Shown here: positions 1 to 64,000 of the stretch, in pieces | Position numbering within the stretch: position 1 is the stretch's first letter | Layout: every line of letters begins with the position of its first letter | Source of the DNA: an uncultured Paracoccaceae bacterium | GTDB taxonomy: Bacteria; Pseudomonadota; Alphaproteobacteria; Rhodobacterales; Rhodobacteraceae | Length of the DNA stretch: 64,000 nt | Reading direction: 5' to 3' | Assembly: GCA_938002605.1 (NCBI GenBank) | Contig: CALLAF010000004.1 | Location: forward strand, 124,001 to 188,000 | Position numbers and translations under genes: made by a program | The notes under the pieces: model-generated | The model's input: only the letters and a program-made list of their open reading frames with translations | What the model was told of the DNA's origin: nothing | The model's database searches: none

Positions 1-439
1 TGGGATCGCGGGCCCGGTCCATAATCGCGATCCGGCCCGGCCCAATGCCACCTTGCGCCCAAATCTCAATCTGCACGGCCAGCGGCGGCCAAGCCGCAAA
101 ACTGCGCTCTGGGTCGCGTGGGTACGCAATATCTGCGACCGCAGCTGCGTACATTTGCACCGGATCTTTGATCACATATCCGCGTTCAGCCAACATGGCA
201 TCAAGCCGTTCTTCACCAGCACGGATCATAAAAAGCGGGCGCTGCCCACCGTCAATCATCGCCTCTTGGGCGATTTCGATGTCGGCTTCTTGAAAGGGTT
301 GCTCTGCGGTTGCGGCATTGACCCGGCTGCTGTTGCTATCGTCAAGCCGGACAGTCCAAGGACCGAGCGCCTGTTTCACGGCGGCGGGCCAGGTCCCCTC
401 GATCACTGCATATAGTTTTCGTGCATCTGGAAAACTCAT
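1..439 (-). CDS. GNAT family N-acetyltransferase (truncated at window edge)
   Basis: Own minus-strand reading from ATG at 439: MSFPDARKLYAVIEGTWPAAVKQALGPWTVRLDD...; runs off the window; ATGA overlap with next gene. Confidence 0.6.
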   Translation of the reverse strand, partial: MSFPDARKLYAVIEGTWPAAVKQALGPWTVRLDDSNSSRVNAATAEQPFQEADIEIAQEAMIDGGQRPLFMIRAGEERLDAMLAERGYVIKDPVQMYAAAVADIAYPRDPERSFAAWPPLAVQIEIWAQGGIGPGRIAIMDRARDP

Positions 440-1158
440 TCACAAAACACCTTCTTTAGCGCGATAAACGCCGAATCAAGCTGCGCAATATCACTTCCAC
501 GCAGCACGAGGTTGGTACCATATTGGCCATCTTTCTGAAACGGGTATGACCCGACCGAAAGATCGCTGTGCTGGGTCGCGAATGCGGTCAAGCGCGCGGC
601 GACATCCCCTTCGCCTTGCATCAATGGCAGGGTGCGCGACTGTAATGGCGCGCCACCCGCCAATTCCGGCAAAATACTCGCCACCATGGCCTGAAACACC
701 GACGGCACCCCTGCCATGACATGCACGTTGCCCAAGGTAAATCCGGGGGCAATGCTGACAGGGTTATCGATAAGCACGGCCCCATCAGGAATGCGGGCCA
801 TGCGCAAACGCGCCGCGTTTAATTCCTTGCCAGAGGCGTCATAATGCGCTTGTAGCAGGGCCTTTGCATCATCGCGCACATCGATTGCGCGATCAAACGC
901 GGCGGCGATACAGTCAGCGGTGATATCATCATGGGTTGGGCCAATGCCACCGCTTGTGAAAACATGGTCATACCAGTCCGACAATGCACGCACTGCGGCG
1001 ATAATCGCCGGGCGGTCATCGCTGACCACGCGGACTTCGCGTAGGTCAACGCCGACGGCAGTCAATGCCCCCGCAAGGTGATGCATGTTCGCATCGCGCG
1101 TGCGCCCAGACAGAATTTCGTCACCAATCACAAGCATAGCGGCGGTTGGGTTGGGCAT
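436..1158 (-). CDS. CinA-like competence/damage-inducible protein A family (molybdopterin-binding MoaB/Mog fold)
   Basis: MPNPTAAMLVIGDEILSGRTRDANMHHLAGALTAVGVDLREVRVVSDD; start chosen at the MPNP methionine. Confidence 0.85.
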   Translation of the reverse strand: MPNPTAAMLVIGDEILSGRTRDANMHHLAGALTAVGVDLREVRVVSDDRPAIIAAVRALSDWYDHVFTSGGIGPTHDDITADCIAAAFDRAIDVRDDAKALLQAHYDASGKELNAARLRMARIPDGAVLIDNPVSIAPGFTLGNVHVMAGVPSVFQAMVASILPELAGGAPLQSRTLPLMQGEGDVAARLTAFATQHSDLSVGSYPFQKDGQYGTNLVLRGSDIAQLDSAFIALKKVFCE

Positions 1159-1220
1159 TAGCGATCTCCTACGGGTGGTGTTCAGATGCACACACCTATG
1201 ACGCGCACATGCCCGCGAAT

Positions 1221-2714
1221 CTATACCCCATATTCATCGCGCAAAAGGTTCTTTTGGACCTTACCCATCGTATTGCGCGGCAACGCGTCGCGCATGATAT
1301 AGCGGCGCGGGTGCTTAAACCGGGCCAACTCTGCCGTGACCTGTGCCGCGATTTCATCGCTGGTCACCGCCGCCTCGGGTTCAAGAATAACCGCAGCCAG
1401 AACCGATTCACCAAAATCGGGATGCGGCACGCCAAAAACAGCACTTTCCAAGACCCCGTCAACATCATTGATCACGTCCTCGATCTCTTTGGGGTAGATG
1501 TTGTAGCCGCCAGAAATAATCAGGTCTTTTTGACGTCCAACAATGCTAATCCGTCCGTCTTCAGCTGCGACGCCAAGATCACCGGTAATAAAAAATCCAG
1601 TCTCGCGCAGCTCTTCACGGGTTTTTTCGGGCATATTGAGGTAGCCTTGGAATACGTTGTCACCGCGAACTTCGATCATGCCGATGTCGCCTGCGGGTAC
1701 GGGTGCGCCTGTGTCTGGGTCAGTGATGATCACTTCGGTGCCGGGCAGCGGATAGCCGACCGTGCCCGCAATCCGGTCGCCCGCGAAAGGATTTGACGTG
1801 ATCATATTGGTTTCAGTCATCCCGTAGCGTTCCAAAATACGCTGGCCGGTCCGTTGTTCAAACGCAGTATGGGTTTCGGCCAATAGCGGGGCCGAACCTG
1901 AAACGAACAAACGCATGTTTGCGCAAAGATCGCCAGTCAAGCGCTGGTCATCTAACAGCCGCGTGTAGAACGTCGGCACCCCCATCAACATGGTCGATTT
2001 GGGTAGCTCGGCAATCACCGAATCTTGGTTAAACGCTTGCATGAAACGCACCTGGGCCCCCGCCAAAAGCGAGGTATTCATCGCCACAAAAAGCCCGTGT
2101 GTATGAAAAATCGGCAAGGCGTGGATCAGCCGGTCTTTATCCGTGATTTCCCAAAGGTCTGTAAGCGAGCGCGCATTCGAAAGCAGGTTCTTATGCGACA
2201 ACATCGCGCCCTTCGAGCGCCCGGTCGTGCCAGATGTATACAGTAGCGCGGCCAGATCATCAGGCCCGCGAGACGCTGTTTCAAACGTCGTGCTTGCCGC
2301 GTCCGCCGCTTGTGCCAATGTCCCGGATCCATCAGCCGCGATTGTCAAAACAGGGACGTCAAAAGCCGCATCAATGCGTGCCAAATCGCTGCTATCGCAG
2401 ATGATCAGGCTCGGCGTTGCGTCCTTAGCGAAATAGCTAAGCTCCGACTGCGTGTAGGCGGTGTTTAGCGGTAAATAGACGGCGCCCGCTTGGATCGCGG
2501 CCCCGTAGAGCGCGATTGTGTCCGCCGTTTTGGGGGCTTGAACCAAAATCCGGCCACCGGGTTGCACGCCAGCGTCGCGCAAAACATGCGCCAACTGGGC
2601 CACACGCTGGACAAACCCGGCATAGCTGACCGTTTGACCATCATCGCAAACCAAAAAGGGTTGCGTGTTGTTTGCGTGTGGCGCGATCAGCGCATCATAA
2701 AGTGTATTTGTCAC
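1221..2714 (-). CDS. matB: Malonyl-CoA synthetase (malonate-CoA ligase), AMP-binding
   Basis: AMP-binding motif LLYTSGTTGRSKGAMLSHKNL, 497 aa; GTGA overlap with malonyl-CoA decarboxylase gene. Confidence 0.88.
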   Translation of the reverse strand: MTNTLYDALIAPHANNTQPFLVCDDGQTVSYAGFVQRVAQLAHVLRDAGVQPGGRILVQAPKTADTIALYGAAIQAGAVYLPLNTAYTQSELSYFAKDATPSLIICDSSDLARIDAAFDVPVLTIAADGSGTLAQAADAASTTFETASRGPDDLAALLYTSGTTGRSKGAMLSHKNLLSNARSLTDLWEITDKDRLIHALPIFHTHGLFVAMNTSLLAGAQVRFMQAFNQDSVIAELPKSTMLMGVPTFYTRLLDDQRLTGDLCANMRLFVSGSAPLLAETHTAFEQRTGQRILERYGMTETNMITSNPFAGDRIAGTVGYPLPGTEVIITDPDTGAPVPAGDIGMIEVRGDNVFQGYLNMPEKTREELRETGFFITGDLGVAAEDGRISIVGRQKDLIISGGYNIYPKEIEDVINDVDGVLESAVFGVPHPDFGESVLAAVILEPEAAVTSDEIAAQVTAELARFKHPRRYIMRDALPRNTMGKVQKNLLRDEYGV

Positions 2715-4009
2715 GCGGTTGGCTCCTTCGGTTTTGTCTGTAGCGACGCCGTTGACAGGTTTTGAACGCTGCGTGCGGCGACGAGAGTTGACGCCATGGC
2801 GAAATCTTCGTGATTTCGTTCGGTTTGCGTCAAATTGTAAAGATAATTCACCATTGCCCCGCTTGATTGCGCCATACCATTGGCAGAGCTATCTGCGCCC
2901 GCGTGAATGTCGTGTACTTCAGCGCCATTGCCAAGGTGAAAACGTGTGACCGGATCAAGCGGCATACCGTCCGCACGCTTAGCGCCAAGCAAATAACGGG
3001 CCGCCATCGCACGAATATCATCTTCGGGGGCTTCGCCGTCTAGAATGGCCTGCGCTGCAGCGCCGTGGTCAGGATCATCAACTTGGGTCGCAAGCCATTT
3101 GTTCAGTCCTGGGATCGGCGACAGAGTCACAAATGTCTCAAGCTGCGGACATTCGAGCGATAATTCTGCCACCACTTGCTTGATCAACAGGTTTCCAAAG
3201 CTGATCCCGGTCAGCCCTTTTTGGCAATTCGAGATGGAATAGAACACGGCTGATTTAGCCTGATCCGCATCAAGCGGAGTACGCCCTTCGGACAAAAGCT
3301 CATCGATCGATCCGGGAATATCTTTGGTTAAGGCAACCTCTACAAAGATCAGTGGCTCATCGGGCATCGCCGGGTGAAAAAACGCAAAGCAACGCCGATC
3401 TGGCGGGTACAGACGCCGCCGCAAGTCATCCCAATCATCGATTTCATGCACGGCCTCATAGGCGACGATTTTATCCAAAATACGCGCCGGGGTATCCCAG
3501 CTAATCTGCTGCAAAACCAAGAAACCGCGATTGAACCAACTACGCAACAAATGCGCAAAATCATGGTTCGTGCGTTTTAGATCGGGATGATCGCGCAGCA
3601 GTTTCAACAAATCGACCCGCATCGAAACGAGCGCGGCAGTCGCCCCGACAGGCTGGTTCAACCGCCGCAACAATTCTTGGCGTTTGGGTTCCGCTGCTTG
3701 GCTCAGTGTTTTGAACAATTCTGGGGTCGGTTCATTTGCATATTGCGCCGCAATTTCAGCAACCTTTGCCGCATCAATATCAAGATCGGAATTTAAATAG
3801 TAAAAGAACGCCGTTTTGTCGTCGACCGTGAGCGCGGCGTAACGTTCCAACACCGTCGCAGCCAGCCGAAAACCGGATACTTCGCCTTCAGCTGATAACA
3901 ATGCTTGGCAAAGCGCATAGATGTCGCGCGTGTCATCTTTGCCGTGCAAGGCACCCCGACGGTCAAAGAGTTGTGATAGAATATCCCCGAGAAAGCGATT
4001 TCGCTGCAT
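2711..4009 (-). CDS. matA: Malonyl-CoA decarboxylase (MLYCD family)
   Basis: Motifs such as HDFAHLLRSWFNRGFLVLQQISWDTPA and FFHPAMPDEPLIFVEVALT; RBS-like GGAG before the second start (ORF extends to 4024). Confidence 0.9.
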   Translation of the reverse strand: MQRNRFLGDILSQLFDRRGALHGKDDTRDIYALCQALLSAEGEVSGFRLAATVLERYAALTVDDKTAFFYYLNSDLDIDAAKVAEIAAQYANEPTPELFKTLSQAAEPKRQELLRRLNQPVGATAALVSMRVDLLKLLRDHPDLKRTNHDFAHLLRSWFNRGFLVLQQISWDTPARILDKIVAYEAVHEIDDWDDLRRRLYPPDRRCFAFFHPAMPDEPLIFVEVALTKDIPGSIDELLSEGRTPLDADQAKSAVFYSISNCQKGLTGISFGNLLIKQVVAELSLECPQLETFVTLSPIPGLNKWLATQVDDPDHGAAAQAILDGEAPEDDIRAMAARYLLGAKRADGMPLDPVTRFHLGNGAEVHDIHAGADSSANGMAQSSGAMVNYLYNLTQTERNHEDFAMASTLVAARSVQNLSTASLQTKPKEPTA

Positions 4010-4038
4010 GATAGTCTCCATCAAAGAGTCGCAGCATT

Positions 4039-4050
4039 AATATCGATATT
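4039..4050. promoter_or_regulatory. Candidate GntR operator, perfect palindrome AATATCGATATT
   Basis: 12-bp palindrome between GntR gene and malonyl-CoA decarboxylase; identical copy at 5173-5184. Confidence 0.55.
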
Positions 4051-4086
4051 TTTGCAAGTCGTCCATTTAAATCGGCAAAAACGCAG

Positions 4087-4752
4087 TTAGATATCTAATG
4101 CGCGGGACAAATAATCGCCCGTCAACCGGTAATGGTTCAATAAACTTGCCGAAGCGCGGTCCTGGTCACGCTGAATTGCGGCATCCAAAATTTCTTCATG
4201 CTCTGCGGATACATCGCGTTTTTGGTAGGTCGCGCTTTTTGCCGCCAGATAGCGATACCGAATGTTCAGATCATAAAGCTGCGCGCAAAAGCGTTCCAGC
4301 ATAGGGGATTCGCTATTGGCCAAAAGCGCCATATGGAATGTCTTATGCGCCTCCTCGAACAGTTTTGTCCCCTGACCGCTGGCCTTCTTCATGTGGTGAT
4401 GGGTTAACACCAATTGTTCTTCCCAGTCTGGCGTCGCATTGGCAATTGACTGGCGCAGGGCCAAATCTTCAAGCGTGCAGCGTAACGCCAGAATTTCTGC
4501 AAAATTCGCCTTACTGGCCGGGGCCGCGCGAAACCCACGTTGGTCGATGCGTTCAACCAACATATCCGATGTCAAAAGGCTCAGCGCCTCGCGGACAGGT
4601 GAAGCACCGGTATTCAGCAAGCCGCGTAGCTGTTCAATTTTCAACTTTTGGCCTGCGGGCAATTCACCTGTTAGGATCATATCGCGCAGGGTCAGATAAG
4701 CACCGTGTGTGGCTGAAGTTTCCTTGACCTGTGTTTCGTCAATCATGGTCAT
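4087..4752 (-). CDS. GntR family (FCD-type) transcriptional regulator, possibly MatR-like
   Basis: N-terminal wHTH (GAYLTLRDMILTGELPAGQKLKIEQL...TGASPVREALSLL) and FCD-like C-terminus. Confidence 0.88.
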   Translation of the reverse strand: MTMIDETQVKETSATHGAYLTLRDMILTGELPAGQKLKIEQLRGLLNTGASPVREALSLLTSDMLVERIDQRGFRAAPASKANFAEILALRCTLEDLALRQSIANATPDWEEQLVLTHHHMKKASGQGTKLFEEAHKTFHMALLANSESPMLERFCAQLYDLNIRYRYLAAKSATYQKRDVSAEHEEILDAAIQRDQDRASASLLNHYRLTGDYLSRALDI

Positions 4753-4771
4753 ATCGGGACTTTCGCTAGGG

Positions 4772-5163
4772 TTATGTCAGGTTCACAGTCTTTGTTGAAA
4801 GTCCCACCGAGAGGTTCAACGATCCTTCGTTTATCATCCAACGCCGCAAGGTAAAACTCCGCGCGCCGCTTTTGTGCATCGGATCGGCTTCGGCTAATGC
4901 GCGGGCTGCTTCAAGACTAGGCGCACGGTAGATAATTAGACCGACCCCTTGCATATGATCACCCGTCTCGTCGGACATCGGCCCAGCAAACGCCAATTGC
5001 CCCCCGCTTCAAGGTCCGCTTGATATGCTAGATGATCAGCCAGCGCGGCTTTTACGTCTTCGGCTCCCTTTGCTGGCGTGCTTTGCGCCGCGTAAAGCTC
5101 TAGTGCGAGCGCCCCGCGCGCCTTCGCTTCCGATTTATAATCTGCCCAAGCAACCATCGTCAT
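4772..5163 (-). pseudogene. YciI-like protein, frameshifted
   Basis: MVAWADYKSEAKARGALALELYAAQ...YQADLEAGG in one frame continues as (Q)LAFAGPMSDETGDHMQGVGLIIYRAPSLEAARALAEADPMHKSGARSFTLRRWMI in another; junction at C6/G6 tract near 5010-5015. Confidence 0.75.
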
Positions 5164-5172
5164 TCCTCCCAA

Positions 5173-5184
5173 AATATCGATATT
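5173..5184. promoter_or_regulatory. Candidate GntR operator, second copy of AATATCGATATT
   Basis: Identical 12-bp palindrome in the divergent region between the YciI-like gene and the FAH hydrolase gene. Confidence 0.55.
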
Positions 5185-5242
5185 TATTGACATCTGATAT
5201 GATTGTAGGCAGAAATCTTGTGAACTGACAAGGAAGAGATGC

Positions 5243-6124
5243 ATGAAATATCTGGTGGGCAAGACAACGAATGGTACTGCGGTATTCGCTGTCGATGGTG
5301 AAAATGCCGTTAATTTAACAGCGTTAAACGCTGAAATTGGCGGTGATCTGATGGGGCTTATCCAGAACCCCGCGCTGATCGAATCAGTTGCAAGTCAGAT
5401 GGCCGACGCGCCTCGGGTTGAAGTCGCGGCGATCACGCCCGCCCTGCCTGTTGCTGAACCCGGCACCATCATCTGCCTTGGCCTGAACTATACAGACCAC
5501 ATCAAAGAGGGCGGATACGACATTCCAGACTACCCTGCCCTGTTTATGCGTGGCAAAAATTCGATCATGGCAGCAGGTGCACCGCTTGTACGCCCGACAT
5601 GTTCTGAAAAACTGGATTACGAAGCCGAGCTGATGTTCATCGTCGGCAAAGGTGGCCGTCATATTTCAGAGGCCGATGCACTAGACCATGTGTTTGGCTA
5701 TACCGTCTTTAACGACGGCTCCGTCCGCGATTACCAGCGTAAGACGCATCAATGGACACCGGGCAAAAACTTTGACGATACCGGCGCGATTGGCCCATTC
5801 GTTGTGACACCCGACGAAGTTCCAGAAGGCGCCGCCGGTCTGAAAATCGAAAGCCGTGTCGGCGACGAGATTTTGCAATCATCGAACACTGGCAACATGA
5901 TCTGGTCGGTTGCGCAAACGATCGCCACGATTTCACAATACACCACACTTGAACCCGGCGATCTGATCGCAATGGGCACACCACCCGGTGTTGGTCACGC
6001 CAAAAAGCCAAACCCACGTTGGCTTGTCCCCGGCGAAATTGTCGACATCGAAATCGAAGGAATCGGCATTTGCTCGAACCCCATCGTCGACGAAGCTGAT
6101 CACGTAAAAGGCAGTGCAGAATGA
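5243..6124 (+). CDS. Fumarylacetoacetate hydrolase (FAH) family protein
   Basis: IICLGLNYTDHIKEGGYDIPDYPALFMRGKNS...DYEAELMFIVGKGGRHI...GYTVFNDGSVRDYQ; FAH signature. Confidence 0.9.
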   Translation: MKYLVGKTTNGTAVFAVDGENAVNLTALNAEIGGDLMGLIQNPALIESVASQMADAPRVEVAAITPALPVAEPGTIICLGLNYTDHIKEGGYDIPDYPALFMRGKNSIMAAGAPLVRPTCSEKLDYEAELMFIVGKGGRHISEADALDHVFGYTVFNDGSVRDYQRKTHQWTPGKNFDDTGAIGPFVVTPDEVPEGAAGLKIESRVGDEILQSSNTGNMIWSVAQTIATISQYTTLEPGDLIAMGTPPGVGHAKKPNPRWLVPGEIVDIEIEGIGICSNPIVDEADHVKGSAE

Positions 6125-6786
6125 CCGCCCCAACAGGCCAAGAACTTGCGAATCTTCGCGCAAAGGCGCAAGCGGATCACCGCGCGCTGCGCGCCCGCAT
6201 CGATCGTTTGTCAGATGACGCGATTGATCTGATTCTGCGCGATGCGCGCTCGCATTATGCTTGGACTGACAAGCCGATCCCCGAGGGGATTCTTGAAGAA
6301 CTTTACGACATTACCATCAACGGCCCGACCAGCATGAACACCCTGCCGGCGCGGTTTACGTTTGTGTATACGCCCGAAGGCAAAGAACGGCTCGCTAAAT
6401 CGCTTAAGCCGCAAAATGTGGCGAAAATGATGGGCGCACCAGTCACGGCGATTATTTCGCACGACATGGAGTTTTGGAAAGAGCTTCCCAATCTGTTCCC
6501 ACACGAAGATCGCCGCCACCTTTTTGACGGGAAACCCGAATATTGCGAAGAAACCGCGTTTCGCAATGGCACGATGCAGGGCGCTTATTTCATGATCGCC
6601 GCGCGTGCGCTTGGGCTAGATGTCGGCGCGATGTCAGGTTTCTCAAACGCGATTGTCGACGAAGAATTCTTTGCTGGCACGACGCTTAAATCTAATTTTT
6701 TGTGCAATATTGGGTACGCTGACGAAACAGCGTTGTTCCAAAAGCTACCGCGCCTTGCCTTTGAGCAGGCCTGCAGCTTTGCCTAG
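6121..6786 (+). CDS. Nitroreductase family, RutE/HadB-like (malonic semialdehyde reductase-like)
   Basis: INGPTSMNTLPARFTFVYTPEGKERL...ETAFRNGTMQGAYFMIAARALGLDVGAMSGF...TLKSNFLCNIGYAD closely resembles RutE; ATGA overlap with FAH gene. Confidence 0.85.
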   Translation: MTAPTGQELANLRAKAQADHRALRARIDRLSDDAIDLILRDARSHYAWTDKPIPEGILEELYDITINGPTSMNTLPARFTFVYTPEGKERLAKSLKPQNVAKMMGAPVTAIISHDMEFWKELPNLFPHEDRRHLFDGKPEYCEETAFRNGTMQGAYFMIAARALGLDVGAMSGFSNAIVDEEFFAGTTLKSNFLCNIGYADETALFQKLPRLAFEQACSFA

Positions 6787-6797
6787 AGGATACTTAT

Positions 6798-7256
6798 TTG
6801 GCCATCAAAACGAAGACAGTTGTGACCTACCGGACGACCGCGCAATGCCCGACCCATGCGCGGACAGAAATCCCGGTACGTGACCTGAATGTCATCATTG
6901 ATGAGCCGATAGAGCGGGGCGGCAGCAATTTAGGCGCCACCCCAACCGAAATGGCTATGTCTGCGCTTATCGCGTGTACAAATGTAATCGGCCATAAAAA
7001 TGCACGTCGCCTAGGTGTGGACCTAGGCGACGTGACAATCGACGCAAATTGCCAATTCGACCGGCGCGGCGTTCTCATGGAGGATGAGATCGATATCCCG
7101 TTTCCGGCCGTCACGCTCACGGTGAATTGTGACACGACCGCCAGTCAGGAGGAGCTGACAGCGGTTGGCCTTGAGACCGCCAAATATTGCGCCATCGCCA
7201 AACTTTTCGAAGCGGCGGGCACAGATCTTACGGTCAATTGGGAGAAAGCGAACTAG
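6798..7256 (+). CDS. OsmC family protein
   Basis: GGSNLGATPTEMAMSALIACTNVIGHKNARRLGVDLGDVTIDANCQFDRRG. Confidence 0.85.
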   Translation: MAIKTKTVVTYRTTAQCPTHARTEIPVRDLNVIIDEPIERGGSNLGATPTEMAMSALIACTNVIGHKNARRLGVDLGDVTIDANCQFDRRGVLMEDEIDIPFPAVTLTVNCDTTASQEELTAVGLETAKYCAIAKLFEAAGTDLTVNWEKAN

Positions 7257-7297
7257 TTATCAAACGGGCGAAAGCCCATTTTCTGGGAGGAAAACAC

Positions 7298-8371
7298 ATG
7301 ATCAATTGGACACGGCGCAGCCTGATGGGTGCGGCCCTTGCGACGATGACAGCTATGCCTGTCGCAGCGCAGGAAACCATTTCAGCTGTCGTTATTGACG
7401 GCTATCCAACGCGCGCGCTTTGGGTACAAGAATTTACCGATTTCTTTATCCCCGAGGTTGACCGCCGCCTTGCCGAAACCGGCAACTATGTCATGGATTG
7501 GCAAGAAAACTATGGCGGTTCTATCGTAAAACCACGTGGCGTGCTTGAAGGCGTTCAGCTTGGTCTTGGCGACATTGGGATCGTCACGACGATCTTCCAT
7601 TCTTCTAAACTGCCGAGCCAAGGGCTCGCTGCGGTTACGCCGTTTGTTTCATCTGACGCGCGCGCGGTTGCACAGGCAATTGATGAAATTGCGCGTGAAT
7701 TCCCTGCCATGCAGAACGAATTTGCCGAACAAAACCAAGTCTATCTTGCGACGGGTGTCGTGCTTGACAGCTATCAGGTGTTCGCAACAAATGAATTGTC
7801 TGACATTTCGGGTCTTGAAGGGCTGAAGGTTGCAGGCGCGGGTATGAATTTGCGTTACCTTGAAGGTATCGACGGCGCAGCCGGTGTGCGCGGCAGTTTG
7901 ACCGATTTCTACAACATGCTGCAAACCGGGCTTGTCGACGCAGCTCAGCTTTGGCCAGAAGCCGCAGCGACGTTCAAAATCTCAGAAGTTGCCCCTTATA
8001 TGCTGCGGACAGATTTTGGCGCGGTGAACTCGAAAACCGTGACTGTGAACCAAGACTATTGGAACGCGCTGCCTGACGAAGTCAAAGAGGTGCTGCAAGC
8101 TGTGTCAATTGACTACCGCGATCACCTTGCGGGTCTTGCAATGGACCGCGCAGCTGCTGCCGAAGCTGCCTATGTTGAAGCAGGCGGAACGATCATCGAA
8201 GTATCCGAAGAAGATCGCACAGCATGGGCGAACGCGATGCCAAACATCGCGCTAGAGCTGGCGGAAACGCTGAATGCCAATGGTGAAGCTGGGACAGAGA
8301 TGCTCGCCGCATACCTCGCCAAGCTTGAAACCGCTGGTTTCGTGGGCGTCCGCGACTGGACACAGCCTTAA
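7298..8371 (+). CDS. TRAP transporter substrate-binding protein (DctP family)
   Basis: Tat/Sec-like N-terminus MINWTRRSLMGAALATMTAMPVAAQ; followed by DctQ and DctM genes. Confidence 0.85.
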   Translation: MINWTRRSLMGAALATMTAMPVAAQETISAVVIDGYPTRALWVQEFTDFFIPEVDRRLAETGNYVMDWQENYGGSIVKPRGVLEGVQLGLGDIGIVTTIFHSSKLPSQGLAAVTPFVSSDARAVAQAIDEIAREFPAMQNEFAEQNQVYLATGVVLDSYQVFATNELSDISGLEGLKVAGAGMNLRYLEGIDGAAGVRGSLTDFYNMLQTGLVDAAQLWPEAAATFKISEVAPYMLRTDFGAVNSKTVTVNQDYWNALPDEVKEVLQAVSIDYRDHLAGLAMDRAAAAEAAYVEAGGTIIEVSEEDRTAWANAMPNIALELAETLNANGEAGTEMLAAYLAKLETAGFVGVRDWTQP

Positions 8372-8401
8372 TCTCGACCGATCCCTGAAGGGGCCTAGAT
8401 T

Positions 8402-8953
8402 ATGTTGAAATCTGTACTTACGGGCCTCTCAGGGGTCGCAAATAAGGTGGCGATCATCGCCAATGCCGCCGGAACGGTCTGCGTTCTGGGCTTGGTGGTG
8501 ATCCTCAATGTCGATGTCATTGCGCGGGGCGTGTTTAACGCCCCGCTCAAGGGCACCTATGAAATCGTCCAACTATCGGTCGTTTTCATCGTCTTTCTGC
8601 AACTGGCGGACGTTGTGCGCGTTGACCGCCTTACCCGCTCTGACGGGTTCCTCAATGTGCTCCACAAACGTCGCCCCAATCTGACCGCAAATTTGCGCCG
8701 GATCATCAATGCCGTATCTGCAATCTTCATGGGGCTTGTTGCATACATCATGTTCCCTGAATTCATGCACATGTGGGAAACCCAAGACTTTTTCGGCGTG
8801 CCCGGCGTGTTCACCGCCCCTTGGTGGCCGATCAAGCTCGTGATTGCCTGCGGCTGCGCACTTTCATGCGTCATTTTCGTGCTGAAAGTCATCACCGCCC
8901 AAGACCGCCCGCAATTTGTCCGCGCCCCTGAACATAATGAGCCCACCACATGA
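8402..8953 (+). CDS. TRAP transporter small permease (DctQ)
   Basis: 183 aa hydrophobic; NVDVIARGVFNAPLKGTYEIVQLSVVFIVFLQLADVVR. Confidence 0.85.
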   Translation: MLKSVLTGLSGVANKVAIIANAAGTVCVLGLVVILNVDVIARGVFNAPLKGTYEIVQLSVVFIVFLQLADVVRVDRLTRSDGFLNVLHKRRPNLTANLRRIINAVSAIFMGLVAYIMFPEFMHMWETQDFFGVPGVFTAPWWPIKLVIACGCALSCVIFVLKVITAQDRPQFVRAPEHNEPTT

Positions 8954-10254
8954 GCCCCATTGAAATTGGCCTGATTTCGGTCGTCGCAATCATCTTTCTG
9001 ATTTACTCAGGTGTTTATATCCCAATCGCGCTTGGCACTGTGTCGCTGGTGTCCATCTGGCTGATGCGAGACAATTTTACGCTCTCGCTGAACCTACTAA
9101 AGGTTGCCGTCGGCGATAGTGCGATGGAATACAGCTTTGCCACGATCCCGCTATTCACCTTTATGGGGCTCATAGTCTCCAAGGCCGGGTTAGGCCGCGA
9201 CATTTACGAAGTTATGACTATGCGCTTTCGCAAAGTCAAAGGCGGCATCGGCATGGCGACAGTTGGGGCAAACGCTGTGTTTGCTGCGGTAACTGGTTCA
9301 TCAATCGCCTCTGCATCCGTATTCACCAAAGTATCCGTGCCGCAAATGATGGCCCAAGACTACAACCCGCGTTTTGCGGTTGGTGTTGTCGCCGGGTCAT
9401 CGGTGTTAGGGATGATCATCCCGCCGTCAGCGATGTTGATCATCTATTCATTCGTCGCGGAACAATCAGTCGGCGACATGTTTCTTGCAGGTGTGATCCC
9501 CGGCGTCATGCTGGCGGTCGCCTATGTTGGCGCGATCTGGCTTATGGGCAAATTCGCACCGAGCTTTGTCGGCGGGCGTACCGTTGAAGATACGGAATGG
9601 ATGTCGCGCGGCGAAATCGCGTCAAAGACACTACCAACACTGGGCCTGATCACCGTGGTTCTGGGCGGTATCTATACCGGTTGGCTGACTGCCGTCGAAG
9701 CTGGCGCAGCCGGTGGGCTTGTTGCCTTGTGTATCGCTATTGCGCGCCGATCCATGTCGCTAAGCACATTTTGGGACGCGCTACTCGAAACTGGTCACAT
9801 CACGGCCGCTATTCTATTCTTGATCACAGCGGCGTCGATCTACAGCCGGATGCTGGGCATGGCTGGGCTGCCAAACCAACTACAAGATCTGCTTGCCGGG
9901 AATGCCGCATCTTTCTGGGTCGTTATGTTGCTTTATGTGCTTCTGATGCTGTTTCTAGGCACATTGCTGGATACCGCATCGATCATCTTGATCGTGGTGC
10001 CGCTGTTCCTGCCAATGATCGAAGCGATGGATCTGTCGCTGATTTGGTTCGGTATCATCACAGTTGTTGGCGCCGAAATCGGCCTATTGACCCCGCCGCT
10101 AGGTATATCGTGTTTCGTGATCAAATCGACGATCAACGATGATCGGATTTCACTGATGGATGTCTTCATGGGCGCACTACCCTTTGCCTTTGTCATGCTG
10201 ATTGCACTGATGATCCTGATCCAATTCCCAATTCTGAGCCTTGCTCTACTTTAA
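8950..10254 (+). CDS. TRAP transporter large permease (DctM)
   Basis: MEYSFATIPLFTFMGLIVSKAGLGRDIY...AAVTGSSIASASVFTKVSVPQM; multi-TM; ATGA overlap with DctQ. Confidence 0.9.
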   Translation: MSPIEIGLISVVAIIFLIYSGVYIPIALGTVSLVSIWLMRDNFTLSLNLLKVAVGDSAMEYSFATIPLFTFMGLIVSKAGLGRDIYEVMTMRFRKVKGGIGMATVGANAVFAAVTGSSIASASVFTKVSVPQMMAQDYNPRFAVGVVAGSSVLGMIIPPSAMLIIYSFVAEQSVGDMFLAGVIPGVMLAVAYVGAIWLMGKFAPSFVGGRTVEDTEWMSRGEIASKTLPTLGLITVVLGGIYTGWLTAVEAGAAGGLVALCIAIARRSMSLSTFWDALLETGHITAAILFLITAASIYSRMLGMAGLPNQLQDLLAGNAASFWVVMLLYVLLMLFLGTLLDTASIILIVVPLFLPMIEAMDLSLIWFGIITVVGAEIGLLTPPLGISCFVIKSTINDDRISLMDVFMGALPFAFVMLIALMILIQFPILSLALL

Positions 10255-10271
10255 ACTAGGAGGTCGTTCCC

Positions 10272-11138
10272 ATGCGCAACGTCACCAAAGACAATATCAC
10301 CGATGTGTTTAAGGCCTATATGGCGGCCAGCACCGACGCACGCACGCGCGAGGTCATGGGATCACTGGTCCAGCACCTGCATGATTTCGCCCGTGAAGTG
10401 AACCTGACCCATGATGAATGGCGCACAGGGATCGCGTTCCTAGAAGGCTGCGCCGCAGTTGAAACAGAAGACCGGCACGAATTTGTGTTGGCTTCTGATG
10501 TGTTAGGCCTGTCGTCATTGGTTGATATGCTACACTCGCGCCCCGATGCCACGTCTTCATCGGTGCTTGGCCCATTCCACGTATCCGGTGCACCGCCTCT
10601 TGCTTATGGTGGCGACATGAAACGCCATTACGGCGGTCCGGTTTTGCTGGCCCAAGGCACTATTCGCGACACAAGTGGCAATCCCATTCCCAATGCCGAA
10701 CTTGATATTTGGCAAACCGCACCAAACGGCATGTACGCCAGTCAGGACGACGAACAAGATACGTTTTCCTTCCACGGGCTGATGACTGTTGGCGAAGACG
10801 GAAAATACGCGTTTACCACTGTAAAACCAGTAGAATATACGGTCCCGTCTGACGGCCCGGTTGGGGATATACTGCGCGCCTGTGGGCGTCACCCTTGGCG
10901 CCCTTCACATCTGCACTACATCATCAAAGCGCCCGGTTTTAAGACCCTTGTCACTGAGATTTTTCCCGATGACGACCCCTATCTGGATCAAGACACCGTG
11001 TTTGGCGTGCGTGATGATCTGGTGATGACCTATGTTGAAAAACCCGCCAGCGAATTCCCTGAAGGCATGGCAATATCAGGTAAGGTGGATGAACCTTTCT
11101 TGTCTGTCGAATTTGATGTGATTTTGGCCCACGCGTAA
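10272..11138 (+). CDS. Intradiol ring-cleavage dioxygenase (catechol/hydroxyquinol 1,2-dioxygenase-like)
   Basis: VLGPFHVSGAPPLAYGGDM...GTIRDTSGNPIPNAELDIWQTAPNGMYASQDDEQ...RPSHLHYIIKAPGFKTLVTEIFPDDDPYLDQDTVFGV. Confidence 0.9.
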   Translation: MRNVTKDNITDVFKAYMAASTDARTREVMGSLVQHLHDFAREVNLTHDEWRTGIAFLEGCAAVETEDRHEFVLASDVLGLSSLVDMLHSRPDATSSSVLGPFHVSGAPPLAYGGDMKRHYGGPVLLAQGTIRDTSGNPIPNAELDIWQTAPNGMYASQDDEQDTFSFHGLMTVGEDGKYAFTTVKPVEYTVPSDGPVGDILRACGRHPWRPSHLHYIIKAPGFKTLVTEIFPDDDPYLDQDTVFGVRDDLVMTYVEKPASEFPEGMAISGKVDEPFLSVEFDVILAHA

Positions 11139-11209
11139 GTGTTGGGTCTTGGCTAGAAGTCTGATCCCATTTCACCTATATCGCAGGTAAGCGATAAAGG
11201 ATTACTGGC

Positions 11210-12082
11210 GTGGACACGAACAAAAGCCGCATCACCAAAGACGGCATCCGGATTTACGACCCGAGCGATTTTGCGGGAATGGCCAAGGCTGGCACATTGG
11301 CCGCCCAAATCTTGGATGACATCGCCGAACATGTGCGTGTCGGTCAAACGACGGGTGAGCTTGACCGTTTGATCACCAAATGGGTCAATGACGCAGGCGC
11401 GACCTCGGCTACGATTGGCTATAAGGGCTATCAGCACGCCAGCTGTATTTCGGTGAACCATGTAGTCTGTCACGGCATCCCCGGCGCGCCTATTCCAAAA
11501 GGCGCGTCTGAAAGCGTGTCAAAGAATCTTGAAAAGCGACGCAGCGACGATTCTCTGAAATCCGGTGACATCTTGAATATCGACGTCACGGTGATTGTTG
11601 ATGGCTGGTTCGGTGATTGCAGCCGGATGTATGTTGCAGGCAAACCCAAGCCCATCGCACGCAAGCTGATTGATGTGACCCATGACGCGCTGATGCTAGG
11701 GATTGCTGCCGTGAAACCAGGCAACACATTTGGCGACATTGGCCATGCAATCCAAACCTATGCCGAAGCGCAAGGCATGTCCGTTGTCCGCGATTTTTGT
11801 GGGCATGGGCTGGGCCGTGTGTTTCACGCGCCACCTAACGTCGTGCATTTTGGCCGCCCCGGCGCGGGTCCAAAACTTGAAGCCGGGATGTTCTTTACAA
11901 TCGAGCCGATGATCAACCTTGGGCGTCCTTACGTCGAAGTCTTGCGCGATGACTGGACCGCCGTTACCGCAGATAAATCCCTGTCGGCGCAGTTCGAACA
12001 TTCGGTCGGTGTGACCGAAAATGGCTGTGAGATTTTCACACAATCCCCTGCCGGTCGGTTCCATCCGACCTCTGATTATTAA
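11210..12082 (+). CDS. map: Type I methionyl aminopeptidase
   Basis: GYKGYQHASCISVNHVVCHGIP...DILNIDVTVIVDGWFGDCSRMY...GHGLGRVFHAPPNV...GMFFTIEPMINLG. Confidence 0.93.
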   Translation: MDTNKSRITKDGIRIYDPSDFAGMAKAGTLAAQILDDIAEHVRVGQTTGELDRLITKWVNDAGATSATIGYKGYQHASCISVNHVVCHGIPGAPIPKGASESVSKNLEKRRSDDSLKSGDILNIDVTVIVDGWFGDCSRMYVAGKPKPIARKLIDVTHDALMLGIAAVKPGNTFGDIGHAIQTYAEAQGMSVVRDFCGHGLGRVFHAPPNVVHFGRPGAGPKLEAGMFFTIEPMINLGRPYVEVLRDDWTAVTADKSLSAQFEHSVGVTENGCEIFTQSPAGRFHPTSDY

Positions 12083-12181
12083 GCCTATATTTGCGAATGA
12101 CTTGCAACTAGCGCCCGCGCCCCTTATATCTATGGTGCCGCTAGCGGTGGCATCCCCACAATATCAACGAAAGGATGCACC

Positions 12182-13213
12182 ATGCACCTGATCAAACATG
12201 CCGCTTGGGCGGCCGCAATTTCGATGTCCGCAACTTCTGGGCTGGCCCAAGAGGTCACATTGCGGTTCCAACACTTTGTTTCACCCGCAAGCGCGAACCC
12301 GACCTATTTCATGCAGCCATGGGCCGATGCCATCGAAGAACAATCTGATGGGCGGATCAAAGTGGAGCTTTACCCGTTCATGCAACTTGGTGGGTCCGCC
12401 CCGAACCAATTCGACTTGATCCGCGACGGCGCGATTGACGGCGGCTGGGTGATTCCGGCCTATCAACCGAACCGCTTCCCCGAGGCTGAAGCGCTTGAAC
12501 TGCCTTTTATGACCTCAAAATCAGGCGAAGAAGCCAGTGCTGCGGCGTGGGAATATACTGAAACCTATCTGATGGATGATTTCGCCGATGTCCACGTGAT
12601 CGCGGCCCATATGCACGGTCCGGGTATCGTCCACAAACGCGGCGATGCGATTGAAACAGTCGAAGATTTTAATGGGCTCAAATTGCGCGGCCCCTCACGC
12701 CCAGCGACAATGCTGCTTGACGCGCTAGGGGCAACCCCGATCGGCATGCCCGTTCCGCAATTCCCCGAAGCCCTGTCCAAAGGCGTGGTCGACGGTGGCG
12801 TCATCACATGGGAAATGTCCCCATCTCTCAAGCTGGATGAACTGACGGATAGCCACACAGATGTTGCGGGCGATCAGGCGCTTTATAATCTCTACTTCAT
12901 CTGGGCGATGAACAAAGATGTCTATGACGGTATGCCCGACGACCTGCGCGCGATTATCGACGCCAATTCTGGCCTCATGGCGAGCATGTGGGCGGGGCGC
13001 GCGCATGATACTGGCGATGCCGATGGGCGCGACCTGATGGCCGCATCCGGCAATGAGATCGCGACTTTGTCAGAGGCAGAGACTGCACGGATTATGGCAT
13101 TGGGCGCCGAAGTCACAGCCCAGTGGATCGTTGAGATGGACGACAAAGGCTTTGACGGCGCGGCACTGGTCGCCGCGGCACAGGCCGCCGTTGCGGACAA
13201 CCTAATCGACTAA
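12182..13213 (+). CDS. TRAP transporter substrate-binding protein (DctP family), no adjacent permease genes
   Basis: Signal peptide then EVTLRFQHFVSPASANPTYFMQPWADAIEEQSDGRIKVELYPFMQLGGSAPNQFDLIRDGAIDGGWV. Confidence 0.88.
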   Translation: MHLIKHAAWAAAISMSATSGLAQEVTLRFQHFVSPASANPTYFMQPWADAIEEQSDGRIKVELYPFMQLGGSAPNQFDLIRDGAIDGGWVIPAYQPNRFPEAEALELPFMTSKSGEEASAAAWEYTETYLMDDFADVHVIAAHMHGPGIVHKRGDAIETVEDFNGLKLRGPSRPATMLLDALGATPIGMPVPQFPEALSKGVVDGGVITWEMSPSLKLDELTDSHTDVAGDQALYNLYFIWAMNKDVYDGMPDDLRAIIDANSGLMASMWAGRAHDTGDADGRDLMAASGNEIATLSEAETARIMALGAEVTAQWIVEMDDKGFDGAALVAAAQAAVADNLID

Positions 13214-13222
13214 CACAACCGT

Positions 13223-13248
13223 GCAGGGCGATGTGATCATTGCCCTGC
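13223..13248 (+). terminator. Hairpin downstream of TRAP SBP gene
   Basis: GCAGGGC-N12-GCCCTGC inverted repeat 10 bp after the stop codon; no T tract. Confidence 0.4.
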
Positions 13249-13337
13249 TCGCATCACTTCTACGTTTACCTTTTAAACCGCCTCGTATTAACTGCCCCTA
13301 CAACGACAGGTTTATTTCAAACGGTAGACATTCAGAT

Positions 13338-13853
13338 ATGGCCCTTATTGTTCTTGTTCTTTCGTCACTTGGCGCAGCCCTTTGGTTCTGGGTCAGGCAC
13401 AATCCCGGCGATGCAATTGACACGGCAGTTGATGTCGCAACGACGGTCCGCAATGCGCCGCGCAAGCTTGCATTTCGCAAGCAAATGAACGCGCATCCGG
13501 TCGAAGGCATTGATGACGCGCGCATCGCGATCTGTGCGATCGGCCAAGCCTTTATCGAATTGGACGACCTCCCGACCAAAGATCAGCGCGACAAACTGCA
13601 TGTTCTCTTGCGAACGAAACTACGCTGTTCTGAAGAAGAAGCCGAAGAAATGGAAGTCTTGGGGCGATGGCTGCAAGGACAATGCCAAGATGCGCAATCC
13701 GCGATCACACGGCTGGCGCGCCGTTTGCGCAAAATTGATGGCGAAGCGTCATGGGACTTATTACACGACATCTTAGGCGGTTTGGTCGAGAACGATTTGT
13801 CCACCAGCCAAGTGTCCGCGATTGAGGATATCAAACGCGCATTTCACCGCTAA
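13338..13853 (+). CDS. Hypothetical membrane-anchored protein (TerB-like helical domain suspected)
   Basis: MALIVLVLSSLGAALWFWVRHNPGD then a helical cytosolic domain; ATG at 13338 inside ORF 13221..13853. Confidence 0.6.
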   Translation: MALIVLVLSSLGAALWFWVRHNPGDAIDTAVDVATTVRNAPRKLAFRKQMNAHPVEGIDDARIAICAIGQAFIELDDLPTKDQRDKLHVLLRTKLRCSEEEAEEMEVLGRWLQGQCQDAQSAITRLARRLRKIDGEASWDLLHDILGGLVENDLSTSQVSAIEDIKRAFHR

Positions 13854-14854
13854 GTAATCCGCGCGACCACATAATCCGCCAAGTCGACCAGCATTACTTT
13901 CAACGGATGGTCGGGAATCACGGATAGCGCGGATTTCGCTTTGTCCGCCCACGCAATCGCATCAACGCGCGTGGCTTCCATTGTGCCGTGTTTGGCGAGA
14001 AGGCTAATCGCGTGGTCAAGATCGCCATCTTCTTGGCGACCCTTCTGGATCGTCCGCTCCCAAAACGCGCGTTCTTCGGCATCAGCGGCAGCAATCGCGC
14101 GGATCACTGGCAAGGTCAGTTTACGTTCGCGGAAATCATCGCCGACATTCTTGCCCGTGGCCTTTGTCCCGCCGTAGTCCAGCAAATCATCCACGATTTG
14201 AAAAGACACGCCAAGCGCATCACCATAGTCATAAAGCGCCTGTTTTGTCGCGGCATCCTGCCCCGCAATTTCGCCACCAACTTCCATCGCCGCTGAAAAC
14301 AGCGCGGCGGTTTTGCCGCGTACAACTTGGATATAAATATCTTCGGTCGTGGCCAAATCGCTGGCTGCCGTCAGTTGCAAAACCTCGCCCTCGGCAATTG
14401 TTGCCGATGCGTTTGCCAAAATATCAAGTACCCGCAGTGACCCTGTTTCGACCATCAATTGGAACGACCGGGCGAACAGATAATCACCGACCAGAACGCT
14501 GGATGTATTATCCCACAGCAGGTTGGCCGTGGGCCGACCACGCCGCTGGCTGCTTTCATCAACAACGTCATCGTGCAGCAAAGTCGCAGTGTGAATGAAT
14601 TCGACCGTCGCGGCCAAATGAATATGATGGGGGCCTTCATAGCCACACATGCGCGCGGCAGCTAAGGTCAACATTGGGCGCAAACGCTTGCCACCCGCCT
14701 CGACCAGATGCGCGGTCACTTCGGGGATACGTGGCGCATGTTCCGATGCCATCCGCGCGCGGATCATATCGTTCACCGCCGCCATATCATCCGCCAATGC
14801 GGCGGCCAGCTGTTCGTGGGGTTTCGTGGCTGCTTGATCAAGGCTCATGCGCAT
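13850..14854 (-). CDS. Polyprenyl diphosphate synthase (octa-/decaprenyl type)
   Basis: LLHDDVVDESSQRRGRPTANLLWDNTSSVLVGDYLFARSF and QIVDDLLDYGG (FARM/SARM Asp-rich motifs). Confidence 0.92.
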   Translation of the reverse strand: MRMSLDQAATKPHEQLAAALADDMAAVNDMIRARMASEHAPRIPEVTAHLVEAGGKRLRPMLTLAAARMCGYEGPHHIHLAATVEFIHTATLLHDDVVDESSQRRGRPTANLLWDNTSSVLVGDYLFARSFQLMVETGSLRVLDILANASATIAEGEVLQLTAASDLATTEDIYIQVVRGKTAALFSAAMEVGGEIAGQDAATKQALYDYGDALGVSFQIVDDLLDYGGTKATGKNVGDDFRERKLTLPVIRAIAAADAEERAFWERTIQKGRQEDGDLDHAISLLAKHGTMEATRVDAIAWADKAKSALSVIPDHPLKVMLVDLADYVVARIT

Positions 14855-14902
14855 TTCCGTGATGTGGTAGACAAAGGCAGTACCCCGTCTTAGGTCATAG
14901 AT

Positions 14903-15121
14903 ATGAAAGAGCTTTTGCGCACCAACGACATCACTGTCATCGCCTTTGCAACCACCCTATTGGACAGCGAGGGTATAGACTGCTTCACCTTCGACGTAAA
15001 TATGAGCGTCCTCGAAGGAAGCTTGGGCATAATGCCGCGCAGGCTAATGGTTTTGGACCGCGATTTGTTCATGGCAGAAGCCATCATGCGCGATGCCGAG
15101 GTGGATTTGGGCCGTGGATAA
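14903..15121 (+). CDS. DUF2007-like small protein
   Basis: MKELLRTNDITVIAFATTLLDSEGIDCFTFDVNMSVLEGSLGIMPRRLMV. Confidence 0.8.
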   Translation: MKELLRTNDITVIAFATTLLDSEGIDCFTFDVNMSVLEGSLGIMPRRLMVLDRDLFMAEAIMRDAEVDLGRG

Positions 15122-15869
15122 GGACCTGACGCAAGACGATTTTCTAGGCGGCAAATTGCGGGTTTTTCAACCTCGCAAAGGCTACCGCGCAGGGGTTGAT
15201 CCGGTGTTATTGGCGGCAAGCATCGCCGTTAAGCCGGGGCAATCAGTGCTAGAGCTGGGGTGCGGCGCTGGGGTTGCGTCCTTATGCCTTTGCGCGCGAG
15301 TGCCCGGGATCAGTGTCACCGGGGTTGAACTACAAGATGAATACGCGACGCTGGCACAACAAAATGCCGTTGAAAACAAAGCGAACTTCACAGTGATCAA
15401 CGCGGACCTGCGGAAAATGCCTGCTGACCTGCGCCAAAAGCGATTTGATCATGTGATCATGAACCCACCCTATTTTGAACGCGCACATGGTGTCGCCGCC
15501 GAAGATGCCGGGCGCGATGTTGCGCTTGCCGGGGATACGCCGTTGGCTGACTGGCTCGATATTGGTGCGCGGCGCGTCGGGCCACGAGGTTATCTGACGA
15601 TTATTCAAAGGATCGAGAGGCTCCCTGAAGTGATTGCTGCCCTGAACGGGCGGCTCGGCGCAATTATTGTGCGGCCCATTGCCGGACGCGAAGATCGGGC
15701 ACCTGAACTGTTTTTGCTGCAAGCCCGCCAAGAAGGGCGTGCAGCATTTCGGATGGCACCGACACTTATTATGCATATGGGGCAAGCACATACGGGCGAC
15801 AAAGAAACCTACACCCCGCATGTACGCGCGATTTTACGCGATGGCGCAGAGTTGAGCATTAGCCCTTAA
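15114..15869 (+). CDS. Class I SAM-dependent methyltransferase, TrmN6/tRNA1(Val)-like
   Basis: VLELGCGAGVASLCLCARVPGISVTGVELQ...FDHVIMNPPYFERA (NPPY motif); likely GTG start at 15114. Confidence 0.85.
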   Translation: MDKDLTQDDFLGGKLRVFQPRKGYRAGVDPVLLAASIAVKPGQSVLELGCGAGVASLCLCARVPGISVTGVELQDEYATLAQQNAVENKANFTVINADLRKMPADLRQKRFDHVIMNPPYFERAHGVAAEDAGRDVALAGDTPLADWLDIGARRVGPRGYLTIIQRIERLPEVIAALNGRLGAIIVRPIAGREDRAPELFLLQARQEGRAAFRMAPTLIMHMGQAHTGDKETYTPHVRAILRDGAELSISP

Positions 15870-15987
15870 CCTTCTAGCAAGGTTTTTCAACCAGCCTCTT
15901 GTCACAGTATATTGCGCGCATGACGCGTGACAAACCGTCATAAATGTGTTGCAATATATTCACTTTCTAACCCTAAGGAGGACGATC

Positions 15988-16155
15988 ATGAGCTTGAGTT
16001 CACACCTGCAGGAACTGAAGAAAAAACACCAAAACCTCTCTGACCACGTCGCGGTCATGCAACGAAGTCCCGCGACAGACGATCTTGAGATCGCTAACCT
16101 CAAGAAACAAAAGCTTCTACTAAAAGAAGAAATCACAAAACTTAGCGCGCATTAA
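15988..16155 (+). CDS. YdcH family (DUF465) protein
   Basis: MSLSSHLQELKKKHQNLSDHVAVMQRSPATDDLEIANLKKQKLLLKEEITKL; RBS AAGGAGG upstream. Confidence 0.85.
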   Translation: MSLSSHLQELKKKHQNLSDHVAVMQRSPATDDLEIANLKKQKLLLKEEITKLSAH

Positions 16156-16270
16156 TAATTTCGCCAAAGTCGGGGATTGCCTCGCGTTTTGACGCGCCTC
16201 AGGTCCGGGACAAAAGACACAAGATGTCACACCCGCGAATGCGTAGACAAAACCAGGTACCCGACAAAGC

Positions 16271-16305
16271 AAAAAGGCCACGCCGAAACGACGTGGCCCT
16301 TTTTA
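16271..16305. terminator. Bidirectional rho-independent terminator
   Basis: AAAAAGGCCACGCCGAAACGACGTGGCCCTTTTT between convergent genes. Confidence 0.85.
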
Positions 16306-16321
16306 TAGACTACTGTTAGCC

Positions 16322-17047
16322 TTAGATCATGTATTGGCCGCCGTTTGCGGAAATTGTCGACCCGGTCACAAAACCCGCGTCATCTGAGGCCAGGAACACA
16401 ACCGCGCGTGCGATTTCCGAAGCTTCGCCCAAGCGCCCCACAGGGATTTGTGGCAAAATCACTTCGTTCATCACTTTTTCAGGGACTGTGCTCATCATCT
16501 CGGTGTTGATGTAGCCCGGTGCCACAACGTTCACGGTGATCCCTGCGCGCGCACCTTCTTGGGCAAGCGCTTTGGTGAAACCAATATCGCCAGCCTTAGC
16601 CGCAGCGTAGTTCGCCTGCGCGAACTGCCCTTTTTGCCCGTTGATCGAACTGATCGTAATAATCCGGCCAAATTTGCGGGCGCGCATGCCTGGCCAAACC
16701 GGGTGGGTCATGTTGAACACACCCGACAAGTTCGTGTCGATCACTTGGTTCCACTGGTCAGGCGTCATTTTGTGAAATGGCGCGTCACGGGTGATTCCAG
16801 CGTTGTTTACCAAGATATCAATGGGGCCAAGGTCGGCTTCGACCTGCGCAATACCTTCGGCGCAAGCTTCGTAGTTACCAACGTCCCATTTGTAGGTCTT
16901 GATCCCGGTCTCAGCCGTAAAGGCGGCCGCCTTTTCATCGTTCCCGGCATAGGTCGCCGCAACGGTGCAACCCGCTTCTTTCAAAGCCGATGAAATTGCT
17001 GCGCCGATGCCGCGTGACCCACCGGTAACAAGTGCTATTCGTGTCAT
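16322..17047 (-). CDS. phbB: Acetoacetyl-CoA reductase
   Basis: MTRIALVTGGSRGIGAAISSALKEAG...INGQKGQFAQANYAAAKAGDIGFTKALAQEGA; adjacent to thiolase. Confidence 0.93.
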   Translation of the reverse strand: MTRIALVTGGSRGIGAAISSALKEAGCTVAATYAGNDEKAAAFTAETGIKTYKWDVGNYEACAEGIAQVEADLGPIDILVNNAGITRDAPFHKMTPDQWNQVIDTNLSGVFNMTHPVWPGMRARKFGRIITISSINGQKGQFAQANYAAAKAGDIGFTKALAQEGARAGITVNVVAPGYINTEMMSTVPEKVMNEVILPQIPVGRLGEASEIARAVVFLASDDAGFVTGSTISANGGQYMI

Positions 17048-17113
17048 GTGCTCTCCTCCCGAGGATTAGCAAAGCAATGTTGTTGCTTAAATTTATTACT
17101 TATAGACACATTA

Positions 17114-18289
17114 TTACGGACGCTCTACGCACATTGCAACACCCATACCGCCACCGATACACAAAGTCGCAAGACCTTTTTTCGCGCCGCGTCGCTTCAT
17201 TTCGAACAACAAGGTGTTCAACACACGACAGCCAGAAGCGCCAATTGGATGCCCAATCGCAATGGCCCCGCCATTGACGTTAACGATAGAAGGATCCCAG
17301 CCCATGTCCTTGTTGACTGCGCAGGCCTGCGCGGCAAAGGCCTCGTTCGCCTCAACAAGATCGAGATCACTCACTGACCAGCCTGCCTTTTCAAGCGCCT
17401 TGCGGCTAGCCATGACAGGGCCCACCCCCATGATCGACGGGTCAAGCCCCGCAGTGGCATAGGATGCAATCCGCGCGAGCGGCTCAATCCCGCGTTTTTC
17501 TGCGTCGTCAGCTGACATCAGCAAGGCCGCCGCGGCACCGTCGTTAAGGCCAGAAGCGTTCGCGGCAGTTACAGAGCCTTCTTTTGTAAATGCGGGGCGC
17601 AATTTTTGCATCGCTGCCATCGTCGCACCGTGACGAATATATTCGTCTTGGTCCACTGTGACATCACCCTTGCGGGTTTTCACGATGAATGCAGCGATTT
17701 CATCTGCAAACTTGCCCGCCTTCTGTGCAGCTTCCGCCTTGTTCTGGGAAGCGACTGCAAATTCATCCTGCATGTCGCGGGTGATACCCCACTGGTCGGC
17801 CACATTTTCGGCCGTTTGACCCATATGGTAGTTGTTGAATGCATCCCACAAACCGTCACGGATCATCGTGTCTATGAATTTCATGTCGCCCATCTTTTGA
17901 CCTGCGCGCAAATTTGCAGCATGGGCGCTGAGCGTCATGTTTTCTTGACCACCTGCCGCAACAATCGCCGCATCCCCAAGCTGGATGTGCTGCGCACCAA
18001 GTGCGACCGCGCGCAGACCAGAACCGCAAACTTGGTTAATCCCCCAGGCCGCAGATTCAATCGGGAGACCAGCATTGATATGCGCTTGACGCGCCGGGTT
18101 TTGTCCCTGTGCTGCGGTCAAAACTTGACCAAGAATTGTTTCGCTGACTTCGGCCTTGTCAATGCCAGCGCGCGCGACAACCTCTGCCAAGACAGCAGAG
18201 CCTAGATTATGCGCAGGCGTATTGGCGAATGCGCCGCCAAAACTCCCCACAGCAGTACGTGCTGCCGATGCAATTACAACATTGGTCAT
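17114..18289 (-). CDS. phaA: Acetyl-CoA acetyltransferase (beta-ketothiolase)
   Basis: [48 protein letters not shown]. Confidence 0.95.
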
Positions 18290-18362
18290 GAATTTCTCCC
18301 TTAGATTTCCTCTTTACGTGGACGGTGCCATTTACACGTAAGAGGTGCAAGGTGACTAAGGG

Positions 18363-19159
18363 TCACAGAGCAAATTTTGGAACGCCGTAGTAGTACCCCT
18401 GTAAGCAATCGACACCAAGCTCTTCCAAGAAAGCGGCCTCTTGCGCGGTTTCGACGCCGTCAGCGATTGTAAACATCTCGAACTGGCGGGCAACGGTGAT
18501 CAGCGCCTCGGCCAGAACTTGATTGTCGACGTTTTTATCGATGCCCCGGATGAAGCTTTTGTCGATCTTCACCAGATCAAAAAAGAAATCCTTGAGATGT
18601 CGAAAGGCCGTGAAGCCCGCCCCAAAACCATCCAAGGCAAAGGCAACCCCCCTAGGCTGCATTTCAGTCATAAAACGGATTACGTTTTCAGGCAGTAACA
18701 TTGCCGAAGATTCGCTAATTTCAAATATCAACCGATCCCCCGGGAAAGCCTGATGCAACAACCCCCGGTCCAATATACGCCGCCATTCCCCATCACCAAT
18801 GGACCGGGCGGATAGGTTGACCGAGAGACGTAGATTTTGGTTCGCAATCAACATCTTTAGGGCAAGATCAAGCGTCACACAGTCGATCTGTCGCCCCATC
18901 ACGGTTTCTTCAATCAGTGGATAAAATGTGCGGCGGGAATGACGCGTTCCGCATCATCCAGCAATCGCACCAGCCCTTCATAAAACGCGATTTTCGGCGT
19001 GTCATCGCATGTCACAATCGGTTGAAAGGCGAGACGCGCCCGCCCGGTTGCAAGTGCATCACGCACCAAATCCATGACATCCCCATCCCGACTGGCGATG
19101 GCGTAATTCAGCGGGTCACGTAGCGCGTGATCATCCATATCAATGTTGGCAGTTTGCAT
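18363..19159 (-). pseudogene. EAL-domain (c-di-GMP phosphodiesterase-like) protein, interrupted by a frameshift
   Basis: N-part ...LAFQPIVTCDDTPKIAFYEGLVRLLDDAERVIPAAHFI then H*; reading +1 gives IPLIEETVMGRQIDCVTLDLALKMLI...; junction near 18919-18925. Confidence 0.8.
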
Positions 19160-19227
19160 GGTGCGTTTCCGTAGGGACGGCTTCAGAATGCCCCCAGCGG
19201 CCCTAACATCCGGTTAAGATGCGCGGC

Positions 19228-19668
19228 TTACCAGCGTTTTAGGGCGTCTTCGTCCGCATCTTTGGCGGCAACCCATGTGGCATGATCCGCTGCGATCTCT
19301 TTCTTCCAGAACGGTGCCCGCGATTTCAGGTAATCCATCAAGAAATCTGCTGCTTCAAACGCCGCCACACGGTGCGCGGCGGCTGTCGCGACCATCATAA
19401 TCGGTACGCCCGGTTTCAACGCGCCAAAGCGGTGGATCACCAATGCATCGGCCAAATCCCAGCGTGTCACAGCGTCTTGGGTAATTGCCGAAATGGCCGC
19501 TTCAGTCATGCCGGGGTAATGTTCAATCTGCATTTCTTGCAAATCGCCCTGCGTGTCGCGCACGACGCCCGTAAAGCTGACCACAGCACCGACATCATGT
19601 CGTCCTTGGGCGAATGCGTTCAATTCGGCCCCGGCATCGAAAACCTCTGACTGTACGCGGATCAACAT
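19228..19668 (-). CDS. moaE: Molybdopterin synthase catalytic subunit
   Basis: GAVVSFTGVVRD...MQIEHYPGMTEAAI...HRFGALKPGVPIMMVATAAAHRVAAFEAADFLMDYLKSRAPFWKKE. Confidence 0.93.
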   Translation of the reverse strand: MLIRVQSEVFDAGAELNAFAQGRHDVGAVVSFTGVVRDTQGDLQEMQIEHYPGMTEAAISAITQDAVTRWDLADALVIHRFGALKPGVPIMMVATAAAHRVAAFEAADFLMDYLKSRAPFWKKEIAADHATWVAAKDADEDALKRW

Positions 19669-19917
19669 TTAGCCACCTGTCATCGGCGGAAAGAACGCAA
19701 CCTCGCGCACCCCGGCAAGCGGCGCGTCAAACTCTGATAATTCCTGATCCAACGCCACACGAAGCGCCGATACATCAGCAAAGGCTGCCGCATATCTTTC
19801 TTCGCGGGCGGTCAGTTCTTGCACCAGTTCAGCGACCGTTGCCGCTTGGGTGTCGATTTGTTCCTGCGGGACCCCAATGCGTTCGCGCACCCATGCAAAA
19901 TACATCACATTCATCAT
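19669..19917 (-). CDS. moaD: Molybdopterin synthase sulfur carrier subunit
   Basis: 82 aa, C-terminal GG (FFPPMTGG), adjacent to moaE. Confidence 0.92.
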   Translation of the reverse strand: MMNVMYFAWVRERIGVPQEQIDTQAATVAELVQELTAREERYAAAFADVSALRVALDQELSEFDAPLAGVREVAFFPPMTGG

Positions 19918-20579
19918 GCGTCATCCCGCAAGTATGGCATCGATTTATTGAAATAGTCCCAACCAGTAATCACGGTCAACGCGGCAGCAACCCACAGCAC
20001 GATAATCCCCGACCAGCTACTGAAAACCATGCCTTTGTATTTCCACCAAAGGCCCAATTCATCGGGGCCATTTCCAGAGATCGCATCAGTGACCATCTCA
20101 GACGTCATCGCTAACGATTGCATCCCAAAATAATGTTCAAACGCGCCCGCCGCGAACAAAAGCGCGATCCCGACCATCTGGGCCGTCGTTTTCCATTTCG
20201 CAAGCTTCGTCACCTTTAACGTACCCGCAGTATCCCCCAAAAATTCACGCAAGCCCGAAACAAACACTTCGCGGAAAATGATCAGCGTTGCGGGCAGCAG
20301 GATATAGGGGTTCATGCCTGAAAAGCCGGTAATCACCACAAGCGCGATTATCACCATCACCTTATCGGCAATCGGGTCAAGCATTGCGCCCAATTTGCTT
20401 TCTTGTTTCCAAAGTCGGGCCAAATACCCGTCCAGAAAATCGGTTAATGCCGCGCCAACAAAAAGCACGAGAGCAAACCAATCCGCCCAAGGGCGGTTGA
20501 AATACAAAAACATGATTGCAACGCCCGGCGCAGCCGCCAGTCGCAGGATCGTCAGGATATTGGGAATATTCAATGTCAT
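19914..20579 (-). CDS. pgsA: CDP-diacylglycerol-glycerol-3-phosphate 3-phosphatidyltransferase
   Basis: CDP-alcohol phosphatidyltransferase motif ALTDFLDGYLARLWKQESKLGAMLDPIADK. Confidence 0.93.
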   Translation of the reverse strand: MTLNIPNILTILRLAAAPGVAIMFLYFNRPWADWFALVLFVGAALTDFLDGYLARLWKQESKLGAMLDPIADKVMVIIALVVITGFSGMNPYILLPATLIIFREVFVSGLREFLGDTAGTLKVTKLAKWKTTAQMVGIALLFAAGAFEHYFGMQSLAMTSEMVTDAISGNGPDELGLWWKYKGMVFSSWSGIIVLWVAAALTVITGWDYFNKSMPYLRDDA

Positions 20580-20627
20580 GTCTCTATCTAACCCGCAAAA
20601 CCGCCGCTGGCCATATCCCAGATGCGA

Positions 20628-22496
20628 TCACCCTTTTTCGTGAAAGTAGTCATAGATCGTCTGTGCCAGTGCATCAGATACACCAACCACAGCCTTGAGA
20701 TCGGCCAAATTCGCGCGCGAAACGGCCTTCGCCGAACCAAAATGCGCCAGAAGCGCACGTTTTCGTGTCGCCCCAACGCCGGGAACCTCATCAAGCGGCG
20801 TGGCCCCGATCGCCTTGCTACGTTTCGCGCGGTGTGTGCCAATCGCAAAGCGGTGAACCTCGTCTCGCATACGCTGAATGAAATAAAGCACCGGGTCATT
20901 GTGCCGCAGCGCCATCACCGGACGGCCGGTGCGGTAGAACTCTTCTTTACCGGCATCGCGGTCTTCGCCCTTGGCCACACCGACCATTGCAATGTCACCG
21001 CCCCCCAACGCGGTCATGATTTCGCGAACGGCGCTCACCTGCCCTGCACCGCCGTCAATCAGCAACAGGTCTGGCCAAGCGCCTGACGTGCGATCAGGAT
21101 CCTCTTTGAGCAGACGTTGAAAACGGCGCGTCATCACCTCTTTCATCATGCCAAAATCATCGCCGGGGGTCAGATCATCCCCACGGATATTAAACTTGCG
21201 ATATTGGTTTTTTTCGAACCCATCCGGACCCGCAACCACCATTGCCCCAACAGCATGGGCCCCTTGGATATGCGAGTTATCATAGACTTCAATGCGTTGG
21301 GGTACTTTGTTTAGTTCAAAGGCCTCTGCCAGCCCTTTTAGCAAACGCGCCTGTGTCGCCGTTTCTGACATTTTACGCGCAAGGCTTTCGCGGGCATTGC
21401 GCAGGGCGTTATGGACCAATTCAGCCTTTTCGCCACGCTGAGGAACGATAACTTCAACCTTGCGCCCAGCCTTTTCGACAAGCGCGTCAGCCATCAATTC
21501 ATCATTATCAAGCCCATGCGACAGGATCACCATTTTCGCTGGTTCGCGGTTAGCGTAGAACTGCCCAACGAATGCTTCCATCACCTCTGACAGGTCTTCG
21601 TCACCGCTAATGCGGGGATAGTAATCGTGGTTGCCCCAGTTCTGATTGGCCCGATAGAAAAACACCTGCACACAGGCCTGCCCGCCATCTGTATGTAGCG
21701 CGATAACGTCAGCCTCTGGGGTGGCTTGCGGGTTGATACCTTGGGATGATTGCACTTGGGTCAGTGCTTGAATGCGGTCACGCAGGGCGGCGGCGCGCTC
21801 AAATTCGAGCGCATCGGACGCCTCTTGCATTTGGCTCGCGAGCGTTTCCTGAATCCGCTTGGTGCGGCCTTGCAGGAAATCTTGGGCGTCGCGCACGGTT
21901 TGCGCATAATCGGCATCCGATATTTTACCGCAACAGGGGCCGCTACAGCGTTTGATCTGATATTGCAGGCAAGGCCGGGTGCGGTTTTCAAATTCCGTAT
22001 CCGAGCAATTACGCAGCAAAAACACGCGTTGCAATTGATTCAGCGTCCGATTCACGGCACCCGCGCTGGCGAAAGGGCCGAAATAGCTGCCCTTTTCTTT
22101 CTTTGCGCCCCGGTGCTTTTTGATCTGCGGATAGGCGTGTTTGTTCGTGACCAAGATATTTGGGAACGACTTATCATCACGCAGCAACACATTGTAACGC
22201 GGCTTAAGCTGCTTGATGAGATTTTGTTCAAGCAACAAAGCTTCGGTTTCGGTGCGGGTCGTTAAAAACATCATTGATGATGTTTCGCTGATCATCCGTG
22301 CAATCCGCGGGGAATGATTGCCCGGACGGGAATAATTGCTCACACGGTTGCGTAGATTGCGCGCCTTCCCAACATACAGCACCCTGCTTTCCGCATCGAG
22401 CATCCGATAAACCCCCGGCGAGGAATCGAGCGTGCGCAAATACCCGTAGATCAGGTCGTATCCAGTGGTCTGTTGCGGCGTGGTTTGGTCGGTCAT
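20628..22496 (-). CDS. uvrC: Excinuclease ABC subunit C
   Basis: GIY-YIG domain [31 protein letters not shown] motif, C-terminal HhH; start set at MTDQTTPQ. Confidence 0.95.
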
Positions 22497-22781
22497 CGGC
22501 CTGTTTCTATGATTCTGCCCCGGCTGCAATGAGAACGCAGGAGGGACAAGAGGAAAGGCATCCACCGTTTCTGTGGATAACTCGGTGGGTAGTTCCGTGA
22601 GAGTTGGAATTTTCCCTTGATTTTAGCAGGCTTCGTCTATTTGCTCAAAAATTAGGCAGATAGTTAAACCGCTGAATTTATTGTGCATTTTTATTTACAG
22701 ACTATTAACCCCCTGAAAACAGGCCCTTTATGACATTTTCGTGACGCGCCGCCCGGCGCGGTGCACAACTTTTCTGGAACC

Positions 22782-23558
22782 TTACTCAACCCCAAGCACA
22801 TCTGGTGTCTGCCAGCCAAGGTGCTGCCCACCATCAACAGCGATCATTTGCCCCGTCACTGCGGGTGCATCCAAGAAATACCCAAGCGCTGCCGTGATGT
22901 CGGCCGGATGCGCCCCGCGCCCCAATATAGTGGCCGCACGTTGCGCGCTAAAGTGGTCTTCGCTCTGGCGGTGTCCACGCAGCGTGGGGCCCGGACCAAT
23001 CCCGTTCACCCGGATATCAGGTGCAAGCGCCTGTGCCGTGGTTTGGGTCATCGCCCAAAGACCCATTTTGGCAATCGTATATGTCATGAATTCTGGGGTC
23101 AGCTTGTGCACCCGCTGATCAAGCATGTTCAGGACCAAGGCTTGTGCAATCGGTTCGCCATTTTCATCCGGCATCGCTTGCGGCGCTTGCGCAGCAAAAC
23201 ACTGTGTCAAAACAAAGGGCGCGCGCAGGTTTGATTCCAAATGCCGATCCCAGCTTTCGCGGGTGGCGGAGACCACATTGTCATATTCGAACACAGACGC
23301 ATTATTGACCAAACAGGTCAATGTCCCGCCCAGCGCATCCACGGCGCGTCCGACCAAGGCTTGCGCTGCATCCTCATCCAGCAAATCCGCCTGCAAAGCG
23401 ACAGCGTTACGCCCCATCGCTTGCAATTGCGCGACCGTATCTGTGGCCCCCGCTTCGGATTCGGCATAATGCACCGCAACGTCATAACCACGCCTCCCCA
23501 AGTAAAGCGCCATCGCCTGACCAAGACGTGCGCCCGCGCCTGTCACTAGTGCCTTCAT
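22782..23558 (-). CDS. SDR family oxidoreductase (pteridine reductase/FolM-like)
   Basis: MKALVTGAGARLGQAMALYLGRRGYDVAVHYAES...VNNASVFEYDN...YTIAKMGLWAMTQTTAQALAPDIRVNGIGPGPTL. Confidence 0.8.
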   Translation of the reverse strand: MKALVTGAGARLGQAMALYLGRRGYDVAVHYAESEAGATDTVAQLQAMGRNAVALQADLLDEDAAQALVGRAVDALGGTLTCLVNNASVFEYDNVVSATRESWDRHLESNLRAPFVLTQCFAAQAPQAMPDENGEPIAQALVLNMLDQRVHKLTPEFMTYTIAKMGLWAMTQTTAQALAPDIRVNGIGPGPTLRGHRQSEDHFSAQRAATILGRGAHPADITAALGYFLDAPAVTGQMIAVDGGQHLGWQTPDVLGVE

Positions 23559-23722
23559 GGGCGGCCCTTTTGGCATTGGCACGGGCCTTTACCGATCCGG
23601 TAACGCTGGCAATTGGGGCATTTCGCGTCAGACAATTTTTGCTGCCCCGGAAAACGCCATTTCCCGAAAATGCCTAGCACGCCCATAAACGCGAGGAATA
23701 GAAAGATACCTTTGATAATCAC
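23555..23722 (-). CDS. Small membrane-anchored zinc-ribbon-like protein (55 aa), absent from the ORF track
   Basis: Own reading with GTG start: MIIKGIFLFLAFMGVLGIFGKWRFPGQQKLSDAKCPNCQRYRIGKGPCQCQKGRP; GTGA and ATGA overlaps with both neighbours. Confidence 0.65.
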   Translation of the reverse strand: MIIKGIFLFLAFMGVLGIFGKWRFPGQQKLSDAKCPNCQRYRIGKGPCQCQKGRP

Positions 23723-24513
23723 AGGCCGAACCTCGCAAAGGCGGCGCGTTCTTCGATGCTGCCTATCGCATCGCCGACAATCTGCGCACCAAAACGCGAC
23801 AACATCAATTTGCGCTGACCATAGCGCCGGAAACGCACCTTGTCGCCGAAACGCTGTTTCATCACAGGCGCAAGATGACCTATGCCATCAACAAGACCTT
23901 CATCGACACCCTTCTGGCCGATATAGACCTCGCCCGTGAACAGGTCAGGGTCATCCGACAGTTTCGGCCCACGACGTGATTTGACATAGGCGATGAATGT
24001 TTCGTGCAAATCATCCAGCCAGCCCTTGAGCTTTTTCACGTCAGCGGGCTTTTCGGGCTTAAAAGGATCCATCATTGATTTAGATTTCCCGGCCGTGTGC
24101 ACACGGCGTTCCACCCCATAATTCGCAATCGCCTCATGCGCGCCAAAGCCCGCACTAATCACCCCGATTGATCCGGTCATTGAACATGGATCAACAAAGA
24201 TTTCGTCCGCAGCGCAAGCGAGCCAATAGCCACCAGAGGCGGCGACATCTTCGACGAAGGCAAACACCGGCACCTTCTTTTCATCCGCCAGCCGCCGGAT
24301 ACGCGCCGCAATCAGCGAGGATTGCACAGGCGAACCTCCGGGGCAGTTAATTTCGAGCGCAACCGCCGCTGGCTTGCCTTTTCGGAATGCTTTTTCGATC
24401 ACAGGCGCAAGGCTAGGGTTATCCAGCCCACGGCCACTATTGGTGATCGCCCCTTGCAGGCGGACCACCGCGACAAAAGGCGCAGATTTCATAAATGGAA
24501 TATAGCGTTTCAT
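23719..24513 (-). CDS. S49 family peptidase (SppA/SohB-like)
   Basis: ALEINCPGGSPVQSSLIAARIRRLADEKKVPVFAFVEDVAASGGYWLACAADEIFVDPCSMTGSIGVI. Confidence 0.9.
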   Translation of the reverse strand: MKRYIPFMKSAPFVAVVRLQGAITNSGRGLDNPSLAPVIEKAFRKGKPAAVALEINCPGGSPVQSSLIAARIRRLADEKKVPVFAFVEDVAASGGYWLACAADEIFVDPCSMTGSIGVISAGFGAHEAIANYGVERRVHTAGKSKSMMDPFKPEKPADVKKLKGWLDDLHETFIAYVKSRRGPKLSDDPDLFTGEVYIGQKGVDEGLVDGIGHLAPVMKQRFGDKVRFRRYGQRKLMLSRFGAQIVGDAIGSIEERAAFARFGL

Positions 24514-24550
24514 GGCATAACCTTAGGCTGATTACAGGATTTCACAAAGA

Positions 24551-25312
24551 CTATTGGCGAATGCGCCAGCCCGTGCGGAAGATCCACCAGATCGCAGCCA
24601 TGCAAGCACCCGTAAACAGCGCAATTGCTGCCAATGAGATGCCAATGCTCACATCCGCCGTGCCAAAGAATGCCCAACGGAACCCTGAGATCAGATAAAC
24701 AACAGGGTTGAACATAGCGATGGTCTGCCAAATACCGGGCAGCATAGAGATCGAATAAAACGATCCCCCTAAAAACACGAGCGGCGTGATCACCAAGAGC
24801 GGGATCAGCTGCAACTGCTCAAAATTTCCAGCCCAAATGCCAATGATGAACCCCAGCAACGAAAAGCTAAGGCAGGTCATCACCAAAAAGGCGACCATCG
24901 CAATCGGATGCGCAATATTGAGATCAACAAAGAAGAACGCCGTGATCAGGATAATCACCCCGATAAACATCGCCTTGGTCGCCGCCGCCCCCACATATCC
25001 CAGCACAATTTCCAGAAAATTCACCGGGGCCGAGAGTAATTCATAGATCGTGCCGATAAACTTAGGAAAATAGATACCAAAGCTCGCGTTGGATGTGGCC
25101 TGCGTCATGACCGACAGCATGATCAGCCCCGGAACGATAAACGCACCATAGCTGACGCCCTCAACTTCGTCGATCCGACTGCCAATCGCAGCACCAAAGA
25201 CGATAAAGTAAAGCGATGTCGAAAGCACCGGCGAAATCAGGCTTTGGGTAATCGTGCGAAAAAACCGCTTCATCTCGGTGCGGTAGATCGTCTGAACTGC
25301 GTAAATATTCAT
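24551..25312 (-). CDS. ABC-2 type transporter permease
   Basis: Multi-TM 253 aa, [23 protein letters not shown]...; ATGA overlap with ATPase gene. Confidence 0.88.
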
Positions 25313-26235
25313 GTTGTTTCCTTTACCAGCCCAACAAAGATGTCCTCGAGACTGCTTTGCTTTGTTTGCAGATCGGTCATGACCAACCCGGCGGCGGCCA
25401 AATCATTCAGCAATGTTGTGATCCCTGTGCGTTCACCCGTGGTGTCATATGTATATGTCAAGCTGAGCCCGTCTTCGGATCGTTCAAGGGCATAGGCTGA
25501 TAGTGCATCAGGGATTTCATCTACAGGATCACTGATTGCGATTTGCAGCTGCTTTTGCCCCATCTGCGCCATGAGTTCGGATTTATCCTGCACCAATAGA
25601 ATTTCACCGCCATTGATCACACCAACACGGTCGGCGATGGCTTCGGCCTCTTCTATATAGTGTGTGGTCAAAATGATGGTGACGCCATCGGCCTTTAGCC
25701 CCGCTACAATATCCCACATGTCTTTGCGCAGCTCTACATCCACACCAGCGGTGGGTTCGTCCAAGAACAACACACGTGGTTCATGCGATAATGCTTTGGC
25801 GATCAGCACCCGGCGCTTCATACCGCCCGAAAGCGCCATAATTTTGCTGTCCTGTTTGTCACCAAGTGACAGTTGGTCCAGAATACGGTTGATATATGCG
25901 TCATCGCGTGGCTTTCCGAAAAGCCCGCGCGAAAAACTGACCGAGCTAAAAACAGTTTCGAATGGCTCAAGGTTAATCTCTTGCGGGACAAGCCCGATCA
26001 GGTCACGGGTCGCGCGATAATCTTTGATCGTGTCAAAGCCGCCAACGGTAATGGACCCATCCGTCGGCACCGTGATGCCGCAAACTGTCGAAATCAGCGT
26101 GGTCTTACCCGCACCATTGGGGCCAAGCAGTGCAAGGATCTCGCCCTGTTCAATTTCAAGGTTCACGCCCTTAAGCGCCTCAAACCCGCCGGGGTAGGCC
26201 TTGCGCAGGTTCTTGATGGAAATGATGGAAGACAT
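25309..26235 (-). CDS. ABC transporter ATP-binding protein
   Basis: [51 protein letters not shown]; start at [10 protein letters not shown]. Confidence 0.93.
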
Positions 26236-26327
26236 GAAGCGCCCTTTATTGGATTCATGGAACTTAACGTGAACGCGCGCAAAACGGAAGGGCACGCAGC
26301 CCTCTGGCGCACGTCATGGCGTTGACG

Positions 26328-27302
26328 CTACGTAGTCATCATCTGGGCAACATCAAGCATCCGACACGAAAAACCCCATTCATTATCATACCAGCCAAAT
26401 ACGCGGACCAGCCCGCCAGCGGTCACGCGCGTTTCTGGTAAAGACACAATCAGGCTTTCGGGGCGCGCACGTAAATCAGATGACACCAGTGGTTTGTCAG
26501 TGTGCCCGATTACCCCCGTTTGAGCCCGCAGGCAGGCATGCACATCTTCAAGCGATACTTGTCTATCCAACGTCACGGTCAAATCCACGGCAGACACGGA
26601 CGCAACAGGCACGCGGACGGCGGCCGCTTCAATCCGTCCAGCTATGTCAGGCAGCACTTCGTTCAGCAATCGCTGCGCCGATGTCGTTGTAGGGACCATC
26701 GATAGCCCAGCCGCCCGGCTGCGCAACATATCCCCGCGTGGGGCGTCAATGGTTGGCTGGCTACCAGTGTAGCAATGGATCGTCGTCATCCACCCCGTTT
26801 GCAGGCCCCACGTATCGTCCAAAAGCCGCACCAGCGGTGCCAGCGCGTTGGTCGTGCAGGACGCATTCGATACAATCCTCTGATCCATCAAAAGGTGATC
26901 ATTCGCACCCAGCACCATGGTTAATTCCGCCGCACCTGACGGGCCCGATATCAAAACACGGTCCGCGCCTGCTTGCAGCCCCCGATTGGCAATCTCTGGA
27001 CTGTCTGCCTTGCCCGTACACTCCAGCAGAAGATCCACATCAGACAGATCCAAGTTACCGACATCATCCGTGCGATGCAGCGGAATCGTTTTGTTATCCA
27101 GCACCAACGCGCCATTTATAAATTCTGCCTGGCCCGGAAAAGGGCCAAAGACACTATCATATGCAAACAAATGCGCGCAAAGATCGCCCGCCGCGATGTC
27201 ATTGATACCAACAACCTCAAGATCAGGCCATTTTCCAGCGGCCCAAGCACGTAGCAACGTACGACCGATTCGCCCGAATCCATTGATGAAAACACGTGCC
27301 AT
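26328..27302 (-). CDS. Glyceraldehyde-3-phosphate dehydrogenase-like (GapA/Epd family)
   Basis: MARVFINGFGRIGRTLLRAW...VSNASCTTNALAPLV...WYDNEWGFSCRMLD. Confidence 0.88.
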   Translation of the reverse strand: MARVFINGFGRIGRTLLRAWAAGKWPDLEVVGINDIAAGDLCAHLFAYDSVFGPFPGQAEFINGALVLDNKTIPLHRTDDVGNLDLSDVDLLLECTGKADSPEIANRGLQAGADRVLISGPSGAAELTMVLGANDHLLMDQRIVSNASCTTNALAPLVRLLDDTWGLQTGWMTTIHCYTGSQPTIDAPRGDMLRSRAAGLSMVPTTTSAQRLLNEVLPDIAGRIEAAAVRVPVASVSAVDLTVTLDRQVSLEDVHACLRAQTGVIGHTDKPLVSSDLRARPESLIVSLPETRVTAGGLVRVFGWYDNEWGFSCRMLDVAQMMTT

Positions 27303-27762
27303 TCTTCTGCCCCTCACGACGTCATGTGATCGTGCAACACCGCGCATTTGGCGGCAAGAGCGATTCTTATACGGTCAGAGGTGGCTTCCAAGTGCTTGTT
27401 AACCAAGAATCAGTCGGTGATTCTCAAAAATTTGGGAGTCGCATGCGCTAAAGTGACGCTTCCCGGCATCACATTGATAGAAATTCATCGTTCAACGACA
27501 GAAATAGATTAATATTTTATCGCACCCCTAGCCTTCGGCATATTTCTAAACGAAAAGCACTAATTATCAGTGAAAGCAGTTAGTATTAGGCGGAAAACCG
27601 CTGAGGTCGTAATTGATTTTGGCAACAATCTGAGGTTTTCCGATGATTAAGAATCGATAAACGACAGGTTAGCGTCACTTTTTGGCCTAATTTGAGTGAG
27701 AAAGACGAGATGAGCCAACGGGATTTCCGTTTGGGCAGTGAAGTTTAAGAGCTGGAAGTAAG

Positions 27763-29949
27763 ATGGCGAAGGCGCAAGAGACAGAAACCGTGGACGAAAA
27801 AGACAGCTTTGTGGACGAGCTAAAGCCGGGCACAAAGCTGATGCACGGCCAATACACGATTGAAAGCTTCCTTAACGCGGGTGGCTTTGGGATCACGTAT
27901 CTCGCAAAGGACAGTCTTGATCGTAAGATCGTGATTAAAGAATGTTTCCCTGGCGCGTTCTGCCGTCGGAGTCGTTATGTTGTGCAGGCCCGTTCGCGCG
28001 CCCACCAAAACGAATTGAAATCCATCGTTCGCCTTTTTGTACAAGAGGCCCGCAGCCTTGCGAAACTGGACCACCCGAATATCGTTGGCGTGCACCAAGT
28101 CTTTGAAGACAACGACACCGCCTATATGGCGCTTGATTTCGTTGAAGGCCGCGACCTGCTGGACACGATCGAAGATCCCAATCACTCTCTGACCCCCGCG
28201 CAGATCAAGACAATCTTAAATGAAGTGTTGAGCGCGGTCGGCTTTATCCACGAGCAAGGCATCTTGCACCGTGATATTTCGCCGGATAATATTCTGATCA
28301 ACCAGACGTTCCACCCCGTCTTGATCGACTTTGGTGCGGCGCGCGAAGAAGCGACAAAGCAAAGCCGCGTTTTGTCTGCATTGCGCGTGGTCAAAGACGG
28401 CTATTCGCCACAAGAGTTTTATATCGCAGGTTCAGAGCAAAGCCCAAGCAGTGACCTTTATGCTTTGGCCGCGTCATTCTATCACCTGATCAACAAAGAT
28501 GTCCCACCAAATAGCCAAGCGCGGCTAGCCGCGATCGCTTCTGGTGACACTGATCCATATGTCAAATTGGCGGGCCGCTTTCCCGACTACGAAGACCGCT
28601 TCCTTGAAGCGCTGGACAAAGCATTGGCTGTTTTGCCAAAAGACCGCATTCAATCTGCTGAAGAATGGCTGCAGATCATCGAGGGTAAGCAAGGCAATGT
28701 AACGCCACTTAATGCTTCCTCCGCTGCGGCGGCGGCACCCGTAACCGAAACTGCGCCTGCTGAAAAATCCAAGCTGCCTATTTTGCTCGGCTCGGCGGCT
28801 GTTGTCGCGATCCTTGCCGGGGTTGGCGTTATGACAATGACGGGCGGTGATGACGCCCCCGTCGCAGAGCAGGGAACAGCAGCAACAACACCAGAGCCTG
28901 CCGCAGAAGAGGTCGCCATAGTGACCCCCGAGGTCGAAGTCGCGCCGGAAGTGGAAGCCGCACCTGAAGTCGAAACGCCCGCACCTGCGCCTGAAATTGT
29001 GGATGCGACCCCAGATGTCACGCCTCCGGCTACTCAGCCCGCGCCTGTCGTTGTCGAAGACGAACCCGCAGTTGTGGCGCCTGTTATCGTCGATGGCCCA
29101 GTTATCGTTGATGCACCAACTCTGCGTCCGGCAGTGCGCCCAGAAAGCGTTGAAACTGCCGCGCAGCCAGAGCCGCTTCCTGAGCCAGTTGCAACACCGC
29201 AGCCAACGGTGACAGACCCTGAAGCCAGCACAGAATTCGCAGGACAAACAGGCACGCGCCCTGTCGGCGAAAGCGAGATCGCTGATGTCGCACTGCCAGA
29301 CACACCAGAAGCAATTGACGCTGTTGGTGCCGGTTTGGATGGCGCAATTGACGCTGTTGTTCCTGGCAACGAATTGCAGCCAAGTTATGTGAGTTCTGAC
29401 TGGACCGTCGGCCTGCCGTTTGGCGCTGCTGATGATACATCAAACGTTGTGTCCCAAGTTGGTCTTATTTCTCCTCTCTGGGTCGAACCAGGCTTAGAAA
29501 TCACCAGCGTTAACGGCGTTGAAGTCGATTCCATCGCTGGCATTCCAGCCGCGTTGCGCGCTTCGATGGAAGGCCAAGAGGTTCCCGGCACGATCAGTGC
29601 GACCTTTGGAACAATCAATGCCGATGGGGTCGCCGCGGAACATGATTGGAACCTACCCGTATCGCAAGAACTGGTCTTGTCAAACGGGGTAAGCTTTAAG
29701 TCTGTCTTCGCCGACGACGCGTGGCGCACGACTGTCGCAGAGATACCAACCAACCTTGCGGGCGGCCTGCAAGCTGGCGACGTTGTGGTCTCTTATATCC
29801 CAACTGCTGAGACCCTTACTGAACGTGAAACACTCACAAATATCTTTAACCGAGAGCTAGAAAGCGATGTCGAACAATTCATGTTTGCCGTCCAACGCGA
29901 TGGCAGCATGTGGGTTGCCTCGCTTGTCTATACTGGCCCTGAAAACTAA
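27763..29949 (+). CDS. Transmembrane Ser/Thr protein kinase with Pro/Ala/Glu-rich spacer and PDZ-like C-terminal region
   Basis: Gly loop LNAGGFGITYLAKD, catalytic loop ILHRDISPDNIL, DFGAAR; TM ILLGSAAVVAILAGVGVMTM; C-terminal WVEPGLEITSVNGVEVDSIAGIPAALR PDZ-like. Confidence 0.9.
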   Translation: MAKAQETETVDEKDSFVDELKPGTKLMHGQYTIESFLNAGGFGITYLAKDSLDRKIVIKECFPGAFCRRSRYVVQARSRAHQNELKSIVRLFVQEARSLAKLDHPNIVGVHQVFEDNDTAYMALDFVEGRDLLDTIEDPNHSLTPAQIKTILNEVLSAVGFIHEQGILHRDISPDNILINQTFHPVLIDFGAAREEATKQSRVLSALRVVKDGYSPQEFYIAGSEQSPSSDLYALAASFYHLINKDVPPNSQARLAAIASGDTDPYVKLAGRFPDYEDRFLEALDKALAVLPKDRIQSAEEWLQIIEGKQGNVTPLNASSAAAAAPVTETAPAEKSKLPILLGSAAVVAILAGVGVMTMTGGDDAPVAEQGTAATTPEPAAEEVAIVTPEVEVAPEVEAAPEVETPAPAPEIVDATPDVTPPATQPAPVVVEDEPAVVAPVIVDGPVIVDAPTLRPAVRPESVETAAQPEPLPEPVATPQPTVTDPEASTEFAGQTGTRPVGESEIADVALPDTPEAIDAVGAGLDGAIDAVVPGNELQPSYVSSDWTVGLPFGAADDTSNVVSQVGLISPLWVEPGLEITSVNGVEVDSIAGIPAALRASMEGQEVPGTISATFGTINADGVAAEHDWNLPVSQELVLSNGVSFKSVFADDAWRTTVAEIPTNLAGGLQAGDVVVSYIPTAETLTERETLTNIFNRELESDVEQFMFAVQRDGSMWVASLVYTGPEN

Positions 29950-29967
29950 TATTGGAAGGTAGATGAA

Positions 29968-30777
29968 ATGAAATTTCTTCGTAATCTCATTGGCAAGAAA
30001 CGGCGCGATGACACCTCCCGTCGCCCCGCTGGCGCTGATCCGCTTGAGCAATCGTACCAAGACACCGTTGGATCCATCGGCGCAGAGGAAGCCGCTGAAC
30101 CAGCGGTGACAGATATCCTATCTTCGGTGAATACCAAGGTTGCAGCGCCGAAAGCCGAAGCTACAAATATCTGGGATGTTGAAGACGATAGCACGTCAAG
30201 CGCACTCCCCGAAACGGCCCCTGATTTGCCTACACCTGCGCCAGCCGAAGCATCCGCCGCCGCGTCGCGCTCACCAGCGCGCGCCCGCCGGACCAAAACG
30301 CGCTTGATTGGCTTCGAAAAATCAGACGGTGATGTAGTCGGCATTTTTGATGACGCGCCAACACCTGACGCGCCAAAGGCAGCCCCAGCGCTACGCGCGA
30401 AATTCCCAGTAGGTTGGGTTGTAATCGCTTCCGGCCCAGGTCGCGGCGAGTGTTTTTCACTTTCCGCTGGCATGTCCCAAATTGGGCGTGGCGAAGACCA
30501 AGCCGTGCAACTTGATTTCGGCGATAACTCTATTTCGCGTAGCAACCATGCTGCTATCGTATTTGATGAAGAAACCAGCGAGTTCGTTCTTGGACACGGT
30601 GGGAAGTCAAATATCGTTCGTCTGAACGACAAACCACTTATTAGTAACGAAACACTTACGTCGGGCGATGTTATTCGCTTGGGTGAGACTGTGCTTCGCT
30701 TTGTTGGCCTGTGTGACAAGACATTCAACTGGACCGACGGCGCATCTGGGGAGGATGAAGATGTGGCGATCGCCTGA
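29968..30777 (+). CDS. FHA domain protein with low-complexity N-terminus
   Basis: IGRGEDQAVQLDFGDNSISRSNHAAIVFDEE...NIVRLNDKPLISNETLTSGDVIRLGETVLRFV. Confidence 0.88.
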   Translation: MKFLRNLIGKKRRDDTSRRPAGADPLEQSYQDTVGSIGAEEAAEPAVTDILSSVNTKVAAPKAEATNIWDVEDDSTSSALPETAPDLPTPAPAEASAAASRSPARARRTKTRLIGFEKSDGDVVGIFDDAPTPDAPKAAPALRAKFPVGWVVIASGPGRGECFSLSAGMSQIGRGEDQAVQLDFGDNSISRSNHAAIVFDEETSEFVLGHGGKSNIVRLNDKPLISNETLTSGDVIRLGETVLRFVGLCDKTFNWTDGASGEDEDVAIA

Positions 30778-31849
30778 ACCACGCTTTGACGTCGCATCTG
30801 CGATTGTCCAAGGCGGCCGTGATTACCAAGAAGACGCAATTGTGAGTGACTTCCCATTCGGGGCGGACACTGGCGTTGTTGTTCTTGCTGATGGTATGGG
30901 CGGCCACGCTGCTGGTGACGTCGCCAGTAAAATCGTAGTGACCGAAGTTTATAGTGAGCTTAAGTTTCAAAGCGCAAATTTCACCGATTTCGAAAGTGAA
31001 ATCCCGCAATATTTGACCTCTGCCGCAGTAAACGCAAACAATGTTGTGCGCGATCACGTGAAAGCGAACCCAGACACTCGCGGTATGGGTGCGACGCTCG
31101 TGTCTTTGGTTCTGATCGAAAACCGGATGTTCTGGATGTCGATCGGGGACTCGCCACTTTATCACATGCGTGCGGGCAAGATGAAGCAGTTGAACGAAGA
31201 CCATTCGATGGCGCCACAGATTGATTTCATGGTGCAATCGGGTCTTTTGGATGCGGAAGCTGGCAAAAACCACCCGGATCGCAACTGCTTGACCTCGGTC
31301 ATCCTTGGCGACCGTGTCGCAAAGTCTGACTGCCCTAAGAAGCCGTTCGAACTGCAGGTTGGGGATATTGTTGTCGTCTCAAGCGATGGGCTCCAGTATC
31401 TAGAAGAGCCGCATATTCAGAAGATTTTGCACCGCTATCGCCGCCGTAAAAGCGCCGAGATCGCTGGCTATCTTTTGGAAGCTATCGAAAATCTGGCTGA
31501 TCCTGATCAGGACAATGTGTCATTTGCGGTTATCAAGCTGAACCACAACAAACCGGTCATCCGCGCGATCCGTGCGAAACCAGTTGGTCACATTGAAACC
31601 CACGCGTCCTCTATTACCCGCGTTGTTACCGAAGCGCCAAAGGCAGATCCGGAAAATGCGGAACCTCCAGCAGAGGATGTCGCGGCTGAGACCACAGCGG
31701 ACGCTGCGCCAGTAGAGGCACCGACAGAGCCTAAAGACGCGAAACCCGTCATCAAAGAGGTAAAGCCAATCGCTAAACTTGATGATACTAGCACACAGGA
31801 GGTTGAAGAGGCTGCGCCTCAGGCTAAACTAGCCGCCGGAGGCAAATAA
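30761..31849 (+). CDS. PP2C-family Ser/Thr phosphatase with low-complexity C-terminal tail
   Basis: GGRDYQEDAIVSDFPFGADTGVVVLADGMGGHAAGDVAS...RGMGATLVSLVL...ISIGDSPLYHMRAG-type PP2C motifs; ATG at 30761 overlaps the FHA gene end. Confidence 0.9.
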   Translation: MWRSPEPRFDVASAIVQGGRDYQEDAIVSDFPFGADTGVVVLADGMGGHAAGDVASKIVVTEVYSELKFQSANFTDFESEIPQYLTSAAVNANNVVRDHVKANPDTRGMGATLVSLVLIENRMFWMSIGDSPLYHMRAGKMKQLNEDHSMAPQIDFMVQSGLLDAEAGKNHPDRNCLTSVILGDRVAKSDCPKKPFELQVGDIVVVSSDGLQYLEEPHIQKILHRYRRRKSAEIAGYLLEAIENLADPDQDNVSFAVIKLNHNKPVIRAIRAKPVGHIETHASSITRVVTEAPKADPENAEPPAEDVAAETTADAAPVEAPTEPKDAKPVIKEVKPIAKLDDTSTQEVEEAAPQAKLAAGGK

Positions 31850-33180
31850 TGTCGAATCAATCTCTCGCGATACGCGTACACGAAGAATTAAAGCAGGCCG
31901 TCGCAAGCGGCCTGCTACCTGAAGCCGCCCATAAGCGCGCAATGCAGCTTGCTGGCCGCCTTGACCAACCCGTGCGAATCGCGCTTTTGGGTATGGAAGG
32001 CGCTGGAAAGTCGCGGATACTCAACCTGCTGGTGGGCAGCAAGGTCATTCCCGAAAGCGTCAATTTGCCCACCGTTCAGCTGACGCATGGCGACACGACC
32101 CAAGCGATTTGCACCTTGGATGACGGCACCAAAAAGACGCTCGACCATTTTGGTGAAAAGACGACGTTTGAAACGGTCGATATTCTAAAAATTATCGCCG
32201 TGAAGCCAACCTTTGTTGAGCTACGCATCCCACTGCCCGCGCTCAAGAAGATTTCGGTTCTAGATGTCGCTTCAACCAATGAACCAGAAGCGCTCAGTGC
32301 CGCCTGTCAGTGGGCTGCTAAGCGTTGTGAAGTCGCCATGTGGTGCACAAAGGGCTATGTGCCCGCAGAGCAGGCGATCTGGGCGCAAATGCCTGATTTG
32401 ATCAAAGACCACGCATTTTTGATGCTCACCCATGCGGATCAAATTGCCGCAGCTGGCAAGTTGGATATTGCAATCGCTGCCGTGCGCAAAGCCGCTGGCG
32501 ATGAATTTAACCACGTGCTGCCCATTGCTACGCTTGATGCGCTTGCCTCGCGCGGGGCCGATGGGGCTGTCGACAAAGAAAAAATGCGCAGTAGCGGCGG
32601 AACGGCGCTTATTGGTGCGGTACTTAAGCAGGTCGACCAAGGGCGCCAGGCTTTCGTCGATCTAGGCGACATTTTGTTGCACCAAAACGCCGAGGCGCTC
32701 GCAGGGAATGAAAAAGTCGTTCTAAGTCAAGAGGATGAAGACGGTGCACCAACAGATTTGGGCACAAATCACACTGTTGAGCTCTCAGTCGTACATAGCG
32801 CAACTGTTTCCTCAGGGGAAACAAAAGAATCGGCCACTGTTGTAAGACTTCAGCCAGAAACGCGTAGCGCCTATGAAACTGCGTTAACCTATATCGCTGA
32901 ACAAAGCCAAGCGATATCTCAGGTCATGGCAAATGCAGACGATGGCACGCCCGCCGAAATCATCGCGCGCGCTTCTGAGAACGTGCAGTGGATTTGCGAT
33001 TATCTGAATGAAAATGGTAACGATTCTGACCAATCACTCCTACGTGCACGGGATACGGCGTTTGATGCCGCAGACCTTGTGCAACTCATGCAGATGGAAA
33101 AAAATGACGGTGCCGCAGTCGAAGCGCTAAGCCTATTGTTGCAAATCAAGCACGAGTTACAGGCCGATTTAGCCGCATAA
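31849..33180 (+). CDS. Dynamin-like P-loop GTPase (paralog A, degenerate G3)
   Basis: G1 GMEGAGKS, G3 position DVAS (not DxxG), G4-like THAD; TAATG coupling to the PP2C gene. Confidence 0.75.
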   Translation: MSNQSLAIRVHEELKQAVASGLLPEAAHKRAMQLAGRLDQPVRIALLGMEGAGKSRILNLLVGSKVIPESVNLPTVQLTHGDTTQAICTLDDGTKKTLDHFGEKTTFETVDILKIIAVKPTFVELRIPLPALKKISVLDVASTNEPEALSAACQWAAKRCEVAMWCTKGYVPAEQAIWAQMPDLIKDHAFLMLTHADQIAAAGKLDIAIAAVRKAAGDEFNHVLPIATLDALASRGADGAVDKEKMRSSGGTALIGAVLKQVDQGRQAFVDLGDILLHQNAEALAGNEKVVLSQEDEDGAPTDLGTNHTVELSVVHSATVSSGETKESATVVRLQPETRSAYETALTYIAEQSQAISQVMANADDGTPAEIIARASENVQWICDYLNENGNDSDQSLLRARDTAFDAADLVQLMQMEKNDGAAVEALSLLLQIKHELQADLAA

Positions 33181-33341
33181 CGCCGCGCAACACTTGTCAA
33201 AGCGTTAATATCAGTGCCTTATTCAGGCTGCGCTACTCTGTTTCCATTATCGCAATAAACCAGTGATAACCTCGTGATTTGGCGAAGAGGATATCTACTG
33301 ATATGGGTGGTAGCCAAGACGACTATTGAGGACAAACGAGA

Positions 33342-35426
33342 ATGAAGATGGAAGAGCTGACAAAAGGGGATGGTTACAAAGTCCCGGCAGCGCACCACCC
33401 TTTCATGCGACTTGGGCTAGAAAAACTCGAAGAGTTTCATGACGAAATTGTTGACCTAGAGGCGACGCTGGCAGACGTCGTCAAACTGGGCGGACCTGAC
33501 GCTGAGAAAAAATCAACGCGTCTTATCAAACAGTTGCGCGCTTTTGAGCCTAGCATCACGATGATCGGGCAGATCAAATCCGGCAAAACATCGCTGGTGA
33601 ACGCCATGGTTGGCCGCCCCAATTTGCTGCCCGCTGACGTGAACCCGTGGACATCCGTTGTCACCTCTTTGCACCTAAATACGCCGCTCGCCAACGATGC
33701 GCCAACCGCGTCATTCCAGTTCTTTAGCCAGGGCGAATGGGACCATTTGGTCGAAAATGGGGGCCGAATCGGTGAGCTATCAAGCCGCGCCGGCGCAGAT
33801 GAAGAACTTGAAAAAGTGCGCGAACAAATCACCGAGATGCGCGATAAGACCAAAGCCCGCCTTGGACGGAAATTCGAATTGCTGCTTGGTCAGAAGCACA
33901 GCTATGCCGATCTGACCGATGATCTAGTCCAGCGCTACGTCTGCATGGGCGACGATTTCGAAGATATGGACGAAGAAGACCAGCAAGGCCGGTTCGCGGA
34001 CATCACGAAATCAGCGGATCTGTATCTTGAGGCGAAATCAATTCCGATGCCGCTGTGTGTCCGCGACACCCCCGGCGTGAACGATACATTTATGATGCGT
34101 GAACAAATCACCATCAACGCGCTGCGTGAAAGCCGGATTTGTGTTGTCGTACTGTCTGCGCATCAGGCGCTCAGCTCGATGGACATGGGGCTTATCCGCC
34201 TTATCGCAAACGTGAAGTCCCGCGAAGTGATCATTTTCGTGAACCGGATTGACGAATTGTCTAATCCCGCCGATCAGGTACCCGAAATTCGCGACAGCAT
34301 TTTGCAAACGCTCAAAGACAATAATGGCCCCGAAAATCCAGAGCTTATTTTTGGCAGTGCTTATTGGGCGAACATTGCTTTGGGCGAAACGCTTGATGAC
34401 ATCGTCGCCGAAAGCGCCGAAGCCATGTTCAACTGGGCCGAGGCTTCGCTGAGCGCGGAAACCGCTGGCATGGAGATCAACGAACTGGTTTGGCACCTGT
34501 CGGGTGTGCCCCAGTTATATCGCGCCCTGTCTGACCGTATTACCGAAGGGCCCGGTGCCGAAATTCTGGCCGCCTCGCGCAAACGGGCATTGAACCTTGT
34601 TGGCGGCGTGCGCGCCTCCTCGGCGATGGTTTCGATGCGCCTTGATGGCGACTCCTTTGATGTCATGCCGCATGATCAGCTCGTCGCGCATTTGGACAAG
34701 CTTGAAGCAGACAATCAAAAATTTCTCAGCGACCGGATGGACATTGTATTCCAGCAATTCTCATCCCGCATCGACCAGTCACACAAACGGTTCTTGGACC
34801 GCGCACTTGAATCGCTGCTTCAGCACCTTGAAAGCAAGGGCGAGCAAGAGGTTTGGCAATATAGCCCTGACGGGTTGCGGATGCTTTTGCGCACCAGCTA
34901 TCAAGTTATGCGCCGCAATGTGTCATCCACCTGCGATCAGGTTTTTGCAGCCGCCTCCGCTGATTTGGCTGAAACGTACCGTAATGCCTTTGGTGTTGCG
35001 GTAGATAACTTTTCGATCACGCCGCCAGCCGCGCCTGAAATTCCGGCCCCTGTGCAGCTAGGCCAGACCATCGCGCTGGATCTGCAGACGTCTTGGTGGA
35101 AAGGCTGGTGGAGCCGTCGTAAAGGGTATCGCGCCTTTGCCAGCGGATTTTATGACCTGATCGAAGCCGAAACAGCCCCGATTGTTGATGAACTCAAAGT
35201 CCGTCAAGCCGAAGAAATCCGTGATTTGGTAGAGGCCGAGTTACGAGATTTTCTTGCGGAACAACGTGGCTTCCTCACGGATATCAGCGAGAAATCGAAC
35301 CTGAACCAAGAAGACCTTAAAGAAATCTTTGGTATTACGGCGCAGCAAGAACGCGAAGAAATCTTCGATTACATTTTCGAAGAGTTGAGCGATAGCACCG
35401 CTGCAGTCGAAGGGGACGCGGAATGA
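33342..35426 (+). CDS. Dynamin family GTPase (large)
   Basis: G1 GQIKSGKTS, G3 DTPGVND, G4 NRID; long helical C-terminus with WWKGWWSRRKGYRAF segment. Confidence 0.85.
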   Translation: MKMEELTKGDGYKVPAAHHPFMRLGLEKLEEFHDEIVDLEATLADVVKLGGPDAEKKSTRLIKQLRAFEPSITMIGQIKSGKTSLVNAMVGRPNLLPADVNPWTSVVTSLHLNTPLANDAPTASFQFFSQGEWDHLVENGGRIGELSSRAGADEELEKVREQITEMRDKTKARLGRKFELLLGQKHSYADLTDDLVQRYVCMGDDFEDMDEEDQQGRFADITKSADLYLEAKSIPMPLCVRDTPGVNDTFMMREQITINALRESRICVVVLSAHQALSSMDMGLIRLIANVKSREVIIFVNRIDELSNPADQVPEIRDSILQTLKDNNGPENPELIFGSAYWANIALGETLDDIVAESAEAMFNWAEASLSAETAGMEINELVWHLSGVPQLYRALSDRITEGPGAEILAASRKRALNLVGGVRASSAMVSMRLDGDSFDVMPHDQLVAHLDKLEADNQKFLSDRMDIVFQQFSSRIDQSHKRFLDRALESLLQHLESKGEQEVWQYSPDGLRMLLRTSYQVMRRNVSSTCDQVFAAASADLAETYRNAFGVAVDNFSITPPAAPEIPAPVQLGQTIALDLQTSWWKGWWSRRKGYRAFASGFYDLIEAETAPIVDELKVRQAEEIRDLVEAELRDFLAEQRGFLTDISEKSNLNQEDLKEIFGITAQQEREEIFDYIFEELSDSTAAVEGDAE

Positions 35427-36286
35427 CTGATCAAGCAAAACGCAAACCACGCATTGCCCTGATGGGCGAATTTTCGGCAGGCAAAAGCACCCTGTCGAAC
35501 CTGTTGATGGGAGCGCGCCCCCTACCCGAAAAGGTAACGGCAACCCGGCTATCGCCAGTTTGGATGACCTATGGCGATGGCGCACCCTACCGTGTTGATG
35601 TGGATGGCAGCACTGAACCCGTGTCGCTTGATCATCTTGAAGGGATTCCCGTCGAGGAGACCAGATGCATTCGGCTGGAACTGGAATGTGATATTCTAGA
35701 GGCCTGTGATTTGATCGACTTTCCTGGCATTTCCGATCCGAACATGTCGTCTGACGTTTGGGAACGCATGTTGCCCGAGGTGGACGCTGTCATTTGGCTC
35801 ACGCATGCCACCCAGGCATGGCGGCAATCCGAAGCCTCTGTTTGGGACGCGATGCCCGAAGCGGTGCGCAAAAATTCTATCCTGCTGATTACGCGCTTTG
35901 ACAAATTGACGACAGAAAAAGACCGGCTGCGCGTGTTTAAGCGTGTGCGCCGCGAAACTGCGGGTCAATTTGCCGCAACATTCCCAATCTCGCTGCTGCA
36001 GGCGCTTGAAGCCGGTGAGAACTTTGATCTTTGGGATGCCAGCGGCGCCGGTCCATTTGTAGAGCATCTGATCCAAACGATCGATACACTCAGCAAGCTT
36101 GCCGCCCGCTCTGAACAGCCGCTTTATAACATTCCTGATGGAACGGCGGTTCCGGAACCAAAGGTTGCAGCAGTGATACCGCGCCGCGTTGATCGCCCGT
36201 TGAACAAGGATGCGCCCAAACGTGAACGCCCCAAGGCTCCGCCCGCAGGGGCTGGCCCGGCAGTACCGGGCGCTGCAACTTCTTAA
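35423..36286 (+). CDS. Dynamin-like GTPase (paralog B, short)
   Basis: G1 GEFSAGKST, G3 DFPGISD, G4 TRFD; ATGA overlap with the upstream GTPase gene. Confidence 0.82.
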   Translation: MTDQAKRKPRIALMGEFSAGKSTLSNLLMGARPLPEKVTATRLSPVWMTYGDGAPYRVDVDGSTEPVSLDHLEGIPVEETRCIRLELECDILEACDLIDFPGISDPNMSSDVWERMLPEVDAVIWLTHATQAWRQSEASVWDAMPEAVRKNSILLITRFDKLTTEKDRLRVFKRVRRETAGQFAATFPISLLQALEAGENFDLWDASGAGPFVEHLIQTIDTLSKLAARSEQPLYNIPDGTAVPEPKVAAVIPRRVDRPLNKDAPKRERPKAPPAGAGPAVPGAATS

Positions 36287-36375
36287 TAGGTTACCGTGTT
36301 TAGGATAGGCTTTCACACGGCGTGCATATGTCGTAGTCAGCTTGATAGAAACATAAATTCAACGGACCAGCATTC

Positions 36376-36738
36376 ATGGTTGTCGACGATCTAGACGCTC
36401 TGCAGGAAAAATTCGCGGTCTGTGACACAATCGCCTTTGCCGATTTGTCGACTCAGATGATCCTTGTGACAAATTCAGCAACGTCATTGCCGCGCGAAGG
36501 GTTAGACAACCTTTGCGCAGAAGCCGCCCTGACGATGGGGACTAAGCGGCGACAGTTTTTGGGAACAGAACCCAGTTCTAGCGCCGTTGTCGCAAGTCGC
36601 GGACAAGTCCGCCTGTTCTTGCGCGCCAAAGCTGAACCCAATGATATCTTGTGTTGTGTCAGCACCGACGAGCTGGATATCAACGCATTTTTAGCAGAAG
36701 CCCAGCCGCTTCTTGAAAAGCTGAGCACTGGCGGATGA
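36376..36738 (+). CDS. Small uncharacterised protein (roadblock/LC7-like fold suspected)
   Basis: MVVDDLDALQEKFAVCDTIAFADLSTQMILVTNSATSLPREGLDNLCAEAALTMG; position in kinase/GTPase cluster. Confidence 0.55.
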   Translation: MVVDDLDALQEKFAVCDTIAFADLSTQMILVTNSATSLPREGLDNLCAEAALTMGTKRRQFLGTEPSSSAVVASRGQVRLFLRAKAEPNDILCCVSTDELDINAFLAEAQPLLEKLSTGG

Positions 36739-36774
36739 TTATGCAAAACCTACTAACGAACAAAGGCTGCAACC

Positions 36775-37554
36775 GTGAGTGACACATCGACAATCACCAA
36801 CAAGTTGGCCGCGCTTTTATCCGACGATGATATCTATGTGGCAGGTGCCCGTGTCATCGCGCAAGGTGGTTCCCCTGCGCCTTTGGCCGCTGTCCTGAAC
36901 GAAATTGACGCGACCGTTTTGGAACGCACATTGGTGTTCAGCATCGATGATGTGAACGTCAGTATGATCGTTGCCGGCCGTCGTTTGCGTGGGTTTACAG
37001 ATGTTTCGGGAAATCTCCCTGAGGCGGCGAACGTCATCGGCAAAGTATTGTCTCGCGATGATTCAGAACCACTGCAGGCAGCAGGCGATCTGATGCTATT
37101 GCTTTGCGCCTCTGCTAACCGCGTGACGGTACGCAGCCTGCCAGCAACCCCATTTGGGACGAGTGCAGACGCAGGATTATCCGCCAGCGGGCTTGCGACC
37201 CTATGGCACATCAATCTTGACGACAAACCCGCCGCATTCATTGAACGGTACCTGTCTGCAAACGCTGCAGATTTAAGCGCATATATTTATGTATCAAATG
37301 GAGACGTGGTAAAGACCGTCGGCGATGTCGCCACGCTTGACGCACTCTGGAGCACGCAGGTCACCGAATTTCGCAAGCGCCACCGCGCCCTTCTTCCCAA
37401 ACAAGATGGCCCCCGTCTGACCTGCCTTGATGAACCCATGGGTGAAGGCAGCACAGTGGCAATCGCTATCGACGGCAACGATGTTGGCCTATTCAGCTAC
37501 AAACGCAGTCAAATGCCACGGCTTGTGTCGACTTGGGCTGCATCTCTGGGTTGA
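36775..37554 (+). CDS. Uncharacterised protein, last gene of kinase/GTPase cluster
   Basis: 259 aa ORF, co-directional, 36 bp after previous gene; no family recognised. Confidence 0.6.
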   Translation: MSDTSTITNKLAALLSDDDIYVAGARVIAQGGSPAPLAAVLNEIDATVLERTLVFSIDDVNVSMIVAGRRLRGFTDVSGNLPEAANVIGKVLSRDDSEPLQAAGDLMLLLCASANRVTVRSLPATPFGTSADAGLSASGLATLWHINLDDKPAAFIERYLSANAADLSAYIYVSNGDVVKTVGDVATLDALWSTQVTEFRKRHRALLPKQDGPRLTCLDEPMGEGSTVAIAIDGNDVGLFSYKRSQMPRLVSTWAASLG

Positions 37555-37929
37555 TTAATAGTTGGGCAATCAACCCAAAAAGCGCACATGTTCAACATCT
37601 GCCTTACGGCTAGGCACTTTTGAGAAGCCTATATCGATACACAGGCAGTACAAAATTCGCCCAATTTTCAGGCTGATGTAAAAATTTCGCCCAATATCCT
37701 ATCAGTCACCTAAAAAAGCAGCACGCGCTACCACAGCCCCGGAGACTCCAGCTGCATCACAGCATACTCACATGACGTCGGTAATAAGACATTAATCGTC
37801 GCACAGTGGGTCTTCCTGGCAGAAACCCCCACCGCGCGACTACAACAACACTGTTGTGGGTGCCGTGTAGCATTTGGCTTTTGCTATGTGAACGGCAGAC
37901 CACAATTACGAAACGGGGAATTTGTTTCG

Positions 37930-39216
37930 ATGACATATAAAAAGACACTTGGTGCCTCCGCTCTGGCTGCACTGCTGGCAAGCACATCCATTGCCGCTGC
38001 AGATTGTGACGAACCAATCAAAGTTGGCGTTCTACACTCACTGTCCGGCTCTATGGCTATTTCTGAAACCACGCTGAAAGATGCGATGTTGATGCTGATC
38101 GAACAGCAAAACGCTGCTGGCGGCCTGCTTGGTTGTGAAATCGAAGCTGTCGTCGTTGACCCAGCATCTGATTGGCCGCTGTTTGCTGAAAAAGCGCGCG
38201 AACTACTGACAGTATCAGAAGTCGACGTCATTTTCGGCAACTGGACATCAGTTTCACGTAAATCAGTCCTTCCAGTCATCGAAGAGCTGAACGGCCTGCT
38301 GTTCTACCCAGTACAATACGAAGGCGAAGAATCATCACGCAACGTGTTCTACACAGGTGCGGCGCCGAACCAGCAAGCGATCCCTGCGACAGACTACTTC
38401 CTTGAAGAGCTAGGCGTTGAAAAATTCGCACTGTTGGGCACCGACTATGTGTACCCACGAACAACCAACAACATTCTCGAAGCTTACCTGATCGACAACG
38501 GCATTGCCGAAGAAGATATCTTTGTGAACTACACACCATTCGGTCACTCTGACTGGGCAACAATCGTTGCAGACGTTGTCGCACTTGGCGAAGACGGCAA
38601 GCAGGTTGGCGTGATCTCGACCATTAACGGTGACGCAAACATCGGGTTCTACAAAGAACTGGCGGCTGCTGGCGTATCCGCTGACGACATCCCTGTTGTT
38701 GCATTCTCAGTTGGTGAAGAAGAACTATCTGGCTTGGACACATCCAACCTTGTTGGTCACTTGGCTGCTTGGAACTACTTCCAATCTGCTGAAGGCGAAG
38801 CAAACACTGACTTCATCGAAGCTTGGAAAGCATTTGCTGGTGAAGAGCGTGTGACAAACGACCCAATGGAAGCCCATTACATCGGTTTCAACATGTGGGT
38901 GAACGCTGTTGAGGCCGCAGGTACAACAGACGTGGATGCAGTGCGCGAAGCAATGTACGGCCAAGAATTCCCGAACTTGACTGGCGGTACTGCAGTGATG
39001 TTGCCAAACCACCACTTGGCAAAGCCAGTTCTGATTGGTGAAATCCAAGCTGACGGCCAGTTCGACATCATCAGCCAAACAACCGAAGTACCAGGCGATG
39101 CATGGACAGACTATCTGCCAGAATCAGCCGTGCTGAAGTCTGATTGGCAAGAACTGGGTTGCGGCATGTACAATGTCGAAACCGAAAGCTGCGTTCAGCT
39201 GACATCTAACTACTAA
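37930..39216 (+). CDS. urtA: Urea ABC transporter substrate-binding protein
   Basis: PIKVGVLHSLSGSMAISETTLKDAMLMLIEQQNAAGGLLG...FYPVQYEGEESSRNVFYTGAAPNQQ; followed by urtBCDE. Confidence 0.93.
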   Translation: MTYKKTLGASALAALLASTSIAAADCDEPIKVGVLHSLSGSMAISETTLKDAMLMLIEQQNAAGGLLGCEIEAVVVDPASDWPLFAEKARELLTVSEVDVIFGNWTSVSRKSVLPVIEELNGLLFYPVQYEGEESSRNVFYTGAAPNQQAIPATDYFLEELGVEKFALLGTDYVYPRTTNNILEAYLIDNGIAEEDIFVNYTPFGHSDWATIVADVVALGEDGKQVGVISTINGDANIGFYKELAAAGVSADDIPVVAFSVGEEELSGLDTSNLVGHLAAWNYFQSAEGEANTDFIEAWKAFAGEERVTNDPMEAHYIGFNMWVNAVEAAGTTDVDAVREAMYGQEFPNLTGGTAVMLPNHHLAKPVLIGEIQADGQFDIISQTTEVPGDAWTDYLPESAVLKSDWQELGCGMYNVETESCVQLTSNY

Positions 39217-39225
39217 TTCAATCTA

Positions 39226-39253
39226 TCAGGCGCGGGATCGTTTCCGCGCCTGA
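39226..39253 (+). promoter_or_regulatory. Intercistronic hairpin between urtA and urtB
   Basis: Perfect 10-bp stem TCAGGCGCGG-GATCGTTT-CCGCGCCTGA, no downstream T run. Confidence 0.75.
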
Positions 39254-39280
39254 CCCTTATCTAAATTCCGAAAGCCCCCC

Positions 39281-41215
39281 ATGACCCGCGTCTTACTTAT
39301 GCTCGCCATGCTGTTGGGGTTTTCACCCGCCGCGCAGGCCCAAGATCTTCAGAATTTGCTGCAATCACACGCCGAAGAGATCGCGAGCCCCGGTCGCCGC
39401 ACTGTCGGCGTTGTACTGGATGATTTGGCCGGCTCAGGCATTCCCCAAGTCGCGACATTTCTTGAGCAATGGCAGGAAAAGAATGTATGGCAGGGCCCCG
39501 AAGGTCTGTTCTTCATCGCCACCGAAGATGGCGACACGCTTACACTGACTGATATCGACAGTGGCGCACAATCCACCGCGCCCGCCGCAGATTTCACGCA
39601 ATTGAAGCCGAATGGCGGTGTCCGCCGCGTGATTGGCACCGCGTTGGTCCAATTCCAATTGATGGATCCCGACCTGACACGCCGTACCACCGCCGTGGCA
39701 TCTATCGCCCGCCGACCAGAGGCCAGCCAGCTTGCCCCGTTGCTTGGGTCGATCGAGGGTGAAAGCGACGCCGCACTTAAGGCCCGTAAAATCCAACTGG
39801 CGAATTTTCTTTCTGCAAGCTTTGCGGACGATCCTGCAGACCGCATTGCCGCAATCACGAGCCTGTCTACCGACGTCAGTGTTGAGGCACGCGCCGTCCT
39901 GAACCAAATTCTGTCCACAAGCCCGGGTGTGGCCGCGCAGCTCCCCTCTGACGCGAACATCGCCCAAGTGCTGACACCGGGCGCTGAGATATCGCTTGAT
40001 GCCGCCTACGCGCTGCTAGTCGATGACGGTCTTGCGACGCCAATCACCACAGCAGAAGAAATCAAATCAGCCCTTGCCGCAAATATCGTTGATGGGCGTG
40101 TGGGGGATGTGCCGGTGGTCCAGCTGAACACTACGGATAACCGTGCCAGCGCCTATGCCCAGCTTGCTGCAGCAGGCACCGTTCCGGCACTTGTTACCAC
40201 CGCTGATCGCGATGCGACCTTGGCGGATTATGTGTTTTTCGAAACCTATGACGAAGATGACGCCACCATCACAACTGCCGCAAAAACCGCGCTGGCCTCT
40301 GTTGAAACACGCGTTGCCGTGGGCCAAGCCGCCGATTTAACCTTGGATGCCCTATCGCTTGCATCGATCTACTTTCTGGCGGCGATTGGGTTGGCGATCA
40401 CATTTGGGGTCATGGGCGTGATCAACATGGCGCATGGCGAATTCATTATGATGGGCGCATATACTGGCTACGTCGTGCAATTGTTCGTGCCTAGTTACAC
40501 CGCGTCGATCATCATCGCACTGCCGCTAGCCTTTGCCGTCACGTTCGGGGCCGGGGTCGCGATGGAGCGTTTGGTGATCCGTCACCTGTATCACCGCCCC
40601 TTGGAAACGCTGCTGGCAACCTTCGGGATATCCATTGCGCTACAACAATTGGCCAAGAACATTTTTGGGACGCAAGCGCGTCCGCTCACTTCACCTGCAT
40701 GGCTCGACGGTGCGCTGGTTTTCAACGATGTCGTGCAAATCAGCTATATCCGTATCGCGATTTTCGTGCTTGCGGTGATCTTCCTTTTCCTCATCTTGTT
40801 TGTGCTCAAACGCACCCGGCTTGGGCTTGAGGTCCGCGCGGTCACCCAAAACCCCGGCATGGCCGCATCGATGGGGATTAATCCGGACCGGATCAACATG
40901 CTGACCTTCGGGCTCGGTTCTGGGATCGCAGGCATCGCAGGGGTTGCGATCGGGCTTTATGCAAAGGTCACATCAGAAATGGGTGCCGATTATATCGTGC
41001 AATCCTTCATGACTGTGGTTGTGGGCGGGGTTGGTAATGTCTGGGGCACGCTTGCGGGCGCGTCATTGATTGGCTTCCTGCAAAAAGGGATTGAATGGTT
41101 AAACCCGTCAAATACGCTCGCGGCGCAAACCTATATGATCCTGTTCATCATTCTCTTTATTCAATTCCGGCCCAAAGGCATCGTTGCCCTCAAAGGCCGG
41201 GCGGCGGCGGATTAA
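39281..41215 (+). CDS. urtB: Urea ABC transporter permease UrtB
   Basis: Signal peptide and long periplasmic N-region, then LivH-like permease GVMGVINMAHGEFIMMGAYTGYVVQ. Confidence 0.92.
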   Translation: MTRVLLMLAMLLGFSPAAQAQDLQNLLQSHAEEIASPGRRTVGVVLDDLAGSGIPQVATFLEQWQEKNVWQGPEGLFFIATEDGDTLTLTDIDSGAQSTAPAADFTQLKPNGGVRRVIGTALVQFQLMDPDLTRRTTAVASIARRPEASQLAPLLGSIEGESDAALKARKIQLANFLSASFADDPADRIAAITSLSTDVSVEARAVLNQILSTSPGVAAQLPSDANIAQVLTPGAEISLDAAYALLVDDGLATPITTAEEIKSALAANIVDGRVGDVPVVQLNTTDNRASAYAQLAAAGTVPALVTTADRDATLADYVFFETYDEDDATITTAAKTALASVETRVAVGQAADLTLDALSLASIYFLAAIGLAITFGVMGVINMAHGEFIMMGAYTGYVVQLFVPSYTASIIIALPLAFAVTFGAGVAMERLVIRHLYHRPLETLLATFGISIALQQLAKNIFGTQARPLTSPAWLDGALVFNDVVQISYIRIAIFVLAVIFLFLILFVLKRTRLGLEVRAVTQNPGMAASMGINPDRINMLTFGLGSGIAGIAGVAIGLYAKVTSEMGADYIVQSFMTVVVGGVGNVWGTLAGASLIGFLQKGIEWLNPSNTLAAQTYMILFIILFIQFRPKGIVALKGRAAAD

Positions 41216-41219
41216 TTCC

Positions 41220-42383
41220 ATGACAAATAGTTTTCTTATGCGCAACCCGTCAACACTGTGGTTCTTGCTTGGGCTCAGCTTGTTCACCATTGTTGTGACC
41301 GCATTGTCAGATGCAGGCATCGGTGTGATGTCGACATCCTTTGTCAAAACGTTGGGCAAAACACTATGTCTGTGTCTGATCGCCGTCGCGATGGATGTGG
41401 TTTGGGGGTACTGCGGTATCCTTAGCCTTGGGCACTTCGCGTTTTTCGGAATCGGCGGTTATGCGGTTGGCATGTGGCTGATGTATGCGCGCACCGAAGG
41501 CATCGTGCTTGATAGCTTTGCCTCACAGACCATCCCACCGACGCCCCAAGAAGTAACAGATGCAATCGGGAACCAAATCTTTGGCGTTGTCGGTAGCTCT
41601 GAATTTCCGATGATCTGGGCATTTTCCGACAGCTTGATCTTGCAACTGCTGCTGGTCGTTCTGGTGCCCGGAGTGCTCGCGCTCTTATTTGGCTGGCTGG
41701 CGTTCCGCAGCCGGGTCACAGGTGTTTACTTGTCAATCCTAACCCAAGCGATGACCCTCGCGCTTGCGCTTTATCTGTTTCAAAACGACAGCGGGCTGCG
41801 CGGCAATAACGGGCTGTCGGGCTTGCAAAACATTCCGGGGTTTGAAGACACACCGCAATCCACAATTTCGCTCGCGTTCTTCTACGCATCGGCGCTGGCT
41901 GTTGCATTGGGATACGTGCTGTTTGCTTGGATCACATCGGGCAAAATGGGCAGCGTAATCAAAGCGATCCGCGACAATGAATCGCGCGTGCGTTTCTTGG
42001 GTTACCATGTCGAAAGCTACAAACTGTTCGTCTTTACGATTACCGCGGTTGTCGCAGCCATCGCAGGCGCACTTTACTACCCGCAGGCGGGCATCATTAA
42101 CCCTGCAGAAATCGCGCCTATTGCGTCAATCTATCTCGCAGTTTGGGTGGCCATCGGTGGACGCGGCCGCCTGTACGGCGCAGTGATCGGGGCGGCCTTT
42201 GTGTCGCTGCTATCAAGCTGGTTCACAGGCGGCGGCGCGCCAGCCATTCCGCTTGGGTTCTACACGATCCAATGGACCGACTGGTGGCTTGTTTTACTTG
42301 GCCTGTCATTCGTTGCGGTCACACTTTATGCACCCAAAGGCATCGGCGGGCTGTTTGACTATCTGGTAAGGAAACCATCATGA
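41220..42383 (+). CDS. urtC: Urea ABC transporter permease UrtC
   Basis: LivM-like permease; MDVVWGYCGILSLGHFAFFGIGGYAVGMWL. Confidence 0.93.
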   Translation: MTNSFLMRNPSTLWFLLGLSLFTIVVTALSDAGIGVMSTSFVKTLGKTLCLCLIAVAMDVVWGYCGILSLGHFAFFGIGGYAVGMWLMYARTEGIVLDSFASQTIPPTPQEVTDAIGNQIFGVVGSSEFPMIWAFSDSLILQLLLVVLVPGVLALLFGWLAFRSRVTGVYLSILTQAMTLALALYLFQNDSGLRGNNGLSGLQNIPGFEDTPQSTISLAFFYASALAVALGYVLFAWITSGKMGSVIKAIRDNESRVRFLGYHVESYKLFVFTITAVVAAIAGALYYPQAGIINPAEIAPIASIYLAVWVAIGGRGRLYGAVIGAAFVSLLSSWFTGGGAPAIPLGFYTIQWTDWWLVLLGLSFVAVTLYAPKGIGGLFDYLVRKPS

Positions 42384-43123
42384 GCACCCTTCTCGAAGTC
42401 GATGGCGTCTCTGTCAGTTTTGATGGGTTTCGCGCGATCAACAATCTGTCCATCCAAATCGGTGAACCTGAACTGCGCGCTGTGATTGGGCCCAATGGGG
42501 CTGGAAAAACCACGTTTATGGACATCATCACGGGCAAAACCAAACCCGACGAAGGCCGCATTACGTGGGGAGATCGCAACATTTCCCTGCTTGGCATGTC
42601 TGAAAGCGAAATCGCAATGGAAGGCATCGGGCGCAAGTTCCAGAAGCCGACCGTGTTCGAAGACCAGACCGTTCGTGAAAACCTTGCCATGGCGCTGCGC
42701 AATCCACGTGGACCTTTTGCCGTGCTATTCTACAAAAAGACACGCGAAGGCGCTGCGCGGATCGAAGAAATCGCCGATGAAATCGGCCTATCTGATAGTC
42801 TTACCCGCAAGTCTGGCGAACTGAGCCACGGGCAAAAACAATGGCTCGAGATCGGGATGCTATTGGCGCAAGACCCGCGTCTTTTGCTTGTCGATGAACC
42901 CGCAGCAGGCATGACCACCGCAGAACGCGAATTGACGACTGATCTTTTGAAACGCGCGGCCGAAACACGCGCCGTTGTCGTTGTTGAACATGACATGGAA
43001 TTCGTGCGCCGCCTTGATTGTAAGGTCACCGTGCTGCACGAAGGGTCCGTTTTGGCCGAAGGATCGTTGGACCACGTCACCGCCGACCAAACAGTGATCG
43101 ACGTATATTTGGGGCGTTCATAA
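42380..43123 (+). CDS. urtD: Urea ABC transporter ATP-binding protein UrtD
   Basis: [56 protein letters not shown]. Confidence 0.93.
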   Translation: MSTLLEVDGVSVSFDGFRAINNLSIQIGEPELRAVIGPNGAGKTTFMDIITGKTKPDEGRITWGDRNISLLGMSESEIAMEGIGRKFQKPTVFEDQTVRENLAMALRNPRGPFAVLFYKKTREGAARIEEIADEIGLSDSLTRKSGELSHGQKQWLEIGMLLAQDPRLLLVDEPAAGMTTAERELTTDLLKRAAETRAVVVVEHDMEFVRRLDCKVTVLHEGSVLAEGSLDHVTADQTVIDVYLGRS

Positions 43124-43818
43124 TGCTTAATGTTCAAGACCTAACGCTGCACTATGGGCAAAGCCAAATTCTCAACGGGATAACGCTCAACGCGCCGGTG
43201 GGCGAAGTGACCGCCGTGATGGGCACCAACGGTGTTGGCAAAACCAGCCTGCTAAAGGCCATTTCTGGGCGCCACCCCTATACGGACGGCACTTTGGCTG
43301 TGGGTGATCAGACATTAAGCCACCCGTCCGCCTTTGCCGCCGCCCGCGCGGGCATTGCCTATGTTCCGCAAGGCCGCGAAATTTTTCCGCTGATGTCGGT
43401 GCTCGAAAACCTTGAAACTGCCTTTGCTTGCCTCCCCAAAGAAGACCGCCACATCCCAGACGAGATTTTCCAACTTTTTCCAGTTTTGTTGGATATGAAA
43501 GCCCGTCGCGGCGGCGATCTGTCCGGCGGTCAGCAGCAGCAGCTGGCTATCGCCCGCGCCTTGATCACACGGCCAAAGGTTTTGCTGCTGGACGAACCGA
43601 CAGAAGGCATTCAGCCCAATATCATCCAACAGATTGGCCGTACAATCGACCTGCTACGCACACAAGGCAACATGGCGATCGTATTGGTCGAACAAAACTT
43701 TGACTTCGCTTACGGGCTTGCGGACCGGTTTGTTGTCATGACACGTGGAGAGGTCAAACGGCGCGCCGATAAGGCTGATGTCACGCCCGCGCAAATGCTC
43801 GAAGAATTGGCACTTTAA
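43123..43818 (+). CDS. urtE: Urea ABC transporter ATP-binding protein UrtE
   Basis: MGTNGVGKTSLLKAISGRHP, LSGGQQQQLAIARALITRPKVLLLDEPTEGIQPNII. Confidence 0.93.
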   Translation: MLNVQDLTLHYGQSQILNGITLNAPVGEVTAVMGTNGVGKTSLLKAISGRHPYTDGTLAVGDQTLSHPSAFAAARAGIAYVPQGREIFPLMSVLENLETAFACLPKEDRHIPDEIFQLFPVLLDMKARRGGDLSGGQQQQLAIARALITRPKVLLLDEPTEGIQPNIIQQIGRTIDLLRTQGNMAIVLVEQNFDFAYGLADRFVVMTRGEVKRRADKADVTPAQMLEELAL

Positions 43819-43992
43819 GATCCGGTCACGTTGTAGCGGCTGACATTTTTTGCAGGTCCGAAAATTAGTCGTTTTATTGATGTATTTCATCATTCAGTGG
43901 CTTCAATTTATCGGGCAACGTGTTGTATTTACGCGGTAACAAACCTGACGAAATGAAAACCCGATTCCTCCAAAATCCTAAGTGAGATAGCT

Positions 43993-44520
43993 ATGAAAAC
44001 TGGACAAAAAGTTCCAAACGTCACGTTCAAAACACGCGTACGCGACGAATCTATTGGCGGTGACAATCCATTCCGCTGGCAAGACATGACATCAGATGAC
44101 TACTTTGCAGGGAAGCGCGTTGTGCTTTTCTCGCTCCCTGGTGCGTTCACGCCGACATGTTCCACATTTCAGCTTCCAGGATTTGAAAAAGGCATGGCCG
44201 AATTCAAATCTCACGGCATCGACGCAATCTATTGCATGTCCGTCAACGATAGCTTTGTCATGAACAAATGGGCTCAGTCGCAAAATCTTGAAAATGTGCA
44301 AGTCATCCCGGACGGCTCTGGTGAATTTACGCGCCGCATGGGGATGCTCGTGAACAAAGATAACCTAGGTTTTGGTGTGCGGTCTTGGCGCTATGCTGCT
44401 ATCGTAAATGATGGTGTTATCGAGGCTTGGTTCGAAGAGCCGGGCATCTGTGACAACCATGCAGAAGACCCATATGGCGTGTCTTCCCCAGAAACACTGC
44501 TGAAGCACCTCGCGGCGTAA
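43993..44520 (+). CDS. Peroxiredoxin (Prx5-like, redoxin family)
   Basis: VVLFSLPGAFTPTCSTFQLPGFEKG active-site motif. Confidence 0.88.
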   Translation: MKTGQKVPNVTFKTRVRDESIGGDNPFRWQDMTSDDYFAGKRVVLFSLPGAFTPTCSTFQLPGFEKGMAEFKSHGIDAIYCMSVNDSFVMNKWAQSQNLENVQVIPDGSGEFTRRMGMLVNKDNLGFGVRSWRYAAIVNDGVIEAWFEEPGICDNHAEDPYGVSSPETLLKHLAA

Positions 44521-44590
44521 CGAAAGAAAGATAAGCGCAATCAGATCTCTGGTCGCGCTTGCTGCTTTCTCACACCAATCCAGCAGAAAC

Positions 44591-44626
44591 AAAAAGGCCC
44601 CCCGCATCGCTGCGAGGGGCCTTTTC
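44591..44626. terminator. Bidirectional rho-independent terminator
   Basis: AAAAAGGCCCCCCGCATCGCTGCGAGGGGCCTTTTCT between the convergent peroxiredoxin gene and rplW. Confidence 0.88.
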
Positions 44627-44643
44627 TATTCTATCTGACGGGC

Positions 44644-44940
44644 TTACAGGCCAGTCGAGACGTCAATTGTGTTACCTTCTTCAAGTGTAACATATGCTTT
44701 TTTAACGTCTTTACGGGTACCAAGTGCGCCGCGGAAGCGTTTCACTTTACCCTTTGTGATCGATGTGTTGACCGCTTTAACCTTCACACCAAACAGCGCT
44801 TCAACAGCTTGTTTGATCTGTGGTTTGTTGCTGTCGATCGCCACTTCGAAAACAACGGCATTAGCTTCAGAAGCCATTGTCGCTTTTTCAGTGATGATCG
44901 GCTTGCGGATCACATCGTAGTGTTCTGCTTTGGCGTTCAT
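44644..44940 (-). CDS. rplW: 50S ribosomal protein L23
   Basis: [47 protein letters not shown]. Confidence 0.97.
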
Positions 44941-45557
44941 GACAAACGAGCCTCCAGTGCTTCAACACCTGCTTTGGTCAGGACAAGCGTGTCTGACTTC
45001 AGGATGTCGTAAACGTTCGCGCCTTGCGACGGAAGAACGTTCAAAGTTGTGATGTTAGCAGCTGCCTTTTTGAAGTCAGCACTGACTTCGGCGCCATCGA
45101 TGATCAGGGCACGTTTCCAACCCAACGCACCAACCTGTTTGGCCAGCGCAGATGTTTTAGTGTCTGTGACGTTGATGTCGTCGATGATGACCAGCTCGCC
45201 TGCGGCCACTTTCGCGGACAGTGCGTGCTTAAGGCCAAGCTTGCGGAACTTCTTTGTCAGCTCGTGTGCGTGGCTACGTGGGGTTGGCCCCTTGTAGATA
45301 CCACCAGACCGGAAGATCGGTGCACCACGGGACCCGTGACGTGCGCCACCAGTACCTTTTTGGCGATAGATCTTCTTGGTTGAGTAAGACACTTCAGAAC
45401 GACCAAGCACATCGTGTGTACCTGCCATTGCTTTGTTACGCTGCCAGCGCACAACGCGGTGCAAGATGTCCTTGCGTGGCTCAAGACCAAAGATCTCGTC
45501 GTTCAGTTCGACGGAACCAGCAGCCTTGCCGTCCAATTTGATTGCATCAGCCTTCAT
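44937..45557 (-). CDS. rplD: 50S ribosomal protein L4
   Basis: [39 protein letters not shown]...[22 protein letters not shown]. Confidence 0.97.
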
Positions 45558-46284
45558 TGTTTTCGCCTCCCTCAACTGGAGCATCGGTTTGATCAGCAGC
45601 TTTCGCAGCAGAACGCAGAGCAGCCGGGTAAACAACACCTTCAGGAGCCGCTTTTTTAACCGCATCCTTAACAGTCACCCAACCACCTTTGGAGCCAGGA
45701 ACAGCGCCTTTGACCATGATGATACCACGGTCAGCGTCTGTCTTGATGACTTGGAGGTTTTGAGTAGTGACTTTCGCCGCACCCATGTGACCAGCCATTT
45801 TCTTGCCTTTGAAAACCTTACCGGGATCCTGACACTGACCAGTTGAACCGTGCGAACGGTGTGAGATCGAAACACCGTGTGTCGCGCGCAAACCACCAAA
45901 GTTGTGGCGCTTCATCGCACCAGCAAAACCTTTACCGATAGACGTACCGCATACGTCAACGTATTGGCCTTCAAGGTAGTGATCAGCAGTGATTTCTTCA
46001 CCAACAGCGATCAGGTTTTCTTCGGTCACGCGGAACTCAGCAACTTTGCGCTTTGGTTCTACTTTTGCCGCAGCAAAGTGGCCGCGCATCGCTTGTGATG
46101 TGCGCTTTGCTTTGGCTGTGCCGGCACCCAGCTGAACAGCTGTGTAACCATTGCTGTCAGCAGTGCGCTGCGCAACAACCTGCAGATTTTCGAGAGAAAG
46201 AACAGTTACAGGAATCTGCTTGCCGTCTTCCATGAAAAGCCGGGTCATGCCGACTTTCTTTGCGATAAGTCCAGTACGGAGCAT
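45547..46284 (-). CDS. rplC: 50S ribosomal protein L3
   Basis: [29 protein letters not shown]...[27 protein letters not shown]. Confidence 0.97.
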
Positions 46285-46296
46285 ATGTTCTACCCC

Positions 46297-46608
46297 TTAT
46301 ACTGAAATCTGGACGTCAACACCGGCGGCCAGATCGAGCTTCATCAGCGCGTCTACGGTCTGTGGTGTTGGGTCGATGATATCGAGAAGACGCTTGTGCG
46401 TACGGATCTCGAACTGATCGCGAGATTTCTTGTCAACGTGTGGACCACGCAAAACAGTGAACTTTTCGATCTTGTTTGGAAGTGGGATCGGACCACGCAC
46501 AGATGCGCCAGTGCGCTTTGCTGTGCTAACGATTTCTTGCGTGCTTGCATCAAGCACCCGGAAATCAAACGCCTTCAGGCGGATGCGGATGTTTTGGCTC
46601 TGCGCCAT
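46297..46608 (-). CDS. rpsJ: 30S ribosomal protein S10
   Basis: [77 protein letters not shown]. Confidence 0.97.
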
Positions 46609-46786
46609 ATTCATCACCCTTTTTCTAGGGCCTAGATCGGAGAGGAAGACCCCCGCTCATCGAAGGCCCTCATCGCGTCTTTTATCCAACTTAAAAAGGG
46701 CACGCAGCGCGCACCCTGATTGGATTTTGGTTCTATAGGGGGAGTCGGGCGGTGTGGCAAGGGGCTAAAACTTCCCATACCAAGAA

Positions 46787-47212
46787 TTAGCTACCCAACA
46801 TCCAAGGGCCAGACAAACAGGATAGGTCAGTGCGCCACCCAACAAAACGTCCGCTCACTTTTGAACGAAGCTCGTTCAAATCTGCGGTCATGATATCACC
46901 TCCGAGCATACCAAGAATGCCCGGCATGAAGGTCGCTTCACATCCTGACACCGCGGTCGCTGCCGCTTTGATTTGCGCGGCCGTGTAAGGTTCATCGGTC
47001 CCAACCTGATCGACAAGCGCGTAACTGCGATCATCGATCACCGCAACCCGGAACGAAAGCCCCGAAATTTGCACAGTTTGCGCGCTACGCAAAGCCGCAT
47101 CGCTGCGCGCGATGTTCTCGGCTCTTTGTTCACGTTGCTCTTCCGTCTGAGGTGCATTGCTGCACGCTGTAACTAACAGCGCCGCAAGGGAAAGTGATAC
47201 AATCGTTTTCAT
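46787..47212 (-). CDS. Putative lipoprotein
   Basis: Signal/lipobox MKTIVSLSLAALLVTACSNAPQ. Confidence 0.75.
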   Translation of the reverse strand: MKTIVSLSLAALLVTACSNAPQTEEQREQRAENIARSDAALRSAQTVQISGLSFRVAVIDDRSYALVDQVGTDEPYTAAQIKAAATAVSGCEATFMPGILGMLGGDIMTADLNELRSKVSGRFVGWRTDLSCLSGPWMLGS

Positions 47213-47242
47213 GCTTTATTGGCCTTCAAATTGTTCAGTTGC

Positions 47243-47497
47243 TCAGCTGGTACATGTCGCTGAAAATGTCCCGGAGCCATCAGGCAGAAGAGTCACGACA
47301 AGGTTTTCTGTGGCTTCGCTCGGCTCACAGACAGCTCCTAGACCGCTTCTACCAATCTCTTCCGCGGACCAGTTTGACCCAAACCTCCCGGTCACACTAT
47401 TGCCATCACGGTTCTGAGTGAGCAGATTCGGTGAGGTTCCACTACTACAGGCTGCCACAAGTGTAAGTAGACCAACGGACCAATAGGCTGACTTCAT
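47243..47497 (-). CDS. Putative small lipoprotein
   Basis: Signal/lipobox MKSAYWSVGLLTLVAACSSG; 84 aa. Confidence 0.65.
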   Translation of the reverse strand: MKSAYWSVGLLTLVAACSSGTSPNLLTQNRDGNSVTGRFGSNWSAEEIGRSGLGAVCEPSEATENLVVTLLPDGSGTFSATCTS

Positions 47498-47579
47498 GTT
47501 GTTTTCTCCTTTTGGAAAACAGCTATAAGTTGCTCCCGTTCCGCACCAGCCCCAATTTCAATATTTGCACCACGAGCAG

Positions 47580-47614
47580 AAAAAAAAGGCCGCCTCGTTT
47601 TCGAGACGGCCTTT
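47580..47614. terminator. Rho-independent terminator downstream of tuf
   Basis: AAAAAAGGCCGCCTCGTTTTCGAGACGGCCTTTA. Confidence 0.82.
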
Positions 47615-47629
47615 AGTTTATTTTGCGTG

Positions 47630-47652
47630 AGGTGGGTCGAGACCCACCCTAC
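47630..47652. repeat. Palindromic element GGTGGGTCGAGACCCACCCTACG (copy 1)
   Basis: 8-bp stem, 2-nt loop, followed by CTACG; related copy at 53121-53143. Confidence 0.75.
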
Positions 47653-47655
47653 GGC

Positions 47656-48831
<1,176 letters not shown>

Positions 48832-49061
48832 TTCACAGGGCCCTTAATTTTGAGGGGCCATTGCGGCCCGGTCCAACATCGCGGGCGATGTACTTGGAAT
48901 CAGCCCAGAAATCAAGCCAATATCGCCGAATTTCAAATGCCGGGGCATTCATGCTATACCCCAGCCAATCACCCCGAAAAATTGCAGGGGAAACTTGGCG
49001 CGTTTTCTGACGGCATTCCAATTTGGCGGCGACGCAATCGTGATTGATCTGCACCGATGAC

Positions 49062-51368
49062 CTAGTTGAATTTATTGTCACGCGGGAACCCGCGTGGGGC
49101 CATTCGCCCAGCGCTGGCCCGTTTGCCAGTCCATTCAGCCAATTCGGTCTCGGTGCGTGTCCGCCCTGCAGGGTCAAGCCAACTCAGCCCGTCGGCCCGC
49201 GTAAACGTCGTTGCGTCAGACATGCCGCCATCTTTGTATTTTTGCAGACGAACGCCTTTGCCGCGGCCCATTTCCGGCAATTCATCCAGCGGGAATACGA
49301 GCACCTTGCGGTTTTCGCCAACCACAGCGACGAAATCACCGTCAATGCGCTTACACACCTTTGCGGCACCGCTGGCCACGTTCAGGACCTGTTTGCCGTT
49401 TTTGGTTTGGGCCACAACATCCGCTTCTGGCACGATAAAACCGTTGCCTTCTGCAGAGGCAAGCAACAGCTTTGCATCCGGCTGATGCACAAGGATATCA
49501 ATGATTTCAGTTTCATTAGGTAGATCAACCATGAGCCGCAAAGGTTCGCCCATACCGCGCCCGCCCGGCAGGTTCGCTGCTGATACAGTATAAAAGCGAC
49601 CATTGGCCCCAAAGACCAACAGACGGTCCGTGGTTTCCGCATGGAAGATGAACCGTGGCCCATCACCATCTTTGAATTTTAGCTCACGCGAAAGGTCGAT
49701 ATGCCCGGTCATCGCGCGGATCCAGCCCATTTGTGAGCAAACAACAGTAATCGGTTCCTTGTCGATCATCGCTTCGAGCGGCACATCAACCACTTCGGCA
49801 GCCTTGGCGAATTGTGTGCGCCGGGCACCGCCGAGACTGTCGCGGCCAAATGTCTTGCGGGTTTCGCGCAGCTGTTCCGCGATCTTAGCCCATTGCAGAT
49901 CACCGCTTGCCAATAATTCTTCGATGCCAGCACGTTCAGCGCGCAAAGCATCACGTTCGGCGATCAGTTCCATTTCTTCAAGGCGACGCAGACTGCGCAG
50001 GCGCATGTTCAAAATGGCTTCGGCTTGGGTTTCGGTCAGCGAAACCTCGGGGTCAAGGCCCGTTGGCGATTTGTAATCAGCCTCGGATGTCGCGCGCACA
50101 TGGGTCTTGGCCCAATCTTCCGCGATCAGTGCCTTTTTCGGGTCATCGTCATAGCGGATGATGTCGATCACGCGATCCAGATGCAGGAAGGCAATGATAA
50201 AACCTTCCAAGACCTCAAGCCGGTGATCAATCTTTTCAAGCCGGTACTGGCTGCGACGGGTCAGAACATCGCGGCGGTGATCAAGGAAAGCGCGCAGCAC
50301 TTCCTTGAGCGAACATACTTTCGGCGTCACCCCATCAATCAGCACGTTCATGTTCAAGCTGAACCGGGTTTCAAGGTCAGAGTTGCGGAACAGCATCCCC
50401 ATCATGACCTCTGGATCGACGGTTTTCGCGCGCGGCTCCAGCACGATGCGGATATCTTCGGCGGACTCGTCACGCACATCAGCAAGTAAAGGCACCTTCT
50501 TAAGCTGGATCACTTCGGCCAGCTTTTCGATCAGTTTCGACTTTTGCACCTGATAGGGGATTTCAGTAACAACGATTTGCCATGTGCCACGACCAAGATC
50601 CTCGACCTCCCATTTGGCGCGCAGACGAAACGCCCCACGCCCGGTGCTATAGGCGGTTGCAATGTTTTCTTCGGGTTCGACAATCACGCCGCCGGTTGGA
50701 AAATCCGGACCCGGGATGTAGTTAAGCAATGTATCATCACGCGCATCAGGCGTTTTGATCAGGTGCAAACACGCATCAATCAATTCATGCAAATTATGGG
50801 GCGGGATATTGGTGGCCATGCCAACGGCGATCCCTGTGGACCCGTTTGCAAGCAGGTTCGGGAATGTCGCAGGCAACACGGCAGGTTCTGTCAGACGGCC
50901 ATCATAGTTGTCACGAAAATCAACCGAATCCTCAGAAAGCCCTTCAAGCAGCGCCTCTGCGGCGGCGGTCATCCGCGCCTCTGTATACCGCGACGCGGCA
51001 GGGTTATCGCCGTCGATATTGCCAAAGTTCCCTTGGCCATCGACCAGCGGGTAGCGCACGTTGAAATCTTGAGCCAAGCGCGCCATCGCATCATAAATCG
51101 CGGCATCACCGTGCGGGTGAAAATCGCCCATCGTGTCGCCGCTGATCTTAGCAGACTTTAAGAACCCGCCGGTTGGAGACAGGCGCAGTCGGTTCATGGC
51201 ATATAAGATACGCCGGTGAACTGGTTTCAGCCCATCGCGCGCATCGGGCAAGGCACGGTGCATGATCGTCGACAGCGCATAGGTCAGATAGCGATCGCCA
51301 ATCGCCTTGCGCAAAGTTTCGGTCGTATCGATGGGGCCCATAGCCGGGTCGCTGGTCTGATCAGTCAT
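49062..51368 (-). CDS. parC: DNA topoisomerase IV subunit A
   Basis: RYLTYALSTIMHRALPDARDGLKPVHRRILYAMNRLRLSPTGGFLKSAKISGDTMGDFHPHGDAAIYDAMARLAQDF. Confidence 0.95.
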   Translation of the reverse strand: MTDQTSDPAMGPIDTTETLRKAIGDRYLTYALSTIMHRALPDARDGLKPVHRRILYAMNRLRLSPTGGFLKSAKISGDTMGDFHPHGDAAIYDAMARLAQDFNVRYPLVDGQGNFGNIDGDNPAASRYTEARMTAAAEALLEGLSEDSVDFRDNYDGRLTEPAVLPATFPNLLANGSTGIAVGMATNIPPHNLHELIDACLHLIKTPDARDDTLLNYIPGPDFPTGGVIVEPEENIATAYSTGRGAFRLRAKWEVEDLGRGTWQIVVTEIPYQVQKSKLIEKLAEVIQLKKVPLLADVRDESAEDIRIVLEPRAKTVDPEVMMGMLFRNSDLETRFSLNMNVLIDGVTPKVCSLKEVLRAFLDHRRDVLTRRSQYRLEKIDHRLEVLEGFIIAFLHLDRVIDIIRYDDDPKKALIAEDWAKTHVRATSEADYKSPTGLDPEVSLTETQAEAILNMRLRSLRRLEEMELIAERDALRAERAGIEELLASGDLQWAKIAEQLRETRKTFGRDSLGGARRTQFAKAAEVVDVPLEAMIDKEPITVVCSQMGWIRAMTGHIDLSRELKFKDGDGPRFIFHAETTDRLLVFGANGRFYTVSAANLPGGRGMGEPLRLMVDLPNETEIIDILVHQPDAKLLLASAEGNGFIVPEADVVAQTKNGKQVLNVASGAAKVCKRIDGDFVAVVGENRKVLVFPLDELPEMGRGKGVRLQKYKDGGMSDATTFTRADGLSWLDPAGRTRTETELAEWTGKRASAGRMAPRGFPRDNKFN

Positions 51369-51462
51369 AGGGTTTGGTTTAGCGGCGCACATTTACCGCG
51401 TAAAGCATAGAAACGGGCACTGAACGCTTGTGGCATCGCGACGAACCCGGCACATATGCGCT

Positions 51463-52290
51463 ATGACACAGAAAACAATACTGATTACAGGCTGCTCAAG
51501 CGGCATTGGATATGACGCGGCACATGGGTTGCGCGCAGCGGGCTGGCGGGTTTTTGCAAGCTGCCGCCAACAAAAAGACTGCGACCGGATGATCGCCGAA
51601 GGTTTTGATAGCCCGCTGATCGATTACGCCGACGAGGCAAGCATCACGGCCGGGCTAGCAGATGTCTTGGCCGTCACAGGTGGCACGTTAGACGCGCTTT
51701 ATAATAACGGCGCCTTCGCCTGCCCCGGTGCAGTGGAGGACCTACCAACGGGCGCGTTGCGAGAAATCTATGAGGTCAATGTATTTGGCTATCACGCGCT
51801 GACGCGCCAGGTGATCCCCGTGATGCGTGCCCAAGGTCATGGGCGGATCATCAATTGTTCGTCCGTGTTGGGGCTGGTTGGCATGAAATGGCGCGGGGCC
51901 TATGTATCAACGAAATTCGCGCTTGAAGGACTAACGGATGTGTTGCGGATTGAAATGCTGGGCACCCCGATCAAAGTCATCCTGATCGAACCCGGCCCGA
52001 TCACATCAGACATCCGCCAAAACGCAATCCCGCATTTTGAAAAATGGGTTGATTGGGAAAAATCCGCGCGCGTCGACGAATATAAAGACATATTGTCACG
52101 GCTTTACACCGACAGCGGGCCGGATCAATTTGAGCTGCCCGCATCGGCCGTGACCAAAAAGCTCTTGCATGCGTTGACCGCCAAGCACCCCAAGCCGCGC
52201 TACTATGTGACAACACCGACCTATCTTATGGGCGCGTTGCGGCGTATCTTGCCGACGCGGTGGTTGGACGCATTGATTTTACGTGGCTAA
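51463..52290 (+). CDS. SDR family oxidoreductase
   Basis: MTQKTILITGCSSGIGYDAAHGLRAAGWRVFASCR...YVSTKFALEGLTDVLRIE. Confidence 0.88.
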   Translation: MTQKTILITGCSSGIGYDAAHGLRAAGWRVFASCRQQKDCDRMIAEGFDSPLIDYADEASITAGLADVLAVTGGTLDALYNNGAFACPGAVEDLPTGALREIYEVNVFGYHALTRQVIPVMRAQGHGRIINCSSVLGLVGMKWRGAYVSTKFALEGLTDVLRIEMLGTPIKVILIEPGPITSDIRQNAIPHFEKWVDWEKSARVDEYKDILSRLYTDSGPDQFELPASAVTKKLLHALTAKHPKPRYYVTTPTYLMGALRRILPTRWLDALILRG

Positions 52291-52323
52291 CCGCTACATC
52301 GCAGGGAACCGAACCCGAAAAGG

Positions 52324-52539
52324 ATGACAGAGATGGCAAATGACCCGTTTTTTTGGATTGTAGCAGTTTCAGCGCTCGCTGTTCTGGTGATCCTCATGTT
52401 TGGGATCGGCACATTTGCTAAAGGGGGCGAATTTAACCGCAAACATGCCAACAAGATCATGCGTTGGCGGATTGGGGCGCAGTTTCTCGCCGTCGTCTTA
52501 ATCGTCGCATTTGCGTATCTGCGCAGCACAGGGGGCTAA
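52324..52539 (+). CDS. Twin-TM HIG1-domain protein
   Basis: FGIGTFAKGGEFNRKHANKIMRWRIGAQFLAVVLIVAFAYL. Confidence 0.82.
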   Translation: MTEMANDPFFWIVAVSALAVLVILMFGIGTFAKGGEFNRKHANKIMRWRIGAQFLAVVLIVAFAYLRSTGG

Positions 52540-52542
52540 TCC

Positions 52543-53115
52543 ATGGTTGTCCTCAATAAAATCTACACTAAATCCGGCGACGCTGGAGAGACGGCTTTGG
52601 GCAATGGCAGCCGGGTTGCGAAACATGATCTGCGCGTAAACGCCTACGGCACCGTTGACGAAACAAACGCAACAGTCGGGTTGGCGCGCTTGCATGCAAC
52701 CGGCGAAATGGATGCCCAACTGGCGATGATCCAGAACGATCTGTTTGATCTGGGCGCAGACCTGTGTCGCCCCGATATGGACAAAGATGCAGATGCCGAA
52801 TACCCGCCGCTGCGCATGTCCGGCGCGCAAGTAAGCCGCCTAGAGATCGAAATCGACGCAATGACAGCGCAGGTTGATCCTTTGCGCAGTTTTGTTCTAC
52901 CGGGCGGATCTGCGCTTGCCGCGCATCTGCATTTGTGCCGCACTGTGTCACGCAGGGCCGAACGGTTGGTTGTGGAACTGGCGGGCACCGAAGACGTGAA
53001 CCCTGTAGCAGTGAAATACCTGAACCGCGTTTCAGATTGGTTTTTCCAAGCCAGCCGCATTGCAAATGCCAACGGCAAAGAAGACGTGCTATGGGTGCCA
53101 GGCGCAAACCGCTAA
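52543..53115 (+). CDS. Cob(I)yrinic acid a,c-diamide adenosyltransferase (PduO-type)
   Basis: LNKIYTKSGDAGETALGNGSRVAKHDLRVNAYGTVDETNATVGLAR...YLNRVSDWFFQASR. Confidence 0.93.
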   Translation: MVVLNKIYTKSGDAGETALGNGSRVAKHDLRVNAYGTVDETNATVGLARLHATGEMDAQLAMIQNDLFDLGADLCRPDMDKDADAEYPPLRMSGAQVSRLEIEIDAMTAQVDPLRSFVLPGGSALAAHLHLCRTVSRRAERLVVELAGTEDVNPVAVKYLNRVSDWFFQASRIANANGKEDVLWVPGANR

Positions 53116-53120
53116 GGGGC

Positions 53121-53143
53121 GGTGGATCAAGATCCACCCTACG
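53121..53143. repeat. Palindromic element GGTGGATCAAGATCCACCCTACG (copy 2)
   Basis: Same architecture as 47630-47652, immediately after a stop codon. Confidence 0.75.
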
Positions 53144-53581
53144 CGCACGGAGCAATGAATCGCATTGCATGAACTCGACGAGTTTTGCGCCAAATAGGGA
53201 AATCTTCTAATGCCAGTTTAGAGCTGTCTAATAGTGCCAGATTTTTGAAACGCAACTGACCGCGCGCATGATCCAAGCAATGCCCCAAAGTAAAGAAATC
53301 ATAGACACACCTTTCCGGACTGGCGCAAAGCATCAAATACTATACAATAATGACAATATATTAAGTGAAAATTTTGCTTTTCACCCCGAAAAATGCGCGT
53401 TCCAAAACACCCGCCAGTCAAGCCCTCTAAAACGCTGTCCAGCTTCAGCCACCTGACGCAAACGTCAAGAACGTGACGTCCTAGCCCCTTACCGCGTCGA
53501 TTTTACACTGTTGTCGCCTGTTACGACTCGCTAACACTGTCCCGAGAATAACTACGATCAATTTTCTTAGGAGAAACGCAG

Positions 53582-54340
53582 ATGAAGGTCATCGTACCCG
53601 TCAAGCGCGTGATCGACTATAATGTGAAGGTTCGCGTCAAAGCGGACGGCACAGGCGTCGATCTCGCAAATGTCAAAATGTCCATGAACCCGTTCGATGA
53701 GATTGCCGTCGAAGAGGCGATTCGCCTGCGCGAAGCTGGCAAAGTGGAAGAAGTCATTGCTGTTTCCATCGGCGTGAAACAAGCGCAAGAAACACTGCGC
53801 ACAGCACTGGCAATGGGCGCTGACCGCGCGATTTTGGTTGTTGCGGCAGACGACGTGCACCAAGACATCGAACCTTTGGCTGTTGCGAAAATTCTTGCCG
53901 CGATCGTCAAAGAAGAAGAGCCAGGTCTCGTGCTTTGCGGTAAGCAAGCCATCGACAACGACATGAACGCTACTGGCCAAATGTTGTCTGCACTGCTGGG
54001 CTGGTCACAAGCGACATTCGCCTCCGAAGTGAATTTGGATGGTGACAGCGCCGTGGTCACACGCGAAGTTGACGGCGGCCTTCAGACTATCAAAGTCAAA
54101 ACGCCGACGATCATCAGTGTTGATCTGCGCCTGAACGAACCACGCTATGCGTCGCTGCCCAACATCATGAAGGCGAAGAAAAAGCCGCTTGATGAGAAAA
54201 CACCTGCCGATTACGGCGTTGACGTGACACCGCGCCTGAGCGTGGTCAGCACATCAGAGCCTGCGACACGTCAGGCCGGGATCATCGTTGGATCAGTGGA
54301 TGAACTGGTCGAGAAACTCAAAGAAGCGGGGGCTGTATAA
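53582..54340 (+). CDS. etfB: Electron transfer flavoprotein beta subunit
   Basis: [51 protein letters not shown]. Confidence 0.96.
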
Positions 54341-55266
54341 TGGCTGTTCTTCTCCTTGCCGAAGTGAACGACGGCGCCTTGGCCGTTGATGCAACTGCAA
54401 AAGCAGTGACCGCTGCAACCGCATTGGGCGATGTGACCGTGCTTTGCGCCGGTGCGACTGCACAAGCTGCGGCTGACGAAGCGGCGAAAATCGATGGCGT
54501 TGCAAAGGTGCTTTGTGCCGAAGACGCCGCGCTGAACCACCGTCTGGCCGAACCAACCGCTGATTTGATCGTATCGCTTGCTGGCGACTACAGCCACATC
54601 GTTGCCCCAGGCACAACTGACGCGAAAAACATCCTGCCCCGCGTTGCGGCATTGCTTGATGTGATGGTTATTTCTGAAATCACCGCTGTCGTGGACGCCG
54701 ATACATTTGAGCGCCCAATTTACGCAGGTAACGCGATCCAGACTGTGAAATCTGCTGATGCGACCAAAGTCCTGACAATCCGGACCGCTGGTTTTGATGC
54801 GGCTGGCATGGGCGGATCTGCCTCTGTTGAATCCATCGGCGCAGCAGCTGACCCTGCTTTGTCCGAATGGGTTGAAGACAAGGTTGCAGAATCTGATCGC
54901 CCAGAGCTGACATCTGCGGGTGTTGTTGTCTCTGGTGGTCGCGGAGTTGGCTCCGAAGACGACTTTGCCCTGATCGAAAAACTGGCGGATAAACTTGGCG
55001 CCGCCGTTGGCGCATCTCGTGCGGCTGTCGACAGTGGTTATGCGCCCAACGATTGGCAAGTTGGCCAAACCGGCAAGGTGGTTGCACCTGATCTTTACGT
55101 CGCTGTTGGTATCTCGGGTGCGATCCAGCACCTTGCGGGTATGAAAGACAGTAAGATCATCGTCGCGATCAACAAAGACGAAGAAGCACCGATCTTCCAA
55201 GTCGCCGATTACGGTCTGGTCGCAGACCTGTTCGACGCGGTTCCAGAGCTGACAGAAAAGCTGTAA
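54340..55266 (+). CDS. etfA: Electron transfer flavoprotein alpha subunit
   Basis: [85 protein letters not shown]. Confidence 0.97.
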
Positions 55267-55290
55267 GCGATCTTACACAACCCATTTAAA

Positions 55291-55320
55291 GGGCCTGCTT
55301 GAAAAAGCGGGCCCTTTTTT
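55291..55320 (+). terminator. Rho-independent terminator after etfA
   Basis: GGGCCTGCTTGAAAAAGCGGGCCCTTTTTT. Confidence 0.9.
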
Positions 55321-55338
55321 TGTTCTAAGGAAACAAAA

Positions 55339-55734
55339 TCAACGCGGCGTGTCTGCGAATGGTTTGGCGACGACTTGGTGCTGATCTTCGAAAACAATGT
55401 AGCCAATACGATGGCTCTTGATGATCTCAATCCTGTGCCCATTTTCCTCAAGCAAGGCGACTAATTCGAAGGCTTTCGTAATCATGACCTTTGCGTCAGA
55501 TTTGAACCAGCTTAGCCCGACCGCATTGCGCCTGTAGTCTCCCTTCGACGTTGATCGATTAAAACGACTGGGCGTCTGCAAATTATTATAAAACCAATCA
55601 AGAATGGTGTTGAGATGCGTAAAAGTATGCTGATCGACCCCAACGGTATCACGTAATTCATAGGCCGCGCAGAAGAAGCCTTCTCTTGCGGCTATCCCGT
55701 CAACAATATTTTGGCGCACAAATCGGATGTACAT
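55339..55734 (-). CDS. Hypothetical protein
   Basis: MYIRFVRQNIVDGIAAREGFFCAAYELRDTVGVDQHTFTHLNTILDWFYNNL; strong AAGGAGG RBS before the ATG at 55734 (ORF extends to 55815). Confidence 0.65.
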   Translation of the reverse strand: MYIRFVRQNIVDGIAAREGFFCAAYELRDTVGVDQHTFTHLNTILDWFYNNLQTPSRFNRSTSKGDYRRNAVGLSWFKSDAKVMITKAFELVALLEENGHRIEIIKSHRIGYIVFEDQHQVVAKPFADTPR

Positions 55735-55915
55735 TGATACCGCCTCCTTTCGCTCCTTTTCCATTATAGGGCGTCTCAAATCATGCGCCACGGCACTGTG
55801 GTTACAAACACGCACGTTTGCCTTCTACTGAGTTCTTTAGACGACCTTTCGTCATCTTGCCCCCCTTCCCGTTATCCATTACCCAACCGCAAACGCAACG
55901 CGGGGCGCGAATACA

Positions 55916-56668
55916 ATGGACGGCCGTCAGACGAACAGCACTACGCGTGCCAATAGCATCTCCCTGAATGACCTATCCTTTGCTGTCGGCGGTAAGGTGA
56001 TCCTTTCGAATATTTCGTTGCAAACAACCGCTGCCCGCGTGGGTATCGTCGGGCGTAACGGGTCAGGAAAATCCACGCTTGCGCGGCTGATTGCGGGGCT
56101 GGTTGCACCAACCGCAGGCCATGCGCTGGTGGGTGGGCACGACCTATTCAAAGACCGCAAAGCCGCCTTGCGCGAGGTCGGCATCCTCTTTCAAAATCCC
56201 GACCACCAAATTATTTTTCCGACCGTGGATGAGGAAATCAGTTTTGGACTACGCCAGCTTGGGGCGACCAAGGATGCCGCCGCCGCAACGACCCAAGACA
56301 CGCTCGCCAATTTTGGCAAAGCACATTGGGCGGGCGCCTATATCAACACGCTGTCACAAGGGCAAAAACACTTAGTCTGCCTGATGGCGATCACCGCAAT
56401 GGCGCCCAAGGCCATCATTCTGGATGAGCCATTCTCGGGCCTCGATATCCCGACGAAGGCGCAATTGAACCGCTACCTTGCGCACTATGCTGGTGGGGTC
56501 ATCCATATCTCTCACGATCCGGATGATTTGACTGGATACGATCAAGTGATCTGGCTTGAACAAGGCGAGATCGCACAAATTGGGGCAGCGGCTGAGGTAC
56601 TGCCGGCCTATATCGCGCGCATGACCACGTTGGGGGGAGGCGATGATATCTCTGACCTCTCCGGTTAA
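55916..56668 (+). CDS. bioM: Energy-coupling factor ABC ATPase (biotin uptake)
   Basis: GIVGRNGSGKSTLARLIAGLVAPTAG...LDEPFSGLDIPTKAQL; followed by T-component and BioY genes. Confidence 0.88.
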   Translation: MDGRQTNSTTRANSISLNDLSFAVGGKVILSNISLQTTAARVGIVGRNGSGKSTLARLIAGLVAPTAGHALVGGHDLFKDRKAALREVGILFQNPDHQIIFPTVDEEISFGLRQLGATKDAAAATTQDTLANFGKAHWAGAYINTLSQGQKHLVCLMAITAMAPKAIILDEPFSGLDIPTKAQLNRYLAHYAGGVIHISHDPDDLTGYDQVIWLEQGEIAQIGAAAEVLPAYIARMTTLGGGDDISDLSG

Positions 56669-57257
56669 GACCCGCGCACATGGCTGGCCCGCCGGGGCCA
56701 AGCTTGCAGGGCTATGCGCCGTGACCTGTGGGCTGTTTTTAACCCAAAACCTCGCGCTTCATGCGGCCGTCTTTGCCGGAGTATTATTGTTATCGGCGCT
56801 ACCGGGTCGCGCTTTTTTCTTTGCCAGCATACGCCATTTGCGCGTGCTGGCCCCGTTTATCATCATCATCGCGATCTGGCATCTTTGGACATTTGACGGC
56901 GCAAAAGGCGCGACTATTATCCTAAGGATGCTATCAGCTGTCGCACTGGCCAATCTGGTGACGATGACCACCAAACTGACAGATATGATCGACGTGATCC
57001 AAGTGCTCAGCCGACCGCTGACCCGGTTTGGACTGCGCGCCAATGTGTTGGAACTGGCCATAGCGATGGTGATCCGTCTAACGCCTGTGCTTGTGGACAA
57101 GGGCACACGCCTATCCGAAGCATGGTCCGCGCGGTCACATCGGCGTGCGGGTTGGCGGATCGTTTTACCTTTCACCATAATCGCGTTAGATGACGCGGAC
57201 CAAGTCGCAGAGGCCCTGCGCGCACGCGGCGGTTTTGACGCCCTTGAGGAGAAATAA
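56643..57257 (+). CDS. bioN: ECF transporter transmembrane component (biotin uptake)
   Basis: CbiQ-like; TKLTDMIDVIQVLSRPLTRFGL...RLSEAWSARSHRRAGWR. Confidence 0.86.
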   Translation: MISLTSPVKTRAHGWPAGAKLAGLCAVTCGLFLTQNLALHAAVFAGVLLLSALPGRAFFFASIRHLRVLAPFIIIIAIWHLWTFDGAKGATIILRMLSAVALANLVTMTTKLTDMIDVIQVLSRPLTRFGLRANVLELAIAMVIRLTPVLVDKGTRLSEAWSARSHRRAGWRIVLPFTIIALDDADQVAEALRARGGFDALEEK

Positions 57258-57812
57258 ATGGAAAAGAACGTAACACTAATCGCGCTGTTCGCAGCCCTGA
57301 TCGCCGCTCTTGGGTTAATCCCGCCCGTCTCGCTTGGGTTTGGTGTACCGATCACTGCGCAATCGCTTGGTATTATGCTTTGCGGTACAATTCTGGGCGC
57401 AAAACGTGGCGGACTGGCCGTAATGCTGTTCTTGCTCTTGGTCGCTATCGGCTTGCCGCTTTTGTCAGGCGGACGCGGCGGATTGGGCGTTTTTGCGGGG
57501 CCATCGGTTGGGTTCCTTGTCGGCTTTCCAATTGCTGCATTCGTGATCGGACTCATCGTTGAAAAATGGCGTGCCGCGCCTTTGTTGATCGTTGCTGGCG
57601 TTGCCTCGGTGCTGGGTGGCATCGTTGTCATGTATGTGTTTGGGATCATTGGCATGTCTGTGATGCTTGATAAGACACTGGTTGAAGCCGCAAAAATCGC
57701 ACTGGTCTATGTGCCCGGTGATCTGCTGAAAGCAGGGATCGCAGCAATGCTGACATCTGCATTGGCCACCGCGCGCCCTGCAAGCGTGCTTTCGCGTATC
57801 GATGCCCACTGA
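57258..57812 (+). CDS. bioY: Biotin transporter S-component BioY
   Basis: AALIAALGLIPPVSLGFGVPITAQSLGIMLCGTILGAKRGGLAVMLFLLLVAIGLPLLSGGRGGLGVFAGPSVGFLVGFP. Confidence 0.94.
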   Translation: MEKNVTLIALFAALIAALGLIPPVSLGFGVPITAQSLGIMLCGTILGAKRGGLAVMLFLLLVAIGLPLLSGGRGGLGVFAGPSVGFLVGFPIAAFVIGLIVEKWRAAPLLIVAGVASVLGGIVVMYVFGIIGMSVMLDKTLVEAAKIALVYVPGDLLKAGIAAMLTSALATARPASVLSRIDAH

Positions 57813-58479
57813 TTTCGACGCAATTCTAGCACGGCGGCGGTCGGTTCGGGCCTTTACCCAAGACCCGGTTGACCGCCCCACACTTGAACGGCTGTGCCAA
57901 GCCGCGCGCCGCGCACCAAGCGGCGCAAACCTACAACCCGGCAAGTTTCATGTGCTGACTGGCGCGCCACTAGCCACGCTGTCTAGTCGATTGGTTGCAG
58001 CAAATGCACGGGGTACGCCTGCCGATCTGGAATATTCCTACTTTCCTGAAAAGATGGCACCAGCGCTAAAGGATCGGCAACGCAAGGCAGGTTTTGCGCT
58101 TTATGAATCGCTTGGCATCGCACGCCGCGACGTTGCAGGCCGCCGTGCACAATTTGCCAAAAACTACCGCTTTTTTGATGCCCCTGTGGGCGTAATCGTC
58201 ACGATTGATCGCGACATGGGCAAAGGCTGCTTCATGGATCTTGGCATGGCGATTATGACGTTTCTCTTGGCGGCCGAAAACGTCGGGCTTGGCGCGACAG
58301 GGATCGGGGCCATCGCAAACTACGGCAGCATTGTGCATGATCATTTGGGGTTACCAGACGACGAATTGGTCGTCTGCGGGATTGCGATTGGCATGGCCGA
58401 CGAAAACGCGCCTGTGAACCAATTTCGCACGGAACGGCTCCCGCTAGATGCCTTCACAACCTTTGCCGGGTTTGACTAA
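57802..58479 (+). CDS. Nitroreductase family protein
   Basis: MPTDFDAILARRRSVRAFTQDPVDRPTLERLCQAARRAPSGANLQPGKFHV. Confidence 0.9.
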   Translation: MPTDFDAILARRRSVRAFTQDPVDRPTLERLCQAARRAPSGANLQPGKFHVLTGAPLATLSSRLVAANARGTPADLEYSYFPEKMAPALKDRQRKAGFALYESLGIARRDVAGRRAQFAKNYRFFDAPVGVIVTIDRDMGKGCFMDLGMAIMTFLLAAENVGLGATGIGAIANYGSIVHDHLGLPDDELVVCGIAIGMADENAPVNQFRTERLPLDAFTTFAGFD

Positions 58480-59570
58480 TCTGCGCGCAAAGCGATCGCC
58501 GATCCGATACCTCCGGCTGCCGCAATCGCCGCGATGCCGTTGCCGCCCGTCTGGCAAAGCTGATGATACAAACGCGTGGCCATAACAGCACCTGACGCCC
58601 CAACCGGGTGCCCCCACGCCAAAGCACCGCCGCCAGTGTTAACGATCTCTTGCGGCAATTTCGCGCCTTGCTGGCAGGCGATTGCCTGCACGGCAAAAGC
58701 CTCCATGATTTCGGCGTATTGGATATCAGCAACACAAAGACCGGCCTGCGTCAAAGTTGCCTCAATCGCAGCGATCGGCGCAGCGCCAGGCATTTCAGGA
58801 TCGCCGCCAACCGTACGCCCCGCGACAAACGCAACTGCGTGCCGCTGCGCGATCCAACGCTCAGATACCATCACAACAAATGCCGCCCCGTCGGCTGCGA
58901 CGGCCATATTTGCCGCCGTAATCGTGCCTGTCACAACGGGTGCTTTGTCACAAAGGCGCTGGGTCAATTGACGCGTGAACGGATCACGCGTAACGCCAGA
59001 AATTGGGACTATTTCAGGATGCTTTGTCGCGCGGGTGCGTGCGTGGCTTTGGATCGCCCAAGCATCTTGATCGGCTTTTGAAATCCCCCAAGCCTGCGCC
59101 AATGCCTGCGCCGCCTCTACCATATCCGGATCGCGGTCAGGCCAAGGCGTAAACTGTGCTTGATCATAAGCTTCGGGCGGGCGCCCATCCGCAAAGGTGC
59201 GCGACCGTAGCGGACGACGCGAATAGCTTTCGACCCCGCCAGCAATCACCACATCATGCTGACCCGACCGGATCATCGCATCCGCGATCAACAGCGCATC
59301 CATACCGCCCGCGCATTGGCGGTCAATCGATAGCCCCGCAACACTTTCAGGCAACCTCGCTTGCAAACCAATGATCCGTGCCGGGTTCCCACCAGCGCCA
59401 AGCGCGTTGGACACGATTAATTCATCGACTTCGGCGGGCGCCAGTCCCGCATCAGCCAAGATTTGTTGCAATACCGGCTGCGCTAAATCGGCAAAAGACA
59501 ATGTGGCAAAGGCCCCATTCCTGGGTGCGATGGGGCTTCGCCGCGCCGCGATAATATACGAATGCGACAT
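58476..59570 (-). CDS. Thiolase family protein (acetyl-CoA acyltransferase-like)
   Basis: IDRQCAGGMDALLIADAMI, NTGGGALAWGHPVGASGAVMATRL. Confidence 0.88.
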   Translation of the reverse strand: MSHSYIIAARRSPIAPRNGAFATLSFADLAQPVLQQILADAGLAPAEVDELIVSNALGAGGNPARIIGLQARLPESVAGLSIDRQCAGGMDALLIADAMIRSGQHDVVIAGGVESYSRRPLRSRTFADGRPPEAYDQAQFTPWPDRDPDMVEAAQALAQAWGISKADQDAWAIQSHARTRATKHPEIVPISGVTRDPFTRQLTQRLCDKAPVVTGTITAANMAVAADGAAFVVMVSERWIAQRHAVAFVAGRTVGGDPEMPGAAPIAAIEATLTQAGLCVADIQYAEIMEAFAVQAIACQQGAKLPQEIVNTGGGALAWGHPVGASGAVMATRLYHQLCQTGGNGIAAIAAAGGIGSAIALRAD

Positions 59571-60739
59571 CAGGGCCCCGCTACTATGGCGCGCAATTGT
59601 GCCAAGTCAGGCTTGCCCGCGGCAAGTAAAGGCATCTGCGCAATCGCGCGAACTTCTTTCGGCACGCAATATTGTCCCAAAGTTACCCTGCAATGGGTTT
59701 GCACATCGACGGGTTCCAGCGGCGCGCCTTGATACGTCACAAAGCAAATCAACCGATTCCCCCGTGCTTCATCCGGTACAGACACAACTGCGCAATCGCG
59801 CACCGATTCCAGCTGTGAAACACAGCGTTCGATATCCTCGGGAAAGACGTTGACGTCAGCAACCGTGATCATCCGGTTCTTGCGCCCCTTGAGGAACAGG
59901 TTGCCCTGCGAATCCACCTGCCCCATCTCACCAATGCTCAAAAACTGGCCATCCCAGCGCGTGTCTTTGTGATCCCCGCTAGCGTAACCATCAAAAAGAT
60001 AGGGGCTTTTCACCCAAATCTCACCCACTTCACCTTGCGGCGCATCAATCCGCATTTGCACATCAGGATAGGCCTGCCCAACGGAACCGACCGGTGTTTG
60101 ATCATCCGCGCGGGTCATAAAGCTTGTTTCACTCGCTCCGAAAAACGTAATGATTTGGGCCTGCTGGCAGATGGCATGCGCGGCGCTTTTCATCTTTTCA
60201 GACAATGCCCCGCCACCGCAGAACACATAGCGCAGCTTTGGGAATGACCTGATTTGCGCTTGTGCGGCCCCTTTGACCAATAATCCCAATTGCGTTGGCG
60301 TGGCATAAATGACCGTCACCCCCATTGCTGAGATCCCCAGCGCTTGGCGCTTTGGGGAGGTTTGCGCCAAGCCGCATATGTCCGCACCAAGGCAAAGCGC
60401 TTCGACACTTGCATATAGGCTCAAGGAATGCCCCAACGATCCGAAGGTCGCGTAAACATCCTCTGGCCCAATCCCGAATTGATCTGCAGTAATCGTAAAG
60501 CTCTGCATCCATGATTGCGGGCTGCGTCGAATGATCTTGGGCTGACCACTGGTCCCTGATGTCGCACAAAGCACCCATTGTTGCGCGTCATGACTGAGCG
60601 TGATCGGGGATAGCGCCGATTGCCGCGCCATAAATCCACACTGTCCACGTAGACAATCCACAAGCACGCCAAGACCCGGCACATCCGGGGTTAAGACGGT
60701 GCTGTTGGCGTGAAGCGAAAAGGTAGGGTGCTGCGTCAT
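59570..60739 (-). CDS. AMP-binding (acyl-CoA synthetase-like) protein
   Basis: LCATSGTSGQPKIIRRSPQSWMQ...FLKGRKNRMITVADVNVFPEDIERC; start set at MTQHPTF. Confidence 0.87.
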   Translation of the reverse strand: MTQHPTFSLHANSTVLTPDVPGLGVLVDCLRGQCGFMARQSALSPITLSHDAQQWVLCATSGTSGQPKIIRRSPQSWMQSFTITADQFGIGPEDVYATFGSLGHSLSLYASVEALCLGADICGLAQTSPKRQALGISAMGVTVIYATPTQLGLLVKGAAQAQIRSFPKLRYVFCGGGALSEKMKSAAHAICQQAQIITFFGASETSFMTRADDQTPVGSVGQAYPDVQMRIDAPQGEVGEIWVKSPYLFDGYASGDHKDTRWDGQFLSIGEMGQVDSQGNLFLKGRKNRMITVADVNVFPEDIERCVSQLESVRDCAVVSVPDEARGNRLICFVTYQGAPLEPVDVQTHCRVTLGQYCVPKEVRAIAQMPLLAAGKPDLAQLRAIVAGP

Positions 60740-60791
60740 GTTAAACGCATCTTTACACCCTTGTGCGGTGTGATGGAACGCAAACAGGCTA

Positions 60792-61655
60792 CTATCGCCG
60801 ATGTCGGGATTGCTGTCCGCGAATAGATTCAACAAGCTGCACGCTCGCCTCTTGATGACAACGCGCGCCAAGCATTTCGGATGCCATCGCTTCTTGTGAG
60901 GGTGGATAAATCATGCCTTTGGCACCTTCAGACAGTGCGGCTGTTGACGGGTTCACAACAACAATATCCGCAACAAGCGGGCGAAGTTCGTCGACCATTT
61001 TCGCGGTGATAAAGAGCGGGTCGGTTTGAAGCTGCGCTGGGCGCATGGACCAATCTTGATCACTCAACAGTTCGTCAGAGAACCAAAGCAAAATTACCCG
61101 TCTGCCGATATTCCCCAACAGGTTTTTCATCCGTGCCAACCAAGCTTGGCGCAGCTCATTTACGACAATTTCAAATTGTTGCGGCGATTGGTTGTGCAAG
61201 GCTCCAAGCATATGGCGGATGAACGAAAACTCCGAAAAATCGACGTCTTTGTAGATCTCTTGTAGCACCGAAGACGCGGCCACAAATCGGTCATTGCGAC
61301 GCGGGTGCACCGAATAGAATCGGTTCGACAGATAGTTTGCCCCCATGATTTGCAACACTGTAAGATCGGCATCGCGGCAAATTTCGAGTACGGATTGATC
61401 ATTCACAAAGGCATCAACCCCCGCACCGACGCCGCCAAAATTCACACAGGTTTGGCGTATTCCCTGCTCCACCAGCGCCGGAAAGGGCTGCTGGATGAAT
61501 TTACCGTAAGTTTCGGTCCCGCCAATGAATGCCAGATAGGGCTGATCCAATCGCTTGAGCGGCCCACGAAACATCATTTTTGAATGCCCATAGTGACAGG
61601 GCGCGTAACCAATATCGCCAGTCTCGACCACCTCTTGTTTCATACGACCCATCAC
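60792..61655 (-). CDS. DUF6473-like protein (possible SGNH-like fold)
   Basis: LAFIGGTETYGKFIQQPFPALVEQGIRQTCVNFGGVGAGVDAFVNDQSVLEIC. Confidence 0.65.
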   Translation of the reverse strand: MMGRMKQEVVETGDIGYAPCHYGHSKMMFRGPLKRLDQPYLAFIGGTETYGKFIQQPFPALVEQGIRQTCVNFGGVGAGVDAFVNDQSVLEICRDADLTVLQIMGANYLSNRFYSVHPRRNDRFVAASSVLQEIYKDVDFSEFSFIRHMLGALHNQSPQQFEIVVNELRQAWLARMKNLLGNIGRRVILLWFSDELLSDQDWSMRPAQLQTDPLFITAKMVDELRPLVADIVVVNPSTAALSEGAKGMIYPPSQEAMASEMLGARCHQEASVQLVESIRGQQSRHRR

Positions 61656-61802
61656 TCTTTCGCGGTTACCACGCGCAGATTCGCGTAATTACTTTGCGAA
61701 TTTGCTAATGACAAAATTCAATTTAACTTTTCATCAACCGGGCGGCTTGAAGCCCCCCGGCATGGGGGCCTATGGTGCATCTAATCTGCAAAGGAATGAA
61801 AA

Positions 61803-62678
61803 ATGGCGATTGAACGAGTGGGCATCGTTGGAGCTGGGCAAATGGGCAATGGGATTGCGCATGTGTTTGCATTGGCGGGCTATGACGTAGTGATGACGGA
61901 TATTAGCGCCGACGCGCTCGCCGCAGCTGTTGCTTTGATCGATCGCAACCTCGACCGCCAAGTCAGTAAAGAGGCAATCACTGCGGAAACGAAAACAGCC
62001 GCAATGGCGCGCATTTCGACGACACAGGTGCTGGCTGATCTTGGGCAGACCGATCTGATTATCGAAGCGGCCACAGAGCGCGAAGAAGTCAAAACGGCGA
62101 TTTTTGCCGAACTACAGCCGCATTTGAAACCCACGACAATCCTCACGTCAAACACCTCTTCTATTTCGATCACACGCCTCGCATCACGCACGGATCGGCC
62201 CGAAAAATTCATGGGGTTTCATTTTATGAACCCGGTGCCAATCATGCAGCTGGTCGAACTAATCCGCGGCATTGCGACCGACGAAGAGACTTTCAAAGCC
62301 TGTCATGAAGTTGTGGAACGTCTGGGCAAAACATCAGCGACGGCCGAGGATTTTCCCGCCTTCATCGTAAACCGCATCCTGATGCCGATGATCAATGAGG
62401 CGATTTATACGCTGTATGAAGGGGTCGGATCGGTCAAATCAATTGATACATCTTTGAAACTTGGTGCTAACCACCCGATGGGGCCGCTTGAATTGGCCGA
62501 TTTCATTGGGCTGGACACATGTTTGGCGATCATGAATGTGCTGCACGATGGCTTGGCCGATACGAAATACCGCCCCTGTCCGTTGCTAACAAAATATGTC
62601 GAAGCAGGCTGGCTTGGCCGCAAAACCAAACGCGGTTTTTATGATTATCGCGGAGAAACCCCGGTGCCGACGCGCTAG
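61803..62678 (+). CDS. hbd: 3-hydroxybutyryl-CoA dehydrogenase
   Basis: MAIERVGIVGAGQMGNGIAHVFALAGYDVVMTDIS...NTSSISITRLASRTDRPEKFMGFHFMNPVPIMQLVE. Confidence 0.93.
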   Translation: MAIERVGIVGAGQMGNGIAHVFALAGYDVVMTDISADALAAAVALIDRNLDRQVSKEAITAETKTAAMARISTTQVLADLGQTDLIIEAATEREEVKTAIFAELQPHLKPTTILTSNTSSISITRLASRTDRPEKFMGFHFMNPVPIMQLVELIRGIATDEETFKACHEVVERLGKTSATAEDFPAFIVNRILMPMINEAIYTLYEGVGSVKSIDTSLKLGANHPMGPLELADFIGLDTCLAIMNVLHDGLADTKYRPCPLLTKYVEAGWLGRKTKRGFYDYRGETPVPTR

Positions 62679-63553
62679 TCACCTAGGCCTAAGGTTTGTT
62701 CGCGAAGCCACGCCATAAAGGCGCGTGGTTCTTTTTGGCGCGTTTTCACATCTTCGTCGTCAAACGGCGCGCCCACAACAGGTTTTTGCGGTTTGCCACA
62801 GGCGTGCACGATTTCATGCAATAGCAGGCTTTGGCGCAGGGTGGCAGAAATGCGGTTCGCGATCTGGTACCAACGCGAATTGGAACCCGGGAAAAAACAG
62901 GGCACTACCTTTGCGCCAGATTTACGGATCATGCTGGATGTAAACACATTCCATTCCGCCTCAATCGCGGGACCAAACATGGTTTCAGACGACGCCACAA
63001 CGCCCGACGGGAACAGCGCGATCAGCCCGCCACCTTTTAGGTGATCCATCGCGGTTCGGCGCATTTCGATCATCTTTGTATGCGCATCGGGCTCATGCGG
63101 GAACGGCACTGGGATCATGAAATCCCCCGCCTCTTTATCGATCCCGGTCAGAATAGAGCGCGTTAAAATCCGGTAATCAGTCCGGACACGGCCAATCAAA
63201 TCCGCCAAGATCATCCCATCGACCATCCCATGCGGGTGGTTCGCGACAAGAACGGTCGGGCCAGTCTTAGGAATATTGTCCAATTGATCTTGCGGCGTCA
63301 GCAGGTCAATTTCCATCACATTCAGCGCGCCGCGCCAAAAATCCTGCCCTTGGAATTTCCCCATCCGTTCAAATTTTCGAATCATCCGCACGATCGGCAA
63401 TTTGCCGGTGAACCATTCAATAGTACGAATCACATTACGTTTCAGCGGGCTTTCAAACGTGTTTGAATAAGTCAGGCTACCACGGTCATAGACCCGTGGT
63501 GCATCTTGGTCCACAACCGGAGGTGTTTGTGAGTTGCGGGTCATTTCAGTCAC
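62675..63553 (-). CDS. Lysophospholipid acyltransferase family protein
   Basis: VLVANHPHGMVDGMILADLIG (HPHGxxD acyltransferase-type motif), ALFPSGVVA. Confidence 0.85.
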   Translation of the reverse strand: MTEMTRNSQTPPVVDQDAPRVYDRGSLTYSNTFESPLKRNVIRTIEWFTGKLPIVRMIRKFERMGKFQGQDFWRGALNVMEIDLLTPQDQLDNIPKTGPTVLVANHPHGMVDGMILADLIGRVRTDYRILTRSILTGIDKEAGDFMIPVPFPHEPDAHTKMIEMRRTAMDHLKGGGLIALFPSGVVASSETMFGPAIEAEWNVFTSSMIRKSGAKVVPCFFPGSNSRWYQIANRISATLRQSLLLHEIVHACGKPQKPVVGAPFDDEDVKTRQKEPRAFMAWLREQTLGLGD

Positions 63554-63585
63554 GTCAATTCATCCTGTCAGGCCGCTGAAGGCCG

Positions 63586-63855
63586 CTAGTTGCCTTCGCC
63601 GAATTTATCGGCGACCAGTTCTGTGATAGCCGCGCTCAGCGCGTCAGCCTGCGGACCAGTGGTTTCAACATCAATATAGGTACCAATTGACGCGCCAAGC
63701 ATCAAAAGCCCCATAATACTGTCGCCTGTGGCGCTTTCGCCGTCTTTGCTAACGGTTGCTTGTGCGTCAAAGCTTTCGACCACTTCAACCAGTTTCGCCG
63801 AGGCACGCGCATGTAAGCCTTTGATATTTTGTATTTCTAGGCGGGTGGTGGTCAT
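63586..63855 (-). CDS. ptsH: HPr phosphocarrier protein
   Basis: IQNIKGLHARASAKLVEVVESFDAQATVSKDGESATGDSIMGLLMLGASIG. Confidence 0.93.
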   Translation of the reverse strand: MTTTRLEIQNIKGLHARASAKLVEVVESFDAQATVSKDGESATGDSIMGLLMLGASIGTYIDVETTGPQADALSAAITELVADKFGEGN

Positions 63856-64000
63856 ATATGCGTTCCGCCATTGTGGCTGTTAATATACTTATGAGCTGCG
63901 TTTATAGCAGCTTCAACCGCGTCAGGAACAGTACGCCGGCGGGACTTTGCCAGCTTGATCAACATCGGCAAGTTGGCACCATAAAGGATACGGCGGTTGT
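63852..64000 (-). CDS. PTS mannose-type EIIA component (partial, runs off window)
   Basis: Own minus-strand reading ...RRILYGANLPMLIKLAKSRRRTVPDAVEAAINAAHKYINSHNGGTHI*; ATGA overlap with ptsH. Confidence 0.8.
   Translation of the reverse strand, partial: NRRILYGANLPMLIKLAKSRRRTVPDAVEAAINAAHKYINSHNGGTHI

Follow-up and report, generated by a model that had tools for sequence, protein, structure and literature searches.

A conserved gene cluster of Yoonia and related Rhodobacteraceae joins a Ser/Thr kinase, FHA and PP2C set to dynamin-type GTPases and predicted roadblock-fold proteins

The control of bacterial dynamins is, to our knowledge, largely unknown. A stretch of 64,000 nucleotides from an uncultured Paracoccaceae bacterium (contig CALLAF010000004.1), referred to here as the window, encodes a Ser/Thr kinase, an FHA protein and a PP2C phosphatase next to GTPases of the dynamin type, and raises the question whether a phosphorylation switch could gate a membrane-remodelling dynamin. 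The original prediction of such a module stands in so far as a conserved and unnamed unit joins the kinase, FHA and PP2C proteins to dynamin-type GTPases; its details concerning the GTPases, the small proteins and the kinase have been revised in the current analysis.

Organisation and conservation of the gene cluster

An ORF check confirms eight consecutive genes at positions 27763-37554, all encoded in the forward strand in the order KIN, FHA, PP2C, GTPase A, GTPase B, GTPase C, S7 and S8 (Table 1). The three couplings originally noted between neighbouring genes have each been found on reading the sequence. The start ATG of PP2C (30755 or 30761) lies inside the FHA gene, whose stop codon occupies 30775-30777, and the candidate at 30761 has GGGGAGG six bases upstream. 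The PP2C/GTPase A junction is TAATG at 31847-31851 and that of GTPases B and C is ATGA at 35423-35426. The remaining gaps are of 18, 161, 89 and 36 nt. Promoter-like sites occur in the scan about as often as expected from shuffling, and terminator-like sites are scattered within genes.

Table 1. Genes of the cluster, with positions in the window and the match or model on which each description is based.
Gene	Position	Strand	Description	Basis
KIN	27763..29949	+	Ser/Thr protein kinase, 728 aa	Pkinase 2.8e-32
FHA	29968..30777	+	phosphopeptide-reader domain protein, 269 aa	FHA 3.2e-7
PP2C	30755..31849	+	Ser/Thr phosphatase	PP2C_2 4.7e-10
GTPase A	31849..33180	+	dynamin-type G domain, broken G3, predicted pseudo-GTPase	Dynamin_N 0.0011, below cut-off
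GTPase B	33342..35426	+	full-length dynamin-like protein, 694 aa	Dynamin_N 2.8e-12
GTPase C	35423..36286	+	trunk-less dynamin-type GTPase, 287 aa	Dynamin_N 1.9e-11
S7	36376..36738	+	predicted roadblock/LC7-fold protein, 120 aa	AlphaFold2 and fold comparison
S8	36775..37554	+	259 aa, GTG start, predicted roadblock-like half	AlphaFold2 and fold comparison

The full eight-gene order is found in 27 of the 51 GTPase B clusters (75% identity) and recurs across genera, which bears out the co-conservation looked for in other genomes; further versions are partial or rearranged. Of 37 Yoonia genomes, 30 carry the module. It is shared by dozens of genera related to Yoonia and occurs in about one quarter of the sampled genera of Rhodobacteraceae; about three quarters are without it. 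GTPase B is present in all 65 S7-positive genomes among the 298 considered (hypergeometric 5e-53, a value that ignores relatedness). Most genes of the cluster have dN/dS of 0.02-0.13 against Yoonia relatives, a rough estimate as the synonymous sites are near saturation. The recurrence of the order, the co-occurrence of S7 with GTPase B and the low dN/dS argue against a chance arrangement, and the eight-gene cluster is a real conserved unit.

Phage defence was among the roles originally proposed, with a kinase that senses infection and dynamins that seal or kill the membrane. Dynamins and kinases are known in defence systems, and DynA of Bacillus delays lysis (PMC8844932). A PADLOC match of the kinase, weak matches to LeoA/LeoBC and the patchy distribution of the module among genera, including its occurrence on plasmids, would agree with such a role. 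For the kinase and GTPases, however, PADLOC picks up general kinase and G-domain similarity, and for the flanking genes only a generic ABC ATPase. No match was found in 50,697 phage records, and the module behaves as a core component of Yoonia with housekeeping neighbours, the same upstream genes being found at 23-28 named loci, mostly of this genus. The defence role thus receives little support and is considered improbable.

Kinase, FHA and PP2C proteins

The kinase of the window is comprised of a cytoplasmic kinase domain, one trans-membrane segment (residues 338-356), a Pro/Ala-rich linker and a C-terminal region that is presumably periplasmic. Weak similarity to PDZ_6 is recurrent in this C-terminal part, always below the cut-off, and a PDZ domain is not claimed. 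Of 86 aligned kinase rows, 85 have the Gly-loop, Lys59, Asp171, Asn176 and Asp189; the last one is gapped. In the FHA protein Arg174, Ser190 and His194 occur in all 96 aligned rows and Asn215 in 95 of them. The metal-binding Asp residues of PP2C are kept in every covering row of an alignment of 99 sequences; this protein matches an Stp1-type model at 2e-42, yet below the cut-off of that model. The catalytic, metal-binding and phosphopeptide-binding residues of this putative switch are intact and near-invariant in the alignments.

The trans-membrane nature ascribed to the kinase holds in the window and is not constant elsewhere. Several clades encode a kinase of 434-451 aa without a trans-membrane segment, and the module locus of a Tabrizicola-like clade lacks the kinase. 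The input to the module is therefore not fixed.

The same three protein types constitute the PpkA/Fha/PppA pathway of type VI secretion (T6SS). Some Yoonia encode a T6SS, and the cluster could be a T6SS regulator parted from its structural genes. The kinase has no vWA match in Pfam, and the source genome lacks VipB/TssC, in agreement with the original observation that no T6SS structural gene is present in the window. Among the 30 GTPase B-positive Yoonia, VipB is encoded in 12 and absent from 18. It is never adjacent to the module, being placed on other contigs or at least about 120 kb away on the same contig, rather than just beyond a rearrangement as had been envisaged. This explanation is close to refuted.

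Dynamin-type GTPases

Three dynamin-like GTPases had been recognised in the cluster. All three have dynamin-type G domains, but only B has the length of a full dynamin; C is a trunk-less G domain and A a probable pseudo-GTPase.

GTPase B has intact G1-G4, with the G motifs present in 34 of 34 aligned sequences, and its best profile matches are Cj-DLP1 (1e-14) and Nostoc BDLP1 (9e-12). The best-scoring stretches of its PDB dynamin matches are the G domain and its start. No trans-membrane segment has been identified in it, and searches of class and phylum samples gave nothing strong outside the family. A conserved aromatic/basic segment, SWWKGWWSRRKGYRAF, with the pattern SWWKxWW / WWxxWW is located near residues 585-600 and is also found in first-pair relatives. 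It lies at roughly the position of the BDLP1 paddle, and we guess that it may be a lipid-binding membrane tip.

GTPase C has a G domain at about residues 8-225 with intact G1-G4 (motifs in 24 of 24 sequences), followed by a poorly conserved tail. Its profile matches Cj-DLP2 at 2.6e-15 over residues 10-225. Two full-length dynamin-like proteins in tandem, as in Cj-DLP1/2, were considered and rejected: GTPase C is only 287 aa long and the match ends at residue 225.

GTPase A keeps the P-loop and G4, followed by a conserved C-terminal region, while its G3 is broken (VLDVAS in the window). Glu takes the place of the G3 Asp in 20 of the 21 aligned rows, all but that of the window, and the A proteins of the main kinase-bearing arrangement, the window protein included, have without exception lost the G3 Gly. 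These motifs suggest that GTPase A is a pseudo-GTPase. In a tree it groups with the small GTPases of second pairs that retain DxPG; this motif is kept by its relatives at L091, L106 and L107, which are two-pair loci without a kinase. Loss of the G3 Gly in the main kinase-bearing arrangement, as against its retention at these loci, would fit a change of GTPase A into a regulatory subunit. The loss tracks the kinase imperfectly, since the A protein of a kinase-bearing variant (L098) still has D..G at G3.

Small proteins with a predicted roadblock fold

The two small proteins were originally described as unknown. Profile searches of Pfam, NCBIfam and PDB indeed gave no useful match for either, and fold comparison alone provided one. 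The AlphaFold2 model of S7 (pTM 0.75) has the element order a-b-b-a-b-b-b-a, and every one of its best 50 PDB matches in Foldseek has a roadblock fold (MglB, Ragulator and Asgard roadblock proteins; TM about 0.6-0.77). The roadblock fold is known from regulators of Ras/Rag-type GTPases. S7 is predicted to have this roadblock/LC7 fold, of the MglB/Ragulator type. None of the 31 members matches a Pfam roadblock family at E 10, and the PDB sequence search gave no match; the assignment is therefore one of fold and not of Pfam family membership. As for GTPase B, nothing strong turned up for S7 outside the family in the class and phylum samples.

The C-terminal half of the S8 model (pTM 0.74) repeats this element order. 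Roadblock proteins make up most of its top PDB matches, with E 2e-3 and prob 1.00 across some 80-118 residues, which suggests a roadblock-like half. Profile comparison of S7 and S8 revealed no similarity. Kinase-free loci encode a different protein of 118-119 aa beside the same kind of B-C pair; it is roadblock-like by its look only, Pfam and PDB profile searches being empty.

A fold of the MglB/Ragulator type raises the alternative of a polarity, cell-shape or motility module, in which roadblock proteins and GTPases would determine where the cell grows, divides or assembles its flagella, with no direct remodelling of membranes. The presence of mreB-type genes (MreB by Pfam) beside the module in six loci, and of motB- and flagellar hook-like genes (by eye) near it in another group of loci, would fit this explanation, although these neighbours are clade-specific. 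The cluster, moreover, has no Ras-like MglA, its GTPases match Dynamin_N best, and GTPase B has the full length of a dynamin and the conserved tip-like segment. We regard this alternative as unlikely, though somewhat less so than phage defence.

The neighbours of the module vary by clade and may be incidental. Those of envelope type in some clades are PBP_like_2-OmpA and PilJ genes, the mreB-type genes and, in Ruegeria, genes for substrate-binding proteins that follow PP2C.

Proposed mechanism

With composition and joint inheritance read from sequence or models, we infer the regulation, membrane action and role of the module as follows. The kinase, which in Yoonia would sit in the inner membrane and reach into the periplasm, would phosphorylate a component of the module, and PP2C would reset it. 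The FHA protein would bind the phosphorylated form and thereby recruit or release the GTPase machinery. GTPase A, in which the usual G3 step is missing, may serve together with the roadblock proteins as scaffold or GTPase regulator and so govern how B and C pass through their GTP cycles, the roadblock proteins acting on the GTPases by analogy with MglB on MglA. Once released, GTPase B would self-assemble, and its putative WWxxWW tip would attach it to the cytoplasmic membrane, which it could then tether, seal or reshape. The module is likely to serve in maintaining or remodelling the envelope in growth or stress.

A dynamin gated in this manner for envelope maintenance is the best explanation in view of the conserved gene order, the co-occurrence of S7 and B, the near-invariant active residues, the S7 fold, the kinase-free loci with roadblock-like proteins and B-C pairs, the loss of G3 in GTPase A, the aromatic/basic segment and the envelope-type neighbours; its chances are put at about even. 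More tentatively, and at somewhat less than even chances, the module would be the bacterial counterpart of regulated dynamin and of Rag-Ragulator logic, and would have arisen from kinase-free roadblock-dynamin modules that gained the kinase set while one GTPase was disabled.

The kinase, reader, eraser, putative pseudo-GTPase, roadblock-type proteins and dynamin are encoded in one cluster of abundant marine bacteria, some of them culturable, so that phosphorylation control of a bacterial dynamin is directly testable. The on/off switching of membrane remodelling in bacteria could be tested with this module.

Comparison with known systems

No named or described system of this eight-gene composition was found in the open-access literature searched, in keeping with the original view of the cluster as undescribed. 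Nor did this search yield a paper pairing the roadblock fold with dynamin-type GTPases, which the module appears to tie together.

The T6SS set PpkA-Fha1-PppA likewise encodes a trans-membrane Ser/Thr kinase, an FHA reader and a PP2C eraser together. The present genome, in contrast, is without T6SS, the other five proteins of the module are GTPases and roadblock-type proteins, and the kinase is soluble or missing in some clades.

Eleos (LeoA/LeoBC) and DynA of Bacillus share dynamin-type G domains of weak similarity with the module, but have different companion genes, and there is no defence context around the module. Membership in Eleos/LeoABC is rejected, as the matches are partial and weak (E 5e-7 and weaker) and none covers full-length LeoA or LeoBC.

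MglA-MglB, Ragulator and the actinobacterial conservons also encode a roadblock/LC7-fold protein with GTPases; the GTPases of the module are of dynamin type and not Ras-like. Conservons (Cvn) include a kinase-like sensor (PMC13343842), whereas the kinase of the module is of Ser/Thr type and not histidine kinase-like, and is accompanied by FHA and PP2C.

Bacterial dynamin-like proteins and their pairs, such as Cj-DLP1/Cj-DLP2 of Campylobacter (PMC6104087), Nostoc BDLP1 and Streptomyces DynA/DynB, resemble the module in their adjacent GTPase genes and in the similarity of B to Cj-DLP1/BDLP1 and of C to Cj-DLP2 profiles. The partner C is here a bare G domain with no trunk, and the pair is joined by a probable pseudo-GTPase, by two small proteins of predicted roadblock type and by the set of kinase, FHA and PP2C.

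Composition and conservation of the module

The source genome has its near named relatives in Yoonia of the Rhodobacteraceae; its assembly comprises 64 contigs totalling 3.0 Mb, with a completeness of 95.6%. The module encodes Pkinase, FHA and PP2C domains and three Dynamin_N-type G domains, of which the first, that of GTPase A, scores below the Pfam cut-off, and the gene couplings of the original prediction are borne out by direct reading of the sequence. Public records name the genes one by one as dynamin family, kinase, FHA, PP2C or hypothetical proteins.

Of the 37 Yoonia genomes, 30 have GTPase B, among them every one larger than 3.0 Mb. The seven negative assemblies are of 2.7-3.0 Mb in 20-190 contigs and 83-95% complete, so that absence may reflect loss or incompleteness. 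One of the genomes above 3.0 Mb (G017) has a broken GTPase B, in pieces in different frames (C2:2139867-2141928), and that of genome G332 (L088:8891-10960) is interrupted by a stop; each could be decay or sequencing error. Sampling of 297 genera across the family found GTPase B in 77, and the class and phylum samples beyond it gave no strong match. All 65 S7-positive genomes encode GTPase B.

DNA flanking the GTPase B matches was annotated with profiles of the eight proteins and the loci were grouped at 75% identity of GTPase B into 51 clusters. In keeping with the proposal that the genes form one unit, the order kinase-FHA-PP2C-A-B-C-S7-S8 is kept in 27 clusters (four with an extra or split piece); most of the others are cut, partial or rearranged. 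In five loci of Leisingera and a relative (L166-L168, L170, L171) the module is split: B-C-S7-S8 and kinase-FHA-PP2C-A lie on opposite strands as divergent or convergent halves. Among Yoonia relatives most module genes have dN/dS of 0.02-0.13, two values not being computable because synonymous sites are saturated; S8 is the fastest-evolving (0.43 against locus L119).

Kinase, FHA and PP2C

The aligned kinase (86), FHA (96) and PP2C (99) sequences hardly vary at the residues needed for activity or binding, and the catalytic sites of the module are, as judged from these alignments, intact. The Yoonia kinase has one transmembrane segment and the 434-451 aa kinases of other clades have none. A Tabrizicola-like clade has FHA and PP2C at the locus and no kinase there.

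The three GTPases

GTPase B belongs to the bacterial dynamin superfamily: its G motifs are intact, its profile matches Cj-DLP1 and BDLP1, and it has a conserved segment, SWWKxWWxRRxGY, around residue 590. GTPase C also has intact G motifs; its match to Cj-DLP2 spans only residues 10-225 of 287, and it therefore has no trunk. GTPase A retains the P-loop and G4 and has a broken G3, which reads VLDVAS in the window, while each of the 20 other aligned rows has its Asp replaced by Glu. Of the three dynamin-like GTPases originally predicted, only B has the size of a full dynamin.

In a small-GTPase tree A clusters (support 0.96) with the second small GTPase of the kinase-free two-pair loci L091, L106 and L107, which retains DxPG. 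The simplest reading is that GTPase A derives from an active partner and became disabled in the lineage carrying the kinase genes. The correlation is imperfect, since the A protein of a rearranged kinase-bearing locus (L098) still has D..G at G3.

Small proteins

S7 and S8 have no match in Pfam and no useful match in NCBIfam or PDB profiles. The AlphaFold2 model of S7 (pTM 0.75) has its elements in roadblock order, and the 50 solved structures that match it best all have the roadblock fold, including MglB, Ragulator/LAMTOR subunits and archaeal and Streptomyces roadblock proteins; as modelled, S7 thus has this fold. The C-terminal half of the S8 model (pTM 0.74) has the same topology, and its best matches are mostly roadblock proteins, with scores weaker than those of S7; some long chains of unrelated proteins also appear in the list.

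In several kinase-free loci a different protein of 118-119 aa, separate and highly conserved, adjoins the same kind of large-small (B-C) GTPase pair. By eye it resembles MglB-type roadblock proteins, but searches with Pfam and PDB profiles found no match for it. In a further variant, L107:6568-12597, S7 and S8 form one run with an ABC/AAA-type ATPase and a divergent pair of large and small GTPases.

Positions of the module and of the 118-119 aa proteins
Feature	Position	Remark
Eight-gene module	27763-37554	all one direction; ORFs read in window
118-119 aa protein	L102:8068-8427	kinase-free dynamin locus
118-119 aa protein	L103:12657-13013	kinase-free dynamin locus
118-119 aa protein	L104:13342-13716	kinase-free dynamin locus
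118-119 aa protein	L109:12086-12439	kinase-free dynamin locus
118-119 aa protein	L110:3933-4382	kinase-free dynamin locus
118-119 aa protein	L085:4480-4836	L085 has both

Genomic neighbourhood

A GAPDH-like gene, ABC-2 type transporter genes and an S49-like peptidase are common upstream neighbours in 23-28 named loci, mostly of Yoonia, which speaks for vertical inheritance in those loci. Other locus groups have PBP_like_2-OmpA and PilJ-type genes as neighbours; in the Litoreibacter/Jannaschia group (L072:13607-17757 and 12-15 related loci) S8 is followed by a PBP_like_2-OmpA protein and PilJ-domain proteins. The module adjoins mreB-, mreC- and mrdA-like genes in L078, L080, L081, L084, L087 and L088, most of which also have mreD- and rodA-like genes. 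In the Tabrizicola-like loci (L083, L178, L180, L185, L186, L188) the genes immediately downstream resemble motB and flagellar hook genes. MreB was confirmed by Pfam in L080, the mreC, mrdA, mreD, rodA, motB and flagellar hook-like names being given by eye. In Ruegeria PP2C is followed by two substrate-binding protein genes.

The absence of T6SS structural genes, noted earlier for the window, holds for the whole source genome, where a search for VipB found none. VipB occurs in 12 of the 30 GTPase B-positive Yoonia, never adjacent to the module; on these VipB results a link between the module and T6SS was rejected.

Proposed mechanism

The composition and conservation of the module, its intact catalytic sites, the broken G3 of GTPase A and the roadblock fold of the S7 model are observed. 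In the proposed mechanism the kinase and PP2C would form a phosphorylation cycle, and FHA would read the phosphorylated product. By way of the pseudo-GTPase A and the roadblock proteins the signal may reach the GTP cycle of GTPases B and C, and GTPase B would act on the membrane. An envelope role, the weakest step of this explanation, is suggested by dynamin precedent, in DynA (PMC8844932) and a Campylobacter DLP pair, and by the recurrent envelope-type neighbours, though these vary between clades. The Campylobacter pair tethers membranes, and a part in membrane repair has been speculated (PMC6104087).

Comparison with known systems

No paper describing a combination of kinase, FHA and PP2C with dynamin and roadblock proteins was found in the open-access library searched, and as far as that library reaches the eight-gene set is undescribed. 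A stricter reader could class it as a variant among bacterial dynamin modules. The full set differs in defining features from T6SS regulation, MglAB, Eleos and the full-length DLP pairs, and its composition is unlike that of any known system.
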